Assembly (NCBI GenBank): GCA_003222155.1
Contig: QHUU01000054.1
Location: forward strand, 1-64,000
DNA from: Gemmatimonadota bacterium
GTDB lineage: Bacteria; Gemmatimonadota; Gemmatimonadetes; Gemmatimonadales; GWC2-71-9
Reading direction: 5' to 3'
Length of the DNA stretch: 64,000 bases
The notes under the pieces were generated by a model. That model saw only the letters and a list, made by a program, of their open reading frames with translations, had not been told where the DNA came from and ran no database searches. A program made the translations under genes and the position numbers. The number at the start of each line of letters is the position of its first letter. The stretch's first letter is position 1. Shown piece by piece: positions 1 to 64,000 of this stretch.

Positions 1-55
<55 letters not shown>

Positions 56-200
56 GGACTATGCAGCAGAAGAACTTAGCGGACCGACTGGGGCGGTGGG
101 AGTGCCAATGTTTGCCGCTGCCGCTGCGGCGAGGTCGGCTTCATCGAGCAAGCGCGTTCGCAGTGCTATTATCCGTCTTTCCAATCCATCGAGCGCCCCA

Positions 201-1133
201 ATGCGCACCGCGTTTTCGATTGCCACCACAGCTTTCGCCGTCACGTCGCTCGTCGGACAGGAACCGTATCGGCCGCCCGTGATCGGTCGCTGGGATTTGA
301 CGCTCACGGCGAGCGACGGCCGCAAGTTGCCCTCGTGGCTCGAGGTGCAGGTCTCGGGCAATCACGTGCTGGTCGGGCGCTTCGTCGCGGTGGTGGGGAG
401 CGCTCGGCCGATTTCCAAGCTCGATTATGCGAACGACACGTTGCGATTCGCGATTCCGTCGCAGTGGGAACAAGGCAGTGACGATTTGCGGCTCGAGGCG
501 GTGCTGGCCAGCGACAGGCTGTCGGGTGCGGTGACGATGCCCGACGGGACGCGGCTGCCGATGACGGGCGTGCGCGCGCCGTCGCTGCATCGCGACGCTC
601 CGCCGCGGTGGGGCACGCCGGTGCGGCTGTTCAACGGGCGCGATCTGACGGGATGGCATCCGGGTGGCGGCGAGAATCAGTGGAAGGTGGTCGACGGCGT
701 GCTGTCGAATCAGAAGGGCGGCGCCAATCTCGTGACCGATCGGACGGTCACCGATTTCGAGCTGCACGTCGAGTTCCGTTATCCCGCGCAGGGCAACAGC
801 GGCATTTACCTGCGCGGTCGTCACGAGGTGCAGATCGAGGATCCCGATGTCGGCACTACGCCCTCCGAGGCGCTCGGGGCGATCTACGGGTTCATCGCGC
901 CCAACGAGTCAGTCGGGAAGAAGCCCGGGGAGTGGCAGACGTACGACATCACGCTGGTGGGCCGCCTGCTGACGGTGGTGCTCAACGGGCACCGGATTAT
1001 TTCTGAGCAGAACATCCCGGGGCCGACGGGTGGGGCGCTCGACAGCAACGAAGGCGCGCCGGGGCCGATCTTCTTACAGGGAGATCACGGGCCGGTGGAG
1101 TATCGCAACATCGTCCTGACTCCTGCCCGCTGA
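201..1133 (+). CDS. Secreted DUF1080 (3-keto-disaccharide hydrolase/LamG-like) protein
   Basis: ORF with signal-like N-terminus and DUF1080-like motifs (LFNGRDLTGWH, NSGIYLRGRHEVQIED, GPIFLQGDHGPVEYRNI). Confidence 0.8.
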   Translation: MRTAFSIATTAFAVTSLVGQEPYRPPVIGRWDLTLTASDGRKLPSWLEVQVSGNHVLVGRFVAVVGSARPISKLDYANDTLRFAIPSQWEQGSDDLRLEAVLASDRLSGAVTMPDGTRLPMTGVRAPSLHRDAPPRWGTPVRLFNGRDLTGWHPGGGENQWKVVDGVLSNQKGGANLVTDRTVTDFELHVEFRYPAQGNSGIYLRGRHEVQIEDPDVGTTPSEALGAIYGFIAPNESVGKKPGEWQTYDITLVGRLLTVVLNGHRIISEQNIPGPTGGALDSNEGAPGPIFLQGDHGPVEYRNIVLTPAR

Positions 1134-1137
1134 GAGC

Positions 1138-2646
1138 CTACAGCCCCTGTTGGAACCGCAACCCCAGCGTGCGATAGCGGAACCCTTCGGTCCGCGTCCC
1201 GCCGGTGGCAATCGCCACCGCGCTGTTGGTGAGCAACCCGACCAGGGCGATCTCGTTGCTCGCTCCCCACCCCCGCGTGAGCGTGAGTCCCACGTGCCAC
1301 TCCAGCTGGTGGGCGGCAGTGTCGGACACTTGCTGCGACCCGACGCCTCCGTCCACCCGCGCACCCCAGCGCGCCCGGCGCCAGTCGGCGGTGAGTCGCC
1401 CCTCGAGCACCGTGAATCGATTGGGCGCGAAGTAGCCCAGGGCTCCCGACCGGCGGTACCCCATCACTCGAGCGAACGGACCCACCTGCACGCCCGGCGC
1501 CACGCGCGCCAGCACCGCCACCACGGCCGAGTACCGGCTGTTGGAGTCCGACAGCCAGGCGCCGCCGCCGCCGGCAGACACCGACCAGCGGGGCGAGGGC
1601 GAGATATCGACGCTCCAATCGAGCGCGTCGACTATCAGCCCGCGCGCGATCAGCACCGCGGTCTCGTCGAACGGCGCCCGACTGTACCCGATGCCGCCCG
1701 CCACGAAGCGGGCGGGCCTGAGGCGCAGCCCGAGCGCCGCCGTCAGCGGCGTGGTCCCCCGGCCGATGTCGGGGTCGAGCCGTCGCGCACCCAGCCCCGC
1801 CTGCACTGCAGCCCTGGCGCCCAGGGGCGCGAAGATCTGCCCCCCAACGCCGAAGCTCGAGCCGGCAGCGACGGTATCGAACGAAGCGCGACGCCAACCG
1901 GCCCGCAGCGTGCCCCGCACCGCCGTACCGAGCGACGCCTCGTAGTACGCCTCCTGCGCCACGAACGTGTTGCCGTCGGAATCGCCCGCGCCGTCGAAGG
2001 TCGTCCGCACACTGGGCCGCACCGCGGCGCGCAGCTCCCGCTCGAGCTCGAGCACCGTGCGGTCCTGCGGCGCGAGCGCGCGCGCCCGCGCGGCGAAGCC
2101 CTCGGCGAGCGCCGGCTGTCCCTTCCAGTAGAGCGTCTGGGCGAGGCCGATCAACAGCTCCGGCTCGTCGGCGTGCCGGGCGAGCGCCTCGCGCCACAGA
2201 CCCTCCGCCCGGTCCAGGTCGCCGCTCCACGCCACCGTGCGCGCCCGGCCGGCCAGCGCATCCGTACGCTCGGGCGTGCGCGCGAGCACGGAATCGTACA
2301 GCGCGCCCGCCGCCGCCGTGCGATCCGCCCAGGCGAGCACCCGCGCATGGGCCACCATGATGTCGCCGTCGCGCGGCGCGAGCCGGCGCAGCCGGGCGAA
2401 GCGGCCCAGCGAGCGGCTCAGCTTGCCGTCCCAGCTGTCCAGTATCGCGAGCCGATACAGCGCCCGCACGTTGGTCGAGTCGGCCACGAGCGCCCGCTCG
2501 TAGGCCGCGCGCGCCGCGCGATAGTCCCCGCGCTGAAACGCCGCCTCGGCGTCGGGCAACTGCGCCGCCAGCGGACGGACAAGCCATCCCGCCGCGGCGA
2601 CGAGGAACAGCAGCACGCCGCCGGCCACCCTCACCAGCTCCTCCAC
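1138..2646 (-). CDS. TPR protein with C-terminal YaiO-like outer-membrane beta-barrel
   Basis: N-terminal TM/signal, TPR-like repeats (AAFQRGDYRAARAAYERAL), C-terminal beta-strand-rich region; GTG start at 2646 overlaps the upstream gene stop. Confidence 0.65.
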   Translation of the reverse strand: MEELVRVAGGVLLFLVAAAGWLVRPLAAQLPDAEAAFQRGDYRAARAAYERALVADSTNVRALYRLAILDSWDGKLSRSLGRFARLRRLAPRDGDIMVAHARVLAWADRTAAAGALYDSVLARTPERTDALAGRARTVAWSGDLDRAEGLWREALARHADEPELLIGLAQTLYWKGQPALAEGFAARARALAPQDRTVLELERELRAAVRPSVRTTFDGAGDSDGNTFVAQEAYYEASLGTAVRGTLRAGWRRASFDTVAAGSSFGVGGQIFAPLGARAAVQAGLGARRLDPDIGRGTTPLTAALGLRLRPARFVAGGIGYSRAPFDETAVLIARGLIVDALDWSVDISPSPRWSVSAGGGGAWLSDSNSRYSAVVAVLARVAPGVQVGPFARVMGYRRSGALGYFAPNRFTVLEGRLTADWRRARWGARVDGGVGSQQVSDTAAHQLEWHVGLTLTRGWGASNEIALVGLLTNSAVAIATGGTRTEGFRYRTLGLRFQQGL

Positions 2647-5168
2647 ACGTCGCGCAACGCGGCGTAGACCGGCTTGAGCCGCTCGTGCCACACCGGCTCC
2701 TCCCACGGCGCCCAGGCGTACGTCGTGCGCGCGGGCAGCCAGGCGCGTGCCGCGCCGTCGCCGCGAGCCACAGCGGCGACCGCGAAGCGGAATCCCGTGG
2801 TCACGGTGGTCTCGAAGCGGTCCGGCGGCGCGATCCGCCGCAGCACGCGACGCGACGACGGATCGGTCACGTTGAGCAATCCCCAGGCGAGCCGCACCTC
2901 GATGAGCCCCGCGTCACGGTCGTAGTACCAATCCGCCAGGCTCGAGGCGGCGGCGCGCCCGTAGCGCAGCCGGCCGCGGTTCACCCCACGCGCCGGAAAC
3001 GTCCGTCCGTCGCGCGCGATGCGCCAGCGATTCGTGGCCACGAACAGCGAATCCCACCGTCCGCCCGTAGACGCGCGCCCGAGGCTCGCTTCCCAATGAT
3101 AGAACGCGTCGAGGGTCGTGGGCCCCGCCCCGGGTCGGGGGGCCAGGTACGGGTTGTACGCCGGCGCCACCATGAGCTGCGCGTCGGTCGTGTCGTTCAA
3201 GACGAGCGCGAACTCGAACCCCACATCGCTCACGCGCGACACGCCCGGCAGCGTGCGCTCGCCCCCCCCACTTCCCTCTGTGTCGATACCGACGACGTAG
3301 CGCGTCGAGTCGAGCGGGGGCCCGCCGTCGAGCACGATGTACAGGTAGGACGGATCGGCGGCGACGCGCAAGGAGACGGCGTCGCTGCGCTGAAGTAGCG
3401 GCAGCGCCCGCCAGCGGACCGGATCGCCCCCCGGCTCAGGGGTGGCGCCGGAGTCCCCAGCGTACTCGCCCAGCAGGCCGTAATTCTGCTCCGCGTCCAT
3501 CACGTTGTGCCACAAGCGGGTGCGCTCGGCGGGCGACTCCAGATCGATAGTCACCCACGTGTGTTTGAACCACTCGTCGAGCCACGCGAACACGATGCCC
3601 CCCGCGAGACCCGCCTCCCGAATCTCCCGCGTGAGACGCACGTCGATGGCCGCCATCTCCTGCTCGTCGTGGCCGCCGTGGTGCATCCCCTCGGGCTGCA
3701 GATGCGACACGCCGCGCGACGACGGGACGCCGTACTCGGAGATGAGCAGCGGCCGCCCGGCATGATGACGCTCGAGCTCCAGCAGGTAGCCCAGGTAGTG
3801 CGACGGCCCCGCGGCGGAACGGGCCGCCCCGTATCCCGCATCGAGAGCGATGAAGTCGGGATAGTACGGATAGGCGTGGTACGCCGCGAAATAGCCGGCC
3901 ACGTCCGCCCCGGTCGGCCGTACCAGCATGGCGTCCAGCGCGTCCACGTCGTTGTCGTACTCCTGGAGCCGCGGGTTGGGCGGAAAGCCGTAGCGCTGGC
4001 GCAGGGCCTGCTCCTCTGCGCGGCTCGACTCCGTCGGATGCCGCAGCGGGTCGAGCGGCGGCCAATTGGTGTAGGCGATCGGCCGCTGCGCATGGTACGA
4101 ATCCCATTCATACCGCAGCAGATCGTCGCACTGCTCCGCCAACCACACATCAGCCGGCGTGCCGCGATCCACCGCGAGAAACTGTCCCCGATAGGAGCGA
4201 CGGCCGTGCGGCCTCCGGTTGTACGCGCGGATCGAGAACGGCTCCCACTCCCGCCCCAGCACGAACGCCAGCACATGATCCGACACGTCGGCGTCGTAGC
4301 GCCCCCATGCGTGCCCCGCCCGGGCGGCCACCAGCGCGCGACCGTGCACCACGTCCACTGCCCGTCGCATCTCACCGCGGAAGTCGGCCTTCCAGCGACG
4401 GGCGTCGTAGTCGCCCTTGGGGGGCAGCTCCGCCCACACCCCGTGGACCAGCCAGAGCGCGCGGTCGGGGTGCCCCTCGTTCCAGCGCCGCAGCGCCCGA
4501 TAAAATGCGGGCGGTAGGATCGTGTAGAGCCTCACTGTGTTGGCGTTCGCGAGGGCGATGAGCTCGAGCCAGCGTGCGTACGTCGAGTCGTCGGGAGGGA
4601 ACTGGGACGGGAACTTGCCCGGCAGTGCGGCGCCGAGGTTGACACCCTTCACGTAAAACGGCTCCCATCCTTGCGCGGTCCGCACTTCGAAACGCTCCCT
4701 GTGTGTGCGCGCGGGGATCTGCGGCTCGGGGCGCCGCGCAACCGGCCGGAGCGCGAGCCCCGAGTCGACGCCCCACGCGAGCAGTTGATCCACCGCGTCG
4801 GCATAGCCCGGCGCGAGCGCCACCGCCCGTCGCAATGCGAGCACTGCGTCGGTTCGCCGGCCCAGCCGCTCCCGGGCCACGCCCAGGCCGTACCAGCCGT
4901 CCACCGCGGTCGAATCCGCTGCCAGAGCGCGCCGGAACAGTCGCTCCGCCTCCCCGGCGCGCCCCTGACGCAGCAGCACCAACCCGGCGCCGATCTCGGG
5001 ATCGGGTGCGCCCGGACACAGCGCTTGAGCCGCGGCGAACTGGGCAGCCGCGGGCTCGAGCGCCCCGGCGCGGTAGGCGCGCCACCCGCTGTCGACGGCC
5101 TCGGAGGCCGCCCGAGGACAGACGACGGTGGGGTGCTGCGCGTGCAGGGCCACGAGCAGGCTGAGCAT
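2631..5168 (-). CDS. TPR plus glycoside-hydrolase (TIM-barrel, GH2-like) protein
   Basis: TPR-like N-terminus, then FYVKGVNLGAALPGKFP...NTVRLYTILPPAFY...LLISEYGVPSSRG and a C-terminal beta domain. Confidence 0.65.
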   Translation of the reverse strand: MLSLLVALHAQHPTVVCPRAASEAVDSGWRAYRAGALEPAAAQFAAAQALCPGAPDPEIGAGLVLLRQGRAGEAERLFRRALAADSTAVDGWYGLGVARERLGRRTDAVLALRRAVALAPGYADAVDQLLAWGVDSGLALRPVARRPEPQIPARTHRERFEVRTAQGWEPFYVKGVNLGAALPGKFPSQFPPDDSTYARWLELIALANANTVRLYTILPPAFYRALRRWNEGHPDRALWLVHGVWAELPPKGDYDARRWKADFRGEMRRAVDVVHGRALVAARAGHAWGRYDADVSDHVLAFVLGREWEPFSIRAYNRRPHGRRSYRGQFLAVDRGTPADVWLAEQCDDLLRYEWDSYHAQRPIAYTNWPPLDPLRHPTESSRAEEQALRQRYGFPPNPRLQEYDNDVDALDAMLVRPTGADVAGYFAAYHAYPYYPDFIALDAGYGAARSAAGPSHYLGYLLELERHHAGRPLLISEYGVPSSRGVSHLQPEGMHHGGHDEQEMAAIDVRLTREIREAGLAGGIVFAWLDEWFKHTWVTIDLESPAERTRLWHNVMDAEQNYGLLGEYAGDSGATPEPGGDPVRWRALPLLQRSDAVSLRVAADPSYLYIVLDGGPPLDSTRYVVGIDTEGSGGGERTLPGVSRVSDVGFEFALVLNDTTDAQLMVAPAYNPYLAPRPGAGPTTLDAFYHWEASLGRASTGGRWDSLFVATNRWRIARDGRTFPARGVNRGRLRYGRAAASSLADWYYDRDAGLIEVRLAWGLLNVTDPSSRRVLRRIAPPDRFETTVTTGFRFAVAAVARGDGAARAWLPARTTYAWAPWEEPVWHERLKPVYAALRDVWRSW

Positions 5169-5204
5169 GGCGGTCGGACAACATAATGAAAGTCGTGCGG
5201 CGCT

Positions 5205-6044
5205 ATGGCATTCGCGCCCCGCCTTTCCAATCTTGTGACCATGTCGGTGGACCCCACGCCCGGCGAGCTGCCGCCGGGGCTCCTGGCCGAGTACCTGGAG
5301 AGCGCCGGCACGCAGTTGCGGGTACTGGCCGAGCTGGCGGACCGCCTGGCGAGGGTGGGCAACGACGCCGAGGCGCTGGATCGGCTGCGCCGCGAGACCC
5401 ACAAGATCCGCGGCTCGGCCGGGTCATACGGCTTCTGGGAAGCGTCCCGGCTCGCGGCCGGGATGGAGGAGACCGCGAAGGACTGGGTGGCCCGGCCCGA
5501 TGACCTCGACCTGGACCGCGGCTCGGTAGCGCAGTGGTTCGTGATGCAGCTCGCCGAGGCGTTGCAGCTCGAGCCTCCGCTCGCGGAGGAGCGCTCCTCT
5601 CGACCGGCCGACGCGGCTCCGCCCCGGCCGACTCCTCCCGCTCCCCCACCGGCCGGTACCGGGGCGGTCGCGCCCGAAGTGATCGTCGTGGAGGACGACC
5701 CGGCACTGGCGGGTCTGCTCGAGTACGGCCTGCGCGCCCGCGGCTACCGGTTCGTGAGCTTCCGCAACGGACGGGAGGCCCTGGACGCCCTGCTCGCCCT
5801 GGACGTGGCCGACCTGCAGCCCCTGCTGCTGCTCGACGTGGACCTCCCGGCACTCGACGGATACTCCATCCTCGAGACGCTCACGCGGGAGCGTCCGGGG
5901 CAATACCGCGTCGTGTTCACGACGGTGCACGGGGACGAGTCGGAGCAGCTGCGCGGGCTCGAGGCGGGGGCGCTCGACTACCTGGTGAAGCCGATCAGCC
6001 TGCGGGTCGCCCTCGAGAAAATCCGCCGTTGGGTCGGGCGGTGA
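5205..6044 (+). CDS. HPt domain plus response-regulator receiver protein
   Basis: HPt-like RRETHKIRGSAGSYGFWEAS; receiver motifs VIVVEDDPAL, LLLDVDLPALDGYSILETL, DYLVKPIS. Confidence 0.85.
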   Translation: MAFAPRLSNLVTMSVDPTPGELPPGLLAEYLESAGTQLRVLAELADRLARVGNDAEALDRLRRETHKIRGSAGSYGFWEASRLAAGMEETAKDWVARPDDLDLDRGSVAQWFVMQLAEALQLEPPLAEERSSRPADAAPPRPTPPAPPPAGTGAVAPEVIVVEDDPALAGLLEYGLRARGYRFVSFRNGREALDALLALDVADLQPLLLLDVDLPALDGYSILETLTRERPGQYRVVFTTVHGDESEQLRGLEAGALDYLVKPISLRVALEKIRRWVGR

Positions 6045-7102
6045 CGGCCCGCCACTTCCTCGCCGTCGTCGCGCTGGTGCAGGGCGTGCTGCTCGCCGCG
6101 CTCCTGATCCTCATTGTGCTCAATCGCTGGTTTCGGCTGCGCCGCCGCGCGCGCGTCCACCCCCGCCGGCTGGCGGTCGAGGGGGTCATGCAGCGCTGGG
6201 CCCTCGGACAGGCGGACGTGCGGGTGGTGCTGGCGCAGCTGGCCCGGCTGCCCGTCTCGCTCGCCGTTGAGGCCCTCGTGAGCTGGTCGGCGCGGGTGCC
6301 GGGCGACCGCTGGCGCCGGCTCGCGACGGCGCTCGAGGGTGAGTGGTGGGCGCGGATGGTGCGCACCAACAGCCGGTCGGCCCGGTGGTGGAAGCGCCTC
6401 GAAGCCGCACGCTTCCTGTCGGTCGCCGCCACCCCGGCCGATACCGCGCGCGTCCTCAAGCTGCTGCGCGATCCGCATCCCGCGGTGCACATCGCCGCCG
6501 TGGCGACGCTGGAGCGGGTGGAGAGCGCCGCCCTCGTCACCGCCGCGCTCGAACGGCTGCCCCAGCTCGCGCCGACCGTGGGCGCGTACTACGCCGGGAT
6601 GCTGCGGCACTCGCGCGCCGTGGTGGTGCAGCTGCTGCTCACCCGGCTCTCCCGCACCGACGACCCCGTGCTCGCGCGCCTCACCGAGTTCGCCGCGCGC
6701 CTGCAGGAGCCTGCGTTGCGCGAGTCGTTGACGGCGCTCGCCGGCCACTCGGACGCCGAAGTGCGCACCCAGGTGGCGCGGGCGCTGGGCGCCTTCCCGC
6801 ACCCGGCGTCGATCGCCGCGCTGACCCGGCTCGTCGAGGACGCGCGCTGGCCGGTACGCGCCCAGGCGGCGCGCTCGCTCGGCATGCTGGCCGACCCCGC
6901 GAGCCTGCCGTTGTTGCGCGCAGCCCTGCGAGACGAGACCTGGTGGGTACGAATGCGCACCGGCCTCGCCCTCACCCGCTTCGGCCCGTCGGGACGGAAC
7001 GCCTTGCTCGACGCTGAAGTGGGCGCGGACCCGAACGCCCGCGACATGGCCCGCCTGGTCCTCGGGCTCTCCTCCCAGGCGCTCGCGGAGTTCGCCGCGT
7101 GA
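6041..7102 (+). CDS. Membrane-anchored HEAT-repeat protein
   Basis: GTG start overlaps the upstream stop (GTGA); one N-terminal TM segment; repeated HEAT-like helices. Confidence 0.75.
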   Translation: MTARHFLAVVALVQGVLLAALLILIVLNRWFRLRRRARVHPRRLAVEGVMQRWALGQADVRVVLAQLARLPVSLAVEALVSWSARVPGDRWRRLATALEGEWWARMVRTNSRSARWWKRLEAARFLSVAATPADTARVLKLLRDPHPAVHIAAVATLERVESAALVTAALERLPQLAPTVGAYYAGMLRHSRAVVVQLLLTRLSRTDDPVLARLTEFAARLQEPALRESLTALAGHSDAEVRTQVARALGAFPHPASIAALTRLVEDARWPVRAQAARSLGMLADPASLPLLRAALRDETWWVRMRTGLALTRFGPSGRNALLDAEVGADPNARDMARLVLGLSSQALAEFAA

Positions 7103-8502
7103 GCGAGATCATCCGCGATGCGAATTTCGCGATCCTGTTCTACTTCCTGGCGCTGAACTCTTTCTACGCGCTGCTGCTGGTGCTCTCGATCCCGGAGATC
7201 TGGGAGCAGACCCGGCTCGCGGAGGACGAGGACTTCCAGCGGCTGATGCAGAGCGATGCCCTGCCGCCGATCACGATCCTGGTGCCTGCGTACAACGAGC
7301 AGAAGACCATCGAGGCCAGCGTGACGGCGATCCTGGCGCTCCACTACCGCAACTACGAGGTAGTGGTGGTCAACGACGGATCGAAGGACGAGACGCTGGA
7401 GGCGCTGCGCCACGCCTTCGACCTGTACGAGATCCCGCGCACCTACCCCGAGACCATCCCCACCAAGCCGCTGCTCGCCTTGTACCGCTCCCGCACGCGC
7501 ACCAAGCTCGTCGTGATCGACAAGGAGAACGGCGGCAAGGCGGACTCGCTCAATGCGGCGATCAACGCGAGCCGCTTCCCGCTGGTCATCGCCGTGGACG
7601 CCGATACCCTGATCGAGCCCGATGCGCTGCTGCGGCTTACCCGTCCCTTTCTGCTGGGCCGCCGGATCGCCGCGGTGGGCGGCACGGTCCGGGTGGCGAA
7701 CGGCTGCGTCGTGAAGCACGGCCAGGTGACGGACGCGCGCGTCCCGCGCCGCCTGCTCGCGGGAATTCAGGTGGTCGAGTATCTGCGCGCGTTTCTGTTC
7801 GGCCGGCTCGGCTGGAATCGACTGGGCGGCAACCTGATCATCTCCGGCGCGTTCGGCCTGTTCCGCAAGGATCATCTCTTGGCGGTCGGGGGCTATGACG
7901 CCACCAGCATCGTCGAAGACCTGGACCTCGTCGTGCGGCTGCACCGCTACCTGCGGAGCCGTAAGGTCCGCTACGAGATCCCGTTCATTCCCGACCCGGT
8001 GGCCTGGACCGAGGTGCCCGAGAGCCTGCGGGTGCTCGCCCGTCAGCGCGAGCGGTGGCAGCGCGGCCTCGTGGCCGCCATGTGGCAATACCGCGGCATG
8101 CTCTTCAACCCCCGGTACGGACGCGTCGGGTTGATCGCAGTCCCGTTCTACGCGTTCGGCGAGATGCTGGCTCCACTCGTCGAGGTGTTTGGGTACGGCA
8201 TCACCGTGGCCGGGTTGGCGCTCGGCGTGGTGAACGTCCCGTTCGCGCTGTTGTTCATCCTGGTGGCGTGGGGCTACGGCATGCTGCTCTCGCTGTGGGC
8301 GGTGGTGCTCGAGGAGGTGAGCTTCCGCCGCTACCGCCGCGTGGGCGATCTGGTGCGGCTGCTGCTGTTCGCCACGCTGGAGACCGTCGGCTACCGCCAG
8401 TGCGGCGTGTGGTGGCGCCTGCGGGCGTTCTTTGCGACCGGCGGGCGCAAGCACGTGTGGGGCGAAATGACGCGCCGGGGCTTCGAGACGGCGACGAAGT
8501 AA
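7099..8502 (+). CDS. Processive family 2 glycosyltransferase (membrane)
   Basis: VPAYNE, VNDGSKD, VDADT, EDLDLV and QRERWQRG motifs with C-terminal TM segments. Confidence 0.9.
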
Positions 8503-8516
8503 GTAGCTTCCCGCCC

Positions 8517-9161
8517 ATGTCCCATCCTCAGTTCCCGAACCTGACGGTGCTGACGCATCCGCTCATCCAGCACAAGCTCGCCATCCTGCGGGACAAGAAC
8601 ACCACGACCAAGGACTTCAAGCAGCTCGTGAACGAGATCGCCATGCTGATGGCGTACGAGGTCACCAAGGACCTGCCGCTCGAGCCCACGGACGTGGACA
8701 CGCCGCTCGAGCACACGCGGGGCGTGCGGGTGGCGGGGAAGAAGCTCGCGCTCGTGCCGATCCTGCGCGCCGGACTCGGCATGGTGGAGGGGATCGCGCA
8801 GCTGATCCCGTCGGCGCGCGTGGGGCACATCGGCATCTACCGCGAGCACGACACGCTCCAGCCCGTCGATTACTACTTCAAGATCCCCGAAGGGCGCGAC
8901 GCGCGCGACTTCTTCGTGCTCGACCCGATGCTGGCCACGGGGGGCTCGGCGGTGGACGCCGTGAGCGCGCTCAAGCACGCCGGCGCGCAGCGCATCCGGT
9001 TTCTCTGTCTCGTCGCGGCGCCCGAGGGCACGCGCCGCATGCTCGAGCACCACCCCGACGTGCCGATCTTCGCCGCGGCGCTCGACCGCGAGCTGAACGA
9101 GCACGGCTACATCCTCCCGGGGCTGGGAGATGCGGGGGACCGGCTGTTCGGAACGCGCTAG
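8517..9161 (+). CDS. upp: Uracil phosphoribosyltransferase
   Basis: [36 protein letters not shown] motifs. Confidence 0.96.
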
Positions 9162-9177
9162 GGGCCCCGATCCCCAG

Positions 9178-9206
9178 TTGACATTTAACGTCACTTTTGT
9201 ATTTTA
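9178..9206 (+). promoter_or_regulatory. Putative sigma70-type promoter TTGACA-N16-TATTTT upstream of the SatD-like gene
   Basis: TTGACA at 9178-9183 and TATTTT at 9200-9205, in an AT-rich island within GC-rich DNA. Confidence 0.6.
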
Positions 9207-9249
9207 TGACGTAATTCGTCATATCAAACAAATGTGACATAAAATGTCC
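9179..9249. promoter_or_regulatory. Three phased 15-bp palindromic operator-like sites
   Basis: TGACATTTAACGTCA (9179-9193), TGACGTAATTCGTCA (9207-9221), TGACATAAAATGTCC (9235-9249); starts exactly 28 bp apart. Confidence 0.8.
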
Positions 9250-9858
9250 AAACGCTACGCCGCCCTCATCGCCGACGCGACGGCCTCCCGCCTGCTCCCG
9301 CCCGCCCGCCGCGCCCGGCTGCAGGCGGACGCCCGCGCCGCCGCGCAGCAGCTCAACCGGCGCTACGCCCGCGTCCTCGCCGCCCGCTTCGCCGTCACAC
9401 TGGGCGACGAGCTGCAATGCCTGCTCGCGGGCCCCGAGCCGCTGTGGGAGATCGCGCACCAGATCCGCGCCCGCCTCCCCGCGGTCGATTGGATCGTCGC
9501 CTGCGGCCTCGGAGCCATCAGCACACCCCTCGCACCCACCGCGCCCGAGATCGACGGGCCCTGCTTTCACCAGGCCCGCGCCGCCCTGGACCGCGCCAAG
9601 CGGCTGCGGCTGGTCTTCGCGTTCGGCGGTTTCCCCCCGGCGCTCGAGCCGCTCGCCAACTACTACGCCGGCCTGTACTGGAGCTGGACCCCGCGGCAGC
9701 GGCGCACGGCGACGCTGCTCCGCCTGGGCGACCCCGCGGCGGCCGCGGCCGTCCTGGACGTCGACCGCAGCGCCGTTTCCCACCTCGCCCGCCGGATGGC
9801 CTGGCCCCTCGTCGCGGCCGGCGATAAGATGTTTCGGACCCTGCTGGAGACTGCGTGA
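9244..9858 (+). CDS. SatD-like protein with C-terminal helix-turn-helix
   Basis: N-terminal MSKRYAALIADATASR...; C-terminal RQRRTATLLRLGDPAAAAAVLDVDRSAVSHLARRM resembles HTH. Confidence 0.65.
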   Translation: MSKRYAALIADATASRLLPPARRARLQADARAAAQQLNRRYARVLAARFAVTLGDELQCLLAGPEPLWEIAHQIRARLPAVDWIVACGLGAISTPLAPTAPEIDGPCFHQARAALDRAKRLRLVFAFGGFPPALEPLANYYAGLYWSWTPRQRRTATLLRLGDPAAAAAVLDVDRSAVSHLARRMAWPLVAAGDKMFRTLLETA

Positions 9859-10406
9859 ACCCGCTGTTCGTCGTCCCGCTGCTCGCCTACACGCTCGCCG
9901 CCACCCTGTGGCCCGCCCAGGTGGACGGCCGCCGCCGCGCCCGCACCCTGCTTGCCGTCGAGGCGCTGCTCGTGGCGGCGGCCCTCGTCGTGGGCACGCT
10001 ACTGGCCCCGCTCGCGACCCCGAACCACGCGGGGCTGTGGTGGGGGCGGGCTGCCCTGCTCGCGACCGGCTACCTCTACGTCTCGGGCCGGGGCAGCGTG
10101 CTGATCCGCAGCGTGCTCGAGCTGTCGTCGCTCCAGATGCGCCGCGACGAGGACCGCACGGCGGGCGCGATCGACGTGGCCCGGGGGCGGGCGATCGGCG
10201 CGCTCGAGCGCGCCCTCGCCCTCACCCTCGTGCTGCTGGGCGAGTATGGCGCCGTGGGCTGGATCATCGCGGCCAAGTCGCTCGCGCGTTTCAAGGCCCT
10301 CGAGGAGCGCGAGTTCGCCGAGTACTTCCTGATCGGCACGCTCGCGTCGTTCCTGCTCGCCGTACTCGCGGGCGTGGGACTGCGCGCGCTGCTGCATCAG
10401 GGCTGA
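9855..10406 (+). CDS. Membrane protein resembling the C-terminal part of DUF3307 proteins
   Basis: RAIGALERALALTLVLLGEYGAVGWIIAAKSLARFK...EYFLIGTLASFLLA; overlaps the upstream stop. Confidence 0.6.
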   Translation: MNPLFVVPLLAYTLAATLWPAQVDGRRRARTLLAVEALLVAAALVVGTLLAPLATPNHAGLWWGRAALLATGYLYVSGRGSVLIRSVLELSSLQMRRDEDRTAGAIDVARGRAIGALERALALTLVLLGEYGAVGWIIAAKSLARFKALEEREFAEYFLIGTLASFLLAVLAGVGLRALLHQG

Positions 10407-10504
10407 CCCCTCCCCCCCTCCCCCCTCCCCGGTCCCGCGTCTCCCGCCACGCAACTCTCCCAGGTCCGGCTGTGTCAGACGTTTAACCGTCGCCCCGGAG
10501 CCCG

Positions 10505-11047
10505 GTGGACGAACGCGAACTGATTGCCAGGGTCCGCGCCGGGGACGGCGCCGCGGAGCGCACCCTGTACGACGCCCACGTGGACCGGGTCTACCGCCTC
10601 GCCTACCGGCTCGCCGGGGACGACGACCTGGCGCGGGAGTTCACCCAGGACACGTTCGTCCGGGCGTTCGAGCGGCTGGCCTCGTTTCGCGGCGAGGCGA
10701 AGCTCTCCACCTGGCTGCACGCCATCGCCACGTCGGTGGTGTTGAACGGGCTGCGCAAGGTGAAGCGGTTTCACCGCCGCGAGGCGGACCTGGACGATGC
10801 CGCCGGGGTCGCGGCCGGCCGGCGGGCCGCCGAGCCGGATCTGAAGCGGCGCCTGGCGCAGGCGATCGACGACCTGCCGCACGGCTATCGCACGGTGTTC
10901 GTGATGCACGATGTCGAGGGTTACACGCACGAGGAGATCGGCGCGTCGTTGGGGGTCGAGACGGGAACATCCAAAGCGCAACTGTCGCGAGCACGCGCCC
11001 GGCTGCGGGAAGCGCTCGCGGACTTCGCGGGAGAGTGGGCCTCATGA
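10505..11047 (+). CDS. ECF RNA polymerase sigma factor
   Basis: Sigma2/sigma4 motifs: ARVRAGDGAAERTLYDAH, REFTQDTFVRAFERL, DVEGYTHEEIGASLGVETGTSKAQLSRARARL. Confidence 0.92.
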   Translation: MDERELIARVRAGDGAAERTLYDAHVDRVYRLAYRLAGDDDLAREFTQDTFVRAFERLASFRGEAKLSTWLHAIATSVVLNGLRKVKRFHRREADLDDAAGVAAGRRAAEPDLKRRLAQAIDDLPHGYRTVFVMHDVEGYTHEEIGASLGVETGTSKAQLSRARARLREALADFAGEWAS

Positions 11048-11670
11048 CGGACGAGCGGTTCGAGCGGGTGCTACGGGACGCAGCGCAGGATTACCATCGC
11101 CCACCGGCGACGCCGCGCGAGGAGATGTGGCGGCAGATCGTCGCGGCGCGCGAAGCACGGCGCCGCCGCCGGGTGATGCTCCGTCCTCGACTCCGCTGGG
11201 GGGTGGGGATCGCGGCCGTGCTCGCGCTCGGCGTCGCCATCGGGCGCTGGACCGCGACTGCGGGCGGCCCCGCGCGGGCCCCCATCGGCCCGTCGACCGT
11301 CGGGCCCTCGGACCTCGCCTACCGGCTCGCGGCGGCGCAGTACCTGACCCGCGCCGAGGCCTTGCTCACCGGCTTCCGCGCGGAAACGCGGGGTGCCGAG
11401 CCCACAGCGCAGTTCGCGACGCAAGCCCGCGAGCTGCTCAGTACCACCCGCCTCATGCTCGACTCGCCCGCCGGCCAGGACCTCCGGCTCAAGGCCCTGC
11501 TCGAGGATCTCGAGCTCGTGCTGGCCCAGATCGCGCAACTCCCGGCGACGACCGATCGGGAAGAGATACAAATGATCAACCAGGGACTGGAGCACCGCAG
11601 CGTACTGCTGCGCCTGCGTACGGCGAACCCCGCCGGCCCCGGTTCCGTGCGCACGCAAGGAGCATTGTGA
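11044..11670 (+). CDS. Single-TM protein, probable anti-sigma-type partner
   Basis: Follows and overlaps the ECF sigma gene; cytoplasmic N-terminus, TM at ~RWGVGIAAVLALGVAIG. Confidence 0.5.
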   Translation: MTDERFERVLRDAAQDYHRPPATPREEMWRQIVAAREARRRRRVMLRPRLRWGVGIAAVLALGVAIGRWTATAGGPARAPIGPSTVGPSDLAYRLAAAQYLTRAEALLTGFRAETRGAEPTAQFATQARELLSTTRLMLDSPAGQDLRLKALLEDLELVLAQIAQLPATTDREEIQMINQGLEHRSVLLRLRTANPAGPGSVRTQGAL

Positions 11671-13178
11671 TGCAAGGCCTACACCTCGTACTGACCGCCG
11701 TCCTGGGCATGCAGCAGCCGAGCGTGGTGCCGCCGATCGCGCCGGCACTCGGGCGGGCACAGGCCGCGCTCGCCAGCGTGGAGGCCCTATCCCCCGGGGT
11801 CGAGGCGCTGAGTGAGCTGAGCGAGCTCAGCGAACTGAGGGCGTTGTCCGACCTCGACGGCCTGCAGGCCCTCGACCGCTGGACCCTGCAGAGCGAGCAG
11901 GATCCGACCGATTCGCTGTGGCGCGTGGCGCGTGAGGCGTTCAACCGCGGCGACTACACGAGCGCCGCGAACCTGTACGGCGACTTGTCGCGCCGGTATC
12001 CCAATTCCACGCGCGCGGGCGACGCGCTCTACTGGGCGGCGTTCGCGCTGTACAAGAACGACGGGCTCGACCAGGCTCGCAGTCTGCTCGTCACACAGCG
12101 GCGCCGCTACCCCAAGGCAGCAACCCTGCGCGACGGCGACGCGCTCCTGGCCCGGATACAGGGTGCGCTTGCCAAACAGGGTGATGAGGAGGCGGTACGG
12201 TGGATAACCGTGCACGCCGAGCCCGCGCAACCGGCTCAGCCGGCCCAGCCGGCCCAGCCGGCCGAGCCCGCACAACCCGCCAGCCCACGCGGCTGCCCCA
12301 ACGAGGACGACGACGACGACCTGCGCGTCGCGGCCCTCAACGGCCTGCTGCAAATGGACGCGACCAACGCCGTCCCCATCCTCAAGAAGGTCCTGGCGCG
12401 CCGCGACGCCTGCTCGGCCGGGTTGCGCCGCAAGGCGGTGTTCCTGCTGTCGCAAAAGCACACCGGAGAGACGGAGGACCTCCTGCTCGACGTCGCGCAG
12501 CACGATCCCGACCCGGAAGTGCGCCAGCAGGCCGTCTTCTGGCTCTCACAGGTCCCGACCGATCGCGCGGTGGGCATGCTCGACTCGATCCTGCGCACCA
12601 CCGGCGACGCAGAGCTGCGCGAAAAGGCGCTGTTCGCGCTGTCGCAGCAGCACAGCCCGCGCGCGGGGCAAATCCTCCGCAGCTACGCGGAGAACGCCAA
12701 CGCACCGTCCGAAGCGCGGGAGAAGGCGATCTTCTGGCTCGGGCAGCGGCACTCGTCCGAGAACGCCGCCTTCCTCCGCGGGCTGTACGCGAAGCTGGCG
12801 GACGAGGAGCTGAAGGAGAAGGTGATCTTCTCCCTCTCGCAGATGCACGACGCGGACAACACTCGCTGGCTCATGGACATCGCCCTGAACGAGCGCGAGT
12901 CGATCGAGATGCGCAAGAAGGCGCTCTTCTGGGCGGGGCAGACCGGAGGGGACCTGACGCAGCTCTCCGGCCTGTACGACCGGATGCAGAACAAGGAGAT
13001 GAAAGAGCAGCTCATCTTCGTGTACTCGCAGCGCCACGAGGCGGCCGCGGTCGACCGGCTGATCCAGATCGCCAAGACGGAGCAGGACAAGGAGCTCCGC
13101 AAGAAAGCGATCTTCTGGCTGGGCCAGTCGCACGACCCGCGCGCCGCGCAGGTCCTGCTGGAGATCATCAACCAGTGA
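11670..13178 (+). CDS. Secreted TPR plus HEAT-repeat protein
   Basis: Signal-like N-terminus; TPR-like EAFNRGDYTSAANLYGDLSRRYPNS; repeated K(A/V)(I/L/V)FWLGQ units. Confidence 0.8.
   Translation: MQGLHLVLTAVLGMQQPSVVPPIAPALGRAQAALASVEALSPGVEALSELSELSELRALSDLDGLQALDRWTLQSEQDPTDSLWRVAREAFNRGDYTSAANLYGDLSRRYPNSTRAGDALYWAAFALYKNDGLDQARSLLVTQRRRYPKAATLRDGDALLARIQGALAKQGDEEAVRWITVHAEPAQPAQPAQPAQPAEPAQPASPRGCPNEDDDDDLRVAALNGLLQMDATNAVPILKKVLARRDACSAGLRRKAVFLLSQKHTGETEDLLLDVAQHDPDPEVRQQAVFWLSQVPTDRAVGMLDSILRTTGDAELREKALFALSQQHSPRAGQILRSYAENANAPSEAREKAIFWLGQRHSSENAAFLRGLYAKLADEELKEKVIFSLSQMHDADNTRWLMDIALNERESIEMRKKALFWAGQTGGDLTQLSGLYDRMQNKEMKEQLIFVYSQRHEAAAVDRLIQIAKTEQDKELRKKAIFWLGQSHDPRAAQVLLEIINQ
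11803..11845 (+). repeat. 9-bp coding microsatellite-like repeat (LSE)n
   Basis: ctgagtgag ctgagcgag ctcagcgaa ctgagg encoding LSELSELSELR. Confidence 0.7.
12222..12285 (+). repeat. 9-bp coding repeat encoding (PAQ/PAE)n linker
   Basis: Tandem ccggcccag-type units; protein PAQPAQPAQPAQPAEPAQPASP. Confidence 0.8.
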
Positions 13179-13954
13179 TCGCCCCACTCGTGTTGGCGCT
13201 CGCGCTGCAGGGCGGCCTAGCCGACCGCGTGGCGGCCGCGCCCGACGGCGACGTGCGCTTCTCCTTCGCCACTCGACCTGGCGTGTGCGGCAATGGCCGC
13301 AACATGATTTCGCTCGAGTGCGACGACGGCAGCTGCGGCCGGCACCGGATATCCTCCGGCAACTACTACGACGACGATGCGGGGTGCCCGTGCGAGCCGG
13401 GGCCGGCGCGGGTAGCGCTGCAGAAGCGCGGCGGGCAGATCGGCCGGGTGCGGACCTACGTCGGCGGCGCCTGGCGAGCGGCCGGGGACGCTCGCGTCAC
13501 CGATCTCGGCGTCGTACCGGCCATCGCGGCCGCCCGCTATCTGCTCGACCTCGCCGCGCGGAGCCCGGGCGACGTCGGACATGACGCCGTTTTCCCGGTC
13601 GTCCTGGCGGACAGCGTCACGCCGTGGCCCGACCTGCTGCGTCTCGCCCGCTTGACCACCGTGCCGGGCAAGACGCGGCGCTCGGCCGTCTTCTGGCTGG
13701 GTCAGGCAGCGGGCGAGGCCGCGACGCGCGGCCTCACCGAGCTGGTGGACGATTCGAGCGTCGACCTCGAGGTGAAAGAAAGCGCCGTATTCGCCTTGTC
13801 CCAGCTGCGCCGGGACGAAGGCGTGCCGGCCTTGATCCGCATCGCCCGCTCACACGCCAGTCCGAGCGTGCGCAAGAAGGCGCTGTTCTGGCTGGGTCAG
13901 TCCGACGACCCGCGGGCCCTCGCCCTGTTCGAGGAGATCCTCACCAAAAGGTAG
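13175..13954 (+). CDS. Secreted HEAT-repeat protein (paralogous to upstream gene)
   Basis: GTG start overlapping the upstream stop; RRSAVFWLGQ, KESAVFALSQL, RKKALFWLGQS repeats. Confidence 0.75.
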   Translation: MIAPLVLALALQGGLADRVAAAPDGDVRFSFATRPGVCGNGRNMISLECDDGSCGRHRISSGNYYDDDAGCPCEPGPARVALQKRGGQIGRVRTYVGGAWRAAGDARVTDLGVVPAIAAARYLLDLAARSPGDVGHDAVFPVVLADSVTPWPDLLRLARLTTVPGKTRRSAVFWLGQAAGEAATRGLTELVDDSSVDLEVKESAVFALSQLRRDEGVPALIRIARSHASPSVRKKALFWLGQSDDPRALALFEEILTKR

Positions 13955-14047
13955 GGGAGGTTGTCGAGGTTGGTGGAGGTTGGGGGAGGTCGTGACTACG
14001 GTCCTCCACCAACCTCCCGAACCTCCACCAACCTCCAAAACCTCCCC
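13952..14047. repeat. Pyrimidine/purine-biased inverted repeat with CCTCCACCAA units
   Basis: GAGGTTGGTGGAGGTT (13966-13981) is the reverse complement of AACCTCCACCAACCTC (14020-14035); both arms built from ~9-10-bp units. Confidence 0.85.
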
Positions 14048-14061
14048 CGTATATTCCCCGC

Positions 14062-14664
14062 ATGCCCTTCTGGACTCTGCGCCGCAAGCTTGGCGCCGCA
14101 GGGGTGGTGGTGTTGCTGCTGGCCTTCGGGTGGGCAGCAGTGGTCGTCGCCGTGGCGCTCGCGGGCGCCCACGACCAGGCGACCACCGCGGACGCCATCG
14201 CCGTGCTGGGCGCGGCCCAGTACAACGGCCGCCCATCCCCGGTGTTCCGGGCGCGGCTGGACCACGCCGCCGCCTTGTACCAGCGCGGGCTCGCACCCGT
14301 GGTGCTGGTGACCGGGGGCGTGGGAACGGGCGACACCGTGAGCGAATCGGAAGTGGGGCGGCGCTATCTCACCAAGGCCGGACTCCCCGAGAGCGCCGTC
14401 GTCGCCTTGGCCGCGGGCGCAAGCACCGCCTCCTCGGTCGCGAGCGTGTCCCGCTGGTTTGCGGCCCGCGACAGCCGTCGCGTGCTGCTGGTCTCGGACG
14501 GGTTCCACATGCTGCGCCTCAGGATCATCGCCACCCGGCTGGGCCTCGTGCCCTTCACCTCCCCCGCACCCGGCTCACCGATCCGATCCAACCCCCGGCG
14601 CAACGCGGCCTACTTCCTGGCCGAGGGGCTCAAGGTCCCCGTCACCTGGCTCTTCAACCACTGA
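14062..14664 (+). CDS. YdcF/DUF218 family protein
   Basis: AIAVLGAAQYNGRPSPVFRARLDHAAALY, VTGGVG, SVSRWFAA, LLVSDGFHMLR. Confidence 0.88.
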   Translation: MPFWTLRRKLGAAGVVVLLLAFGWAAVVVAVALAGAHDQATTADAIAVLGAAQYNGRPSPVFRARLDHAAALYQRGLAPVVLVTGGVGTGDTVSESEVGRRYLTKAGLPESAVVALAAGASTASSVASVSRWFAARDSRRVLLVSDGFHMLRLRIIATRLGLVPFTSPAPGSPIRSNPRRNAAYFLAEGLKVPVTWLFNH

Positions 14665-14672
14665 GCGTCGCC

Positions 14673-15212
14673 ATGCAGCTCGACAGCCGGCGTATCTATA
14701 CGGGCCGCGTGGTGCGGCTCGACGTCGACACCGTGCGATTCCCCGACGGCTCGACGGGTCAGCTCGAGCTGATCCGCCATCCCGGCGCGGCCGCGATCGT
14801 CCCGTGCGCATCCGATCCCCCCGGGGCGGATCCCACCATTCTGCTCATCCGGCAGTACCGCTACGCCACCGGCGGGCAGCTGTGGGAGATTCCGGCGGGT
14901 ACGCTGGATCCGGGGGAGGAGCCGGAGGCCTGCGCCCGCCGCGAGCTGCTGGAAGAGACGGGCGTCACAGCGGCGCGGCTCGAGCGTCTCACATCTATAT
15001 GGACCACGCCGGGCTTCACCACCGAGGTGATCCACCTCTACCTGGCGACGGGCCTCACGGCGGGGGAACCGTCGCGCGAGCGCGACGAGTTTATCGAAGT
15101 GGTGCCACAACCGTTGTCCCGCGTCCTCGAACTGATCCGAGACGGTGCAATCGTTGATGCAAAGACGGTTGTGGCCATCCTTTATATGGCGGGCTTCGTC
15201 TTGAAGCTGTAG
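14673..15212 (+). CDS. NUDIX hydrolase (ADP-ribose pyrophosphatase-like)
   Basis: Nudix box GTLDPGEEPEACARRELLEETG. Confidence 0.93.
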   Translation: MQLDSRRIYTGRVVRLDVDTVRFPDGSTGQLELIRHPGAAAIVPCASDPPGADPTILLIRQYRYATGGQLWEIPAGTLDPGEEPEACARRELLEETGVTAARLERLTSIWTTPGFTTEVIHLYLATGLTAGEPSRERDEFIEVVPQPLSRVLELIRDGAIVDAKTVVAILYMAGFVLKL

Positions 15213-15392
15213 ACACGGCCTGTCCCCCGAGGAGGACGGGACTTGTCGCGTTGACCCGGCGCCACGAAACAGCAAGCCACGGCCGCGCGCCGGGTTACGT
15301 TGGGAGGCGCGACGGGTACGGTTCCTGCGGCATCTTAGGGAAACGGCAGATCTCGCGGTTCTGTATATTCGATCCTCAGCTGGGAGCCGTTT

Positions 15393-16040
15393 ATGCGAGC
15401 GACCCTCAACACGCGGAAGACCGAATTTGTCGACACGCCGCGCGCTCAGGAGCGCCGGGCGCTGCACGAGTTCGACGACGGCCGCTTGGTGCTCGAGCAC
15501 TTGGCTGGCGACCCTCAGGCGTTCGGCACCCTGGTCGACCGCTACCAGACTCGCCTGCTGAATTTCATCAATCGGACCATCGGCGACCGGGAACGGGCCG
15601 AAGACCTGGTGCAGGAGGTGTTCATCCGGGTGTTCCGGCACCTGCACCGGTTCGACCAGACGAAGAAGTTCTCGACCTGGATCTACACCATCGCCTCGAA
15701 CCTCGCGAAGAACGAGCTGCGGAACCGTTCCCGCAACCCGCTCGTGCTGTTCCAGACGATCAAGAAGCATTGGGAGGCGGACCACCGTCCGCTGCAGTTC
15801 GAGGACGCTACGGCCCGGCCCGACGACCTGTACCGCAAGCGCTACCTCAAGGAGGCGGTGGACCAGTGCGTGGACCAGCTCCCCACGCACCACCGGGCGG
15901 TGTTCGTGCTGCGCGAGCTCGAGGGCAAGAGCTACGCCGAGATCGCCGAGATCACGGGCTGTAACCTGGGGACCGTCAAGAGCCGTCTCAATCGGGCACG
16001 GAACAGCTTCGCGCAGCTGATCGAGCCGCTGCTGGAATAG
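15393..16040 (+). CDS. ECF sigma factor (RpoE-like)
   Basis: RAEDLVQEVFIRVFRHLHRF, FSTWIYTIASNLAKNELR, ELEGKSYAEIAEITGCNLGTVKSRLNRAR. Confidence 0.94.
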   Translation: MRATLNTRKTEFVDTPRAQERRALHEFDDGRLVLEHLAGDPQAFGTLVDRYQTRLLNFINRTIGDRERAEDLVQEVFIRVFRHLHRFDQTKKFSTWIYTIASNLAKNELRNRSRNPLVLFQTIKKHWEADHRPLQFEDATARPDDLYRKRYLKEAVDQCVDQLPTHHRAVFVLRELEGKSYAEIAEITGCNLGTVKSRLNRARNSFAQLIEPLLE

Positions 16041-16085
16041 GGGCCCGGGAACCCGCACGGGTCCCGGTGGTAGTAGATTCTCGCC

Positions 16086-16580
16086 ATGACGTGTGCCGAG
16101 TTTCTCGAGCGCTACACGGATTTTCGCGACGGCCTGATCACCGCGCCGCGCGAGTTGCGCCGTTTCACCCGCCATTTGGCGCAGTGCGCTTCCTGCCGCC
16201 GCTACGACGCGGCGCTGCGACGCGGGGTGCGGGCGCTCCAGACCGCGCAAACCATCGAGCCCTCCCCCGCTTTCCGGCGCCAGCTCGACGCGCGCCTCGC
16301 GCGGGAGCGCCAGGTGGGCGCGCATCGCCAGGTTCCCGCACGGGCGGGAATCGCGGCGGCCCTGTTGGTCGCCGCCGCTCTGGCTATGGTCGGGCTCGAA
16401 GGAGTACGCCGGCCGCACGTCGCACAGGCACCCGTACTCCCGCGCGTCCCCTTCCCCAGGCCGGTCGTCCAGGCCGGTGTACCGTTCGTCTCCTTCCAGG
16501 ACCCCCGCGCGAGTGTGTTCGCGGGTAATCCGGCCCCGGACGGCTCGGCGCTGGTCGAGCCCGCGTCGGCGGGGCGGTAG
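16086..16580 (+). CDS. Anti-sigma factor with zinc-finger-like motif
   Basis: HLAQCASCRRYDAAL (HxxxCxxC) plus TM; directly downstream of ECF sigma. Confidence 0.75.
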   Translation: MTCAEFLERYTDFRDGLITAPRELRRFTRHLAQCASCRRYDAALRRGVRALQTAQTIEPSPAFRRQLDARLARERQVGAHRQVPARAGIAAALLVAAALAMVGLEGVRRPHVAQAPVLPRVPFPRPVVQAGVPFVSFQDPRASVFAGNPAPDGSALVEPASAGR

Positions 16581-16620
16581 GCTTTCTCTCGCCGCGAGCC
16601 GGCGGTAACTTCCGCCCCGT

Positions 16621-17679
16621 ATGGGGGCTCTCACCTTCGACGCGCTGCTCCGGAGCCTGAAGCAGGGCGTAGTTGATCCTGTCTACTATCTCCACGGCGA
16701 CGAGGATGTGCTGAAAGACGAGGCGGTGCGCGCGCTGGTGGAGCGCGCCGTGGATCCCGCCGCGCGCGATTTCAACTTCGATCAGCGAAGCGCCCCTGAG
16801 CTCGACGCCGAGGCGTTCCATGCCCTCGTGAACACGCCGCCCATGCTCGCCGCGACCCGGGCCGTGGTGGTCCGCGGGCTCGAGCAGCTCAAGAAGACCG
16901 CGAAGCTGCGTCAGGAGCTGCTGCGCTACCTGGAGTCCCCCAATCCCACGACGGTCCTGGTGCTGGTACAGGCGGCCGGCGAGCCGCCCGACGCCGAGCT
17001 GATGCGGCGTACGACGGCCGTGGCGGTCGAGCCGCTGCCGCCCGCCCGGGTGGAGCGCTGGATGGCGCATCGGGCCCGGCAACTGGCCCTCACCCTCGCG
17101 CCGGAGGCGGGAGCGCTGCTGCTCGACGCGGTCGGGAGCGATCTCGCCGCTCTCGCGCGCGAGCTCGAGAAGCTCGCGGCGCTCGGAGGCGGTGGGTCGC
17201 GGCCGGCGACGCGAGAGGACGTCGCGGCGCTGGTCGGCGTGCGCCGGGGCGAAACGCTCCAGGACCTGGTGGACGCGACGCTCGAGCGGCGGGCGGCGGA
17301 CGCGGCGCGCCTGGTCCCGCCGATTCTCGAGCAGGCGGGCATGAGCGGCGTCCGCATGCTGGCGGCGCTTGGTACGCACCTCGTGGGCACGGCGCTGGCG
17401 CGCGCCGAGATCGATCAGGGGTCCCCACGCGGCCGCCTCGAGGCGCAGCTGCTGTCGCACCTGCGTGCCGCTCGACCGTACGGGCTGGGCAGTTGGGAGG
17501 GGACTTCCGCGCGCTGGGCCCGTTGGGCTGAACAGTGGAGTGCGCGCGAGCTCGAGCGGGCCCTGCAGCTCGCGCGCGACGCGGACCGGGCCCTCAAGTC
17601 GAGCACGCTGAGCGACGAGGCGGGAACGATCGTCCAGCTGGTCTTGTCGTTCGCCGTGCTCGAGCGGGAGGTGGCGTGA
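16621..17679 (+). CDS. holA: DNA polymerase III subunit delta
   Basis: PVYYLHGDEDVLKDEAVRAL..., LALTLAPEAGALLLDAVGSDLAALARELEKL. Confidence 0.9.
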   Translation: MGALTFDALLRSLKQGVVDPVYYLHGDEDVLKDEAVRALVERAVDPAARDFNFDQRSAPELDAEAFHALVNTPPMLAATRAVVVRGLEQLKKTAKLRQELLRYLESPNPTTVLVLVQAAGEPPDAELMRRTTAVAVEPLPPARVERWMAHRARQLALTLAPEAGALLLDAVGSDLAALARELEKLAALGGGGSRPATREDVAALVGVRRGETLQDLVDATLERRAADAARLVPPILEQAGMSGVRMLAALGTHLVGTALARAEIDQGSPRGRLEAQLLSHLRAARPYGLGSWEGTSARWARWAEQWSARELERALQLARDADRALKSSTLSDEAGTIVQLVLSFAVLEREVA

Positions 17680-18512
17680 GGGCGGCGATCGGCGTGATCG
17701 TCGCGCTCCTGACCGCCGGACCCGTCCGCCTGTCGGCCCAGACCGACACCCTCCGCGCCGTCGCGCTCCGCGTCGCCCAGACGCGGCCCGATTCTGGACG
17801 GGCCATGATGCGGCGCCTGCTGGCCAGCCTGTCGCCGCGGGATTCGCTGTACCCCGGCGCGCTCTTCACGGCCGGGATGCTGGCGCCGGACGCCGGCCTG
17901 ATCGCCACCAACCTGCAGCGTGTGGTGGTGGAATACGGTCAGTCGGTGTGGGCGGACTCGGCCCTCGTGGCGGTCGCCAAGCTGTACTTCGCCCAGGGCG
18001 ACCTGGCCGCGACCACCCAGGCGGCGGAGCGGCTGAGGCGCGACTATCCGGACTCGCCGCTCAGGCCCCGCGCCGATTTCACGGGTGCGCGCGCCTACTT
18101 CGACATGAAGGACGACGTGCACGGCTGTGCGCTCATCCGCGAAGCCCTGGACGGGGCCGGCGCGGACGTGGAGTTCCGGAATCAGGTGTCCTTCTACACC
18201 CCGCGCTGCGCCGCCATCCCGGTCGGCCCGGCGGCCGCTACACCCGCGACGGCGGGCGACAGCCAGGCGAAGCCCGTGGGGCCCGCGGCGACCTACGCCG
18301 TGCAAGTCCTCGCCGTCAAGAGCGCGTCGCAAGTCGACGAGATGCTCACGCGCCTCAAGGTCATGGGCTTCGACGCGCGCGTGGTGCGGGATACGAGCGG
18401 TCTCTTCAAGGTGCGCGTGGGGCGCTACGCGACGCACGACGAGGCGGCGCAGGTGCAGCGGCGCCTCAAGACCCGGCTGGGAGGGCAGCCGTTCGTGGTG
18501 GAGGAGCCGTGA
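17676..18512 (+). CDS. TPR/SPOR-domain protein
   Basis: C-terminal SPOR: TYAVQVLAVKSASQVDEMLTRLKVMGFDARVV...FKVRVGRYATHDEAAQVQRRLK. Confidence 0.85.
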   Translation: MRAAIGVIVALLTAGPVRLSAQTDTLRAVALRVAQTRPDSGRAMMRRLLASLSPRDSLYPGALFTAGMLAPDAGLIATNLQRVVVEYGQSVWADSALVAVAKLYFAQGDLAATTQAAERLRRDYPDSPLRPRADFTGARAYFDMKDDVHGCALIREALDGAGADVEFRNQVSFYTPRCAAIPVGPAAATPATAGDSQAKPVGPAATYAVQVLAVKSASQVDEMLTRLKVMGFDARVVRDTSGLFKVRVGRYATHDEAAQVQRRLKTRLGGQPFVVEEP

Positions 18513-21112
18513 CGCCTCCCCGGGTCGAAGCCGACACGCCGCTGATGCAGCAGTATCGCGAGATCAAGGCGCGCCACCCGAATGCCATTCTCTTCTTCCG
18601 GATGGGCGACTTCTACGAGATGTTCGAGGACGACGCCCAGCTGGCGGCCCGCGAGCTCGGCCTCACCCTCACCTCCCGCAATAACGGGGGCGCCGCCGAA
18701 GTGCCGCTGGCCGGCGTACCGGTCAAGGCCGCCACCGACTACCTGCGCCGTCTGATCGCCCAGGGGCATCGCGTGGCGATCTGCGAGCAGGTGGAGGACC
18801 CCAAGCTCGCCAAAGGGCTGGTGCGGCGCGAAGTGGTCGAGACCGTCACGCCCGGCACGGTGCTCGCCGACGACTGGCTGGAGCGACGCCGCAACAACTT
18901 CTTGCTCGCGGTCGATGCGCGCGGCACTCCGGCCGGCCTGGCCGCGCTCGATCTGACCACCGGGGAGCTGCTGCTCGAGACCGCCGCAGCGGAAGAGCTG
19001 CCGGCGGTACTGGCACGCTACGAAGCTCCCGAAGTCGTCGTCCCGGCCGGGATGGTGCTCGCGGTGGCGGGCGCCGCGCGGACCGAGCGCGAGGCCTGGG
19101 AGTTCGATCCCGAGCTGGCGCGCGAGGACCTGACGCGCGCCTTCCGCGTGGCGTCGCTCGACGGGCTGGGGGTCGAGCCGGAGGACCGCCCCGCCCTCGG
19201 AGCGGCCGGCGCCCTGTTGCGCTATGCCCGTGAGCTCAAGCCGGGCGGCCTGCCGCACGTCGCCCGCCCCCGCATCGTGCGGCGCGGCGACCTGCTGCCG
19301 CTCGACGAGATGACCCGCCGCAACCTCGAGCTGGTGGAGCCGCTGCGCGTCGAGCCGGGAAGGAAGGGGACGACGCTGCTCGACGTGCTGGACCGCACCA
19401 TGACGCCGATGGGTGCGCGCCTGCTGCGGCGCTGGCTCCTGGCCCCGCTGGTCGAGGCGGCGACGATCAACGCCCGGCTCGATGCCGTGGACGTGCTCGC
19501 CGCGGACGCGCGCGGGCGCGACCGCCTGCGGGAGGCGCTCGACGGCGTGCGCGACCTCGAGCGCCTGGCGAGTCGGGCGGCGCTCGGGCGGGCCACGCCG
19601 CGCGAGCTGGGCGCCCTGCGCGACTCGCTGCTCCGCCTCCCGGACGTGCGGGGCGCGCTGGACGGCCTCGAAGCGCGCGGGCGGGCCGCGCTGCTCGAGC
19701 AGGCGGCGGACGGCTTCGACCTGCTCCAGGACCTGGGCGAGGAGCTCGGGCGCGCCCTGGTGGAGCGTCCGCCGGCCCAGGCGTCCGACGGGGATGCGGT
19801 GCGCGCCGGCTACGATCGCGAGCTGGACGAGCTCAAGGACGCCCGCGACGGCGGCAAGCACTACATCGCGGGACTGCAGGCGCGCGAGCGCGAGCGCACC
19901 GGGATCGCCTCGCTGAAGGTCGGGTTCAACAAGGTGTTCGGCTACTACATCGAGGTGACGAATCCGCACCGCGATCGCGTGCCCCCCGACTACGAACGGC
20001 GCCAGACCCTGACGGGCGCGGAGCGCTACGTCACGCCCGAGCTGAAGCAGTACGAGGCGAAGGTGCTCGGGGCCGAGGAGCGGATCGCGATCCGCGAGGC
20101 GGAGCTGGTCGACGCGCTGCGACACCGCGTCGCCGATGCGATCGGGCGCGTGCAAGCCACGGCCAGTGTGCTGGCGGGACTCGACGTGTGGAGCGCGCTC
20201 GCCGACGTGGCCCGGCGTGAGGGGTACGTGCGGCCGGAGGTGAACGACGGATTCACGATCGCCCTGGAGGGCAGCCGCCATCCGGTGGTCGAGCGGATGA
20301 TGGCGCGCGAGGCGTTCATCCCGAACGACGTGCTGCTCGACGGCCGAGGGCGGGTGATCCTGCTCACCGGTCCGAACATGGCCGGGAAGTCCACGCTGTT
20401 GCGCCAGGTCGGGCTGTGCGTGCTGCTCGCCCAGATGGGGGCGTTCGTGCCGGCGCGGCGGGCGGTGGTGGGCGTGGTGGACCGGCTGTTCACGCGCGTG
20501 GGAGCGTCCGACAATCTGGTGCGCGGCCAGTCGACCTTCATGGTGGAGATGAGCGAGACGAGCGCGATCCTGCACGGCGCCAGCGCGCGCAGCCTGGTGC
20601 TGCTCGACGAGATCGGGCGGGGGACGTCCACCTACGACGGCGTGGCCATCGCCTGGGCGGTGACGGAGTTCCTCCACAACACGATCGGCTGCAAGACCGT
20701 CTTCGCGACGCATTATCACGAGTTGACCCAGCTCACCGAGGAGCTGGCCCACGCGCGCAACTTCAACGTCGCGGTGCGGGAGGCGGGCGACGAGATCGTA
20801 TTCCTCCACCGGCTCGAGCCGGGCGGCGCCGATCGGTCCTACGGCATTCACGTGGGACAGCTCGCCGGACTCCCGGCGCCGGTGGTGGGGCGGGCGTGGC
20901 AGGTGCTGAAGCTGCTCGAGGCCGGGCATCACGTGGCGCGGCAGGCGTCTCCCGCGCCGCCCGACGCGACGCAGCTCGGCCTGTTCGCCCCGGCCCCTCC
21001 GCACCCCCTGCTGCGGGAGCTGGACGGCCTGAACGTGGACGCGTTGTCGCCGCTCGAGGCGTTGAACCGCCTCGCGGCGTGGAAGAAGCAGCGGGAGGAG
21101 GAGGGAGCGTGA
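18509..21112 (+). CDS. mutS: DNA mismatch repair protein MutS
   Basis: TPLMQQYREIKARHPNAILFFRMGDFYEMF; Walker A TGPNMAGKSTLLRQ; LLDEIGRGTSTYDGVAIAWA. Confidence 0.98.
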   Translation: MTPPRVEADTPLMQQYREIKARHPNAILFFRMGDFYEMFEDDAQLAARELGLTLTSRNNGGAAEVPLAGVPVKAATDYLRRLIAQGHRVAICEQVEDPKLAKGLVRREVVETVTPGTVLADDWLERRRNNFLLAVDARGTPAGLAALDLTTGELLLETAAAEELPAVLARYEAPEVVVPAGMVLAVAGAARTEREAWEFDPELAREDLTRAFRVASLDGLGVEPEDRPALGAAGALLRYARELKPGGLPHVARPRIVRRGDLLPLDEMTRRNLELVEPLRVEPGRKGTTLLDVLDRTMTPMGARLLRRWLLAPLVEAATINARLDAVDVLAADARGRDRLREALDGVRDLERLASRAALGRATPRELGALRDSLLRLPDVRGALDGLEARGRAALLEQAADGFDLLQDLGEELGRALVERPPAQASDGDAVRAGYDRELDELKDARDGGKHYIAGLQARERERTGIASLKVGFNKVFGYYIEVTNPHRDRVPPDYERRQTLTGAERYVTPELKQYEAKVLGAEERIAIREAELVDALRHRVADAIGRVQATASVLAGLDVWSALADVARREGYVRPEVNDGFTIALEGSRHPVVERMMAREAFIPNDVLLDGRGRVILLTGPNMAGKSTLLRQVGLCVLLAQMGAFVPARRAVVGVVDRLFTRVGASDNLVRGQSTFMVEMSETSAILHGASARSLVLLDEIGRGTSTYDGVAIAWAVTEFLHNTIGCKTVFATHYHELTQLTEELAHARNFNVAVREAGDEIVFLHRLEPGGADRSYGIHVGQLAGLPAPVVGRAWQVLKLLEAGHHVARQASPAPPDATQLGLFAPAPPHPLLRELDGLNVDALSPLEALNRLAAWKKQREEEGA

Positions 21113-21723
21113 GGGCGTGGCGCAGCGCGCTCACCGGCGCGGTGGCGCTGGGGGTAGCGGCGTGCGGCAAGTCGCGGTCGGGGGACCAGACCGGGGGCGG
21201 GGAACCGGCGAGCGGGCCGCCCGACCAGGAGCCGCCCGTGGCGGTCAACGGCGACTCGCCCATCCAGTATCCGCCCCGGCTGTACGACCAGAAGGTGGAA
21301 GGCGACGTGGTGCTCCGCTTGTTCGTCGACTCCACCGGGCGACTCGCCGCCGAGTCGAGTCGCGTGGCCGAATCGAGCGGCTACCCGGCGCTCGATTCGG
21401 CGGCGCTCTCCGGGTCGCGTCGGCTGCGGTTCACCCCGGCCCGGCGCCACGGCTTGCCGATCGCGACGGCGTTCCTCCAGCCGATCGAGTTCCACCACCC
21501 CCAGGCCGGCGGATCGGTGCGCAAGGGCGAGCCGGACACGGTGAGGCCGCGGGCCGCGCCGGTGCGTGCTCCGACCCCGACCCCGCCCGTCGCGCCGGTG
21601 CGGGCGCCGCGACGCGACACCACGGCGGTACGGCGCGACACGTCCCCGTCTCCCGCCGACACGACGCGCGCGGTCCCGGAGAGCGCGGGCGCGAAGCCGG
21701 ACACGAATGCCACCCCACACTGA
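21109..21723 (+). CDS. TonB C-terminal domain lipoprotein-like protein
   Basis: YDQKVEGDVVLRLFVDSTGRL...YPALDSAALSGSRRLRFTPARRHGLPIATAFLQPIEF. Confidence 0.75.
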   Translation: MRAWRSALTGAVALGVAACGKSRSGDQTGGGEPASGPPDQEPPVAVNGDSPIQYPPRLYDQKVEGDVVLRLFVDSTGRLAAESSRVAESSGYPALDSAALSGSRRLRFTPARRHGLPIATAFLQPIEFHHPQAGGSVRKGEPDTVRPRAAPVRAPTPTPPVAPVRAPRRDTTAVRRDTSPSPADTTRAVPESAGAKPDTNATPH

Positions 21724-23092
21724 GCCGTATGGGAACATTCTCGAGACGATCGGCTGGACGCCGCTGGTCCGGCTGAACCGGGTCACCCAGGGCCTCCGCA
21801 CGCCGGTCTACGCCAAAGCGGAATTCTTCAACCCCGGGGGCTCGGTGAAAGACCGCATCGGGCTCGCGATGATCGAGGCCGCGGAGCGCGAGGGGCGGCT
21901 CAAGCCGGGGGGACTGGTGGTCGAGGCGACGTCGGGGAACACCGGCGTCGGGCTGGCGTTGGCCGCCGCGGTGAAGGGCTACCACTGCATCTTCACGATG
22001 CCGGACAAGATGTCGCAGGAAAAAGCCCGCCTGCTGCGCGCGCTCGGGGCCGAGGTGATCATCACGCCGACCGCGGTTCCGCCGGACCACCCGGACAACT
22101 ACATCGTGAAGGGGCGCGCCATCGCGGCGGCGCACCCGAACGCGATCTTCGCGGACCAGCACTACAACCCCGTCAACCCCGACGTGCACTACCGCACGAC
22201 CGGCCCGGAGATCTGGGAGCAGACCGCAGGCAGAATCACGCACTTCGTGTGCGCTCCGGGCACGGGGGGCACCGTGAGCGGGGCCGGGCGCTATCTCAAG
22301 GAGCAGCGCCCGACCATCCGCGTGATCGCCGGCGACCCCGTCGGCTCGATCTATTCGGACTACGCGCGGACACACCACAAGACCGAAGGCCGTCCCTACA
22401 AGGTGGAAGGCATCGGCGGCGACAAGATTCCAAGCTCGCTGCATTGGGACGTGATCGACGAGTGGGTCACGGTGTCCGACAAGGACGCGATGCTCCTGGT
22501 GCGACGCCTGGCCAAGGAGGAAGGCCTGTTCGCCGGCGGCTCGACCGGGGTGAACGTCGTGGCGGCGTTGGAGGTGGCGCGTCGGGTGAACGATCCGCAG
22601 GCACTCGTGGTCACGGTACTCGCGGACACGGGAGAGCGCTATCTCTCCAAAGTATTCAACGATGAATGGCTGCGCGAGAACCAGATCCTCGACGCCGAGC
22701 GCGTGTCGGTGGCGCAGCTGCTCGAGGCGCGAAACTCCGGCGCCCCACCGCTGATCTCCGTCCCGCCGACCGCGACGGTACGCCAGGCGCTGAACCTCAT
22801 GAGCACCTATAACGTGTCGCAGCTGCCGGTGCTGGACGGCGGCGACGGCGTGGGTGCCGTCGCAGAGCCGGTCCTGATGGCGCGCGCGCTCGAGGAGCCC
22901 GCCACACTCGACCGGCCGGTTCAGGAAGTGATGGACGCGCCGTACCCGGTGGTGGATGCGGATCTCCCGGTGGAGCGGCTCACGACGCTGCTCTCGCGCG
23001 AAACGCCCGCGGCGCTGGTGCGGCGCGAGGGGAAGATCGCGGGGATCGTCACGCGGTACGACGTGCTGCACCAGCTGGCCGGAATCCGCTGA
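21707..23092 (+). CDS. Cystathionine beta-synthase/cysteine synthase with CBS domains
   Basis: NPGGSVKDRIGLAMIEAAE, EATSGNTGVGLALAAA, GTGGTVSGAGRYLKE; two C-terminal CBS domains. Confidence 0.93.
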   Translation: MPPHTEPYGNILETIGWTPLVRLNRVTQGLRTPVYAKAEFFNPGGSVKDRIGLAMIEAAEREGRLKPGGLVVEATSGNTGVGLALAAAVKGYHCIFTMPDKMSQEKARLLRALGAEVIITPTAVPPDHPDNYIVKGRAIAAAHPNAIFADQHYNPVNPDVHYRTTGPEIWEQTAGRITHFVCAPGTGGTVSGAGRYLKEQRPTIRVIAGDPVGSIYSDYARTHHKTEGRPYKVEGIGGDKIPSSLHWDVIDEWVTVSDKDAMLLVRRLAKEEGLFAGGSTGVNVVAALEVARRVNDPQALVVTVLADTGERYLSKVFNDEWLRENQILDAERVSVAQLLEARNSGAPPLISVPPTATVRQALNLMSTYNVSQLPVLDGGDGVGAVAEPVLMARALEEPATLDRPVQEVMDAPYPVVDADLPVERLTTLLSRETPAALVRREGKIAGIVTRYDVLHQLAGIR

Positions 23093-24123
23093 TGCGCGTC
23101 GGCGTGCTCACGGGGGGCGCGTCCGCCGAGCGCACCGTGGCGTTCGCCGGTGCGGCGCAGATCGTCGAGGCGTTGCGGGGCCGGGGCCACACCGTGACGG
23201 TCGTGGACACGGTGACCGGCCTGCTCGGTCCCGCCGACGAGCGGCGCCTGCTCACAACGGCGGTCGGACGCGAGCCGCCCGCGGTGGCGGAGCTCGACGA
23301 GCGCGAGCGCGCGATGCTGTCGAACGGGCTCGCGTCGCTGCCGGCGGTACGGGACGCAGACGTGCTGTTCCTCTGCCTGCACGCCGGCCGCGGAGAGGGC
23401 GGGACGCTCCAGGCGGTGCTCGACGTGATCGGCGTTCCGTATACCGGCAGCGGCGCGCTCGCGAGCGCGCTCGCGATGGACAAGGATCTCGCGAAGCGGC
23501 TGTTCCGGGCTGCGGGAGTGCCCGTGCCGGCCTGGTTCATGGCGCCCCCCCCGGTGGCCCCCGAGGACGTGACCACGGCCCTGGGCTGGCCGGTGATCGT
23601 GAAGCCCTCCAACATGGGCTCGTCCGTGGGCATGTCCCTGGTGCGCAACGCCGAGGGGCTGGACGCGGCCGTCACGCTGGCACGCGCGTACGATGCGGAG
23701 GTCATGGCCGAGCAGTTCGTCCCCGGGCGAGAGCTGACCGTCGGGGTACTGGGCGATGTGCCGCTCCCGGTGGGGGAAATCATCCCGAAGCACGAGCTGT
23801 TCGACTACGAGTGCAAGTACACGCCGGGGATGTCGGAGGAGATCTTCCCCGCCAAGGTCGACACGACCCTGGCGCGTCAGCTGCAGGAGCTGGCGCTGAC
23901 GGCGCACCGGGCGCTCAAACTCGGGGGATACTCGCGTGTTGACTTCCGGTTGAGCCCCGAGGGCGACATCTTTTGTCTCGAGGCCAACACGCTTCCCGGC
24001 ATGACGCGGACGAGCCTCCTGCCCCAGGCCGCCCGGGCGGCGGGGATCGAGTTCCCGGAGCTGTGCGAGCGGATCTGCCGGCTTGCGGGCGGTGGGAACT
24101 CGGGGAGCGCGCGCGGGGGATAA
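23092..24123 (+). CDS. ddl: D-alanine--D-alanine ligase
   Basis: GGASAERTVAF, VIVKPSNMGSSVGMSLV, EANTLPGMTRTSLLPQAA. Confidence 0.95.
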   Translation: MRVGVLTGGASAERTVAFAGAAQIVEALRGRGHTVTVVDTVTGLLGPADERRLLTTAVGREPPAVAELDERERAMLSNGLASLPAVRDADVLFLCLHAGRGEGGTLQAVLDVIGVPYTGSGALASALAMDKDLAKRLFRAAGVPVPAWFMAPPPVAPEDVTTALGWPVIVKPSNMGSSVGMSLVRNAEGLDAAVTLARAYDAEVMAEQFVPGRELTVGVLGDVPLPVGEIIPKHELFDYECKYTPGMSEEIFPAKVDTTLARQLQELALTAHRALKLGGYSRVDFRLSPEGDIFCLEANTLPGMTRTSLLPQAARAAGIEFPELCERICRLAGGGNSGSARGG

Positions 24124-24130
24124 TTACAGG

Positions 24131-24949
24131 ATGGTCCCGCAGCGGATGTTCGGTATGACGCCATGGGTGCGGCGGCTGATCGTCGCCAACCTGGTCGTGT
24201 TCCTGCTCCAGATGACGATCTTCGTCAACCCGTGGTTCGTGGCGACGTTCGGGTTCGCGCCGCTGGACGCGCTGGCGCGGCCCTGGACGTTCGTCACCTA
24301 CGCGTTCATCCACGCCAACTTCCTGCATCTCGCGTTCAACCTGCTGGCGCTGTTCGTGTTCGGGCCGCCCGTGGAAGAGCGGATGGGCGGGGGGTCGTTC
24401 CTCGCGTACTACGGGCTGTGCGCGCTGGGAGGCGCCGCCCTGTCCTTCGCCCTGGCAATGACGTTTCAGCAGGTGCAGCTCGTGGTGGGCGCGTCGGCGG
24501 CGGTGTACGGCGTGATGCTGGCGTTCGCGTGGGCCTGGCCCGATCAGCCCATTTCCGTGTTCCCGCTCCCCGAGCCGATCGCCGCGAAATGGCTGGTGAC
24601 GTTCGCGGTGGCGATTTCGCTCGTGCCGGCGCTCAACCAGGGCGTGGCTTACCTCGCGCACTTGGGTGGCTTCGCGGCCGGCTTCCTCTACCTGAAGGCA
24701 GCGGACTGGCGCCTCGCGCGGGCCGAGCGGCATCTCCGCCGCGCGACGGAGCCGAGCGTGCTGGTGCACCCCGCCCGCGCGGCGCGCGCCAGCGCCGCCC
24801 CCAAGCCGCGCCGGGCCGAACGCGATCCGGCGCAGGCGGAAATCGACCGCGTGCTCGACAAGATCTCGGCCCGCGGGATCGAGAGCCTCACACCTGCGGA
24901 GCGGCGTTTTCTCACCGAAATGAGCCGCAAGATGCGCGGCCGGACATGA
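24131..24949 (+). CDS. Rhomboid family intramembrane serine protease
   Basis: HANFLHLAFNLLALFVFG, GASAAVYGVMLAF, AHLGGFAAGFLYL. Confidence 0.93.
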   Translation: MVPQRMFGMTPWVRRLIVANLVVFLLQMTIFVNPWFVATFGFAPLDALARPWTFVTYAFIHANFLHLAFNLLALFVFGPPVEERMGGGSFLAYYGLCALGGAALSFALAMTFQQVQLVVGASAAVYGVMLAFAWAWPDQPISVFPLPEPIAAKWLVTFAVAISLVPALNQGVAYLAHLGGFAAGFLYLKAADWRLARAERHLRRATEPSVLVHPARAARASAAPKPRRAERDPAQAEIDRVLDKISARGIESLTPAERRFLTEMSRKMRGRT

Positions 24950-25073
24950 GCGGCGCCGGCTAGAACCCGCACGCTGAAAAGTCAAGGAGCGCGTCACGCG
25001 CCGGCCGGCGGTCGGCGAGGGGCGCGCGCTTGTCTCCGGCGGGGCCGATTCCCAAATTGAGGCCGGCCGCTCC

Positions 25074-26018
25074 ATGCTCGTCAACCTCGTGCCGGAGTTC
25101 CTCGCGGTGCTCGCCGCGCCCGACCCCCCCGCGGCCTATCACGATTATCTCGAGCGGCACAAGCCCGTGCTGCAGGGCTACTGGCACAACTACGTCCTCG
25201 ACCCGACCTCGCCGCACGCGGAGCGGGTGATTGCCACAGCGCTGCGCGCGGAGCGCGCCGATCTCGAGCGGCTGCTCGACGACGTGGACGTCGCCGCGAT
25301 CGCCGACGACGCGCTGCGCCGCGCGCTCGAGCAGTTCGAGGCGGACTGCCCCGTCGACCTGTACCTGATGGTCGGCGTCGGGGCCGCCAACGCGGGGGAG
25401 CTGGTCGTGGGGGGGCGCGGCATCGCCTTCGTGTGTCTCGAGCACTTCACCGGCCGCGCCAACCCGCAGACCTATGGCATGGGACTCGCGCCGCACCTGT
25501 TGCCGCTGTGGATCGCGCACGAGGTGGCGCACGCGGTGCGCTACACCTCGCCCTCGAGCCGCGCCGACCTGCGGCGCCTGGTGGCGGACCTGCGCGGCTA
25601 CTATGACTACTGGGACACCGGGAGCCGGGCGAGCCTGCGCGAGCTGCTCGTGAACGAAGGGGTGGCGGTGGCCGGGGCCCAGGCGGTCGCCCCGGGGTTC
25701 GAGCCGTGGGAGTACTTCGGCTATACGCGACGCCAATACCGGCGCATCCGCGAGCTCGACGCCTTCCTGCGGCGCGCCGCCGCGCCGCTCTTGGACGAGT
25801 CGGGCCTGGGGTTGCGGTTGCGCTTTCTGTCGGGGGGGATGAGCCCCGCGGCCCGGATGATGAGCGGCAAGATGCTGCCGGAGCGCGCCGGTTACTATCT
25901 CGGTCTGCGGCTGGTGGAGAACTATCTCGCCGAGCGGGGGATTGCGTCCACGCTGCGCGCCGCGACGGCGGAGCTCCGCAAGGCCGACGAGCGCGCGCTG
26001 GGCATGCAGAGCGCATGA
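25074..26018 (+). CDS. Putative Zn-dependent protease (HExxH-type, DUF2268-like)
   Basis: LPLWIAHEVAHAVRYTS metalloprotease motif. Confidence 0.6.
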   Translation: MLVNLVPEFLAVLAAPDPPAAYHDYLERHKPVLQGYWHNYVLDPTSPHAERVIATALRAERADLERLLDDVDVAAIADDALRRALEQFEADCPVDLYLMVGVGAANAGELVVGGRGIAFVCLEHFTGRANPQTYGMGLAPHLLPLWIAHEVAHAVRYTSPSSRADLRRLVADLRGYYDYWDTGSRASLRELLVNEGVAVAGAQAVAPGFEPWEYFGYTRRQYRRIRELDAFLRRAAAPLLDESGLGLRLRFLSGGMSPAARMMSGKMLPERAGYYLGLRLVENYLAERGIASTLRAATAELRKADERALGMQSA

Positions 26019-26215
26019 GTCCGCGGGCGAAGGCGGAGCGGCGCCGCAACCGGCCGTTGCGCGAGGTGCTGGACGAGTTGCTGGCGCACACGCGCGAGCT
26101 CGTGCGGCGCGCCAAGGAGATGACGCCCGCCGAGTTCGACTACGCGCAGCAGCGCCTCGAATGGCTGGCGGACGAGGTGTGGCGCGTCGCCACGGGCGAG
26201 CGGCCTCCGGGGTAA
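26015..26215 (+). CDS. Small hypothetical protein (66 aa)
   Basis: ATG overlaps the upstream stop (ATGA). Confidence 0.55.
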   Translation: MSPRAKAERRRNRPLREVLDELLAHTRELVRRAKEMTPAEFDYAQQRLEWLADEVWRVATGERPPG

Positions 26216-26219
26216 CGCG

Positions 26220-27824
26220 TCACGGCGCCGTCCCCGGTACGGTGGGATAACTGATCCCGAGCTGCTTGAGATACGTCTCGTACTTCGTGGGGTCGTAGTA
26301 GTACTTCCGCATCTGCTCGCGGTACTTCGCCATCTTCTCCGCGTTGAGCCACGTGGCCGGCTGATCGGTCGGGGCCATGAGCGGGCGGTACTTCGTCGTT
26401 TTCGTCTGTACGTTCGTGAAGTAGTCCTTGGCATCGCTCAGCAGCTTGGGCCGCAGCATGAGGTCGAGCAGCGTCATCGCCTGCACCTTGGCTCCGGCGA
26501 TCACGCCCTTGTGCGCGATCGGAGTCGCCATCGCGATGGCGTCGGCCCAGTTGTGCCCCGGCGTACCGGGAATGTTGGCCGGGTAGTAGAGCGTCACCGA
26601 GGGCACGGTCCACGTCACGTCACCAATGTCGTCGCTGCCGGTGCCGGTGCTCGCCTTGGCCGCCTCCTCGGGCGAGCGCAGCGGCGCCACGGACGTGTGG
26701 AGTCCGCTGTCGGGCCGGCCCATCATCACCTGCACGGCCCGCGCCAGCGTCTGGTCCTTCTCGTCCCACGGGGGCATCCCCACGCGCACCGCGTTGGCGT
26801 GCAACGCCTCGGCGACGGGCTTGTTGAAGTGGGGCCGCCAGGCGGAGCCGATGACCTGCACGGTATCGACCGTGGTGAACGTGGCCAGGGCGGCGGCGCG
26901 CGCGATCTGCTTCGCGTCTTCGAACATCTTCGTCACGCGCTCCGGGTCCCGCTCGCGGAAGTAGAACCAGATGGCGGCGGTGCTCGGCACCACGTTGGGC
27001 TGATCGCCGCCGTCCGTGATGACGTAGTGCGAGCGCTGCGCCGGCTCCATGTGCTCGCGGTGGTACTCCCACGCGTTGGCGAAGGTCATGACGCCGTCGA
27101 GCGCGCTGCGGCCGCGCCACGGCGCGCCGGCGGCATGGGCGCTCTGCCCCTTGAACTTGAAGAGCGCCGAGATCAGGGCCAGCGCGGGCTCGTCGCCCCA
27201 CGAGATGCCGTATTCGTCGCCCACGTGCGCGAAGAGATTCGCGTCCACATCCCGGAACACTCCGGCGCGCACCAGGAACGCCTTGCTCCCCAGCTGTTCC
27301 TCGGCGACACCCGGCCAGAGCACGATGGTGCCGGGCAGCCGCTCGCGCGTCATGATGTCCTTCACCGCGAGCGCGGCGAGAATGTTGAGCGGAACGCCGC
27401 TGTTGTGCCCCTCGCCGTGGCCCGGCGCGCCCTCGATGATCGGATCGTGAGACGCCACTCCCGGCTTCTGGCTCGCCTGCGGGATACAGTCGATGTCCGA
27501 TCCGAGGGCGATCACGGGCTTTCCGCTCCCCCAGCGCGCCACCCACGCGGTGGGGATACCGGCGACCCGACGCTCGAGCGCGAACCCGTTCCGCTCGAGG
27601 ATGGCACTCAAGTACTTGGAGGTCTCGATTTCCTGCATGCCGAGCTCGCCGAACGAGAAGACCTGGTCGACCATCTGCTGAGCGAACGTCGCCTGGGCGT
27701 CGATGGCGCGGGCGACTTCCGCTTTGAGTCGGTCGAGCCGCTGGTCGGGGGGCGGGGGCGCCTGAGCGACGAGACCGCGCAGCACGACGAACGGGACGAG
27801 CAGGGGTACCCGGAGGCGCATCAT
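26220..27824 (-). CDS. M20-type amidohydrolase/peptidase (AbgB-like)
   Basis: ALGSDIDCIPQ, GHGEGHNSGVPLNILAAL, HAAGAPWRGRSALDGV motifs; signal peptide. Confidence 0.88.
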   Translation of the reverse strand: MMRLRVPLLVPFVVLRGLVAQAPPPPDQRLDRLKAEVARAIDAQATFAQQMVDQVFSFGELGMQEIETSKYLSAILERNGFALERRVAGIPTAWVARWGSGKPVIALGSDIDCIPQASQKPGVASHDPIIEGAPGHGEGHNSGVPLNILAALAVKDIMTRERLPGTIVLWPGVAEEQLGSKAFLVRAGVFRDVDANLFAHVGDEYGISWGDEPALALISALFKFKGQSAHAAGAPWRGRSALDGVMTFANAWEYHREHMEPAQRSHYVITDGGDQPNVVPSTAAIWFYFRERDPERVTKMFEDAKQIARAAALATFTTVDTVQVIGSAWRPHFNKPVAEALHANAVRVGMPPWDEKDQTLARAVQVMMGRPDSGLHTSVAPLRSPEEAAKASTGTGSDDIGDVTWTVPSVTLYYPANIPGTPGHNWADAIAMATPIAHKGVIAGAKVQAMTLLDLMLRPKLLSDAKDYFTNVQTKTTKYRPLMAPTDQPATWLNAEKMAKYREQMRKYYYDPTKYETYLKQLGISYPTVPGTAP

Positions 27825-28109
27825 GGGGTGTCGTGTTGGGGGTTGCCCGCGTAGCTACTCGTAACGATGCCCCGACCGGAGACCCCGCGCCAGGGCGCCA
27901 TTGCGGCCACAGCGGGCCCGGTTCGCGGCCTTGACACCCGCGGGAGCGGCGGACAGGTTAGCACCCCATCGATACGGTTCGGTAGGAGCTACCCGCAGAC
28001 GCGGGACGGCGTGGCTGTCCACACCCCTCTGGCCACGCTGCTCTCAACACCGCATTCGTGACGGCCGGCAGATGAAACTCGTGGACCCCATCCGGATCGG
28101 GAGGTAGTT

Positions 28110-28625
28110 ATGGCGGCGGATTTCTTCATCGGCGAGTCTCTGGTAGGCGACGGGAACGAGATCGCCCACATCGACCTGATCATCGGGTCGAAGTCGGGGC
28201 ACGCAGGACAGGCCTTCGTCAACACACTGTCGAACAACACCGACGGCTTCACCAAGCTGCTCGCCGTCGTCACCCCCAACCTGCCGGCCAAGCCCGACAC
28301 GCTGCTGTTCAACAAGGTGACGATCAAGAACGCCACGCAGGCGGTGCAGATGTTCGGCCCGGCGCAGGCGGCCGTCGCCCGCGCGGTGGTCGACAGCGTG
28401 TCCTCGGGCATCATCCCGCGGGACAAGGTGGACGACTATTGCATCCTGGTGGGTGTGTTCATTCACTGGGAAGCGAAGAACGACAAGAAGATTTACGACT
28501 TCAACTACCGGGCCACGAAGGAGTCGATCGAGCGGGCCCTCAAGGGCCAGCCGAAGGTCGACACGGTGATCTCTCAGGCCAAGACGGCGTCGCATCCGTT
28601 CGCGGGTGGCGCGGACAAGGGCTGA
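28110..28625 (+). CDS. fae: Formaldehyde-activating enzyme (5,6,7,8-tetrahydromethanopterin hydro-lyase)
   Basis: Near-complete Fae signature: [32 protein letters not shown]...[14 protein letters not shown]. Confidence 0.98.
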
Positions 28626-28725
28626 TCTCTCCGGCAGTCGGCTGATGGCACGTCGAGGGGCGGGACTGCCGCCCCTCGACTGCGTTTCGAGTCCCGCGCC
28701 GACTCATCGTGGAGCACGAATCCTG

Positions 28726-29598
28726 ATGCGCAAGCTCTTGCTGCAGCTCGACAGCTCCAGACTGCCGAGCGTGTTCGACCGAGTGGTCGCGTACGACGGC
28801 GGCGCCGATGAGGTAATGAGCTACGGCGGCATCACCGAACCCGACGTCCGCGACCTGATCCACGGCTGCATCTTCACGCGCGGTCCCAAAGACTTGAAGA
28901 ACACCGCCGTATTCGTCGGCGGCGCGGACATCGCCGTGGGGGAGCAGCTGCTCACCGCGGCGACGAAAGCGATGTTCAAGCCGTTCACCGTCTCCACGAT
29001 GCTCGACTCGAACGGCTCGAACACGACGGCGGTGGCCGCGGTGGCGAAGATGGTGCAGGCAACCGGGGATGTGCGCGGCAAGCGCGTCCTGATCGTCGCG
29101 GGGACCGGGCCGGTCGGAATTCGGGCCGCCGGGCTGTTCGCCAAAGCAGCGGCCGACGTGTGCATCACGTCGCGCAAGGCCGACGCGGGCGAGCGGGCGC
29201 GCGATCTCGTGCTCAAGCGCTTCGGCGGGACGGTACGCGCCATCGCGATGCCGGACGCGAAGGAGGCCATCCGGGCCTGCGAGCGCGCGGAGCTGCTGCT
29301 CAACGCCGGACCCGCAGGGGTCATGCTCGTCCCGAAGCAGGCGTGGGCCAGCCGCCCGGGCCTCAAGGTCGTCGCGGACGTGAACGCGGTTCCCCCGCTC
29401 GGCATCGAGGGGGTCGAGGTGATGGACGACGGCGTGACGAAGGAGGGCGTGGTGTGCTTCGGCGCGCTCGCCATCGGCAACCTGAAGATGAAGGTGCACA
29501 AGGCGTGCATCGCGCGCCTGTTCGAGCGCAACGACCTCGTGCTGGACGCCGAGACCATCGCCGACGTCGCGCGGGAGTTGATGGCGCCGAAGTCGTGA
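28726..29598 (+). CDS. mtdB: NAD(P)-dependent methylene-tetrahydromethanopterin dehydrogenase
   Basis: KLLLQLDSSRLPSVFDRVVAYDGGADEVMSYGGI; VLIVAGTGPVGIRAAGLFAKAAADVCITSRK. Confidence 0.94.
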   Translation: MRKLLLQLDSSRLPSVFDRVVAYDGGADEVMSYGGITEPDVRDLIHGCIFTRGPKDLKNTAVFVGGADIAVGEQLLTAATKAMFKPFTVSTMLDSNGSNTTAVAAVAKMVQATGDVRGKRVLIVAGTGPVGIRAAGLFAKAAADVCITSRKADAGERARDLVLKRFGGTVRAIAMPDAKEAIRACERAELLLNAGPAGVMLVPKQAWASRPGLKVVADVNAVPPLGIEGVEVMDDGVTKEGVVCFGALAIGNLKMKVHKACIARLFERNDLVLDAETIADVARELMAPKS

Positions 29599-29602
29599 GC
29601 CG

Positions 29603-30694
29603 ATGCCCCGCGTGATCGGCATCGACCCGGGGACGGTGAGCATCGATCTCTGTGGACTCGACGACGGCCGCCTGTTCCTCGATCGCTCCCGGCCCACCGC
29701 GGAGGCGCTGGCCGACCCCGCGCGCTTCGTGACCGAGCTCGAGGCGGCGGGCCCGCTCGATCTGGTCGCCGGCCCGTCCGGGTACGGCCTGCCGCTCACG
29801 CGCGTGCAGGACGTCACCGACGAAGATCTGCGCCTCGCGTTTCTCGCGGCCCCCGGAGAGACCGGCGGCATCGGCGGGCTCCGCGACCTGGTGCGCGCGC
29901 TGGCGCGCTCCAAGCTGCCGGTCGTGCTCACGCCCGGGGTGGTGCATCTCCCCACCGTGCCCACACATCGAAAGGTGAACCGCGTCGACATGGGGACGGC
30001 CGACAAGGTGTGCGCAGTCGCGCTCGCGATCGTCGACCAGGCCCGCCGACTGGGATGCCCGCTCTCGGCCACGTCGTTCGTGCTGCTCGAGCTGGGCGGC
30101 GCCTTCACCGCCGCGGTCGCCGTGGCGGGCGGCCGGATCGTCGACGGCGCGGGGGGCTCGGCGGGAGCGCTGGGGTTCCGGGCGGCGGGCGCCCTCGACG
30201 GCGAGGTCGCCTATCTGGCGGGCAGCGTGTCGAAGGCACTGCTGTTTCGGGGCGGCGTCACGACCGTCGCGGGCTGGGAAGAGGAGACCGAGCCGATCGA
30301 TCGGCTGGCCCGTCCCACGACGCCGCGGGAACGCGTCGCGTCGGACGCGCTCATCGAGAGCACGGTGAAGACGGCGGTCGCGCTCGCCTTGTCGGTGTCG
30401 GGGCCCGCAGAGTTCGTGTTGTCGGGGCGGCTCGCGCGGGTCGACGCGGTGAGCGGAGCCATCCGCCGACGGCTCGAGCCGTTCGCTCCTACGCGCGTGC
30501 TCGAGGGGTTCGCCGCGGTGACGAAACAGGCGGCGCAGGGCGCGGCGCTCGTCGCCGACGGCCTGGCGGGCGGGACACACCGCGAGCTCGTCGAGCTGTT
30601 GGCGATCCGCGAGGCGCGCGGCAGCGTGCTCGATCATCTGTACGTGGTCCCGCGCGAGCAGGCGCTCCGCCGGCTGGGCGAGGGGCTCTCATGA
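29603..30694 (+). CDS. DUF1464-family (predicted kinase-like) protein
   Basis: MPRVIGIDPGTVSIDLCGLDDGRLFLD; ASKHA-like fold; in C1 gene cluster. Confidence 0.8.
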   Translation: MPRVIGIDPGTVSIDLCGLDDGRLFLDRSRPTAEALADPARFVTELEAAGPLDLVAGPSGYGLPLTRVQDVTDEDLRLAFLAAPGETGGIGGLRDLVRALARSKLPVVLTPGVVHLPTVPTHRKVNRVDMGTADKVCAVALAIVDQARRLGCPLSATSFVLLELGGAFTAAVAVAGGRIVDGAGGSAGALGFRAAGALDGEVAYLAGSVSKALLFRGGVTTVAGWEEETEPIDRLARPTTPRERVASDALIESTVKTAVALALSVSGPAEFVLSGRLARVDAVSGAIRRRLEPFAPTRVLEGFAAVTKQAAQGAALVADGLAGGTHRELVELLAIREARGSVLDHLYVVPREQALRRLGEGLS

Positions 30695-31824
30695 CGCGCG
30701 TGCTCATCGCCGGCGTCTCCACGCGAGGGCTCGCGGAATCGGCGGCGAGGGCGGGGTATGACGTACTCGCTGTGGACGGCTTCGGCGACCTGGACCTGCG
30801 CGCTCGCGCGCAGTCGGTCATGGTGACACGGAGCGGCGCGCGGTTCAGTATCCGCGCGGCGGTCGCGGCTGCGCGCGGGCTCCGCTGGGACGCCGTCTGC
30901 TACGTGGGCAGCTTCGAAAACCACGCCCGCGCAGTCGGCGCGCTCGCCGCCGGCCGGGTCTTATGGGGCAATCGGCCCGGCGCGCTCTCGGCCGTGCGCG
31001 ACCCGGCGCGGCTGGCGCGCGCGCTGCGCGCGCAGGGGCTCCCCACACCGGCCGTCCGCGCCACGGCGCCGCGCGGTGCGACGGGCCGGGGCGGGCGCTG
31101 GCTGGTAAAGCCCCGGGCGTCGGGCGGAGGCAGCGGCGTGGCAGCGTGGCACGGCGGCTCGTTGCCGCGCGGCAGCTACCTGCAGCAGCGTGTGGCCGGG
31201 ACTCCAGGGTCGATCGTGTTCGCCGCGGACGGGCGTAGCGCGGTGCCGTTGGGCGTGTCGCGCGCCCTCGCGGGCGATCCGGCCTTTGGCGCCGGCGGCT
31301 TTCGCTACTGCGGCAGCATCCTCGTCGCCCCCGAGCAGCCTCTGTTCGGCCACGCGTGTCGCCTCGCCGCAGCGGTCACACAAGCGTTCGGGTTGGTGGG
31401 CGTCAACGGTATCGATTTCGTCGCTCGGAGGAGTGTGCCCTACGCGGTGGAGGTCAACCCGCGCTATTGCGCATCGATGGAGCTCGTCGAGCGGGCGCAC
31501 GGGATTTCGATCTTCGAGGTGCATGCTCGCGCGTGCGCAGGGGAGCTCCCCCACTTCGAGATCACGGGGCCGGGCCCGGCGGGCGTACTCGGGAAGGCGA
31601 TCGTGTTCGCCCGGGAGGACGTGGTCCCGGAAGAGACGCCGCACTGGCTGGCGCACGACGACGTGCGCGACGTGCCTCCGCCCGGCGAACGCATCGAGCG
31701 GGGCCATCCCATCTGTACGGTGTTCGCGCAGGGGCGCACGGTCGCCGCGTGTCGTGCGGCGCTCGGCGCCCGGGCGCGCACCCTGTACCGCCGCCTGGAA
31801 GCACACCACGCGAGGTCCGCGTGA
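30691..31824 (+). CDS. ATP-grasp protein of C1/H4MPT cluster
   Basis: TRVLIAGVSTRGLAESAARAGYDVLAVDGFGDLD; WLVKPRASGGGSGV; VGVNGIDFVARRSVPYAVEVNPRYCASMEL. Confidence 0.85.
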   Translation: MTRVLIAGVSTRGLAESAARAGYDVLAVDGFGDLDLRARAQSVMVTRSGARFSIRAAVAAARGLRWDAVCYVGSFENHARAVGALAAGRVLWGNRPGALSAVRDPARLARALRAQGLPTPAVRATAPRGATGRGGRWLVKPRASGGGSGVAAWHGGSLPRGSYLQQRVAGTPGSIVFAADGRSAVPLGVSRALAGDPAFGAGGFRYCGSILVAPEQPLFGHACRLAAAVTQAFGLVGVNGIDFVARRSVPYAVEVNPRYCASMELVERAHGISIFEVHARACAGELPHFEITGPGPAGVLGKAIVFAREDVVPEETPHWLAHDDVRDVPPPGERIERGHPICTVFAQGRTVAACRAALGARARTLYRRLEAHHARSA

Positions 31825-33083
31825 GCGCCGCCGCCCGGACCGTCGAGCACGCCACCTGCCTCGGCTGCGGTTGCGCCTGCGACGATATCACGGTCGTGGT
31901 CCAGCGCGGCCGCCTCACGGAAGCGAAGCGGGCGTGCGCGCTGGGCACCGCCTGGTTCGGAGACGGCCAGGTGCCGGACGTGGTCCGGATACGTGGCCGG
32001 GCAGGGACGCTCGAGCGAGCTCTCAGCGAGGCGACGAGGCTCCTCAGGGAGGCGAAGCGCCCGCTCGTTTATCTCGCGGGGGACATTTCCTGCGAAGTGC
32101 AGCGCGACGCCGTCGCGATCGCCGATCGGCTCAAGGGCGCGATTGACAGCCTGGCCGGTACGGCCGCCCCAGGCGTGCTCGCCGCGCAGCGCCGGGGACG
32201 CGCGGGCGCGACGCTCGGCGAGCTGCGCCAGCGCGCCGATCTCGTGGTGTTCTGGGGCGTGGACCCCGACGCGCGCTATCCGCGCTACAGCGCGCGCTAT
32301 GCCGTCGATCCCGTGGGCCTCGCCGTGCCCGCCGGGAGACGGAGTCGTCGTGTGATCGCCGTGGATGTGGGCGACGCCCGCGGTCCGGCGGCCGCTGACG
32401 GCCGCGTGGCGATCCCGCCCGATGCCGAGCTCGATGCGCTCGGTGCCATGCGCGCGCAGGTCCAGGGGCGGACCGTGGCGCCTGACGGGCCGTTCGGGAC
32501 GGCGATCGCCTTGGTCCACGAGATGACCAAAGCGCGATACGTGGCCCTAGTAGCCGACGCGGAGCCGGGCCCGACGCCCTCGGACCCGGACCGTGCGGAA
32601 GCTCTGATCGCGCTGGCGCAGGCCCTGAACGACCCCACGCGGTGCGCCCTCTCGACGCTCCGCGGCGGCGGCAACCGCTCGGGAGCGGATGCCGTACTCA
32701 CGTGGCAGACCGGGTTCCCGTTCGCGGTGGACTTCGGGCGCGGGTATCCGACCTACCGGCCTCACGCCGGCGCGGCCGAGCGCCTCGCGGGGGGCGAGGT
32801 GGACGCGGCGCTCGTGATCGGCGCGCCGGCGACGCTGCCCGATTCCATCGCCCGCGGGTTGGGCGGCGTCGCCACGATCGCGATCGGTCCGCGGGCGAGT
32901 GCCGCGGGGTGGAAACCCGTGGTCGCAGTGGACACGGGTGTCGCGGGCATTCACGAGGGCGGCACCGCGTTCCGGATGGACGACGTGCCGCTGCCGCTGC
33001 GACCGGCCTTCGGCGGGGAGGACGTGCGCAGCGCGGCATCCACCGTACGCGCGCTACGCGAGCGGCTGGAGGGTGCCGCGTGA
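31821..33083 (+). CDS. fhcB: Formylmethanofuran dehydrogenase/formyltransferase-hydrolase complex subunit B
   Basis: CLGCGCACDDITVVV; ADLVVFWGVDPDARYPRYSARYAV; ALSTLRGGGNRSGADAVLTWQTGFPFAVDF. Confidence 0.9.
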   Translation: MSAAARTVEHATCLGCGCACDDITVVVQRGRLTEAKRACALGTAWFGDGQVPDVVRIRGRAGTLERALSEATRLLREAKRPLVYLAGDISCEVQRDAVAIADRLKGAIDSLAGTAAPGVLAAQRRGRAGATLGELRQRADLVVFWGVDPDARYPRYSARYAVDPVGLAVPAGRRSRRVIAVDVGDARGPAAADGRVAIPPDAELDALGAMRAQVQGRTVAPDGPFGTAIALVHEMTKARYVALVADAEPGPTPSDPDRAEALIALAQALNDPTRCALSTLRGGGNRSGADAVLTWQTGFPFAVDFGRGYPTYRPHAGAAERLAGGEVDAALVIGAPATLPDSIARGLGGVATIAIGPRASAAGWKPVVAVDTGVAGIHEGGTAFRMDDVPLPLRPAFGGEDVRSAASTVRALRERLEGAA

Positions 33084-34702
33084 CGACGCCCAGCCGCCTG
33101 AGGATCGCCGGTGGCACGGTTTACGACCCCGCGAACGGAGTGGACGGCGCGGTGCAAGACGTATGCATCGAGGGTGACCGCATCGTCGCGGAGCTGCCGG
33201 CGGGGGTGCCACGCCTCGACGTCCGCGGGATGGTGGTGATGCCGGGCGGCGTGGACATCCACGCGCACGTCGCCGGGTCGAGCGTGAACCACGCGCGTCG
33301 CCTGCTGCCGGAGGAGCACGCAGCCGATCCCGTGCCGGCACCGCCGCTGGCGGACGGTGCGCCGGCACGCTCCGGAACGGGCGGAACGGTGCCGAGCACG
33401 TTCGCCACCGGGTATCGCTACGCGGGGCTCGGCTACACCACTGCGATGGAAGCGGCGGTGGCCCCGCTTGCGGCGCGACACGCGCACGCCGAGCTCGACG
33501 ATACGCCGATCATCGACTCGGGGTTCTACGTGCTGCTCGGCAACGACGATTATCTGCTGCGCCAGATCGCGGCGGGGGAGACGGCGCGGGCACGGGACTA
33601 CGCCGGCTGGCTGCTGGGCGTGACCCGGGCGTATGCGATCAAGATCGTGAACCCGGGCGGGGTGACCGTGTGGAAGGGTGGCGGCCGCAACGTGAGCGGG
33701 CTGGACGACGTCGTGGGGTCGAGCGCGGTCACGCCGCGCAAGATCCTCGAGACCCTGGCAGGGGCGGCGAACGGCCTCGCTCTCCCTCACCCCGTCCATA
33801 TCCACTGCAACAACCTGGGACAGCCCGGCAACTCCGCGACCACGCTCGAGTCCATGCGGGCGCTCGCGGGCCGGCGCGCGCACTTCACGCATCTCCAGTT
33901 TCACAGTTACGGCGGCGAGCGGGGGAAGGGCTGGAAGTCGGCCGCGAGAGACGTGATCGACTACGTGAACGGCCACGCCGAGCTGAGCGTCGACGTCGGC
34001 CAGGTGATGTTCGGCTCCGCCACGACCGTTACGGCGGACGGGCCGGTCGAGCACCTGCTGTACGCGAGCAGCGGGCGCAAGTGGGTGAACGTGGATATCG
34101 AGCTCGAGACGGGCTGCGGCATCGTGCCGTATGCCTACCGCGAGCAGGCCGCGGTCGCCGCGCTGCAGTGGGCCGTGGGGCTCGAGCTGTTCCTGCTCGC
34201 CAAGGACCCGTGGCGCGTGGTCCTCTCGACCGACCATCCCAACGGGGGCACGTTCCTCTCCTATCCGGAGCTGATCCGGCTCCTGATGGACCGTGCCTAC
34301 CGCGACGAGCGACTGAAAGCCGTGAACCAGAAGCTGTTGGCCGGGAGCGCGCTGCTGGACGGCTTGGCGCGGGAATACACGCTGGGCGAGATCGCGATCG
34401 TCACGCGCGCCGGCCCCGCCCGACTGCTCGGGCTCCCGCAGAAGGGACATCTCGGCCCGGGGGCGGACGCCGACGTGACCGTGTACGCACCGGACGCCGA
34501 CCGGGCGAAGATGTTCGCCGCGCCCCGCTACGTGATCAAGGGCGGTACCGTGGTTGTCCAAGACGGGCAGCTGCGCCGGGCGTCCGCGGGAGCGCGGCTC
34601 GCCGTGCGCCCGGACTACGACGTCGCTGTGAAGAAGGATGTGAAGCGGTTCTTCGACGACTACGCCACGGTCGCGTTCGAGAATTACGGGGCGGAGCCGT
34701 GA
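33080..34702 (+). CDS. fhcA: Formylmethanofuran dehydrogenase/formyltransferase-hydrolase complex subunit A
   Basis: GTVYDPANGVDGAVQDVCIEGDRIV; MPGGVDIHAHVAGSSVNHARRLLPEEH; VHIHCNNLGQPGN. Confidence 0.96.
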   Translation: MTTPSRLRIAGGTVYDPANGVDGAVQDVCIEGDRIVAELPAGVPRLDVRGMVVMPGGVDIHAHVAGSSVNHARRLLPEEHAADPVPAPPLADGAPARSGTGGTVPSTFATGYRYAGLGYTTAMEAAVAPLAARHAHAELDDTPIIDSGFYVLLGNDDYLLRQIAAGETARARDYAGWLLGVTRAYAIKIVNPGGVTVWKGGGRNVSGLDDVVGSSAVTPRKILETLAGAANGLALPHPVHIHCNNLGQPGNSATTLESMRALAGRRAHFTHLQFHSYGGERGKGWKSAARDVIDYVNGHAELSVDVGQVMFGSATTVTADGPVEHLLYASSGRKWVNVDIELETGCGIVPYAYREQAAVAALQWAVGLELFLLAKDPWRVVLSTDHPNGGTFLSYPELIRLLMDRAYRDERLKAVNQKLLAGSALLDGLAREYTLGEIAIVTRAGPARLLGLPQKGHLGPGADADVTVYAPDADRAKMFAAPRYVIKGGTVVVQDGQLRRASAGARLAVRPDYDVAVKKDVKRFFDDYATVAFENYGAEP

Positions 34703-35589
34703 AGATCAACGGCGTCGCGATCGAGGACACGTTTGCCGAGGCGTTCACGATGCGGGTCGCGCGCCTGCTCATCACGGGGCGTACGCTCGGCTGGGCCAGA
34801 GAAGCGGCCGTCAAGCTCACGGGCTTCGCCACCTCGGTGATCGGCTGCAAGTGCGAGGCGGGCATCGAGCGCGAGCTCCGGGACGATGAGACGCCTGACG
34901 GCCGGCCCGGAGTCAGCGTGCTGTTTCTGACCATGGACAAGGCGAGCCTCCCCGAGCAGCTGATCGTGCGGGTCGGTCAGACCGTGCTCACCTGCCCCAC
35001 GACCGCCTGCTTCGACGGCCTGCCGGAGGCGCCGGACCGGCTGCCCGTGGGGAAGGCGTTGCGGGTGTTCGGCGACGGCTTCCAGGCGAGCAAGGTGATC
35101 GGCGGCAAGCGCTACTGGCGTCTGCCGGTCATGGAGGGGGAGTTCCTGATCGAAGAGACGTTCGGGATGCTGAAGGGTGTCGGCGGGGGGAATTTCCTGA
35201 TCCTCGCCCGAGACGCGGACGCCGCGCTGGCCTCGGCCGAAGCCGCCGTCGCGGCGATGACCGGTCTCCCGGGAGTCATCCTGCCGTTCCCGGGCGGGGT
35301 GGTGCGGAGCGGGAGCAAGGTGGGATCGCAGCGCTACAAGAACCTGATCGCCACGACGAACGACGCGTTCGCCCCTACTCTGAAAGCCGTCACACAGTCG
35401 CAGCTCCCGGAGGTTGTGAACAGCGTGCTCGAGATCGTGCTTGATGGAACCGACGGGCCGTCGATCGAGGCGGCGATGCGGGCCGGTATCCGCGCGGCCT
35501 GCCGGCCCGGTGTGCAGACGATCACGGCGGGGAATTATGGAGGGAGGCTCGGGCCGCATCACTTTTATCTGCGCAAGATCCTCGGATGA
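34699..35589 (+). CDS. fhcD: Formylmethanofuran:tetrahydromethanopterin formyltransferase
   Basis: INGVAIEDTFAEAFTMRVARLLITG; SVIGCKCEAGIER; TTACFDGLP; GGRLGPHHFYLRKIL. Confidence 0.96.
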   Translation: MKINGVAIEDTFAEAFTMRVARLLITGRTLGWAREAAVKLTGFATSVIGCKCEAGIERELRDDETPDGRPGVSVLFLTMDKASLPEQLIVRVGQTVLTCPTTACFDGLPEAPDRLPVGKALRVFGDGFQASKVIGGKRYWRLPVMEGEFLIEETFGMLKGVGGGNFLILARDADAALASAEAAVAAMTGLPGVILPFPGGVVRSGSKVGSQRYKNLIATTNDAFAPTLKAVTQSQLPEVVNSVLEIVLDGTDGPSIEAAMRAGIRAACRPGVQTITAGNYGGRLGPHHFYLRKILG

Positions 35590-36350
35590 GCGACGCCATC
35601 ACCCTCACCCTCATGACGGCCCCAACGCAGACCCTCGTTGCCGATTGCATCGCCGCGGACCGGTTCGCCGCCCTCAGCGCTCAGGCCATCGCCGCGCTGC
35701 CGGTCGTGCACGGCGCGCGCCCGGCCACGCTCGGGGATTTCTTCCGGGTCCGGGGTGAGCGCGCGAGCGTCGTCCGGATCGAGGGCGATTGTGCGCGGAT
35801 CGAGGCGATCGGCAGCGGCATGGCGGGAGGCGAGCTGGTGATCGACGGCAGTGTGGGACGCGACCTCGGGGTCGCCATGTCGGGCGGTCGGATCGATCTG
35901 CGTGGCAACGCGGGCGCCAACGCCGGCGGCGCGCCGGCCGGCGCCGCGCGCGGCATGACCGGCGGCGAGATCATCGTGCGGGGCAGCGTCGGCGACGAGG
36001 CGGGCGCGCGCATGCGGCGGGGACTGCTCGTCGTGACGGGGGACGGGGGACGGGGGACGGGCAAGGGCATGATCGCCGGGACGGTCGTGGTGTGCGGGAA
36101 GGCGGGCTCGGGCACGGGGCGCTTTTTGAAGCGGGGATCGATCGTCGCGCTGGGCGAGGTCGAGCGTCCGGCCACGTTCCGCTACGCGTGCACCTACCGG
36201 CCCCCCCACGTGGCGCTGCTGCTGCGCTACCTGGGGGCCCGCTGCCGGCTGGACGTCGCCTCCGCTCAGGTCACGGGACGCTACGAGCGCTACTCGGGCG
36301 ACCTGGCCGAACTCGGAAAAGGGGAGCTGTTGCGATGGGTGGGGGAGTGA
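35586..36350 (+). CDS. fhcC: Formyltransferase/hydrolase complex subunit C
   Basis: Glutamate-synthase-alpha-like beta-helix: GSGMAGGELVIDGSVGRDLGVAMSGGRIDLRGNAG...AARGMTGGEIIVRGSVGDEAGARMRRG. Confidence 0.94.
   Translation: MSDAITLTLMTAPTQTLVADCIAADRFAALSAQAIAALPVVHGARPATLGDFFRVRGERASVVRIEGDCARIEAIGSGMAGGELVIDGSVGRDLGVAMSGGRIDLRGNAGANAGGAPAGAARGMTGGEIIVRGSVGDEAGARMRRGLLVVTGDGGRGTGKGMIAGTVVVCGKAGSGTGRFLKRGSIVALGEVERPATFRYACTYRPPHVALLLRYLGARCRLDVASAQVTGRYERYSGDLAELGKGELLRWVGE
36033..36060 (+). repeat. Heptad repeat tract (G[T/G]GACGG)x4 within fhcC
   Basis: GTGACGG GGGACGG GGGACGG GGGACGG. Confidence 0.9.
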
Positions 36351-37312
36351 GCGAGACCGGACTGGGCTTGAACGAGCGGGCGTGGCGCATCGCCGACGCC
36401 ATGGTGGCGAACGCCGCCGAGCTGCGCGTCACCGCGCGGACGCTCCCGGGTGGCGCGCGGGTGATCGACGCCGGCATCGACACGCCGGGAGGCTACGGCG
36501 CAGGGCGGGCCCTGGCGGAGATCTGCATGGGAGGGCTCGCCGACGTCGCGTACCCGCCGGTCCCGATCGGCGGCGATCCGTGGCCCGGCGTGCGCGTGTG
36601 GACGGATCACCCCGCAGTCAGCTGTATGGCGTCCCAATACGCCGGGTGGGCGATCCAGGTGGGAAAGTACTTCGCGATGGGGTCCGGGCCGCTGCGTGCG
36701 CATGCGCGGGTCGAGAAAGAGCTGTTCGCCAAACTCCGCTATGCGGAACGGGCGCAGCGCGGCGTGCTGGTGCTCGAGACCCGGGCCACGCCCACGGACG
36801 AGGTGACCGCCTGGGTCGGGCAGAAGGCGGGGCTCGCGCCGTCGCAGCTGACCTTCGTGGTGGCCCCCACCGCGAGCCTCGCCGGCGGCGTGCAGATCGC
36901 CGCCCGCATCCTCGAGACCGGGCTGCACAAGATGGACACGCTGGGCTTCGACGTGACGAAGGTGGTGAGCGGCATCGGCACGGCGCCGCTCCCGCCCGTC
37001 GCGAAGAACGACCTCCGGGCCATCGGCCGCACCAACGACTGCATCCTGTACGGCGGCCAGGCGCGCTACACGGTGAGCGCCGACGATGCGGAGCTCGCCG
37101 AGCTCGCGCCCAAGGTCCCGGCCTCGGCGTCCAAGGACTACGGGACGCCGTTCTACGACATCTTCAAGCGTTACGACGGTGACTTCTACAAGATCGACCC
37201 GCTGCTCTTCAGCCCCGCCGAGGTGTGGCTGACGAGTGTGGGGAGCGGGAAGACGTACCACGCGGGACATGTGAACCCCGACGTATTGCGCGCATCGTTG
37301 CTCGAGACGTGA
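36347..37312 (+). CDS. mch: Methenyltetrahydromethanopterin cyclohydrolase
   Basis: LNERAWRIADAMVANAAELRV; GARVIDAGIDTPGGYGAGRALAEICMGGLADV; GIGTAPLPPVAKNDLRAIGRTNDCILYGG. Confidence 0.97.
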   Translation: MSETGLGLNERAWRIADAMVANAAELRVTARTLPGGARVIDAGIDTPGGYGAGRALAEICMGGLADVAYPPVPIGGDPWPGVRVWTDHPAVSCMASQYAGWAIQVGKYFAMGSGPLRAHARVEKELFAKLRYAERAQRGVLVLETRATPTDEVTAWVGQKAGLAPSQLTFVVAPTASLAGGVQIAARILETGLHKMDTLGFDVTKVVSGIGTAPLPPVAKNDLRAIGRTNDCILYGGQARYTVSADDAELAELAPKVPASASKDYGTPFYDIFKRYDGDFYKIDPLLFSPAEVWLTSVGSGKTYHAGHVNPDVLRASLLET

Positions 37313-37335
37313 ACCTCAATCAGGGAGCTCGCATC

Positions 37336-37422
37336 ATGCCGCGTCCGTCGCAGAACCTCGCCGTGCTCGCCGCTCTCGGCACCGGCGGCTTCACCGTGCT
37401 GCTCGGGCGGAAGTCCAACTGA
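37336..37422 (+). CDS. Candidate 28-aa microprotein between mch and the second ATP-grasp gene
   Basis: MPRPSQNLAVLAALGTGGFTVLLGRKSN with upstream GGGAG; no homology evidence. Confidence 0.3.
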   Translation: MPRPSQNLAVLAALGTGGFTVLLGRKSN

Positions 37423-37427
37423 CGGCG

Positions 37428-38306
37428 GTGCGCGTCGCGATTCTCGCCGCACGGCAGGGCTGGCACACCGACCAGCTCTGCCGCGCGCTCGCCGAGCGGG
37501 GGCACGAAGGGCGGGTGCTCCCCTACGAAGCGCTGGTGGCGCACCTGGGCGGCGCGGCGTCCGGGGTGGCGGCGGCCGGCGAGGATCTCGCCCGGTGTGC
37601 CGCGGTGCTGGCGCGCATCATCCCTGCCGGCTCGCTCGAGCAGATCGTATTCCGCGTGGACGCGCTGCACACGCTGGAAGAGCGCGGCATCCCGGTCATC
37701 AACCCGCCGCGCACCATCGAGCGCACCGTCGACAAGCTGTGGACCACGGCGCTGCTCGAGCAGGCGGGACTGCGCGTGCCCGAAACGGTGGTGTGCGAGA
37801 CTCCCGACGAGGCACTGGCGGCGTTTCGCGCGCTGGGCGACGTGATCGTGAAGCCGTTGTTCGGCTCGATGGGGCTCGGCATGGTGCGGGTAACCGACGA
37901 GGAGATCGCGTTTCGCGTGTTTCGCACGCTGGAAACGCTGCGGGGCGTATATTATGTCCAGCGGACGATCGATCACGCCGGCTGCGACGTGCGGGTGTTC
38001 GTGGCGGGCGGCCGCGTCATCGGCGCGATCGAGCGGAGCGCGCCCGGTTGGAAGACCAATCTCGCGCGCGGCGGGCGCGCGCGGGCAGTGACGTTGACGC
38101 CCCAGCGGATGGAGCTGGCCCTCGCGGCCGCCCGCGCCGTGGGTGCGGACTATGCGGGCGTCGACCTCCTGCCCGCGCGCGACGGTACCGTGTACGTCGT
38201 GGAGGTGAACGGGATTCCCGGATGGCGCGGCCTGCAGGAGGCGACGTCGCTCGACGTCGCCGCAGCGATCGTCGAGTTGCTCATCGGGCGCGTGGCGCGG
38301 CAGTGA
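37428..38306 (+). CDS. RimK-like ATP-grasp ligase (probable cofactor glutamyl ligase)
   Basis: GIPVINPPRTIERTVDKLWTTALLEQAGLRVPETVV; VIVKPLFGSMGLGMVRV; VEVNGIPGWRGLQEAT. Confidence 0.88.
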   Translation: MRVAILAARQGWHTDQLCRALAERGHEGRVLPYEALVAHLGGAASGVAAAGEDLARCAAVLARIIPAGSLEQIVFRVDALHTLEERGIPVINPPRTIERTVDKLWTTALLEQAGLRVPETVVCETPDEALAAFRALGDVIVKPLFGSMGLGMVRVTDEEIAFRVFRTLETLRGVYYVQRTIDHAGCDVRVFVAGGRVIGAIERSAPGWKTNLARGGRARAVTLTPQRMELALAAARAVGADYAGVDLLPARDGTVYVVEVNGIPGWRGLQEATSLDVAAAIVELLIGRVARQ

Positions 38307-39169
38307 GCGGCACGCCGCCAGCGGCCCACGTGGCCGCTGCCGCCCAGCTCGCCTGCCTGCTCGAGGTGAGCGCCCCCAAGCCCGGCAACGTCTCCCCGTT
38401 TGCGAGCTTCCGCGACGCGACCTACGAGGACTTCCTCGCGAGCGCCGCCGCCATCGGGCCCGCCCTCGCCGCCGCCGGGGAGCGGCCCCTCGGCGCCACC
38501 ATCCGCGCCGCCGTCGAAGCCACGGCTCGGTGGGCGCCGTCCAACACGAATCTGGGCCTGGTCCTGCTGCTCACCCCGCTCGCCCGGGCGGCGCTCACGC
38601 CGGGCGGCGCGTCGCTGCGCGCCCGGCTGGCCGCCACGCTCGCCGCGACCACGGTGGCGGACGCGTGCGACACCTATGCGGCGATCCGCGTGGCCGCTCC
38701 GGGGGGATTGGGCCGGGCGCCCGACCAGGACGTGAGCGGCACGCCCACCGCTACCCTGCGCGACGTGATGGCCCTGGCGGCCGAGCGCGACGCGATCGCC
38801 GCCGAATACGCGAGCGACTTCCGGACCACGTTCGAGCTGGGCGCCCCGGCCCTCCGGGCCGCGCTCGCCGATCGCCTGCCCTGGCGGGACGCGGTCGTCG
38901 AGGCGTACTTGACGCTCCTCGCCGCCGCGCCCGACACCCACATCGCGCGCAAGCTCGGTCTTCCGGCGGCGGTCACCGTGCAGCAGCGGGGACGCAGCGT
39001 GCTCGAGGCCGGCGGCGTGCGCACGGCGGTGGGGCGGGAAGCGCTCGCCGCGCTCGACCGCGAGCTGCGGGATGACGCCAACACGTTGAACCCCGGCGCC
39101 ACGGCGGACCTGACCGGCTCGGGCGTCTATGCGGTGCTGCTCGAGGGGGGCTGGCGTGTCCACCCATAA
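38303..39169 (+). CDS. Triphosphoribosyl-dephospho-CoA synthase (CitG/MdcB)-like protein
   Basis: ACLLEVSAPKPGNVSPFASFRDATYEDFLASAAAIGP; NTNLGLVLLLTPLARA; SDFRTTFELG. Confidence 0.85.
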   Translation: MSGTPPAAHVAAAAQLACLLEVSAPKPGNVSPFASFRDATYEDFLASAAAIGPALAAAGERPLGATIRAAVEATARWAPSNTNLGLVLLLTPLARAALTPGGASLRARLAATLAATTVADACDTYAAIRVAAPGGLGRAPDQDVSGTPTATLRDVMALAAERDAIAAEYASDFRTTFELGAPALRAALADRLPWRDAVVEAYLTLLAAAPDTHIARKLGLPAAVTVQQRGRSVLEAGGVRTAVGREALAALDRELRDDANTLNPGATADLTGSGVYAVLLEGGWRVHP

Positions 39170-39659
39170 ACAGTTCAAGGTCGCCGTGACGAAGGACAAC
39201 CTCGTCTTTGCCTCGGCCCACTTCATCACCTTCCCCGGGCACCGTTGCGAGCGGCTGCACGGCCACAACTACCGTACCCGCGTCGTGGTCGAGGGCGGAC
39301 TCAACCGCGAAGCGCATTACGTGCTCGACTTCGCCGAGCTGAAACACCTCATGAAGCGGCTCACCGACGAGATCGATCACAAGGTGCTGCTCCCGCTCCA
39401 GAATCCGAAGATCGAGGTCCGCGAGGAGGGCGACACCGTGAGCGTGGCCGTCATGGGACGACCGCGCTACGTGTTTCCGCGGGACGACTGCGCACTCCTC
39501 CCCGTGCCCAACACGACCGTGGAAATGCTGGCGCAATACCTCGCGGGCCGGGTGCGTCAGGAGCTCGCCGGGTCGGGCGACCTAGACCTCACGGCGTTGG
39601 AAGTGGAGGTGGAGGAGACCATCGGGCAGGCGGCGACCTACCGGGAGTCACTCGGGTGA
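39156..39659 (+). CDS. 6-pyruvoyl-tetrahydropterin synthase-like protein
   Basis: FASAHFITFPGHRCERLHGHNYRTRVVVEG; DFAELKHLMKRLTDEIDHKVLLP. Confidence 0.92.
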   Translation: MSTHKQFKVAVTKDNLVFASAHFITFPGHRCERLHGHNYRTRVVVEGGLNREAHYVLDFAELKHLMKRLTDEIDHKVLLPLQNPKIEVREEGDTVSVAVMGRPRYVFPRDDCALLPVPNTTVEMLAQYLAGRVRQELAGSGDLDLTALEVEVEETIGQAATYRESLG

Positions 39660-40399
39660 CCACGCCGGGCAGCCTCGATGTCGGCCCGTCCCACGCGGCC
39701 GTCGTGGAGCGCCGTCGCCACCAAGACGCCGTCGAGCCCGAGGTCGGCGAGCCGCTCGATCTCGCGCGCGCTCGCCACCCCGCCCCCCGCAAGGAGGTGA
39801 ACGCCCGGGTGGGCGCGCCGCAGCGTTTGCACCAGCCAGGGGTCCACACCGCGCCCGCTCCCCACACGCGCGACGTCGAGGACGAGCAGGCTCGTGGCGC
39901 CCGCGTCCACGGCCGCCAGCGCCAGGTCGACGGCGGTGCCATGGTGTGGAGCCCCCGTGCGCACCATGGGCACGCCGTCCCGCAGGTCGAGCGAGAACAC
40001 GACCTGCTCCGGTCCGACGACGCGGCCCACGGCGGCAAGGGCGCCGAACGACGGCAGCGTTTCCAGGCCGACGACGACCCGCGCGGCGCCGGCCGCGCGG
40101 ACGTCCCGCGCCCGCACGGGATCGGCTACGCCGGCGTCCACGAGCAGCACGCTGCCGACCCCGGCGAGCCGGCGCAGCAGCGCGCTCTGCACCGGACCGC
40201 CCCCGATGGCGTCGAGATCGGCGACGTAACACTCCTCCAAACCCAGCGCATCGCGATAGGCCCGCGCCAGCGCGACCGGATCACCCGCTCGGTCGGCGCC
40301 GAGGAGCACTGATTGAGCGGGCGCGTAGTTCTCGCGTCGCCCGCCCCGCGCCAGCACGGCGCGTCCGGCGCGCAGGTCGAGCACCGGGATCACGCGCAA
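39638..40399 (-). CDS. HisA/HisF-related barrel protein of C1 cluster
   Basis: TTG start; MRVIPVLDLRAGRAVLARGGRRENYAP; CYVADLDAIGGG; LLAGGGVASAREIERLADLGLDGVLVATALHDG. Confidence 0.85.
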   Translation of the reverse strand: MRVIPVLDLRAGRAVLARGGRRENYAPAQSVLLGADRAGDPVALARAYRDALGLEECYVADLDAIGGGPVQSALLRRLAGVGSVLLVDAGVADPVRARDVRAAGAARVVVGLETLPSFGALAAVGRVVGPEQVVFSLDLRDGVPMVRTGAPHHGTAVDLALAAVDAGATSLLVLDVARVGSGRGVDPWLVQTLRRAHPGVHLLAGGGVASAREIERLADLGLDGVLVATALHDGRVGRADIEAARRGHPSDSR

Positions 40400-41403
40400 T
40401 GAGCGCGGTCCTCGGCTGGGACATCGGCGGCGTGAACACCAAGAGCGCGCGGGTGTCGCAGGCCCGCGTAGTCGCGGCGCGGGCGGCGCCCTACGAGCTG
40501 CAACGCGATCCCGCGGCCCTCGCGCCGCTGCTCCGCCGCCTGGCGTGCGACGTCGGCGCCGCGCCGGGCGACGCGCATGCCGTCACGATGACGGCCGAGC
40601 TGTCGCAGCTGTTCCGCACCAAACGGGAGGGCGTGGGGTTCGTGCTCGACGCCGTCACGGCGGCCTTTCCGGAGGCCTGCGTGCGCGTGTGGACGGTGGA
40701 TGCGCGCTGGCTCACACCGGCGCAAGCAAGGTGCGAGCCCCATGCGGTCGCGGCGGCGAACTGGGCCGCCACCGCGCACTGCGTGGCGCGTTTCGTTCCC
40801 GATTGCCTGCTCATCGACGTGGGCTCCACCACGACCGACATCGTTCCCATCGCGGGCGGCGTGCCGCGAGCCGCGGGCAGGAACGACACGGAACGCCTGC
40901 GCGAGGGTGAGCTGGTCTACACGGGGGCGCTGCGCACCCCGGCCGAGGCGATCGCGGCGACGGTGCCGGTGCGGGGCCGGGCGACCGGCGTCTCGGCGGA
41001 AGGCTTCGCGCTCTCCGGCGACGTCCATCTGTGGCGCGGCGAGCTGGCCCCGGAGGATTACTCGGTTCCCACGCCCGATGGTCGCCCCGCCACACGCGGC
41101 TTCGCCGGCGAGCGGCTGGCGCGCGTGGTGTGCGCCGACCGCGAAATGCTCGATGACGAGAGCGTCAACGCGATCGCGGATGCCCTGTGGGACGCGCAGG
41201 CGGCGCGGATGCGCGACGCCGTGGTGCGGGTGCGCGCCCGTTGCCCCGCGCTCGCTCCTGCAGTCGTCACCGGGCTGGGCGCGTTTCTCGCAGCGGAGGC
41301 CGCGCGCCGTGCCGGGCTCGAGGTGATTCATTTGTCGGACCGCCTGGGCCCCGCAGCCCGCCACGCCCCCGCCGCCGCCGTGGCGCTGCTGTTTCCCTCG
41401 TGA
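40399..41403 (+). CDS. Hydantoinase/oxoprolinase-family (ASKHA-like) protein of C1/H4MPT cluster
   Basis: VLGWDIGGVNTKSARV; CLLIDVGSTTTDIVPIAGG; ELVYTGALRTP. Confidence 0.87.
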   Translation: MSAVLGWDIGGVNTKSARVSQARVVAARAAPYELQRDPAALAPLLRRLACDVGAAPGDAHAVTMTAELSQLFRTKREGVGFVLDAVTAAFPEACVRVWTVDARWLTPAQARCEPHAVAAANWAATAHCVARFVPDCLLIDVGSTTTDIVPIAGGVPRAAGRNDTERLREGELVYTGALRTPAEAIAATVPVRGRATGVSAEGFALSGDVHLWRGELAPEDYSVPTPDGRPATRGFAGERLARVVCADREMLDDESVNAIADALWDAQAARMRDAVVRVRARCPALAPAVVTGLGAFLAAEAARRAGLEVIHLSDRLGPAARHAPAAAVALLFPS

Positions 41404-42020
41404 AGGGCACGTCTTCCGCGGTGCACACCGTCCTGAAGATCGGCGGGGGACTGCTCGGCAAGGCGGGGGCCTTCGAGCTCACGCTCGAGGCGGTCACCGC
41501 CTTCCGGCCGGGCCGCCGCCTGGTCGTCGTCCCGGGTGGCGGGCCGTTCGCCGACGCGGTGCGCGAGATGTTCAAGCGCGCGAAGATCGGTGAAGATGCC
41601 GCGCACTGGATGGCGGTTCTGGGGATGGATCAATACGCGCACGCCCTCGCCGCGCGCATCGACGATGCCGCCCTCGTCGATGCAGCGGGCGGCCTCGCCG
41701 CGGCCCTGCAGGCCGGTCGCCTGCCCGTGCTCGCCCCCTATCGCTGGCTTCGGGACGCCGATCCGTTGCCGCACTCGTGGGACGTGACGAGCGACAGCAT
41801 CGCGGCGTGGTTCGCCGGCGCGTTGGGCGCACGTCGCGTGGTGCTCATCAAGCCCGCGGACGGAGAGCACAAGAAGCTCGTCGACTCGCATTTCCTCCGC
41901 ACGCTCCCGCCCGGCGTGGAGCACCTGGTCGTGACCGCGGATGATCTGGGACAGCTGGACGTGGCGCTACGGGAGGGCCCCGACCGAGAGCGCGGGCGCC
42001 GCGCGGACCAGGCGCCGTAG
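41400..42020 (+). CDS. Amino acid kinase-family protein, MfnE-like
   Basis: VLKIGGGLLG, LVVVPGGGPFADAVREM, HSWDVTSDSIAAWFAGALGARRVVLIKPADG. Confidence 0.75.
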   Translation: MKGTSSAVHTVLKIGGGLLGKAGAFELTLEAVTAFRPGRRLVVVPGGGPFADAVREMFKRAKIGEDAAHWMAVLGMDQYAHALAARIDDAALVDAAGGLAAALQAGRLPVLAPYRWLRDADPLPHSWDVTSDSIAAWFAGALGARRVVLIKPADGEHKKLVDSHFLRTLPPGVEHLVVTADDLGQLDVALREGPDRERGRRADQAP

Positions 42021-42680
42021 GGCCGCGACCCGATCCCGGGACACGCGGCCCCTCCGGCCCCCGATGCACGCCGCGCCGCGTACCCCCACGAGCTCCGCGC
42101 CGAGGGCGCGCGCCGTCGCGAAGTCCCGTCCCGAGAGACTTCCGGCCAGCGCCGCGAACAGCCCCGCCGCGCGCGCGGCGGCGACCCACGCCGCGACCGC
42201 GTCCGGAGACTCGAGGGCGAAGAGCGGGGCGTCCTTCCAGGCCGTGTCGAGCAGCAGGCCCGCGGCACCGCTCTCCGCGGCCACCGTCACCAGGCGGGCC
42301 GGCGTGAGGCTGTCCACCCGGCGCCAGTCCGCGTAGGCCACGAGGACCAAAGCCGTCTCCGCCGGGGCGCCGCGGCGGGCGGCGCGTGCCAGGCGCTGCG
42401 CCTGCGCCTCGCTCGTGATCCCGCCGAAGCCGAGCTTCACGAACGCCAGCCCCGCCGCCGTGGCCGCCGCGGCTTCGGCGCTCGCGTCATCGCGGGCGTC
42501 GCCCAGGGCCGCGCTCACGGGGCGCGCCGCGCCCACGGCCCGGCGGATCGCCGCGAGCCGGTCGAGCCGCACGGGACCCAGGGCGCCGCGCGCCGGGTCC
42601 TTCGCATCGACCACGTCGGCACCACCCGCGACCGCGGCGCGCGCTTCCACGGGCCCTCGGACGCTCACCAACAGACGCAT
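41967..42680 (-). CDS. mfnB: (5-formylfuran-3-yl)methyl phosphate synthase (MfnB-like, DUF556)
   Basis: MRLLVSVRGPVEARAAVAGGADVVDAKDPARGALGP; FVKLGFGG; LLLDTAWKD; SLSGRDFATARALGAELVGVRGAAC. Confidence 0.92.
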   Translation of the reverse strand: MRLLVSVRGPVEARAAVAGGADVVDAKDPARGALGPVRLDRLAAIRRAVGAARPVSAALGDARDDASAEAAAATAAGLAFVKLGFGGITSEAQAQRLARAARRGAPAETALVLVAYADWRRVDSLTPARLVTVAAESGAAGLLLDTAWKDAPLFALESPDAVAAWVAAARAAGLFAALAGSLSGRDFATARALGAELVGVRGAACIGGRRGRVSRDRVAALRRLVRAAPALSVGALP

Positions 42681-42741
42681 TTCCGTGCGCTCCCTTGTGG
42701 GTATCGTGAAGCCGCCGATAGGTTAGGCTTCCGGAGACGCG

Positions 42742-43569
42742 ATGTCAAAACGACAGACGGACGAAGTATTGCACGCGGCGCCCGACGCCGAAGGCGCGGC
42801 CGTCCCGACGCTCTCGCTCAGCGGCAAGATCGCGCTGATCACGGGTGCGTCGAGCGGCATCGGACGCGCCATTGCGCTGGCGTACGCGGCGGCAGGTGCG
42901 GATGTGGCGCTCACCTACCGCGGCAACCGCCGCGGCGCCGAGGAGACCGCGGAGCAGGCGCGCGCGGCCGGACGCCGGGCGGAGCCGCTTCAGGCGGACA
43001 TCGCGGAGGGTCGCGATGTCGACGCTCTAGCGGACGCGGTTCGCCGGGCGTTCGGTCGCGTGGACGTGTGGGTGAACAACGCGGGCGCCGACATTCTCAC
43101 CGGGGCGGCGTCGCGCCTCTCCTGGACGGAGAAGCTCGACCGGTTGCTCGCGGTCGACCTCCGGGGCACGGTGCTGGCCTCGTGGAAGGCGGTCGAGTTG
43201 ATGCGCGGGCAGCCTCCCGGCGGCGTCATCCTGAACATGTCGTGGGACCACGTGCTGGCCGGCGGGATGAAGGGCGAGTACGCCCAGGTGTTCTGCGCCG
43301 CGAAGGGGGGCGTGTACTCGTTCAGCCGCGCGCTCGCCCAGGCGGCCGCGCCGCACATCCGCGTCAACGTGCTGGGCCCCGGCTGGATCGAGACCGCCTA
43401 CGGCAGCGGGCTCGATGAGGGCGTCAAGCAGCGCATCACGAAGTCGATCCCGCTGGGGCGCTGGGGCACGCCGGAGGACATCGCCCATGCGGCCGTTTAC
43501 CTCGCTTCCGACGCGGCGCGCTACGTGACCGGCCAGATGTTGTCGGTCAACGGCGGGAGCGTCATCTAG
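42742..43569 (+). CDS. SDR-family oxidoreductase
   Basis: ALITGASSGIGRAIALAYAAAGADVALTYRGN; NNAG; YVTGQMLSVNGGSVI. Confidence 0.93.
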   Translation: MSKRQTDEVLHAAPDAEGAAVPTLSLSGKIALITGASSGIGRAIALAYAAAGADVALTYRGNRRGAEETAEQARAAGRRAEPLQADIAEGRDVDALADAVRRAFGRVDVWVNNAGADILTGAASRLSWTEKLDRLLAVDLRGTVLASWKAVELMRGQPPGGVILNMSWDHVLAGGMKGEYAQVFCAAKGGVYSFSRALAQAAAPHIRVNVLGPGWIETAYGSGLDEGVKQRITKSIPLGRWGTPEDIAHAAVYLASDAARYVTGQMLSVNGGSVI

Positions 43570-43588
43570 CCCGGACCAAGGAGCCGCC

Positions 43589-43948
43589 ATGGCAGCGAAA
43601 GAGCCCACGTATTCCGACGCCCAGATCGAAGCCAAGCTCAAGGACTTTCCCGGCTGGTGGTACGAAGACGGCTGGATCCGCCGCACGTACAAGACGGACG
43701 GCTGGCCGACCACGCTCATGCTCGTCAACGCCATCGGGTATGTCGCCGAGGCGGCGTACCATCACCCCGATCTGTCGGTCACGTGGGGGCGTGTGATCGT
43801 GAAGCTCCAGAACCATGCGGCGGGCGGGATCACCGACAAGGACTTCGAGCTGGCGCGCAAGATCGAAGAGACGGTTCTGTGGCGCCCCAAGGGGGGCGCG
43901 CTCGAAGGCACGCCCAACAAGTTCGTGCGCGCGGGCGATCCGCGGTGA
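43589..43948 (+). CDS. 4a-hydroxytetrahydrobiopterin dehydratase (pterin dehydratase)
   Basis: FPGWWYEDGWIRRTYKTDGWPTTLMLVNAIGYVAEAAYHHPDLSVTWGRVIVKLQNHAAGGITDKDFELARKIE. Confidence 0.95.
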   Translation: MAAKEPTYSDAQIEAKLKDFPGWWYEDGWIRRTYKTDGWPTTLMLVNAIGYVAEAAYHHPDLSVTWGRVIVKLQNHAAGGITDKDFELARKIEETVLWRPKGGALEGTPNKFVRAGDPR

Positions 43949-45390
43949 CGGCGGCGCCGCGCGCCCCGCGCCGCGTCCTGTTCGTCACCGGGAAGCTCGC
44001 GGAGCCCGCGCTGCGCCGGGTGGTCACCGGCATGGCTCCCCCGTTCGCGTGGGACGTGGCGGTCATGCGGATCACGGTGGCCGCTCTCATGACCACGCCG
44101 TGGATCGCGCGCTTCCTCGACGCGCCGTCTTCCCCCGACACCGATCTCGTGCTGCTCCCCGGGCTGTGCGAGGGCGATCCGGCGCTCGTCGCGCAGAAGC
44201 TCGGTGTGCCCGTGGAGAAGGGCCCCAAGGACCTGCGGCAGATTCCCGAATACTTCGGACGGGCCGCGGCGGCACGCGACTACGGGGCCTACGACATCGA
44301 GATCGTGGCCGAGGTGAACAACGCGCCCCGGCTCGCACGGGAAGCGATCCGCCGCGAAGCGGAGCATTACCGCGCGAGCGGCGCCGACCTGATCGATATC
44401 GGCTGCACTCCCGGCCGGGAGTTCCCCGGCCTGGCCGACGTGGTGGGCGAGCTGGTCGGCGCCGGGATGCGCGTGAGCATCGACTCCCTCGACCCTGCCG
44501 AGATCGGCATCGCGGTGCGGGCCGGGGCCGAGCTCGTCCTGAGCGTGAACGGCTCCAACCTCGAGGTCGCACACGATTTCGCCGGCACGAAGACGCGCGT
44601 GGTGGTGATCCCCGACGTGGGCCGGGGACCCGAGAGCCTCGAGCCGAGCATCGCGGCGCTCGACCGCTGGGGCGTGTCGTACCTCATCGATCCCATCATC
44701 GAGCCGATCGGCTTCGGGTTCATGCGCTCGCTGGAGCGCTACGCGGAGGCACGGCGACGTTACCCCGCGGCGCCGCTGTTCATGGGGATCGGGAACATCA
44801 CCGAGCTCACCGCCGCCGACACGACCGGTGTGAACGCCCTGCTGCTGGCGATCTGCCAGGAGCTCGGCGTGCGCGCCGTGCTCACCACCGAGGTCATTCC
44901 CTGGGCGCGCGGCGCCGTACGGGAGATCGACGTCGCCCGGCGCCTGATGTACCACGCCGTCACGCAGCACACGCTCCCGAAGGGTGTGGACGATCGGCTC
45001 GTGACGGTGAAGGACCCGGCGGTGCTCGCCTACAGCGAGGCGGAGCTGCGCGAGCTGCAGCGCGCCGTCACGGACCCCAACTTCCGCATTTTCGCCGATC
45101 GCGACACGATCACGGTGTTCAACAGCGAGAAGTTCGTGCGCGGCACGGACATCCACGAGATCTTCGCGCAGCTCGACGTGGACGAGCCGACGCATGCCTT
45201 TTACCTGGGCCGCGAGCTCGCGAAAGCGAAGCTCGCCGTCACCCTCGGAAAGACGTATCGCCAGGAGGGAGCGCTGCAGTGGGGGTACCTCACGCCCCCG
45301 GACGACCGCGGCCCCGAGCACGTGAAGCTCACGCAACGCTCCACGCGCTCGCGCGCCCGGAGCGCGTCCCGCACCAAAACCCGCCGGTGA
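43945..45390 (+). CDS. Dihydropteroate synthase-like protein of H4MPT pathway
   Basis: [77 protein letters not shown]. Confidence 0.9.
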
Positions 45391-46871
45391 GCGACGCGGC
45401 ACCGCTCGTGGAAGAGCTGGCACCCGCTCCCGACCCATTCGACTGCTGCGCGCGCCTCGCCGAGCTGCCGTACGTCGTGTTCCTCGACAGCGCGAGCGAC
45501 CCCGGGCAGCTCGGGCGCCACTCGTTTCTCGCCGCCGATCCGTTCACGGCCGTGCGGGCCAAGCGTCGGCTCACCCAACAGCTCGTCGACGGACGGTGGA
45601 TCCGCATCGATGCGGATCCGCTCGCGCACGCGCGGGCGCTGCTCGCCCCACACGTCGGGGCCGCGGTGGCGGACCTCCCGCCGTTCCAGGGCGGCGCGGC
45701 CGGATACGTGGGCTACGACTGGGGCGCGGCGCTGGAGCGCGTCCCCCGGACCCGCTACGACGACCTCGCCGTACCCGACGTGCTGCTGGGCCTGTACGAC
45801 TGGGTGATCGCCTGGGATCACCAGGCCGGCAGGGCGTGGCTGATCTCGACGGGGATGCCCGAGCGGGGCGCGGCACGCAGCAAGCGGGCAGCGAGCCGGG
45901 TGGCGTTGGTCAAGGAGACCATGGCGGACCGACGGCCACGCGGACGGGGCGCGGGGGGTCTCCCGGAGCGACTGCGTCGTTTTGTGGCGCAGGGAGACCC
46001 CCCGCGTCCCGTCCGTCCAGCCGCCCCGTCTTACCCCGTGCCCGACATCCCGGACGTCCGTTCCAGTTTCACGCACGACGGCTATCTCGACGCCGTCGCC
46101 CGGGTCATCGAGTACATCCGCGCGGGCGACATCTTCCAGGCGAACCTGTCGCAGCGGCTCGAGGCACCGCTCGCGGACACTCCGCTGGCGTTGTACGGCC
46201 GGTTGCGTCGCCGCAACCCGGCGCCCTTCGCCGCCTTCCTCGGGTTCGGCGACGTGGTCGTGGCGAGCTCGTCCCCGGAGCGCTTCCTGCGCGTGCAGCC
46301 CGACGGCCGGGTGGAAACCCGGCCCATCAAAGGTACGAGGCCCCGGGGGGTCGGGCCCGAGCACGACGCGGCGCTCGCGCTCGCCCTCGCCGAGAGCGAG
46401 AAGGACCGGGCCGAAAACGTGATGATCGTCGACCTGTTGCGGAACGATCTGTCGCGGGTGTGTCGGCCCGGCTCGGTGCGGGTGCCGGAGCTGTTCGCTC
46501 TCGAGCATTATGCGACGGTGCACCACCTCGTTTCTACGGTCGTGGGCGACCTGGCACCCGGGCAGGACGCGGTGGATGTGCTGCGCGCCGCGTTTCCCGG
46601 CGGTTCCATCACCGGCGCTCCGAAAGTCCGCGCAATGCAGATCATCGCGGAGCTCGAGCCGACCGCGCGAGGTGTGTACTGCGGCGCCATCGGCTACGTG
46701 AGCACGACCGGCACGCTGGAGGCGAGCATCGTGATCCGAACCTATCTGGTGCGGGGGCGCGACGTGTATTTTCAAGTCGGCGGCGGCATCGTAGTCGATT
46801 CCGATCCCGAGCAGGAGTACCGGGAAACCTTGGACAAGGCGCGGGGATTGATCGCCGCATTGCGACCATGA
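45387..46871 (+). CDS. pabB: Aminodeoxychorismate synthase component I
   Basis: [67 protein letters not shown]. Confidence 0.95.
45941..46015. repeat. Palindromic element inside pabB (24-bp arms, 27-bp loop)
   Basis: CGGACGGGGCGCGGGGGGTCTCCC (45941-45964) / GGGAGACCCCCCGCGTCCCGTCCG (45992-46015): one mismatch, G-U at RNA level. Confidence 0.9.
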
Positions 46872-49114
46872 GCCCGAACGGACTCTCGAGCCTCGCGTGG
46901 CGCGCGGCGGTGATGTGCGCGCTCGCCGCCCCGCCCGCCTCGGCGCAGCAGGCGCCCGCGGACAGCGCCGGCGCTGGGACTATCTTCGACGGCACGACGC
47001 TCGCCGGCTGGGACGGCGACCCTGCATTCTGGCGAGTCGAGGACGGGGCGATCGTCGGCGAAACCAGGGCCGACAAACCGCTCAAGGCGAACACCTTCAT
47101 TATCTGGCGGGGCGGCACGACCCGGGACTTCGTGCTGAGGCTCGAATACCGAATGAGCGCCAGCAGCCCCGCCGGGAACAGCGGCGTCCAGTTCCGGAGC
47201 GCGCTGCTTCCGGACGCGGGGCGTTGGGTAATGAAGGGCTATCAAGCCGACATCGACGCGGCCGACGCGTACACCGGCCAGATCTACGAAGAGCGGGGAC
47301 GCGGGTTTCTCGCGAGACCAGGCCAAGCCGTGCGCGTCGCCGCGGACGGCCAGTTGCAGGCGCTCGGGTGGGTGGCCCAGCCCGACGTGGTGAAGTCGTT
47401 CATGAAAAAGCGGGACTGGAACGAGCTGCAGGTGGTCGCGCGCGGCAACGCCATCGTGGAACTGGTGAACGGCCACGTGACCAGCCTGCTGGTGGACGAC
47501 GACGAGCGGCGGGACAAAGAGGGGCTGCTGGGTCTGCAGCTCCACGCCGGCCCGCCCATGAAGATCGAATTCCGGAACATCCGCCTGACGGGTGCGGACT
47601 CCGTCCCGACTACGCGGGCGCACGCGGACTGGCTCACGGACGGTGGCAACCCACAGCGTACCGCGTGGCAGCGCGACGAGACCGTCCTGACGACCGGCCG
47701 GGCCAAGGACATCCGGCTGCTGTGGAAGATCACGCTCGACAACGCGCCGCGGGAAATGCATTCGCTGTTGCCGGCGCTCGTGGTGGGCCGCGTGGACACG
47801 CGCGAGGGACCGACACAGATCGTGGTGGTGACGGGGGTGTCGGACAACCTGTACGCGATCGACGCCGGGCGCGGCGTGCTGCTCTGGAAGAAGCGCTTCG
47901 ATCATGCGTCGGTGGGCGACACCACTCCCCGGAGCGGTCTCATGTGCCCCGGCGGCATCACCGCGACGCCGGTGATCGGTCCCACCACGGTACCGGGACG
48001 GTACACGATCTACGCCGTGTCGTGGGACGGGACGCTCCACCAGGTGGACGTCGCCGATGGCGCGGATGCGGCGCCGCCCGCGAAGTTCATGCCGCCGAAC
48101 GGGAAGCCCTACGCGTTGAACCTCTGGAAAAACGTGATCTACACGCACACCGCTCAAGGGTGCGGCGGTCATCCGAACATGGTCTATGCCTACGACCTCG
48201 CCACCGGCCGGGTCGGCAGCTGGGGACCCGCGGGGGGCGGCATGTGGGGCCGTACCGGGCCCGCGATCAGCTCGAAGGGCATCATGTACACGGGCACCGG
48301 GGACGGGCCGTGGGATCCGGAGCGCGGGATCTACGGCAACGGCATCATCGGGGTTCAGCAGAACCCGACCACGAAAGCGCTCGAGCTGGCGGACTACTTC
48401 GCACCGTCGAACGCCGAGTGGCTGTTCAAGCGCGACCTGGACATGCAGGTGACGCCCGCGATCTTCGATTACAAAGGCCGGGAACTCATGGTCTCGGCAG
48501 GCAAGGAGTGTCGCGTGTACCTGATGGACACGGAGTCCATCGGCGGCGATGACCATCGCACGCCGCTGTATCGCACGCCGCTCTTGTGCAATGAGGGCGT
48601 CAATTTCGCCTCCGCGGGCATCTGGGGCGCGATGACGACCTGGGTGGACGCCAGCGGCACGCGCTGGGTTTTGGCGCCGTTCTGGGGACCCAAACACTCG
48701 CTCTTCACAGCGCCGGTGGTGCACGGCGACGTCGAGCACGGCGCGATCGCCGCGTTCAAGCTCGAAGAGCGGGACGGCGGCCTCCAGCTCGCACCCGCCT
48801 GGATCTCGCGCGACATGAGCCGTGCCGAGCCCCCGGTCGTCGCGAACGGGGTCGTCTTCGCCTACGGCAGCGGCGAGAGCACCACACAGGCTACGCCGGA
48901 GCTGGGCCTTCGGGCCAACCAGTCCGAGGTGCGCATCAAGAATTCCACCCACGCAGTCCTGCACGCGCTCGACGGCCAGACCGGCGAGGAGCTGTGGTCC
49001 AGCGGCGCGCAGATCACGTCCTGGAACCACTGGGCCGGCCTGTCGGTCGCGAACGGCCGCGTCTACCTCGGCACGTTCGACGGCACGCTGTACTGCTTCG
49101 GCATCGGTCCATGA
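46868..49114 (+). CDS. DUF1080 domain fused to PQQ-type beta-propeller, secreted
   Basis: Signal peptide; [28 protein letters not shown]; then [66 protein letters not shown]. Confidence 0.88.
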
Positions 49115-50646
49115 AAGCGTCCGCGGTGGCCGCGGTCGTGACGTGCGCAGGCGTCGGCCTGGCGGGGGCGGGGGGCAACGCCGCGCGTGCCCAGGACTGG
49201 ACGACCGGTGGCTACGACGCGCAGCGCTCGTCCTGGGTCAGGGTTGAGGGAAAGATCTCCACGGCCGCCTTACGGAAGCCCGGATTCCAGTTGCTCTGGA
49301 AGCTCACGCTCGCCCATGAGTCCACCGCGGGGCGCGGCGTTACGGCGCCGGTGCTGCTCGATCTGATGATCGGCTACCGGGGATTCCGGGCGTTGGGCTT
49401 TGTGGGCGCGCCGCCCGATCACGTGGTGGCGATCGATACCGACCTTGGCCTGGTGGAATGGGAGCGGCGGTTTGCCCCGGAGGCACGAGCGACCGGGGGC
49501 TCGGCGGCCTGCGCGCGTGACATGACGCCCAACCTGGCGCGGCCCACGAACGCCGCGCTGCCGACCGTGATCGGGGGAGTCGGCGGTGCGTCGCGCGCCG
49601 GTCGACCCGCACACGGTGCGGTGGGCGACCCTGGTGAGGGCGCAGTCACGCTGGCGCAGGTCGGCGCGCGCCGCCGGGAAACCCCGCCGGGCGCCCCCGC
49701 CCCGCCCCAGTCCCCCGCCCCGCGCCCGGCCCCGCGTCCCTTTGCGATCGTGTATGTCCTGCCGAGCGACGGCATGCTGCGCACGCTCAACGCCATGAAC
49801 GGCGCCGACGCCGAGTCGCCGGTGCCTTTCCTGCCGCCCCATACCAACGCGCGCGGCTTGATCATCGTCGATGACGTCGCCTACGTGGCCACCGCCCGGG
49901 GCTGCGGGGGCGCCCCGGATGGCATCTGGGCACTCGACCTCGGCGCGAAACAGGTCACCACGTGGCGCGCCCCTGGCGGGATCGCGGGTGCCCTCGGTCC
50001 TGCCGTCGCTCCGGACGGAACGATTTATGTGACGACCGGCGACGGGCAAGTGATCGCGCTCGAGCCGCGCACCCTGAAGCAGCGGCGAGCCTATCGCTCG
50101 GGCGGTCCGGCCTTTGTCTCCTCGTCCGTGATCTTCGATCATCGCGGCAGGCTGCTGATCGCCGCGGCGAGCCGGGATGGACGGGTCCGGATGCTCGACA
50201 GCCGCGGCACGGCCTTCATCAGGACGCCGCTGGTTGCCCACGCGGCGGCGCCCGCGGCGGTCGCGCTCGCGAGCTGGGCGGACACGAACGACACCCGCTG
50301 GCTCCTCATGCCAGGCGGCGCGCTGCGTGGCGCCATTGTCGCGTGGAAAGTGGCCCAGCACGACACCGTGCCCACGCTCCAGTCCGGTTGGATGTCGGGC
50401 GATATGCCGGGGCCGCTCGCGGCGGCGGTCGTCAACGACGTGATCTTCGCCGTCTCCCGCGGCGCGCCTGCCTCCTCGCCCGCCGTCCTCTACGCGCTGG
50501 ACGGGGCCACCGGTAAAGAGCTGTGGAACAGCGGCACCACGATTCCGACCGGCGGGCGGACGGCCTTGTCGGCCGGCGGCAGCCAGGTGTACGTGGCGAC
50601 CGGGGATGGTACACTGTACGCGTTCGGATTCCCGATGGAGCATTGA
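49111..50646 (+). CDS. PQQ-type beta-propeller protein, secreted
   Basis: ATG overlaps upstream stop; [47 protein letters not shown]. Confidence 0.85.
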
Positions 50647-50647
50647 G

Positions 50648-51103
50648 GTGCGCCATGCTGCGATGGTCGTCGCGACCCTGCTGGGGGCGCGTCACGCGCC
50701 GGCCCAGATCCCCGACGGGCCGGGCAGGAAGGAGACCGTCAGGCTCTGCTCGCAGTGTCATGCGGCGGAGGTGGTGATGTCGGTCGGCCAGAATCGCGCG
50801 GGGTGGGCGGCCACCCTGCGGAAGATGAGCGCGCTCGGCGCCAAGGGAACGGACGAGGAGTTCCGCTCCGCGCTCGAGTATCTCGCGGCGCACTTCCCGG
50901 CCCAGGAGCGCCCGCGGATCAATCTGAATACCGCGACGGCGATCGAGCTGGAAAGCGGCTTGACCCTGCGGCGGTCGCAGGCCGCCGCGATCATCGCGTA
51001 CCGTTCACAGCACGGCCGCTTCACGTCCCTGGAGGACGTGAAAAAGGTGCCGGGTCTCGATCCGGCGATCATAGAAGCCAAGCGAGATCGCGTGACGTTT
51101 TGA
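50648..51103 (+). CDS. Monoheme c-type cytochrome-like domain fused to helix-hairpin-helix (ComEA-like) domain
   Basis: CSQCH heme motif; INLNTATAIELESGLTLRRSQAAAIIAYRSQHGRFTSLEDVKKVPGLDPAIIEAKRDRVTF. Confidence 0.8.
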   Translation: MRHAAMVVATLLGARHAPAQIPDGPGRKETVRLCSQCHAAEVVMSVGQNRAGWAATLRKMSALGAKGTDEEFRSALEYLAAHFPAQERPRINLNTATAIELESGLTLRRSQAAAIIAYRSQHGRFTSLEDVKKVPGLDPAIIEAKRDRVTF

Positions 51104-51115
51104 AGGTGTGAGCCC

Positions 51116-51754
51116 ATGATCCTGTTGATCGATAACTACGACTCCTTCGTCTTCAACCTGGCCCGTTACGTGCGCGAGCTGGGGGAGGAGACCGTTGTAC
51201 GACGCCACGACGCGACGTCGTACGACGAGATCGACGGGATCGGCCCTTCCCACATCATTATCTCCCCGGGGCCGTGCTCGCCCGCGGAGGCAGGGATGTC
51301 GATTGATGTGGTCCGACGCTACGGGCCGGCAATCCCCATCCTGGGCGTCTGTCTGGGGCACCAGTGCATCGGGGCGGCGTACGGCGCCGGCATCGTGCGC
51401 GCCGGACGACCCGTCCACGGCAAGGCGGCCCGGATACATCACGACGGGCGCGGCCTGTTCGCGGGTCTTCCCAACCCGTTCGCGGCGGCGCGCTACCACT
51501 CGCTCGTCATCGCGCGCGCCGGCCTGCCGGCCGAGCTCCGCGTCACCGCGACCGCGGACGACGGGGAGGTCATGGCCGTCGAGCACGTGCGCCACCCGGT
51601 CATCGGCGTGCAATTCCACCCCGAGTCCGTGCTCACGGAGCACGGCTACGTGCTGCTGGATCGTTTCCTGCACGGGGCCGCCTCCTGCCGCGACGCCCTC
51701 CCCGACCGCGCCGACGGCGCGCGCTCGGCGGCCCCGATGGCGCTGGTGCGGTGA
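51116..51754 (+). CDS. pabA: Aminodeoxychorismate/anthranilate synthase component II (glutamine amidotransferase)
   Basis: LLIDNYDSFVFNLARYVRELG; ILGVCLGHQCIGAAYG; VIGVQFHPESVLTEHG. Confidence 0.96.
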   Translation: MILLIDNYDSFVFNLARYVRELGEETVVRRHDATSYDEIDGIGPSHIIISPGPCSPAEAGMSIDVVRRYGPAIPILGVCLGHQCIGAAYGAGIVRAGRPVHGKAARIHHDGRGLFAGLPNPFAAARYHSLVIARAGLPAELRVTATADDGEVMAVEHVRHPVIGVQFHPESVLTEHGYVLLDRFLHGAASCRDALPDRADGARSAAPMALVR

Positions 51755-52320
51755 TCATCGAATCCATTCTCACCACCGTGAACGAGCGCGGGGCGAACTT
51801 CGCCCCGATGGGCGTCGAGTGGGGGGAGGACGAGATCGTCATCAAGCCCTTCCTCGAAACCACGACGTTCAAGAACCTCGAGGCGACGGGCGCCGCGGTT
51901 GTGAACCTCACGGACGATGTCATGCTGTTCGCGCGGGGCGCGATCTCCGATGTCCAGTTCCCCGCCCGGGCTGCCGCCGTGGTGCGCGGGGTCGTGCTCG
52001 AGGCGGCGTGCTCCTGGCGCGAAGTGCGAGTCGAGACGCTGGACGCGACGCCGCCGCGCGCGCGGGTGGTGACCCGGGTGGTGCACCGCGGGTTCCAGCG
52101 CGAATTCCTCGGGTTCAACCGCGCCCGGCACGCCGTGCTCGAGGCGGCGATCCTGGCCACCCGCACCCATCTCCTCCCGCCCGAGCAGATCCGCGACGAA
52201 TTCGCGCGGCTGCAGGTGATCGTCGACAAGACCGCCGGCCCGCGTGAGCGGGACGCGATGGCCTTGCTCACCGACTACGTGCGCCGCACGCCCCGCCCCG
52301 CACAGTCCACGGCGCGATGA
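51751..52320 (+). CDS. DUF447-family protein (H4MPT-cluster associated)
   Basis: IIESILTTVNERGANFAPMGVEWGEDEIVIKPFLETTTFKNLEATGAAVVNLTDDV. Confidence 0.85.
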   Translation: MIIESILTTVNERGANFAPMGVEWGEDEIVIKPFLETTTFKNLEATGAAVVNLTDDVMLFARGAISDVQFPARAAAVVRGVVLEAACSWREVRVETLDATPPRARVVTRVVHRGFQREFLGFNRARHAVLEAAILATRTHLLPPEQIRDEFARLQVIVDKTAGPRERDAMALLTDYVRRTPRPAQSTAR

Positions 52321-53291
52321 CCGGTGAGCCGGCCCTGCTCGTCGAGGCCCCCGCGCGGCTCCATTTCGGCGTGCTCGACCTGCGGGGCGACCTGGGTCGC
52401 CGCTTCGGCGGCATCGGAGCCGCTGTCCCCGCACCGTCGCTCCTGCTCGAAGCCCGCCCGGCCCCGGGCCTCGCGGCCCAGGGACCCGACGCGGCGCGGG
52501 TGCTCGCGTTCGCGCGCCGGTTCGCCGCGCACCACGCAGTCGAGCTGCGGGTCGGCTTTCGCGTCCATCGCGCCATCCCGTCGCACGCGGGCCTCGGCTC
52601 GGGCACGCAGCTCGCGCTCGCGGTAGCGCGCGCCGCCGCCGAGCTCGCCGGCCTGCCGACGGAGGTCACCGCGCTGGCCCGCGCGGTCGAGCGCGGCCTG
52701 CGCTCGGGGGTGGGCACCTGGACGTTCGCCCACGGCGGGTTCGTGCTCGAGGGCGGGCGCGCGGATCACGCCGACCGCGTCGCCCCGCTGCTCGCGCAGC
52801 TGCCGTTCCCGGCGTCCTGGCGCTGTATCGTCGCGGTGCCCCGGGGCAAGCCGGGGCTCGCGGGCGACCAGGAGGCGGCGGTGTTCGCGCGACTGCCTCC
52901 CCCGGACGCGCACGAAGTGGAGCGCGTCGCCCACCTCGTGCTGATGCAGCTCCTCCCCGCGCTCGCCGAAGCGGACCTGATGGGGTTCGGGGCAGCCCTC
53001 GGGGAGGTGCAGCGCATCACGGGCGGCTGGTTCGCGCCGGCCCAGGGCGGTGTGTTCGCGCCCGGCGAGACGCGGGAGCTGGTGGAGCGGCTGCGCGAGT
53101 GGGGGGCGGTGGGGGTGGGGCAGAGCTCGTGGGGGCCGACCGTGTACGGGATCGTGGGTGATGCGGCGGCGGCCCGGGCGCTGGCGGGGCGGGTGCAGGG
53201 CGCGCTGGGGCCGGGCGGGGCCGTGTACGAAGGGGGATTCAGCCCGGGCGGCGCCCGGGTATGGCGCGGCGCCCCGCCCGTTTCAGGCTGA
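52317..53291 (+). CDS. beta-ribofuranosylaminobenzene 5'-phosphate synthase (GHMP-like)
   Basis: VEAPARLHFGVLDLRGDLGRRFGGIGAAV; IPSHAGLGSGTQLALAVARA; AVGVGQSSWGPTVYGIV. Confidence 0.93.
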   Translation: MTGEPALLVEAPARLHFGVLDLRGDLGRRFGGIGAAVPAPSLLLEARPAPGLAAQGPDAARVLAFARRFAAHHAVELRVGFRVHRAIPSHAGLGSGTQLALAVARAAAELAGLPTEVTALARAVERGLRSGVGTWTFAHGGFVLEGGRADHADRVAPLLAQLPFPASWRCIVAVPRGKPGLAGDQEAAVFARLPPPDAHEVERVAHLVLMQLLPALAEADLMGFGAALGEVQRITGGWFAPAQGGVFAPGETRELVERLREWGAVGVGQSSWGPTVYGIVGDAAAARALAGRVQGALGPGGAVYEGGFSPGGARVWRGAPPVSG

Positions 53292-53314
53292 AAGGCCAGC
53301 CTTCCCCGGGCTGA

Positions 53315-53343
53315 TTGACAGTCGCGGGCCTGCGGGATATAAC
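53315..53343 (+). promoter_or_regulatory. Sigma70-like promoter TTGACA-N17-TATAAC upstream of xoxF
   Basis: TTGACA 53315-53320, TATAAC 53338-53343. Confidence 0.75.
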
Positions 53344-53390
53344 CACTATCCCTGCAGCAAGCTCAAGTGCGGAGGAGTTGGAAGATGGTT

Positions 53391-53440
53391 GTCGCCCGTT
53401 GGGAACGCGGCCCCCCGCTCCGTGCGGAGCGTTGGGCGAC
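53391..53440 (+). promoter_or_regulatory. Structured 5' leader of xoxF with alternative stems
   Basis: GTCGCCC(53391-53397)/GGGCGAC(53434-53440) and AACGC(53404-53408)/GCGTT(53429-53433), versus CGCTCC(53416-53421)/GGAGCG(53426-53431). Confidence 0.5.
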
Positions 53441-53501
53441 CGATGGGCATCTGTGGCGTAGATCGTTTTTCCCCATCCTCATCCTCAACATGAGGTCAGC
53501 T

Positions 53502-55280
53502 ATGAACCGCATCAAACTGTGTTCCGGCGGATTCGCGGCGAGTCTGATGGTGCTCGTCGCGGCGTCTGCCGTCGCCCAGGGTGCGGGCGAGTGGACGATG
53601 GCGGGTCGGACGTACGACCTGCAGCGTTACAGCCCGCTCACCCAAATCAGTCGGGCGAACGTGAAGAACCTCAAGGCCGCGTGGACGTTCTCCACGGGAG
53701 TGCTCAGCGGCCATGAGGGCAACCCGCTGGTGATTGGCACCGTGATGTACGTGCACAGCGCGTTCCCGAACGTCGTGTTCGCGCTCGATCTGACGAAGCC
53801 GGGCGCCCCGATGATCTGGCGGCACCAACCCGCCCAGCCGCCCGAGGCCAAAGCGATCGCCTGCTGCGACCTCGTGAACCGCGGCCTCGCCTTCCATGCG
53901 GGCACCAACCGGTTGTTCATCGAGTTGCTGCAGGGCGACCTGCTCGCGCTCGACGCGAAGACCGGGAAGCAGGTGTGGCGGGTGCCGAACGCCGACTACA
54001 AGACCGGCTCGACCATGACGAACGCCCCCATCGTGATCAAGGACATCGTGATCGCGGGCATCTCGGGCGGCGAGTTCGGCGTGCGCGGCCGGGTGACGGC
54101 GTACGACGTCAACACCGGCAAGGAAGTGTGGCGGGCCTATTCGACGGGCCCCGACGCCGACGTGAAGATCGTCGGTGACGCGAACCCCAACTACGCGTCG
54201 CACCGCGGCAAGGACCTGGGCGTGTCGACGTGGCAGGGGGACGAGTGGCAGCGCGGCGGCGGCACGACGTGGGGCTGGTACTCCTACGACCCGCAGCTGA
54301 ACCTGTTCTACTACGGCTCGGGCAACCCGGGGTCGTGGAATCCCGATCAGCGCCCGGGCGACAACAAGTGGTCGATGACGATCTTCGCCCGCAACCCCGA
54401 CAACGGGGAGGCGAAGTGGGCGTACCAGATGACGCCGCATGACGAATGGGATTACGATGGCGTCAACGAAATGGTGCTGTTCGACGCCACGATCGGCGGG
54501 AAGGCCGTGAAGGCGCTGGCGCACTTCGACCGCAACGGTTTCGGGTACGTGGTCGACCGGACGAACGGCAAGGTACTCGTGGCGCAGCCGTACGCGCACG
54601 CGGCACCGAACTGGGCGTCGAAGATCGATCTCCAGACGGGCGTCCCGGTCCGCAATCCGCAGTACGGGACGACCTCGAAGAAGAACACCGAGGGTATCTG
54701 TCCGGCCGCGATCGGGTTCAAGGATCAGCAACCCTCCGCGTACTCGCCGCAGACCAGGCTCTTCTACGTCCCGACGAACAACATCTGCATGGACTATGAG
54801 GGCGTGGACGTGAAGTACTCCGCCGGCCAATGGTACGTGGGCGCCATCGTGCGGATGTACCCCGGGCCCGATCAGATCCGGGGCGCGTTCGTGGCGTGGG
54901 ACCCGACCACGGGGACCAAGAAGTGGGAGATCAAGGAAAACCTGGCGGCCTACGGCGGCGCGCTGGCGACGGCCGGCGGCATCGTGTTCTACGGCACGAT
55001 GGAAGGCTGGCTCAAGGCGGTCGATGCCACGACCGGGACGGAGCTGTGGAAGTTCAAGACGCCCTCCGGCATCATCGGGAACCCGATGACGTACCTGGGG
55101 CCCGACGGCAAACAGTACGTCGCCGTGCTCTCCGGAGTGGGCGGCTGGGCGGGAGCGGGCGTCGCTCTGGGGATCAGCCCGGAGGATCCGACCGCCGCGC
55201 TCGGCGCGATTGGCGCCTTCGGCGACTACACGAATATCAGCAACGCGGGCGGCACGCTGTTGGTGTTCGCCCTGCCGTGA
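53502..55280 (+). CDS. xoxF: PQQ-dependent methanol dehydrogenase, XoxF (lanthanide) type
   Basis: Signal peptide; ACCDLVNRG adjacent cysteines; GGEFGVRG; TPHDEWDYDGVNE with the extra Asp typical of XoxF. Confidence 0.95.
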   Translation: MNRIKLCSGGFAASLMVLVAASAVAQGAGEWTMAGRTYDLQRYSPLTQISRANVKNLKAAWTFSTGVLSGHEGNPLVIGTVMYVHSAFPNVVFALDLTKPGAPMIWRHQPAQPPEAKAIACCDLVNRGLAFHAGTNRLFIELLQGDLLALDAKTGKQVWRVPNADYKTGSTMTNAPIVIKDIVIAGISGGEFGVRGRVTAYDVNTGKEVWRAYSTGPDADVKIVGDANPNYASHRGKDLGVSTWQGDEWQRGGGTTWGWYSYDPQLNLFYYGSGNPGSWNPDQRPGDNKWSMTIFARNPDNGEAKWAYQMTPHDEWDYDGVNEMVLFDATIGGKAVKALAHFDRNGFGYVVDRTNGKVLVAQPYAHAAPNWASKIDLQTGVPVRNPQYGTTSKKNTEGICPAAIGFKDQQPSAYSPQTRLFYVPTNNICMDYEGVDVKYSAGQWYVGAIVRMYPGPDQIRGAFVAWDPTTGTKKWEIKENLAAYGGALATAGGIVFYGTMEGWLKAVDATTGTELWKFKTPSGIIGNPMTYLGPDGKQYVAVLSGVGGWAGAGVALGISPEDPTAALGAIGAFGDYTNISNAGGTLLVFALP

Positions 55281-55318
55281 GGTCGTGACGGCGTAGCATC
55301 ATTCGCACGACGAAGGTG

Positions 55319-55356
55319 CACCCGGCGCCGAGGCGAACGCGCTTCGGCGCCGGGTG
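55319..55356 (+). promoter_or_regulatory. 17-bp stem hairpin with AACG tetraloop between xoxF and xoxJ, no U-tract
   Basis: CACCCGGCGCCGAGGCG-AACG-CGCTTCGGCGCCGGGTG; all pairs Watson-Crick except one G-U. Confidence 0.85.
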
Positions 55357-55405
55357 TAGTACGTGTGCACCGGATGTACCCTCTTCGCAATGTGCAGGGA
55401 GCACT

Positions 55406-56233
55406 ATGCATCGCACTTGGCTCACGCGTAGCGCGGCGTCGCTCGTCGCCGCCGCTGGGGTCGTCCTCGTGGCGGGCGCGGCTCGACGCGCGCCCTCAGA
55501 GCTGCGGGTGTGTGTCGACCCGTACGACATGCCCTTCTCCAACGACAAGGAAGAAGGCTTCGAGAACAGGATCGCGCACGTGGTCGCGCGCGATCTCAAC
55601 GCCGCCGTCGTGAACTTCTGGTGGCCCCAACGGCGGGGCTTTCTGCGCAGCACGATCCTCGCGGGGTTCTGCGACGTCATGATCGAGGCACCGCTGGGGT
55701 TCGACCCGGTGGCCACGACCAAGCCCTACTACCGCTCGACCTACTATTTCGTGTACCGGGCCGATCGCGGCCTCGCGATCAAGTCGCTCGACGACACGAT
55801 CCTGAAGCACGTGAAAATCGGCGTCAACCTGATCGGCTACGACTACACCAATACCCCGCCGGCCCACGCACTCGGTCCACGGGGCATCGTCGGGTTGGTC
55901 GGCTTCGGCAACTTCCTCAACCCCGATCCCAAAGCAGACCACCCACAGGACATCATCGACGCCGTCGTGAAGGACTCGATCGACGTCGCGATCGTGTGGG
56001 GGCCGAAGGCCGGGTACTGGGTCAAGCGAGCGGCCGTCCCGCTCACGATGGTGGCGCTGCCGGACTCCGACCCCGTGTCGGGCATGCCGTTCGCGTGGAG
56101 CATGGCCATGGGCGTCCGGCACCGCGACAAGGAGCTCAAAGCCACACTCGACTCCGTGATCGACCGCCGCCACGCCGAGATCGTCGGCGTGCTGCAGGAA
56201 TTCAACGTGCCGATGATCGAGATGCACCCATAG
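55406..56233 (+). CDS. xoxJ: Periplasmic substrate-binding-like protein XoxJ
   Basis: LRVCVDPYDMPFSNDKEEGFENRIAHVVARDLNA; directly downstream of xoxF. Confidence 0.9.
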   Translation: MHRTWLTRSAASLVAAAGVVLVAGAARRAPSELRVCVDPYDMPFSNDKEEGFENRIAHVVARDLNAAVVNFWWPQRRGFLRSTILAGFCDVMIEAPLGFDPVATTKPYYRSTYYFVYRADRGLAIKSLDDTILKHVKIGVNLIGYDYTNTPPAHALGPRGIVGLVGFGNFLNPDPKADHPQDIIDAVVKDSIDVAIVWGPKAGYWVKRAAVPLTMVALPDSDPVSGMPFAWSMAMGVRHRDKELKATLDSVIDRRHAEIVGVLQEFNVPMIEMHP

Positions 56234-56276
56234 CGGCGCTGCCGACGGCACGTCCACTGACCGGGAGAGACCAGGC

Positions 56277-56741
56277 GTGAGAAACAAGCATGTGGTGCGG
56301 GGTGCTGTAGTCGGGTCCTGGCTCGCCGTCGCCGCGTCGGTCATGTGGGCCCCGCACCTCCTGCCGGGCAGCGTCACGGCGGCAGCGATCCGGGACACGT
56401 CGCGGGACAGCCTGCTCGTACCCGAATCGATCTACCAGGGGTGGAAGTGGTGGCACGTCTATTGTTATCGCTGCCACGGCGAGGACGCGATCGGCGGAAT
56501 CAACCCCGCCGCGCCCGACCTCCGCTGGGCCCTGAGTCCCAGCGGCGCCAACTTCCCGCGCGACAGCTTCGTCAACACGGCGTTGAACGGTCGCGCGGCC
56601 AAGGGGATGCCCTCGTGGAAGGTGCTGCTCGACACGTCGGCGATCGCCGAGTTGTACCTGTACGTAAAGGCGCGGAGCGACGGCTGGCTCAAGCCGGGCC
56701 GTCCGCACCGGGCCTCGGACCTGCAAACGAAGAGTCAGTGA
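56277..56741 (+). CDS. xoxG: c-type cytochrome XoxG-like
   Basis: GWKWWHVYCYRCHGEDAIGG; downstream of xoxF-xoxJ. Confidence 0.85.
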   Translation: MRNKHVVRGAVVGSWLAVAASVMWAPHLLPGSVTAAAIRDTSRDSLLVPESIYQGWKWWHVYCYRCHGEDAIGGINPAAPDLRWALSPSGANFPRDSFVNTALNGRAAKGMPSWKVLLDTSAIAELYLYVKARSDGWLKPGRPHRASDLQTKSQ

Positions 56742-57493
56742 CCGCCGGCCCGTGCGTCATTGGGCGGGTCGCCGTGGCGCTGCTGGCCACGAGCGTCGCT
56801 TCCGCGCCGGCCGTCGCGCAGCAGCCACTCACGCGCGAGCAGGTGCTCGCCGCCCTCGCCGACGCCACCGCACAGACGCCCGCCGACTTCACCGGCCGCG
56901 ACCTCTCAGGGCTCGACTTCACGGGCGTCGACTTCAAGCGCGCCAACCTCACGCGGTGCCGCCTCATCGGGACGAACTTCACCAGGGCGCAACTGTTCGC
57001 CGCGACGCTGACGGATGCGGTCGCGACGCGCGCGGACTTCACCGGCGCGACGCTCGACATGGTCGTGATGTACCGCGTCGACCTGCGCCACGCCGTGCTG
57101 CGCGACGCGAGCCTGTTTGCCGTCATCATGCCCGATGCGAACCTGTCCGACGCGGATCTCTCGCGTGCCAAGATCGTCTCGCCCATGGCGCGCGCCAAGC
57201 TCGTCCGAGCCAAGCTCGTCCACACCAGCCTCGGCGTGAACCCGGGGACGCAGTCGATGGGCGTCCTGCGAACCGACGCGACCTCAGCCGATTTCACGGA
57301 AGCCGACCTGACCGGGGCGAACCTGCGGAAGGTGCTGCTCGCCTGGGCCGACCTCACCGGCGTGGACCTGACGGACGCGGACGTCACCGGCGCGGACTTC
57401 ACGGGGGCGATCCTGAAAGGCATCCGTGGGCGCGACCGTCTGCAGGGGCTCGATCACGCGCTGCACGTCGACCAGGCGATCTTCAACGACTGA
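56738..57493 (+). CDS. Secreted pentapeptide-repeat protein
   Basis: Signal peptide followed by A(D/N)LxG-type repeats (ADFTGRDLSGLDFTGVDFKRANL...). Confidence 0.9.
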   Translation: MTAGPCVIGRVAVALLATSVASAPAVAQQPLTREQVLAALADATAQTPADFTGRDLSGLDFTGVDFKRANLTRCRLIGTNFTRAQLFAATLTDAVATRADFTGATLDMVVMYRVDLRHAVLRDASLFAVIMPDANLSDADLSRAKIVSPMARAKLVRAKLVHTSLGVNPGTQSMGVLRTDATSADFTEADLTGANLRKVLLAWADLTGVDLTDADVTGADFTGAILKGIRGRDRLQGLDHALHVDQAIFND

Positions 57494-57501
57494 ATCGGAC
57501 C

Positions 57502-58473
57502 ATGAATCCCAGCTCGTCGCAGCGCGCTCGGGCCCTGCCCTTGCTCCTCGCGATCGCCCTGCACCTCCCGGCGCGCTCCGGCGGCCCGTCGTTGTACGTG
57601 AGCAACGAGGTCGACAACACCGTCGCGGTCATCTCGCCCCAAACGAACAGCGTGGTCGCGACGATCGTCGTGGGGCGGCGGCCCCGCGGTCTGGCCGCGA
57701 GCCCCGACCGGCGCACCGTCTACGTCGCCCTCGGGCAGGACGACGCACTCGGCGTGATCGACGTCGCGAGCGGCAAGATGACTCGCACCCTCCCCGCGGG
57801 CCGCGACCCCGAGCTCGTGGTCGTGAGCCCCGACGGCAAGACCGCCTACGTGTCCAACGAGGAGGTCGCCCACGCCAGCGCGATCGACGTGGCGACCGGC
57901 AAGATCGTCTTCTCGACTCCCGTCGGTGTCGAGCCCGAGGGAATCGCGGTGACGCCCGACGGCGGGAAGGTGTACGTGACCGCAGAGACCAGTAACAGCG
58001 TGTCAGTGCTCGACGCCAGGACGGGCCGGCTGCTGCGCACGATTCACGTGGGCGAGAACCCCCGCACCATCGCGTTCACGCCGGGCGGGCGACGCGCGTG
58101 GGTGTCCGCGGAGGCGGGGGGAAACGTGACGATCATCGACGTCGCGAGCGACAGCGTGGTCGAGCAGTTCCCGATCCGCGACGGCAAGACCAAGCCGGTA
58201 CGCATCGCGTTCAGCGCCGACCAGCGCTGGGCGTACGTCACGGAAGGCGCGGCCGGGACCGTGAGCGTGGTGGACGTGGCCACGCACCGGGTGGTCGACT
58301 CGATCGCCGTCGGCCGCCGGCCGTGGGGGATCGCGCTGGCACCGGATGGGAGCCGCCTGTACACGGCGGACGGCCGCTCCAACACCGTGTCGGTGATCGA
58401 TGCGGCAGCGCGGAAGGTTCTCACCGCCATCCCCGTGGGGGAGCGGCCGAACGACCTGCTGTACCTTCCCTAA
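57502..58473 (+). CDS. YVTN-type beta-propeller protein, secreted
   Basis: LYVSNEVDNTVAVISPQTNSVVATIVVGRRPRGLAASPDRRTVYVA repeated units. Confidence 0.9.
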   Translation: MNPSSSQRARALPLLLAIALHLPARSGGPSLYVSNEVDNTVAVISPQTNSVVATIVVGRRPRGLAASPDRRTVYVALGQDDALGVIDVASGKMTRTLPAGRDPELVVVSPDGKTAYVSNEEVAHASAIDVATGKIVFSTPVGVEPEGIAVTPDGGKVYVTAETSNSVSVLDARTGRLLRTIHVGENPRTIAFTPGGRRAWVSAEAGGNVTIIDVASDSVVEQFPIRDGKTKPVRIAFSADQRWAYVTEGAAGTVSVVDVATHRVVDSIAVGRRPWGIALAPDGSRLYTADGRSNTVSVIDAAARKVLTAIPVGERPNDLLYLP

Positions 58474-59012
58474 CCGAACGGCAGGCGCGCGAGCCACGAC
58501 CCCGGCCGGTGGACCCGCACCCACCCGTCCACCCCACACACCCGTCCCGCCCGGGTCGCGAGAATCACCACCAGCGTACTGATCAACATGTAATGGAACC
58601 CCTGCTGGGCCGAACCCTGCCACTGCACCGCGAGGCCGTAATTCACCACCAGCACCAGGCCGATCGCCGACGCCAGCGTCGTGAAGCAGCCGAACACCAG
58701 CCCGAGCCCGACCGCGGCTTCGCCGAGCGCCGTGAGCTGAGCGTATGTCTGGGTGTTCGGCACCACGCTGTGCAACAGGAAGTCCCTGAAGAAGCCGAGC
58801 GGATTGCCCTCCGCGTACTTGGTGACCAGAATCGGCATCACGTGCAGCCAGCGATCCGACGCGGTGGGGACGGGCAGGAAGCCCCACGCCAAGGTGACGC
58901 TCAGCTTGGTGAAGATCGCCTTGGCGAACCACACCCCGACCGCGATGCGCAGCACGACGAGCCAGCGCTCGGGCGAGCGCATCGCAGGACCCGCCCCTAC
59001 CTGATCAGCCAT
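58470..59012 (-). CDS. DoxX-family membrane protein
   Basis: Multiple TM segments, VVLRIAVGVWFAKAIFTKLS...; convergent with YVTN gene. Confidence 0.75.
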   Translation of the reverse strand: MADQVGAGPAMRSPERWLVVLRIAVGVWFAKAIFTKLSVTLAWGFLPVPTASDRWLHVMPILVTKYAEGNPLGFFRDFLLHSVVPNTQTYAQLTALGEAAVGLGLVFGCFTTLASAIGLVLVVNYGLAVQWQGSAQQGFHYMLISTLVVILATRAGRVCGVDGWVRVHRPGSWLARLPFG

Positions 59013-59100
59013 CGACCCTACCCTCGCGTGCGCCCGGTGGGCGCGGTGGCAGCCCGCAACCAGCGGGCGGCACGCAATCTACATCGAGCGAACGGATGCG

Positions 59101-60459
59101 TCACTTTCCGACGCAAAACGTCGCGAACACGCGATCGAGGATGGCGTCCGGCGTCACCACGCCGATCAAGTCGTCGAGCGCCCCCAGGGCGGCGCGCAGA
59201 TGGGTGGCCGCGGCTGCGGCATCCACCCCGCGCTCCCGCGCCTCCCGGAACGCGTTGACCTCGGCGAAGGCGCGCTCCAGTGCCTCGCGGTGGCGCGCCC
59301 GCGTGACGACCGGCTCCACGTCGCCCAGCCCGAGCAGCCGGCCGTAGGCGACCTCGGCGAGGTTGCGACGCAGGTCGGCGAGGCCCGCGCCGGTCACGGC
59401 CGACACGAACGGGACGGGGGACGAGGGACGCGGGACGGGTACCAGATCCGCCTTGGTCCGCACGACCACGACGGGCGCGTGGCGCGCCGCGAGGAACGCG
59501 TCGCGATCCGCCTCGTCCCCCGTCCCCGGTCCCTCGTCGCCCGGGGCCTCGCAGAAGAGGATCAGGTCCGCTGCGTCGAGATAGCGTCGCGCGACGTCGA
59601 TCCCCATGCGCTCGACCCCATCGTCGCTCTCCCGCAGCCCGGCCGTGTCGACGAGCCGGAACGGAAAGCCTTCGAGCACCGCGTACGCCTCGATCGCGTC
59701 CCGAGTCGTGCCCGGGACCTCGGTCACGATGGCGCGCTCCCGGCCCAGCAGAGCGTTGAACAGGGACGATTTGCCGGCGTTGGGACGCCCGGCGATGACC
59801 AGCAGCGCCCCTTCGCGCAGCCGCTCCCCCTCCGGGGCTGTGGCGATGAGCTGCGCGATCCGCTCGCGCGCCGCGCGCCACGCGCGCTCGACCCGCTCGG
59901 GCGCCACGGGACCCTCGTCCTCGTCGGGGAAATCGATCTCGTACGCGATCAGGGCCTCGAGCTCGATCAGCTCGGCCCGCAACTGCTCGAGCCGCCGGGA
60001 CAACCCGCGGTCGAGCTGCTGCAGCGCGCGGCGCGCCTGCGCGGGCGCGCCGGCGTCGATCAAGTCGGCCGTCGCCTCCGCCTGCAGCAGATCGAGCTTG
60101 CCGTTCAGCACGGCGCGGCGGCTGAACTCCCCGGGCGCCGCGGGCCGGGCCCCCGCGGCGACGAGCGCCGCGAGGGCGGCCGCCGGAACGAGCAGGCCGC
60201 CGTGCGTCGACAGCTCGACCAGGTCGTCCCCGGTGTAGGAGCGGGGCGCGGGGAAGCAGGCGGCGAGCGCATCGTCCACGGGCTCTCCCGTCGCGGGATG
60301 CACCACGCGGACGCGGCGGACCGTACGGGGGTGGTCGGGGTGAAACGGGTGCAGGGCGCGCGCCGCGACATCGAACGCCCCGCGCCCGGAAAGGCGGATC
60401 AGGGCGATGGCGGAGCGGCCCGGAGGCGTGGCGAGGGCGACAATCGGATCAGACAGCAC
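59101..60459 (-). CDS. mnmE: tRNA uridine-5-carboxymethylaminomethyl synthesis GTPase MnmE
   Basis: IVALATPPGRSAIALIRLSGRGAF; GRPNAGKSSLFNALLGRERAIVTEVPGTTRDAIEA; C-terminal FATFCVGK. Confidence 0.97.
   Translation of the reverse strand: MLSDPIVALATPPGRSAIALIRLSGRGAFDVAARALHPFHPDHPRTVRRVRVVHPATGEPVDDALAACFPAPRSYTGDDLVELSTHGGLLVPAAALAALVAAGARPAAPGEFSRRAVLNGKLDLLQAEATADLIDAGAPAQARRALQQLDRGLSRRLEQLRAELIELEALIAYEIDFPDEDEGPVAPERVERAWRAARERIAQLIATAPEGERLREGALLVIAGRPNAGKSSLFNALLGRERAIVTEVPGTTRDAIEAYAVLEGFPFRLVDTAGLRESDDGVERMGIDVARRYLDAADLILFCEAPGDEGPGTGDEADRDAFLAARHAPVVVVRTKADLVPVPRPSSPVPFVSAVTGAGLADLRRNLAEVAYGRLLGLGDVEPVVTRARHREALERAFAEVNAFREARERGVDAAAAATHLRAALGALDDLIGVVTPDAILDRVFATFCVGK
59411..59438. 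repeat. Heptad tract (GGGACGN)x4 inside mnmE
   Basis: GGGACGG GGGACGA GGGACGC GGGACGG. Confidence 0.9.
59513..59540. repeat. Heptad tract (NCGTCCC)x4, opposite orientation, inside mnmE
   Basis: TCGTCCC CCGTCCC CGGTCCC TCGTCGC. Confidence 0.85.
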
Positions 60460-60487
60460 GCGTCCCGCTTCCCGCTTCCCGCCTCCC
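60460..60487. repeat. Heptad tract (GCNTCCC)x4 filling the yidC-mnmE gap
   Basis: GCGTCCC GCTTCCC GCTTCCC GCCTCCC directly abutting the mnmE GTG start codon. Confidence 0.9.
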
Positions 60488-60489
60488 GG

Positions 60490-62163
60490 TCAGGTTCGCT
60501 TCCCCTGGTCCCGCAGGCGGCGCCGCGCGATCATGTACTGCTGCGGGATGCTGAAGATGTTGCTCACGGCATAGTAGAGGTTCAGCCCAGAGGCAAAGCG
60601 GAGGAACAGCAGGGTCATGAACGCCGGCATGAAGTACAGCATCGTCTTCGCCTGGGGATTCGGCGGTACGCCGATCTGGCCGACCTTGGACAGCACGAAC
60701 ATCGAGAGTCCCATGACGATCGGGATGATGTAATACGGGTCGGAGCGCGCCAGGTCGGGCAGCCACAGGAACGGGACGCCACGGAACTCGATCGTGTTGG
60801 CGAACACGAAGAACAGCGCGAACAGCACCGGCATCGGCAGGAGCATCGGCAGGCAGCCGCCGAACGGGTTGACGTTGTGCTCCTTGTACAGCTTCATCAT
60901 CTCGCGCTGCAGCCGCTCGGGCTCGTTCTTGTAGCGATCCTGGACCTGCTTCAGGAGCGGCGCGACGGCCTGCATCCGGATGCTCGATTCCATTGCCTTC
61001 TGGTTCAAGGGCCACAGCAGCCCGCGCACCAGGACGCCGAAAATGATGAGCACCCAGCCGTACGCGAGCTTGAGCCGGTCGTGCATCCAGATCAGGATGT
61101 TCATCACCAGCGCCGATACCGGCTGGATGATCGGTCGCAGGAACCCGCCGTACGGGTTGGCGTCGTCCAGGTCGTGACCAAGCTGCGCCAGGCGGCGATA
61201 CTCGAGCGGGCCGACATAGAGCTGGTAGCGGAAATCCCCCGCCGGAGGGACGGGCAGGGTGAGCGTGACCGGCGCCCGAGTCGCCACGGCCGAGCGACCG
61301 AACAGCGACGAGGCCGTCGCGGTGCGCGGCCCGCCCTCCACGATGGCGGCGCCGAAGCGCGGCTGGTTCTCCTCGAAGGCGAGGCCCGCGAGGAAGAAGT
61401 ACTTGGACTTGACGCCGGCCCACTCGAACGGCCCGTCCAGGATCTTGTGGTCGCCCTGCTTGAGCGACTGGAAGTCCGTGCTCTGCGTCTTCGTGGCCTT
61501 GGTGACCACCGCGTAGTGCCGGAAGTCGTCCATCGAGTCCGCCTCGACCGAACGGAGCCCGTCCCCCATCCCCACCAGCAGGGTCACGCCACCCGAGCCG
61601 AAGCCGGCGAAGCGGCCCTGCACCGCGAAACGATACTCCGCGGCGTAAAAGCGGTACTCGAGCGCGATCCTGGCCCCACCCCGCTCGGCCGTGAAGCTCA
61701 GCAGCGCGCTGTCACGGCCCTCGCCGACACGTACGCGGGTGGCGCCCGGCGTGAAGGTCCAGTCGGCGAGCGCCGCGGTGTCGCCGCCGGCGGTCAGGGC
61801 GTAGCGCAGCCACGGGCGGCCCACGGGGACGAGCTGTACGGGAGCCCCCGAGTCCGCGGGGGCGAACGAGCGATACTCCAAGAGCTCCGCGCTCACCAGC
61901 GCCGCGCCCCGCGTGCTGAAGCCCAGCCGATACGTGGGAGACGTGACCCACACCGTTTCCGCGGGGACGGTGACGGACGGGGAAACGGGCGGGCGGGCGC
62001 TCAAGGACTCCGCGGCGGGCGCAGGCGCAGGTTTGCCCGCGGCGGTGTCGCCGACCGCCCGCCCGCCCGTCCGCCCGACCGTCTTCTTCGGCGGAAACAG
62101 GATGCTCGGCAACACTGCCACGATGAGCATCAGGAAGATGGCCAGAATGATGCGTCGTTCCAC
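60490..62163 (-). CDS. yidC: Membrane protein insertase YidC
   Basis: ERRIILAIFLMLIVAVLPSILFPPK; LKLAYGWVLIIFGVLVRGLLWPLNQKAMESSIRMQAVAPLLKQVQDRYKNEPERLQREMMKLYKEHNVNPFGGCLPMLLPMPVLFALFF. Confidence 0.97.
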   Translation of the reverse strand: MERRIILAIFLMLIVAVLPSILFPPKKTVGRTGGRAVGDTAAGKPAPAPAAESLSARPPVSPSVTVPAETVWVTSPTYRLGFSTRGAALVSAELLEYRSFAPADSGAPVQLVPVGRPWLRYALTAGGDTAALADWTFTPGATRVRVGEGRDSALLSFTAERGGARIALEYRFYAAEYRFAVQGRFAGFGSGGVTLLVGMGDGLRSVEADSMDDFRHYAVVTKATKTQSTDFQSLKQGDHKILDGPFEWAGVKSKYFFLAGLAFEENQPRFGAAIVEGGPRTATASSLFGRSAVATRAPVTLTLPVPPAGDFRYQLYVGPLEYRRLAQLGHDLDDANPYGGFLRPIIQPVSALVMNILIWMHDRLKLAYGWVLIIFGVLVRGLLWPLNQKAMESSIRMQAVAPLLKQVQDRYKNEPERLQREMMKLYKEHNVNPFGGCLPMLLPMPVLFALFFVFANTIEFRGVPFLWLPDLARSDPYYIIPIVMGLSMFVLSKVGQIGVPPNPQAKTMLYFMPAFMTLLFLRFASGLNLYYAVSNIFSIPQQYMIARRRLRDQGKRT

Positions 62164-62201
62164 TGGGCCTCTGGGCGTCTACGCGCCTGCGCGTCTAGTT
62201 T

Positions 62202-62429
62202 TTACGGCACCGGATCGTAGCCGCCGGGGTGCAGCGGGTGGCACCGCAGGATCCGCCGCAGGCCGAGCCACGCGCCCCGCACCACACCATAGCGCTCCAC
62301 CGCTTCGTAGGTGTACCGCGAGCACGACGGGTCGAAGCGGCACTGCGTGAACACGAGGTGCGACAGCGTCAGCTGATACACGCGAATCAGCGCCAGCACC
62401 GCGCGTCGCGGCCAGCGACCCACGCTCAT
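62202..62429 (-). CDS. yidD: Membrane protein insertion efficiency factor
   Basis: [63 protein letters not shown]. Confidence 0.96.
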
Positions 62430-62929
62430 GTGACCCGACGCACCAGGTCCGCCAACTCGGCGCGCAGCACGGCAAAGGAGGCTGCGTACGCGGCGCGCTT
62501 CGCGCGCACCACGACGTCGACGGCGGGCAGCGTCGCAAGAGCGTCGCGTCTCAGAATTTCTTTCACGCGACGGCGCAGGCGGTTGCGGGCCACCGCGGTG
62601 AATTGAAAACGGGGAACGACGACGCCCAGCCGCGGGTGGCCCATCGGATTGGGACGCCACGCCAGGTCGAGATGCGAGGTGCGCAAGCGGCGACCCTCTT
62701 CCCAGCAGGCAGTGAGCTCCGAGCCGCGCGCCAGACGCGCGCGACGCGGGTACCGCTCTCCCGTTAGCGACTCCGGTGCTTGGAGGGCAGGCGGACCGTG
62801 AGGCGCTTGCGCCCCTTCTTCCGCCGGCGGGACAGGACCGCGCGACCCCACACATCCTTCATCCGCGCGCGGAATCCATGCTTGTTGATGCGCCGCCGAT
62901 TGCGCGGGCGATACGTCGGACCCATACAT
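62426..62929 (-). CDS. rnpA: Ribonuclease P protein component; proposed N-terminally extended frame overlapping rpmH
   Basis: [26 protein letters not shown]...[29 protein letters not shown]; no ATG/GTG/TTG between the rpmH stop and the conserved N-terminus; in-frame ATG at 62929. Confidence 0.75.
62764..62925 (-). CDS. rpmH: 50S ribosomal protein L34
   Basis: [53 protein letters not shown] (below the ORF-track size cutoff). Confidence 0.97.
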
Positions 62930-62979
62930 TCCTCTCGAGAGGCGGGAAACGTACACTGTCGCGAGCGCGGCGGTCAAGG

Positions 62980-63008
62980 TTGACTTTTCCACATGCGAGC
63001 CGTAGTTT
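62980..63008 (+). promoter_or_regulatory. Putative dnaA promoter TTGACT-N17-TAGTTT containing a DnaA-box-like TTTTCCACA
   Basis: TTGACT 62980-62985, TAGTTT 63003-63008; TTTTCCACA 62985-62993 is one mismatch from TTATCCACA. Confidence 0.5.
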
Positions 63009-63051
63009 CGGGCCGCCCTTGCAGGACGTCCCACCTTTCGTTGAATCGCGG

Positions 63052-64000
63052 ATGGAGCAGTCTACTAAAGAAGCCTGGAGACGCCTCCTCGACGAAGCAC
63101 GGCGGGAACTCCCCGACGCCACCGTGCGAACGTGGCTCGAGCCGGCGGAGCCGATCGCGCTGGACGACGGTCGCCTGATCGTGGGGGCCCCCGATCAATT
63201 CGCGGTCGAGTGGAACGAGTCCAAGCACGCCGGCGTGCTGGCGCGCGCCGCGGAGCGCGTATTCGGACGTCCGACGGCCGTGGTGTTCCGCGTGCAGGAG
63301 GATCGTCAGCAGCGCCCCCAGATGGATTTCTTCGTGGCACCACGCGAGGCGGTGGCGCTCGACAAGACCGGCGTCCTCACGACGCCGCTCAACGAGCGCT
63401 ACACGTTTCAGAGCTTCGTCATCGGCAAGTCGAACGAGCTGGCCGCCGCCGCCGCACACGCCGTCGCGGAAGCGCCCGGCAAGACCTACAACCCGCTCTT
63501 CATCTACGGCGCGACCGGCCTCGGCAAGACGCACCTGATGCAGGCCGTCGCCCACGCCGTGCTGACCAAGTACCCCGGGACGCGGGTCCACTACTTCGGG
63601 GCCGAGCAGTTCATCAACGAGGTGATCGAGTCGATTCACGCGCGCACGATGTCCGAGTTCCGGCGCCGCTATCGCAACGATGTGGACCTCTTCCTCGTCG
63701 ACGACGTGCATTTCCTCGAGGGCAAGGAAATGACGCAGGAAGAGTTCTTCCACACCTTCAACGCGCTGTTCGAGGGGCACAAGCAGATCGTGCTCACGTC
63801 GGACCGCCCGCCCAAGGAGATCCCGGGCCTCGAGGACCGGCTGATCTCGCGGTTCGAGTGGGGGCTGGTGGCCGACATCGGGCACCCCGACCTCGAGCAC
63901 CGGATCGCCATCCTGCGCAAGAAGGCGGAACAGGATCACCTCGAGCTCACCATTCCCGACGACGTGCTGCGCTTCATCGCCGAGCACATCCGCTCGAGCG
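63052..64000 (+). CDS. dnaA: Chromosomal replication initiator DnaA, 3' truncated by window edge
   Basis: YTFQSFVIGKSNELAAAAAHAVAEAPGKTYNPLFIYGATGLGKTHLMQAVAH; VDLFLVDDVHFLEGKEMTQEEFFHTFNAL; absent from the ORF track because it has no stop in the window. Confidence 0.98.
   Translation, partial: MEQSTKEAWRRLLDEARRELPDATVRTWLEPAEPIALDDGRLIVGAPDQFAVEWNESKHAGVLARAAERVFGRPTAVVFRVQEDRQQRPQMDFFVAPREAVALDKTGVLTTPLNERYTFQSFVIGKSNELAAAAAHAVAEAPGKTYNPLFIYGATGLGKTHLMQAVAHAVLTKYPGTRVHYFGAEQFINEVIESIHARTMSEFRRRYRNDVDLFLVDDVHFLEGKEMTQEEFFHTFNALFEGHKQIVLTSDRPPKEIPGLEDRLISRFEWGLVADIGHPDLEHRIAILRKKAEQDHLELTIPDDVLRFIAEHIRSS

Follow-up and report, generated by a model that had tools for sequence, protein, structure and literature searches.

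The three palindromic sites that cover the promoter and start codon of a satD gene in a Gemmatimonadota genome are very likely the operator of an autorepressor, the SatD protein itself, which would act on an operon of satD and an overlapping membrane-protein gene. Members of the SatD family are probably transcription repressors of their own gene and of the membrane gene that follows it, because satD arrays with a 28-29-bp repeat and differing sequences are found in both bacteria and archaea. The window analysed here is a stretch of 64,000 nucleotides from a 3.4-Mb Gemmatimonadota soil metagenome assembly (G000). A preliminary description of this DNA had proposed direct autoregulation by SatD; to this we add the apparent family-wide geometry of the array, the predicted nucleotide-cyclase fold of the N-terminal domain of SatD, and the overlapping membrane gene as a likely co-regulated target.

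Results

Three palindromes span the satD promoter

The array lies between upp and the beginning of satD (Table 1). As originally reported, its three palindromes follow one another at start-to-start steps of 28 bp; a promoter scan likewise places a TTGACA -35 element under site 1 and a TATTTT -10 element just ahead of site 2 (10/12 matches for the TTGACA-16 bp-TATTTT combination), and the satD ATG falls within site 3. The AT-rich character of this island is also evident, with local GC dropping to 42-51% against 63-83% in the surroundings. From the promoter elements we infer that transcription starts at about 9211-9213, inside site 2. No terminator is predicted at the satD promoter, and RNA attenuation was rejected on this ground.

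Table 1. Genes, promoter elements and putative operator sites around satD in the window.
Feature	Coordinates	Strand	Remarks
upp, uracil phosphoribosyltransferase	8517..9161	+	Pfam UPRTase, E 2.7e-76; ends 17 bp before site 1
-35 element TTGACA	9178..9183	+	Overlaps the first half-site of site 1
Putative operator site 1, TGACATTTAACGTCA	9179..9193	.	Kept in 21/21 orthologues
-10 element TATTTT	9200..9205	+	16 bp past the -35 element; promoter scan
Putative operator site 2, TGACGTAATTCGTCA	9207..9221	.	Over the inferred transcription start; kept in 21/21 orthologues
Putative operator site 3, TGACATAAAATGTCC	9235..9249	.	Includes the satD ATG; kept in 21/21 orthologues
satD	9244..9858	+	PF16264; predicted palm domain ~1-130 and C-terminal HTH ~150-185
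Membrane-protein gene	9855..10406	+	4-bp overlap (GTGA) of its start with the satD stop

Three points of the earlier account needed adjustment. The consensus first given for the sites is improved upon by TGACRNWWWNYGTCA, which fits better and frequently has R and Y flanks. The spacers, said to be unrelated, do share little identity among orthologues (45.7%), but spacer 1 is not free to vary, since it holds the loosely conserved -10 element (ta.aTT). Finally, the term 'phased' is correct for the constant number of base pairs between sites but not for the face of the helix: 28 bp corresponds to 2.67 helical turns, so that neighbouring sites are rotated by about 240 degrees. Across the whole window the motif was matched nine times with at most two mismatches (0.82 expected), and six of these matches are the three sites, each read on both strands. 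A single imperfect look-alike palindrome, GACGTTTAACCGTC, is found at 10478-10491, just before an ECF sigma factor gene at 10505; as there is no array at this position, it was rejected as an operator of the sigma factor gene and is taken to be a chance occurrence.

SatD is predicted to join a cyclase-like palm domain to a helix-turn-helix

The window protein is a member of the SatD family (PF16264; E 1.7e-11, 44.6 bits against a cut-off of 29, residues 5-116), which takes its name from Streptococcus mutans secretion and acid tolerance D. Its AlphaFold2 model (pLDDT 95.3, pTM 0.90) has an N-terminal part that Foldseek matched to class III adenylyl/guanylyl cyclases and GGDEF domains, the best PDB matches being Ma1120 (4wp9, E 6.6e-4), Rv1900c and bPAC, with TM scores of up to about 0.56 normalised by target. 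A model of SatD from a second clade (L083, pLDDT 92.5) agrees with that of the window protein in both the palm fold and the C-terminal HTH, and matched Cas10/Cmr2 palm domains, PucR-type regulators, cyclases and the Panoptes mCpol protein OptS. Weak Pfam GGDEF_2 matches were also obtained for two SatD members. The N-terminal region is accordingly predicted to be a palm domain of the class III nucleotide cyclase/GGDEF type.

Two aspartates, D11 and D55, are invariant both in 29 bacterial sequences and in a set of 19 that includes archaea, and R112 is invariant or nearly so in SatD alignments. Predicted secondary structure, used here in place of a superposition, puts D11 where strand 1 ends and D55 within the hairpin of strands 2 and 3. 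In the cyclase/GGDEF superfamily these are the positions of the two metal-binding aspartates. The expected place of the transition-state asparagine, assigned without residue-level superposition, is occupied in SatD by H, W, A or T, which leaves catalysis uncertain.

The HTH-like C-terminus noted previously finds support in the structure models, in which helices of the window protein at 150-161, 164-171 and 175-184 are modelled with pLDDT >90, and in weak HTH family matches. Several SatD relatives gave HTH and sigma-region-4 matches in Pfam, all of them weak, and a sequence-profile search of the PDB with SatD likewise returned weak HTH matches only (YlxM 1s7o and NarL). A PucR-type HTH was not among the matches listed for SatD members, which cover the first 25 of 37 families. 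A search for SatD in phages found none.

Sites and spacing are strictly conserved among family orthologues

SatD orthologues are present in 22/101 genomes of the GTDB family, and 21 of their loci have upstream DNA that can be read and were used for comparison of the array. The preliminary description had made conservation of the sites and their spacing in related genomes a check on its model, and this conservation proved strict: every one of the 21 readable loci carries three sites at exactly 28+28 bp. Pairwise identity among these arrays is 98.6% in the TGAC/GTCA arms, 68.9% in the site middles and 45.7% in the spacers. Near-identical arms beside diverged spacers indicate that the array is kept by selection on the sites and on their spacing.

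The surrounding elements are less constant. TTGACA occupies the place equivalent to that in the window in 19/21 orthologues, the -10 element is only loosely conserved directly before site 2, and neither the start codon nor upp lies at a constant distance from the array. At three loci (L023, L024 and L027) the start codon is shifted to the 5' edge of site 3, which itself keeps its position in the array; that site 3 stays while the start codon moves argues that the DNA sites, and not the start codon, fix the layout. In a further genome satD appears to be broken, its halves matching separately in different frames (L028/L030; G062:C52 18786-19245), and its three-site array is intact.

This conservation also bears on the sign of the regulation. 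At two loci (L025 and L027) a -35-like TTGAC lies downstream of site 1, which means that the array can sit partly upstream of a promoter, and the palm-domain fold would permit a switch by a ligand; SatD might then bind the array as a nucleotide-dependent activator or as a dual regulator. We consider this unlikely, since in 19/21 orthologues the sites have the geometry of a repressor, lying over the -35 element, the start point and the start codon.

The array is confined to satD

A pattern of two sites at a 28-bp step was scanned over 103 genomes of the family. It was found at satD in 20/22 of the satD-bearing genomes. In one of the exceptions (G019) a single base of site 2 is changed, and in the other (G089) the contig cuts satD off. 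Five of about 80 family genomes without satD contain a match, in each case single and GC-rich, and one genome (G052) has one further isolated repeat of the pattern. The reversed pattern, used as a control, gave 0 matches over the same 103 genomes. The array is tied to satD and, beyond chance matches, is absent from the approximately 80 satD-less family genomes.

A genome-wide scan for a regulon, suggested in the earlier account, was also carried out, and no regulon was seen. The four near-matches found elsewhere in the own genome (contigs C59, C78, C82 and C110) are single and all lie within ORFs, and they were rejected as regulon targets. A motif with one address in the genome is what would be expected of a dedicated autoregulator.

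A 28/29-bp step recurs at distant SatD loci

Distant SatD genes in other Gemmatimonadota families were collected with the Pfam profile, and together with loci from haloarchaea, Alphaproteobacteria and others they made up a set of 16 loci whose upstream DNA was compared with itself (best ungapped self-match at each lag from 18 to 60). Mean self-similarity was 7.0 at lag 28, 9.1 at lag 29 and 5.3 at lag 58, which is twice 29, against 3.0-4.6 at the remaining lags; 616 control windows from the same loci gave a mean of 4.7. Against dinucleotide shuffles, 13/16 loci had p < 0.04 (Fisher p 2.7e-16), although only part of this set is an independent test because the first ten loci were those in which the 28/29 lag had come to notice. 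The loci added later (L111, L112, L114, L115, L117 and L118) agree with it.

The repeated sequences differ from clade to clade. In other Gemmatimonadota families the palindromes upstream of satD repeat at 29 bp, and they read TTGGyn..CCAA (L083, L085 and L088), GTCAACC/GGTTGAC (L082 and L084), AAAGCGn4CGCTTT (L087), TTGTAn..TACAA (L086) and GAAACn..GTTTC (L090). Haloarchaeal plasmids have four GTTCGn10CGAAC palindromes before satD, arranged as two 29-bp pairs, and two single matches elsewhere on each plasmid; on two of these plasmids (L112/L113) the step between the pairs is 47 bp, which is no multiple of 29. On a Natronosalvus plasmid, ACAACCn6GGTTGT occurs twice at a 29-bp step, and TTAnCCC..GGGnTAA arrays on Sphingomonas and Agrobacterium plasmids have a 28-bp step. 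Judged from these upstream sequences, the geometry of the array would be a trait of the SatD family as a whole while the site sequences differ, with four loci not clearly following it. The self-similarity test detected no array at L116 (Fusobacterium) or at L119 (Aerococcus, inside an operon), and L089 gave a signal at lag 58 only. A locus found after the lag test, L120 (G500:C130), has a weak 29-bp repeat that is confounded by a hairpin. Here a 16-bp inverted repeat, AGATAAGCCTTGTGTG / CACACAAGGCTTATCT, lies in the satD leader about 125-80 bp before the gene match, and it could be either a hairpin or two overlapping operator sites.

Similarity of the recognition helix tracks similarity of the operator across SatD loci (Mantel p 0.0008, with half-sites picked by hand). 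Once overall relatedness is taken into account the partial r is 0.19, and being confounded by relatedness this covariation is only supporting evidence.

The alternative that some other, unlinked regulator binds the sites, for example a global factor of the TetR or GntR type, with satD merely its target, draws on the fact that the binding protein cannot be read from the sequence by itself and on the weak HTH similarity of SatD. We judge it improbable, because the array accompanies satD exclusively, is not found in relatives that have no satD and stands on no other promoter in the genome, and because the 28/29-bp geometry goes with SatD into archaea and other bacteria despite the changed sequence of the sites. 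Less probable still is a role of the repeats in the transcript or in DNA structure (leader hairpins, or a replication or partition site): each palindrome could form a short hairpin and the L120 leader holds one of 16 bp, but site 1 is outside the transcript, as it overlaps the -35 element, a constant step across diverged spacers agrees with protein contacts, and the arrays are found at a single-gene promoter.

Discussion

Autoregulation by SatD is supported by its exclusive co-occurrence with the array, by the lack of sites at other promoters in the genome and by the recurrence of the 28/29-bp step upstream of distant satD genes. Binding of SatD to the sites, repression through that binding, cooperativity and the signal would together make up the following model, which we infer from these comparisons. 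A SatD dimer would bind each palindrome, and neighbouring dimers held 28 bp apart would probably touch each other, so that the array would fill as a unit. The filled array would cover the -35 element at site 1, the start point at site 2 and the start codon at site 3, blocking RNA polymerase at -35 and +1 and shutting off both satD and the overlapping membrane-protein gene downstream. Release would likely be signalled by binding of a nucleotide, or of its product, to the palm domain. The step stays constant even where a different sequence is recognised, which points to contact between proteins as what determines it.

Multi-site operators of autorepressors are a known kind: in arrays such as lambda OR, several spaced palindromes over one promoter are read by the gene's own product. 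The SatD arrays differ in that the sequence recognised changes, whereas a step of 28 or 29 bp is retained in bacteria as well as archaea. What is new here is a candidate regulator family whose putative operator keeps its geometry in bacteria and archaea alike; the literature searched does not describe the family in this role. In that literature acid tolerance is the one subject with which SatD is connected, and neither DNA binding nor a cyclase fold nor an operator is ascribed to it.

Proteins of the Mycobacterium Rv0386 group are larger than SatD and have a LuxR-type HTH, and we know of no counterpart of the 28/29-bp array for them. Like SatD, these proteins, described as combining a cyclase homology domain with a LuxR HTH (PMC3466318), hold a class III cyclase fold and an HTH in one polypeptide. 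The PucR/CdaR regulators matched by the L083 model (BAD_0249, 3onq; Rv2242, 9f80) also have a palm-type (GGDEF-like) sensor domain followed by a C-terminal HTH, although their domain arrangement differs from that of SatD, as the alignment rmsd is near 15 A. The SatD locus further resembles the Pycsar and Panoptes defence modules, in which two genes encode a palm-domain protein (a cyclase or mCpol) and a membrane protein, and Foldseek matches of the SatD models include the cyclic UMP synthase 7r65 and the Panoptes protein OptS (9pd0). Unlike these modules, SatD has an HTH and an operator array, and there is no PADLOC match to Pycsar or Panoptes components.

Within the locus, the 3' end of upp precedes the array in most family orthologues, and upp is no part of the system beyond this Gemmatimonadota family. 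The gene after satD is the closer companion, directly following it in nearly all SatD loci and usually overlapping it by 4 bp; from this arrangement, it is likely co-repressed with satD. In the window its product has about three hydrophobic segments by hydropathy and falls into no Pfam, NCBIfam or PADLOC family; a PADLOC search with SatD and the membrane protein returned no match except a negligible one to Csx19 (E 0.0067). In haloarchaea the membrane partner is a DUF3307 protein, and throughout the Gemmatimonadota family of the window it is one without an assigned family.

A broader reading, which we offer tentatively and think somewhat unlikely to hold in full, is that SatD belongs to the switches of the cyclase/GGDEF/mCpol kind, sensing or making a nucleotide, and at the same time represses its own gene and restrains a potentially harmful membrane partner, in a two-gene module of bacteria and archaea whose recognised sequence drifts on a 28/29-bp lattice imposed by the protein. 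In Streptococcus pyogenes, satD is essential in transposon screens yet found in only 178/249 genomes, so that about 29% are without it (PMC11323703). At least in the part of that report drawn on here, the pattern is left unexplained; it would fit a repressor that guards against a harmful operon partner, and is in line with the autorepressor model as well.

The model gives a testable role to a family so far annotated for 'secretion and acid tolerance', including this essential-yet-accessory streptococcal gene, and it suggests that the palm domain of class III cyclases has come to serve as sensor in a widespread repressor. It also provides a clean case in which the geometry of an operator outlasts its sequence across domains of life, and since the operator can be read for every SatD clade separately, sequences offer a way to study the recognition code of the HTH. 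The membrane partner is an obvious target for study. On the Aerococcus tenax plasmid (L119), a pair of genes with ribonuclease-domain and barstar products comes first, then satD, and then a gene for a DUF975 membrane protein.
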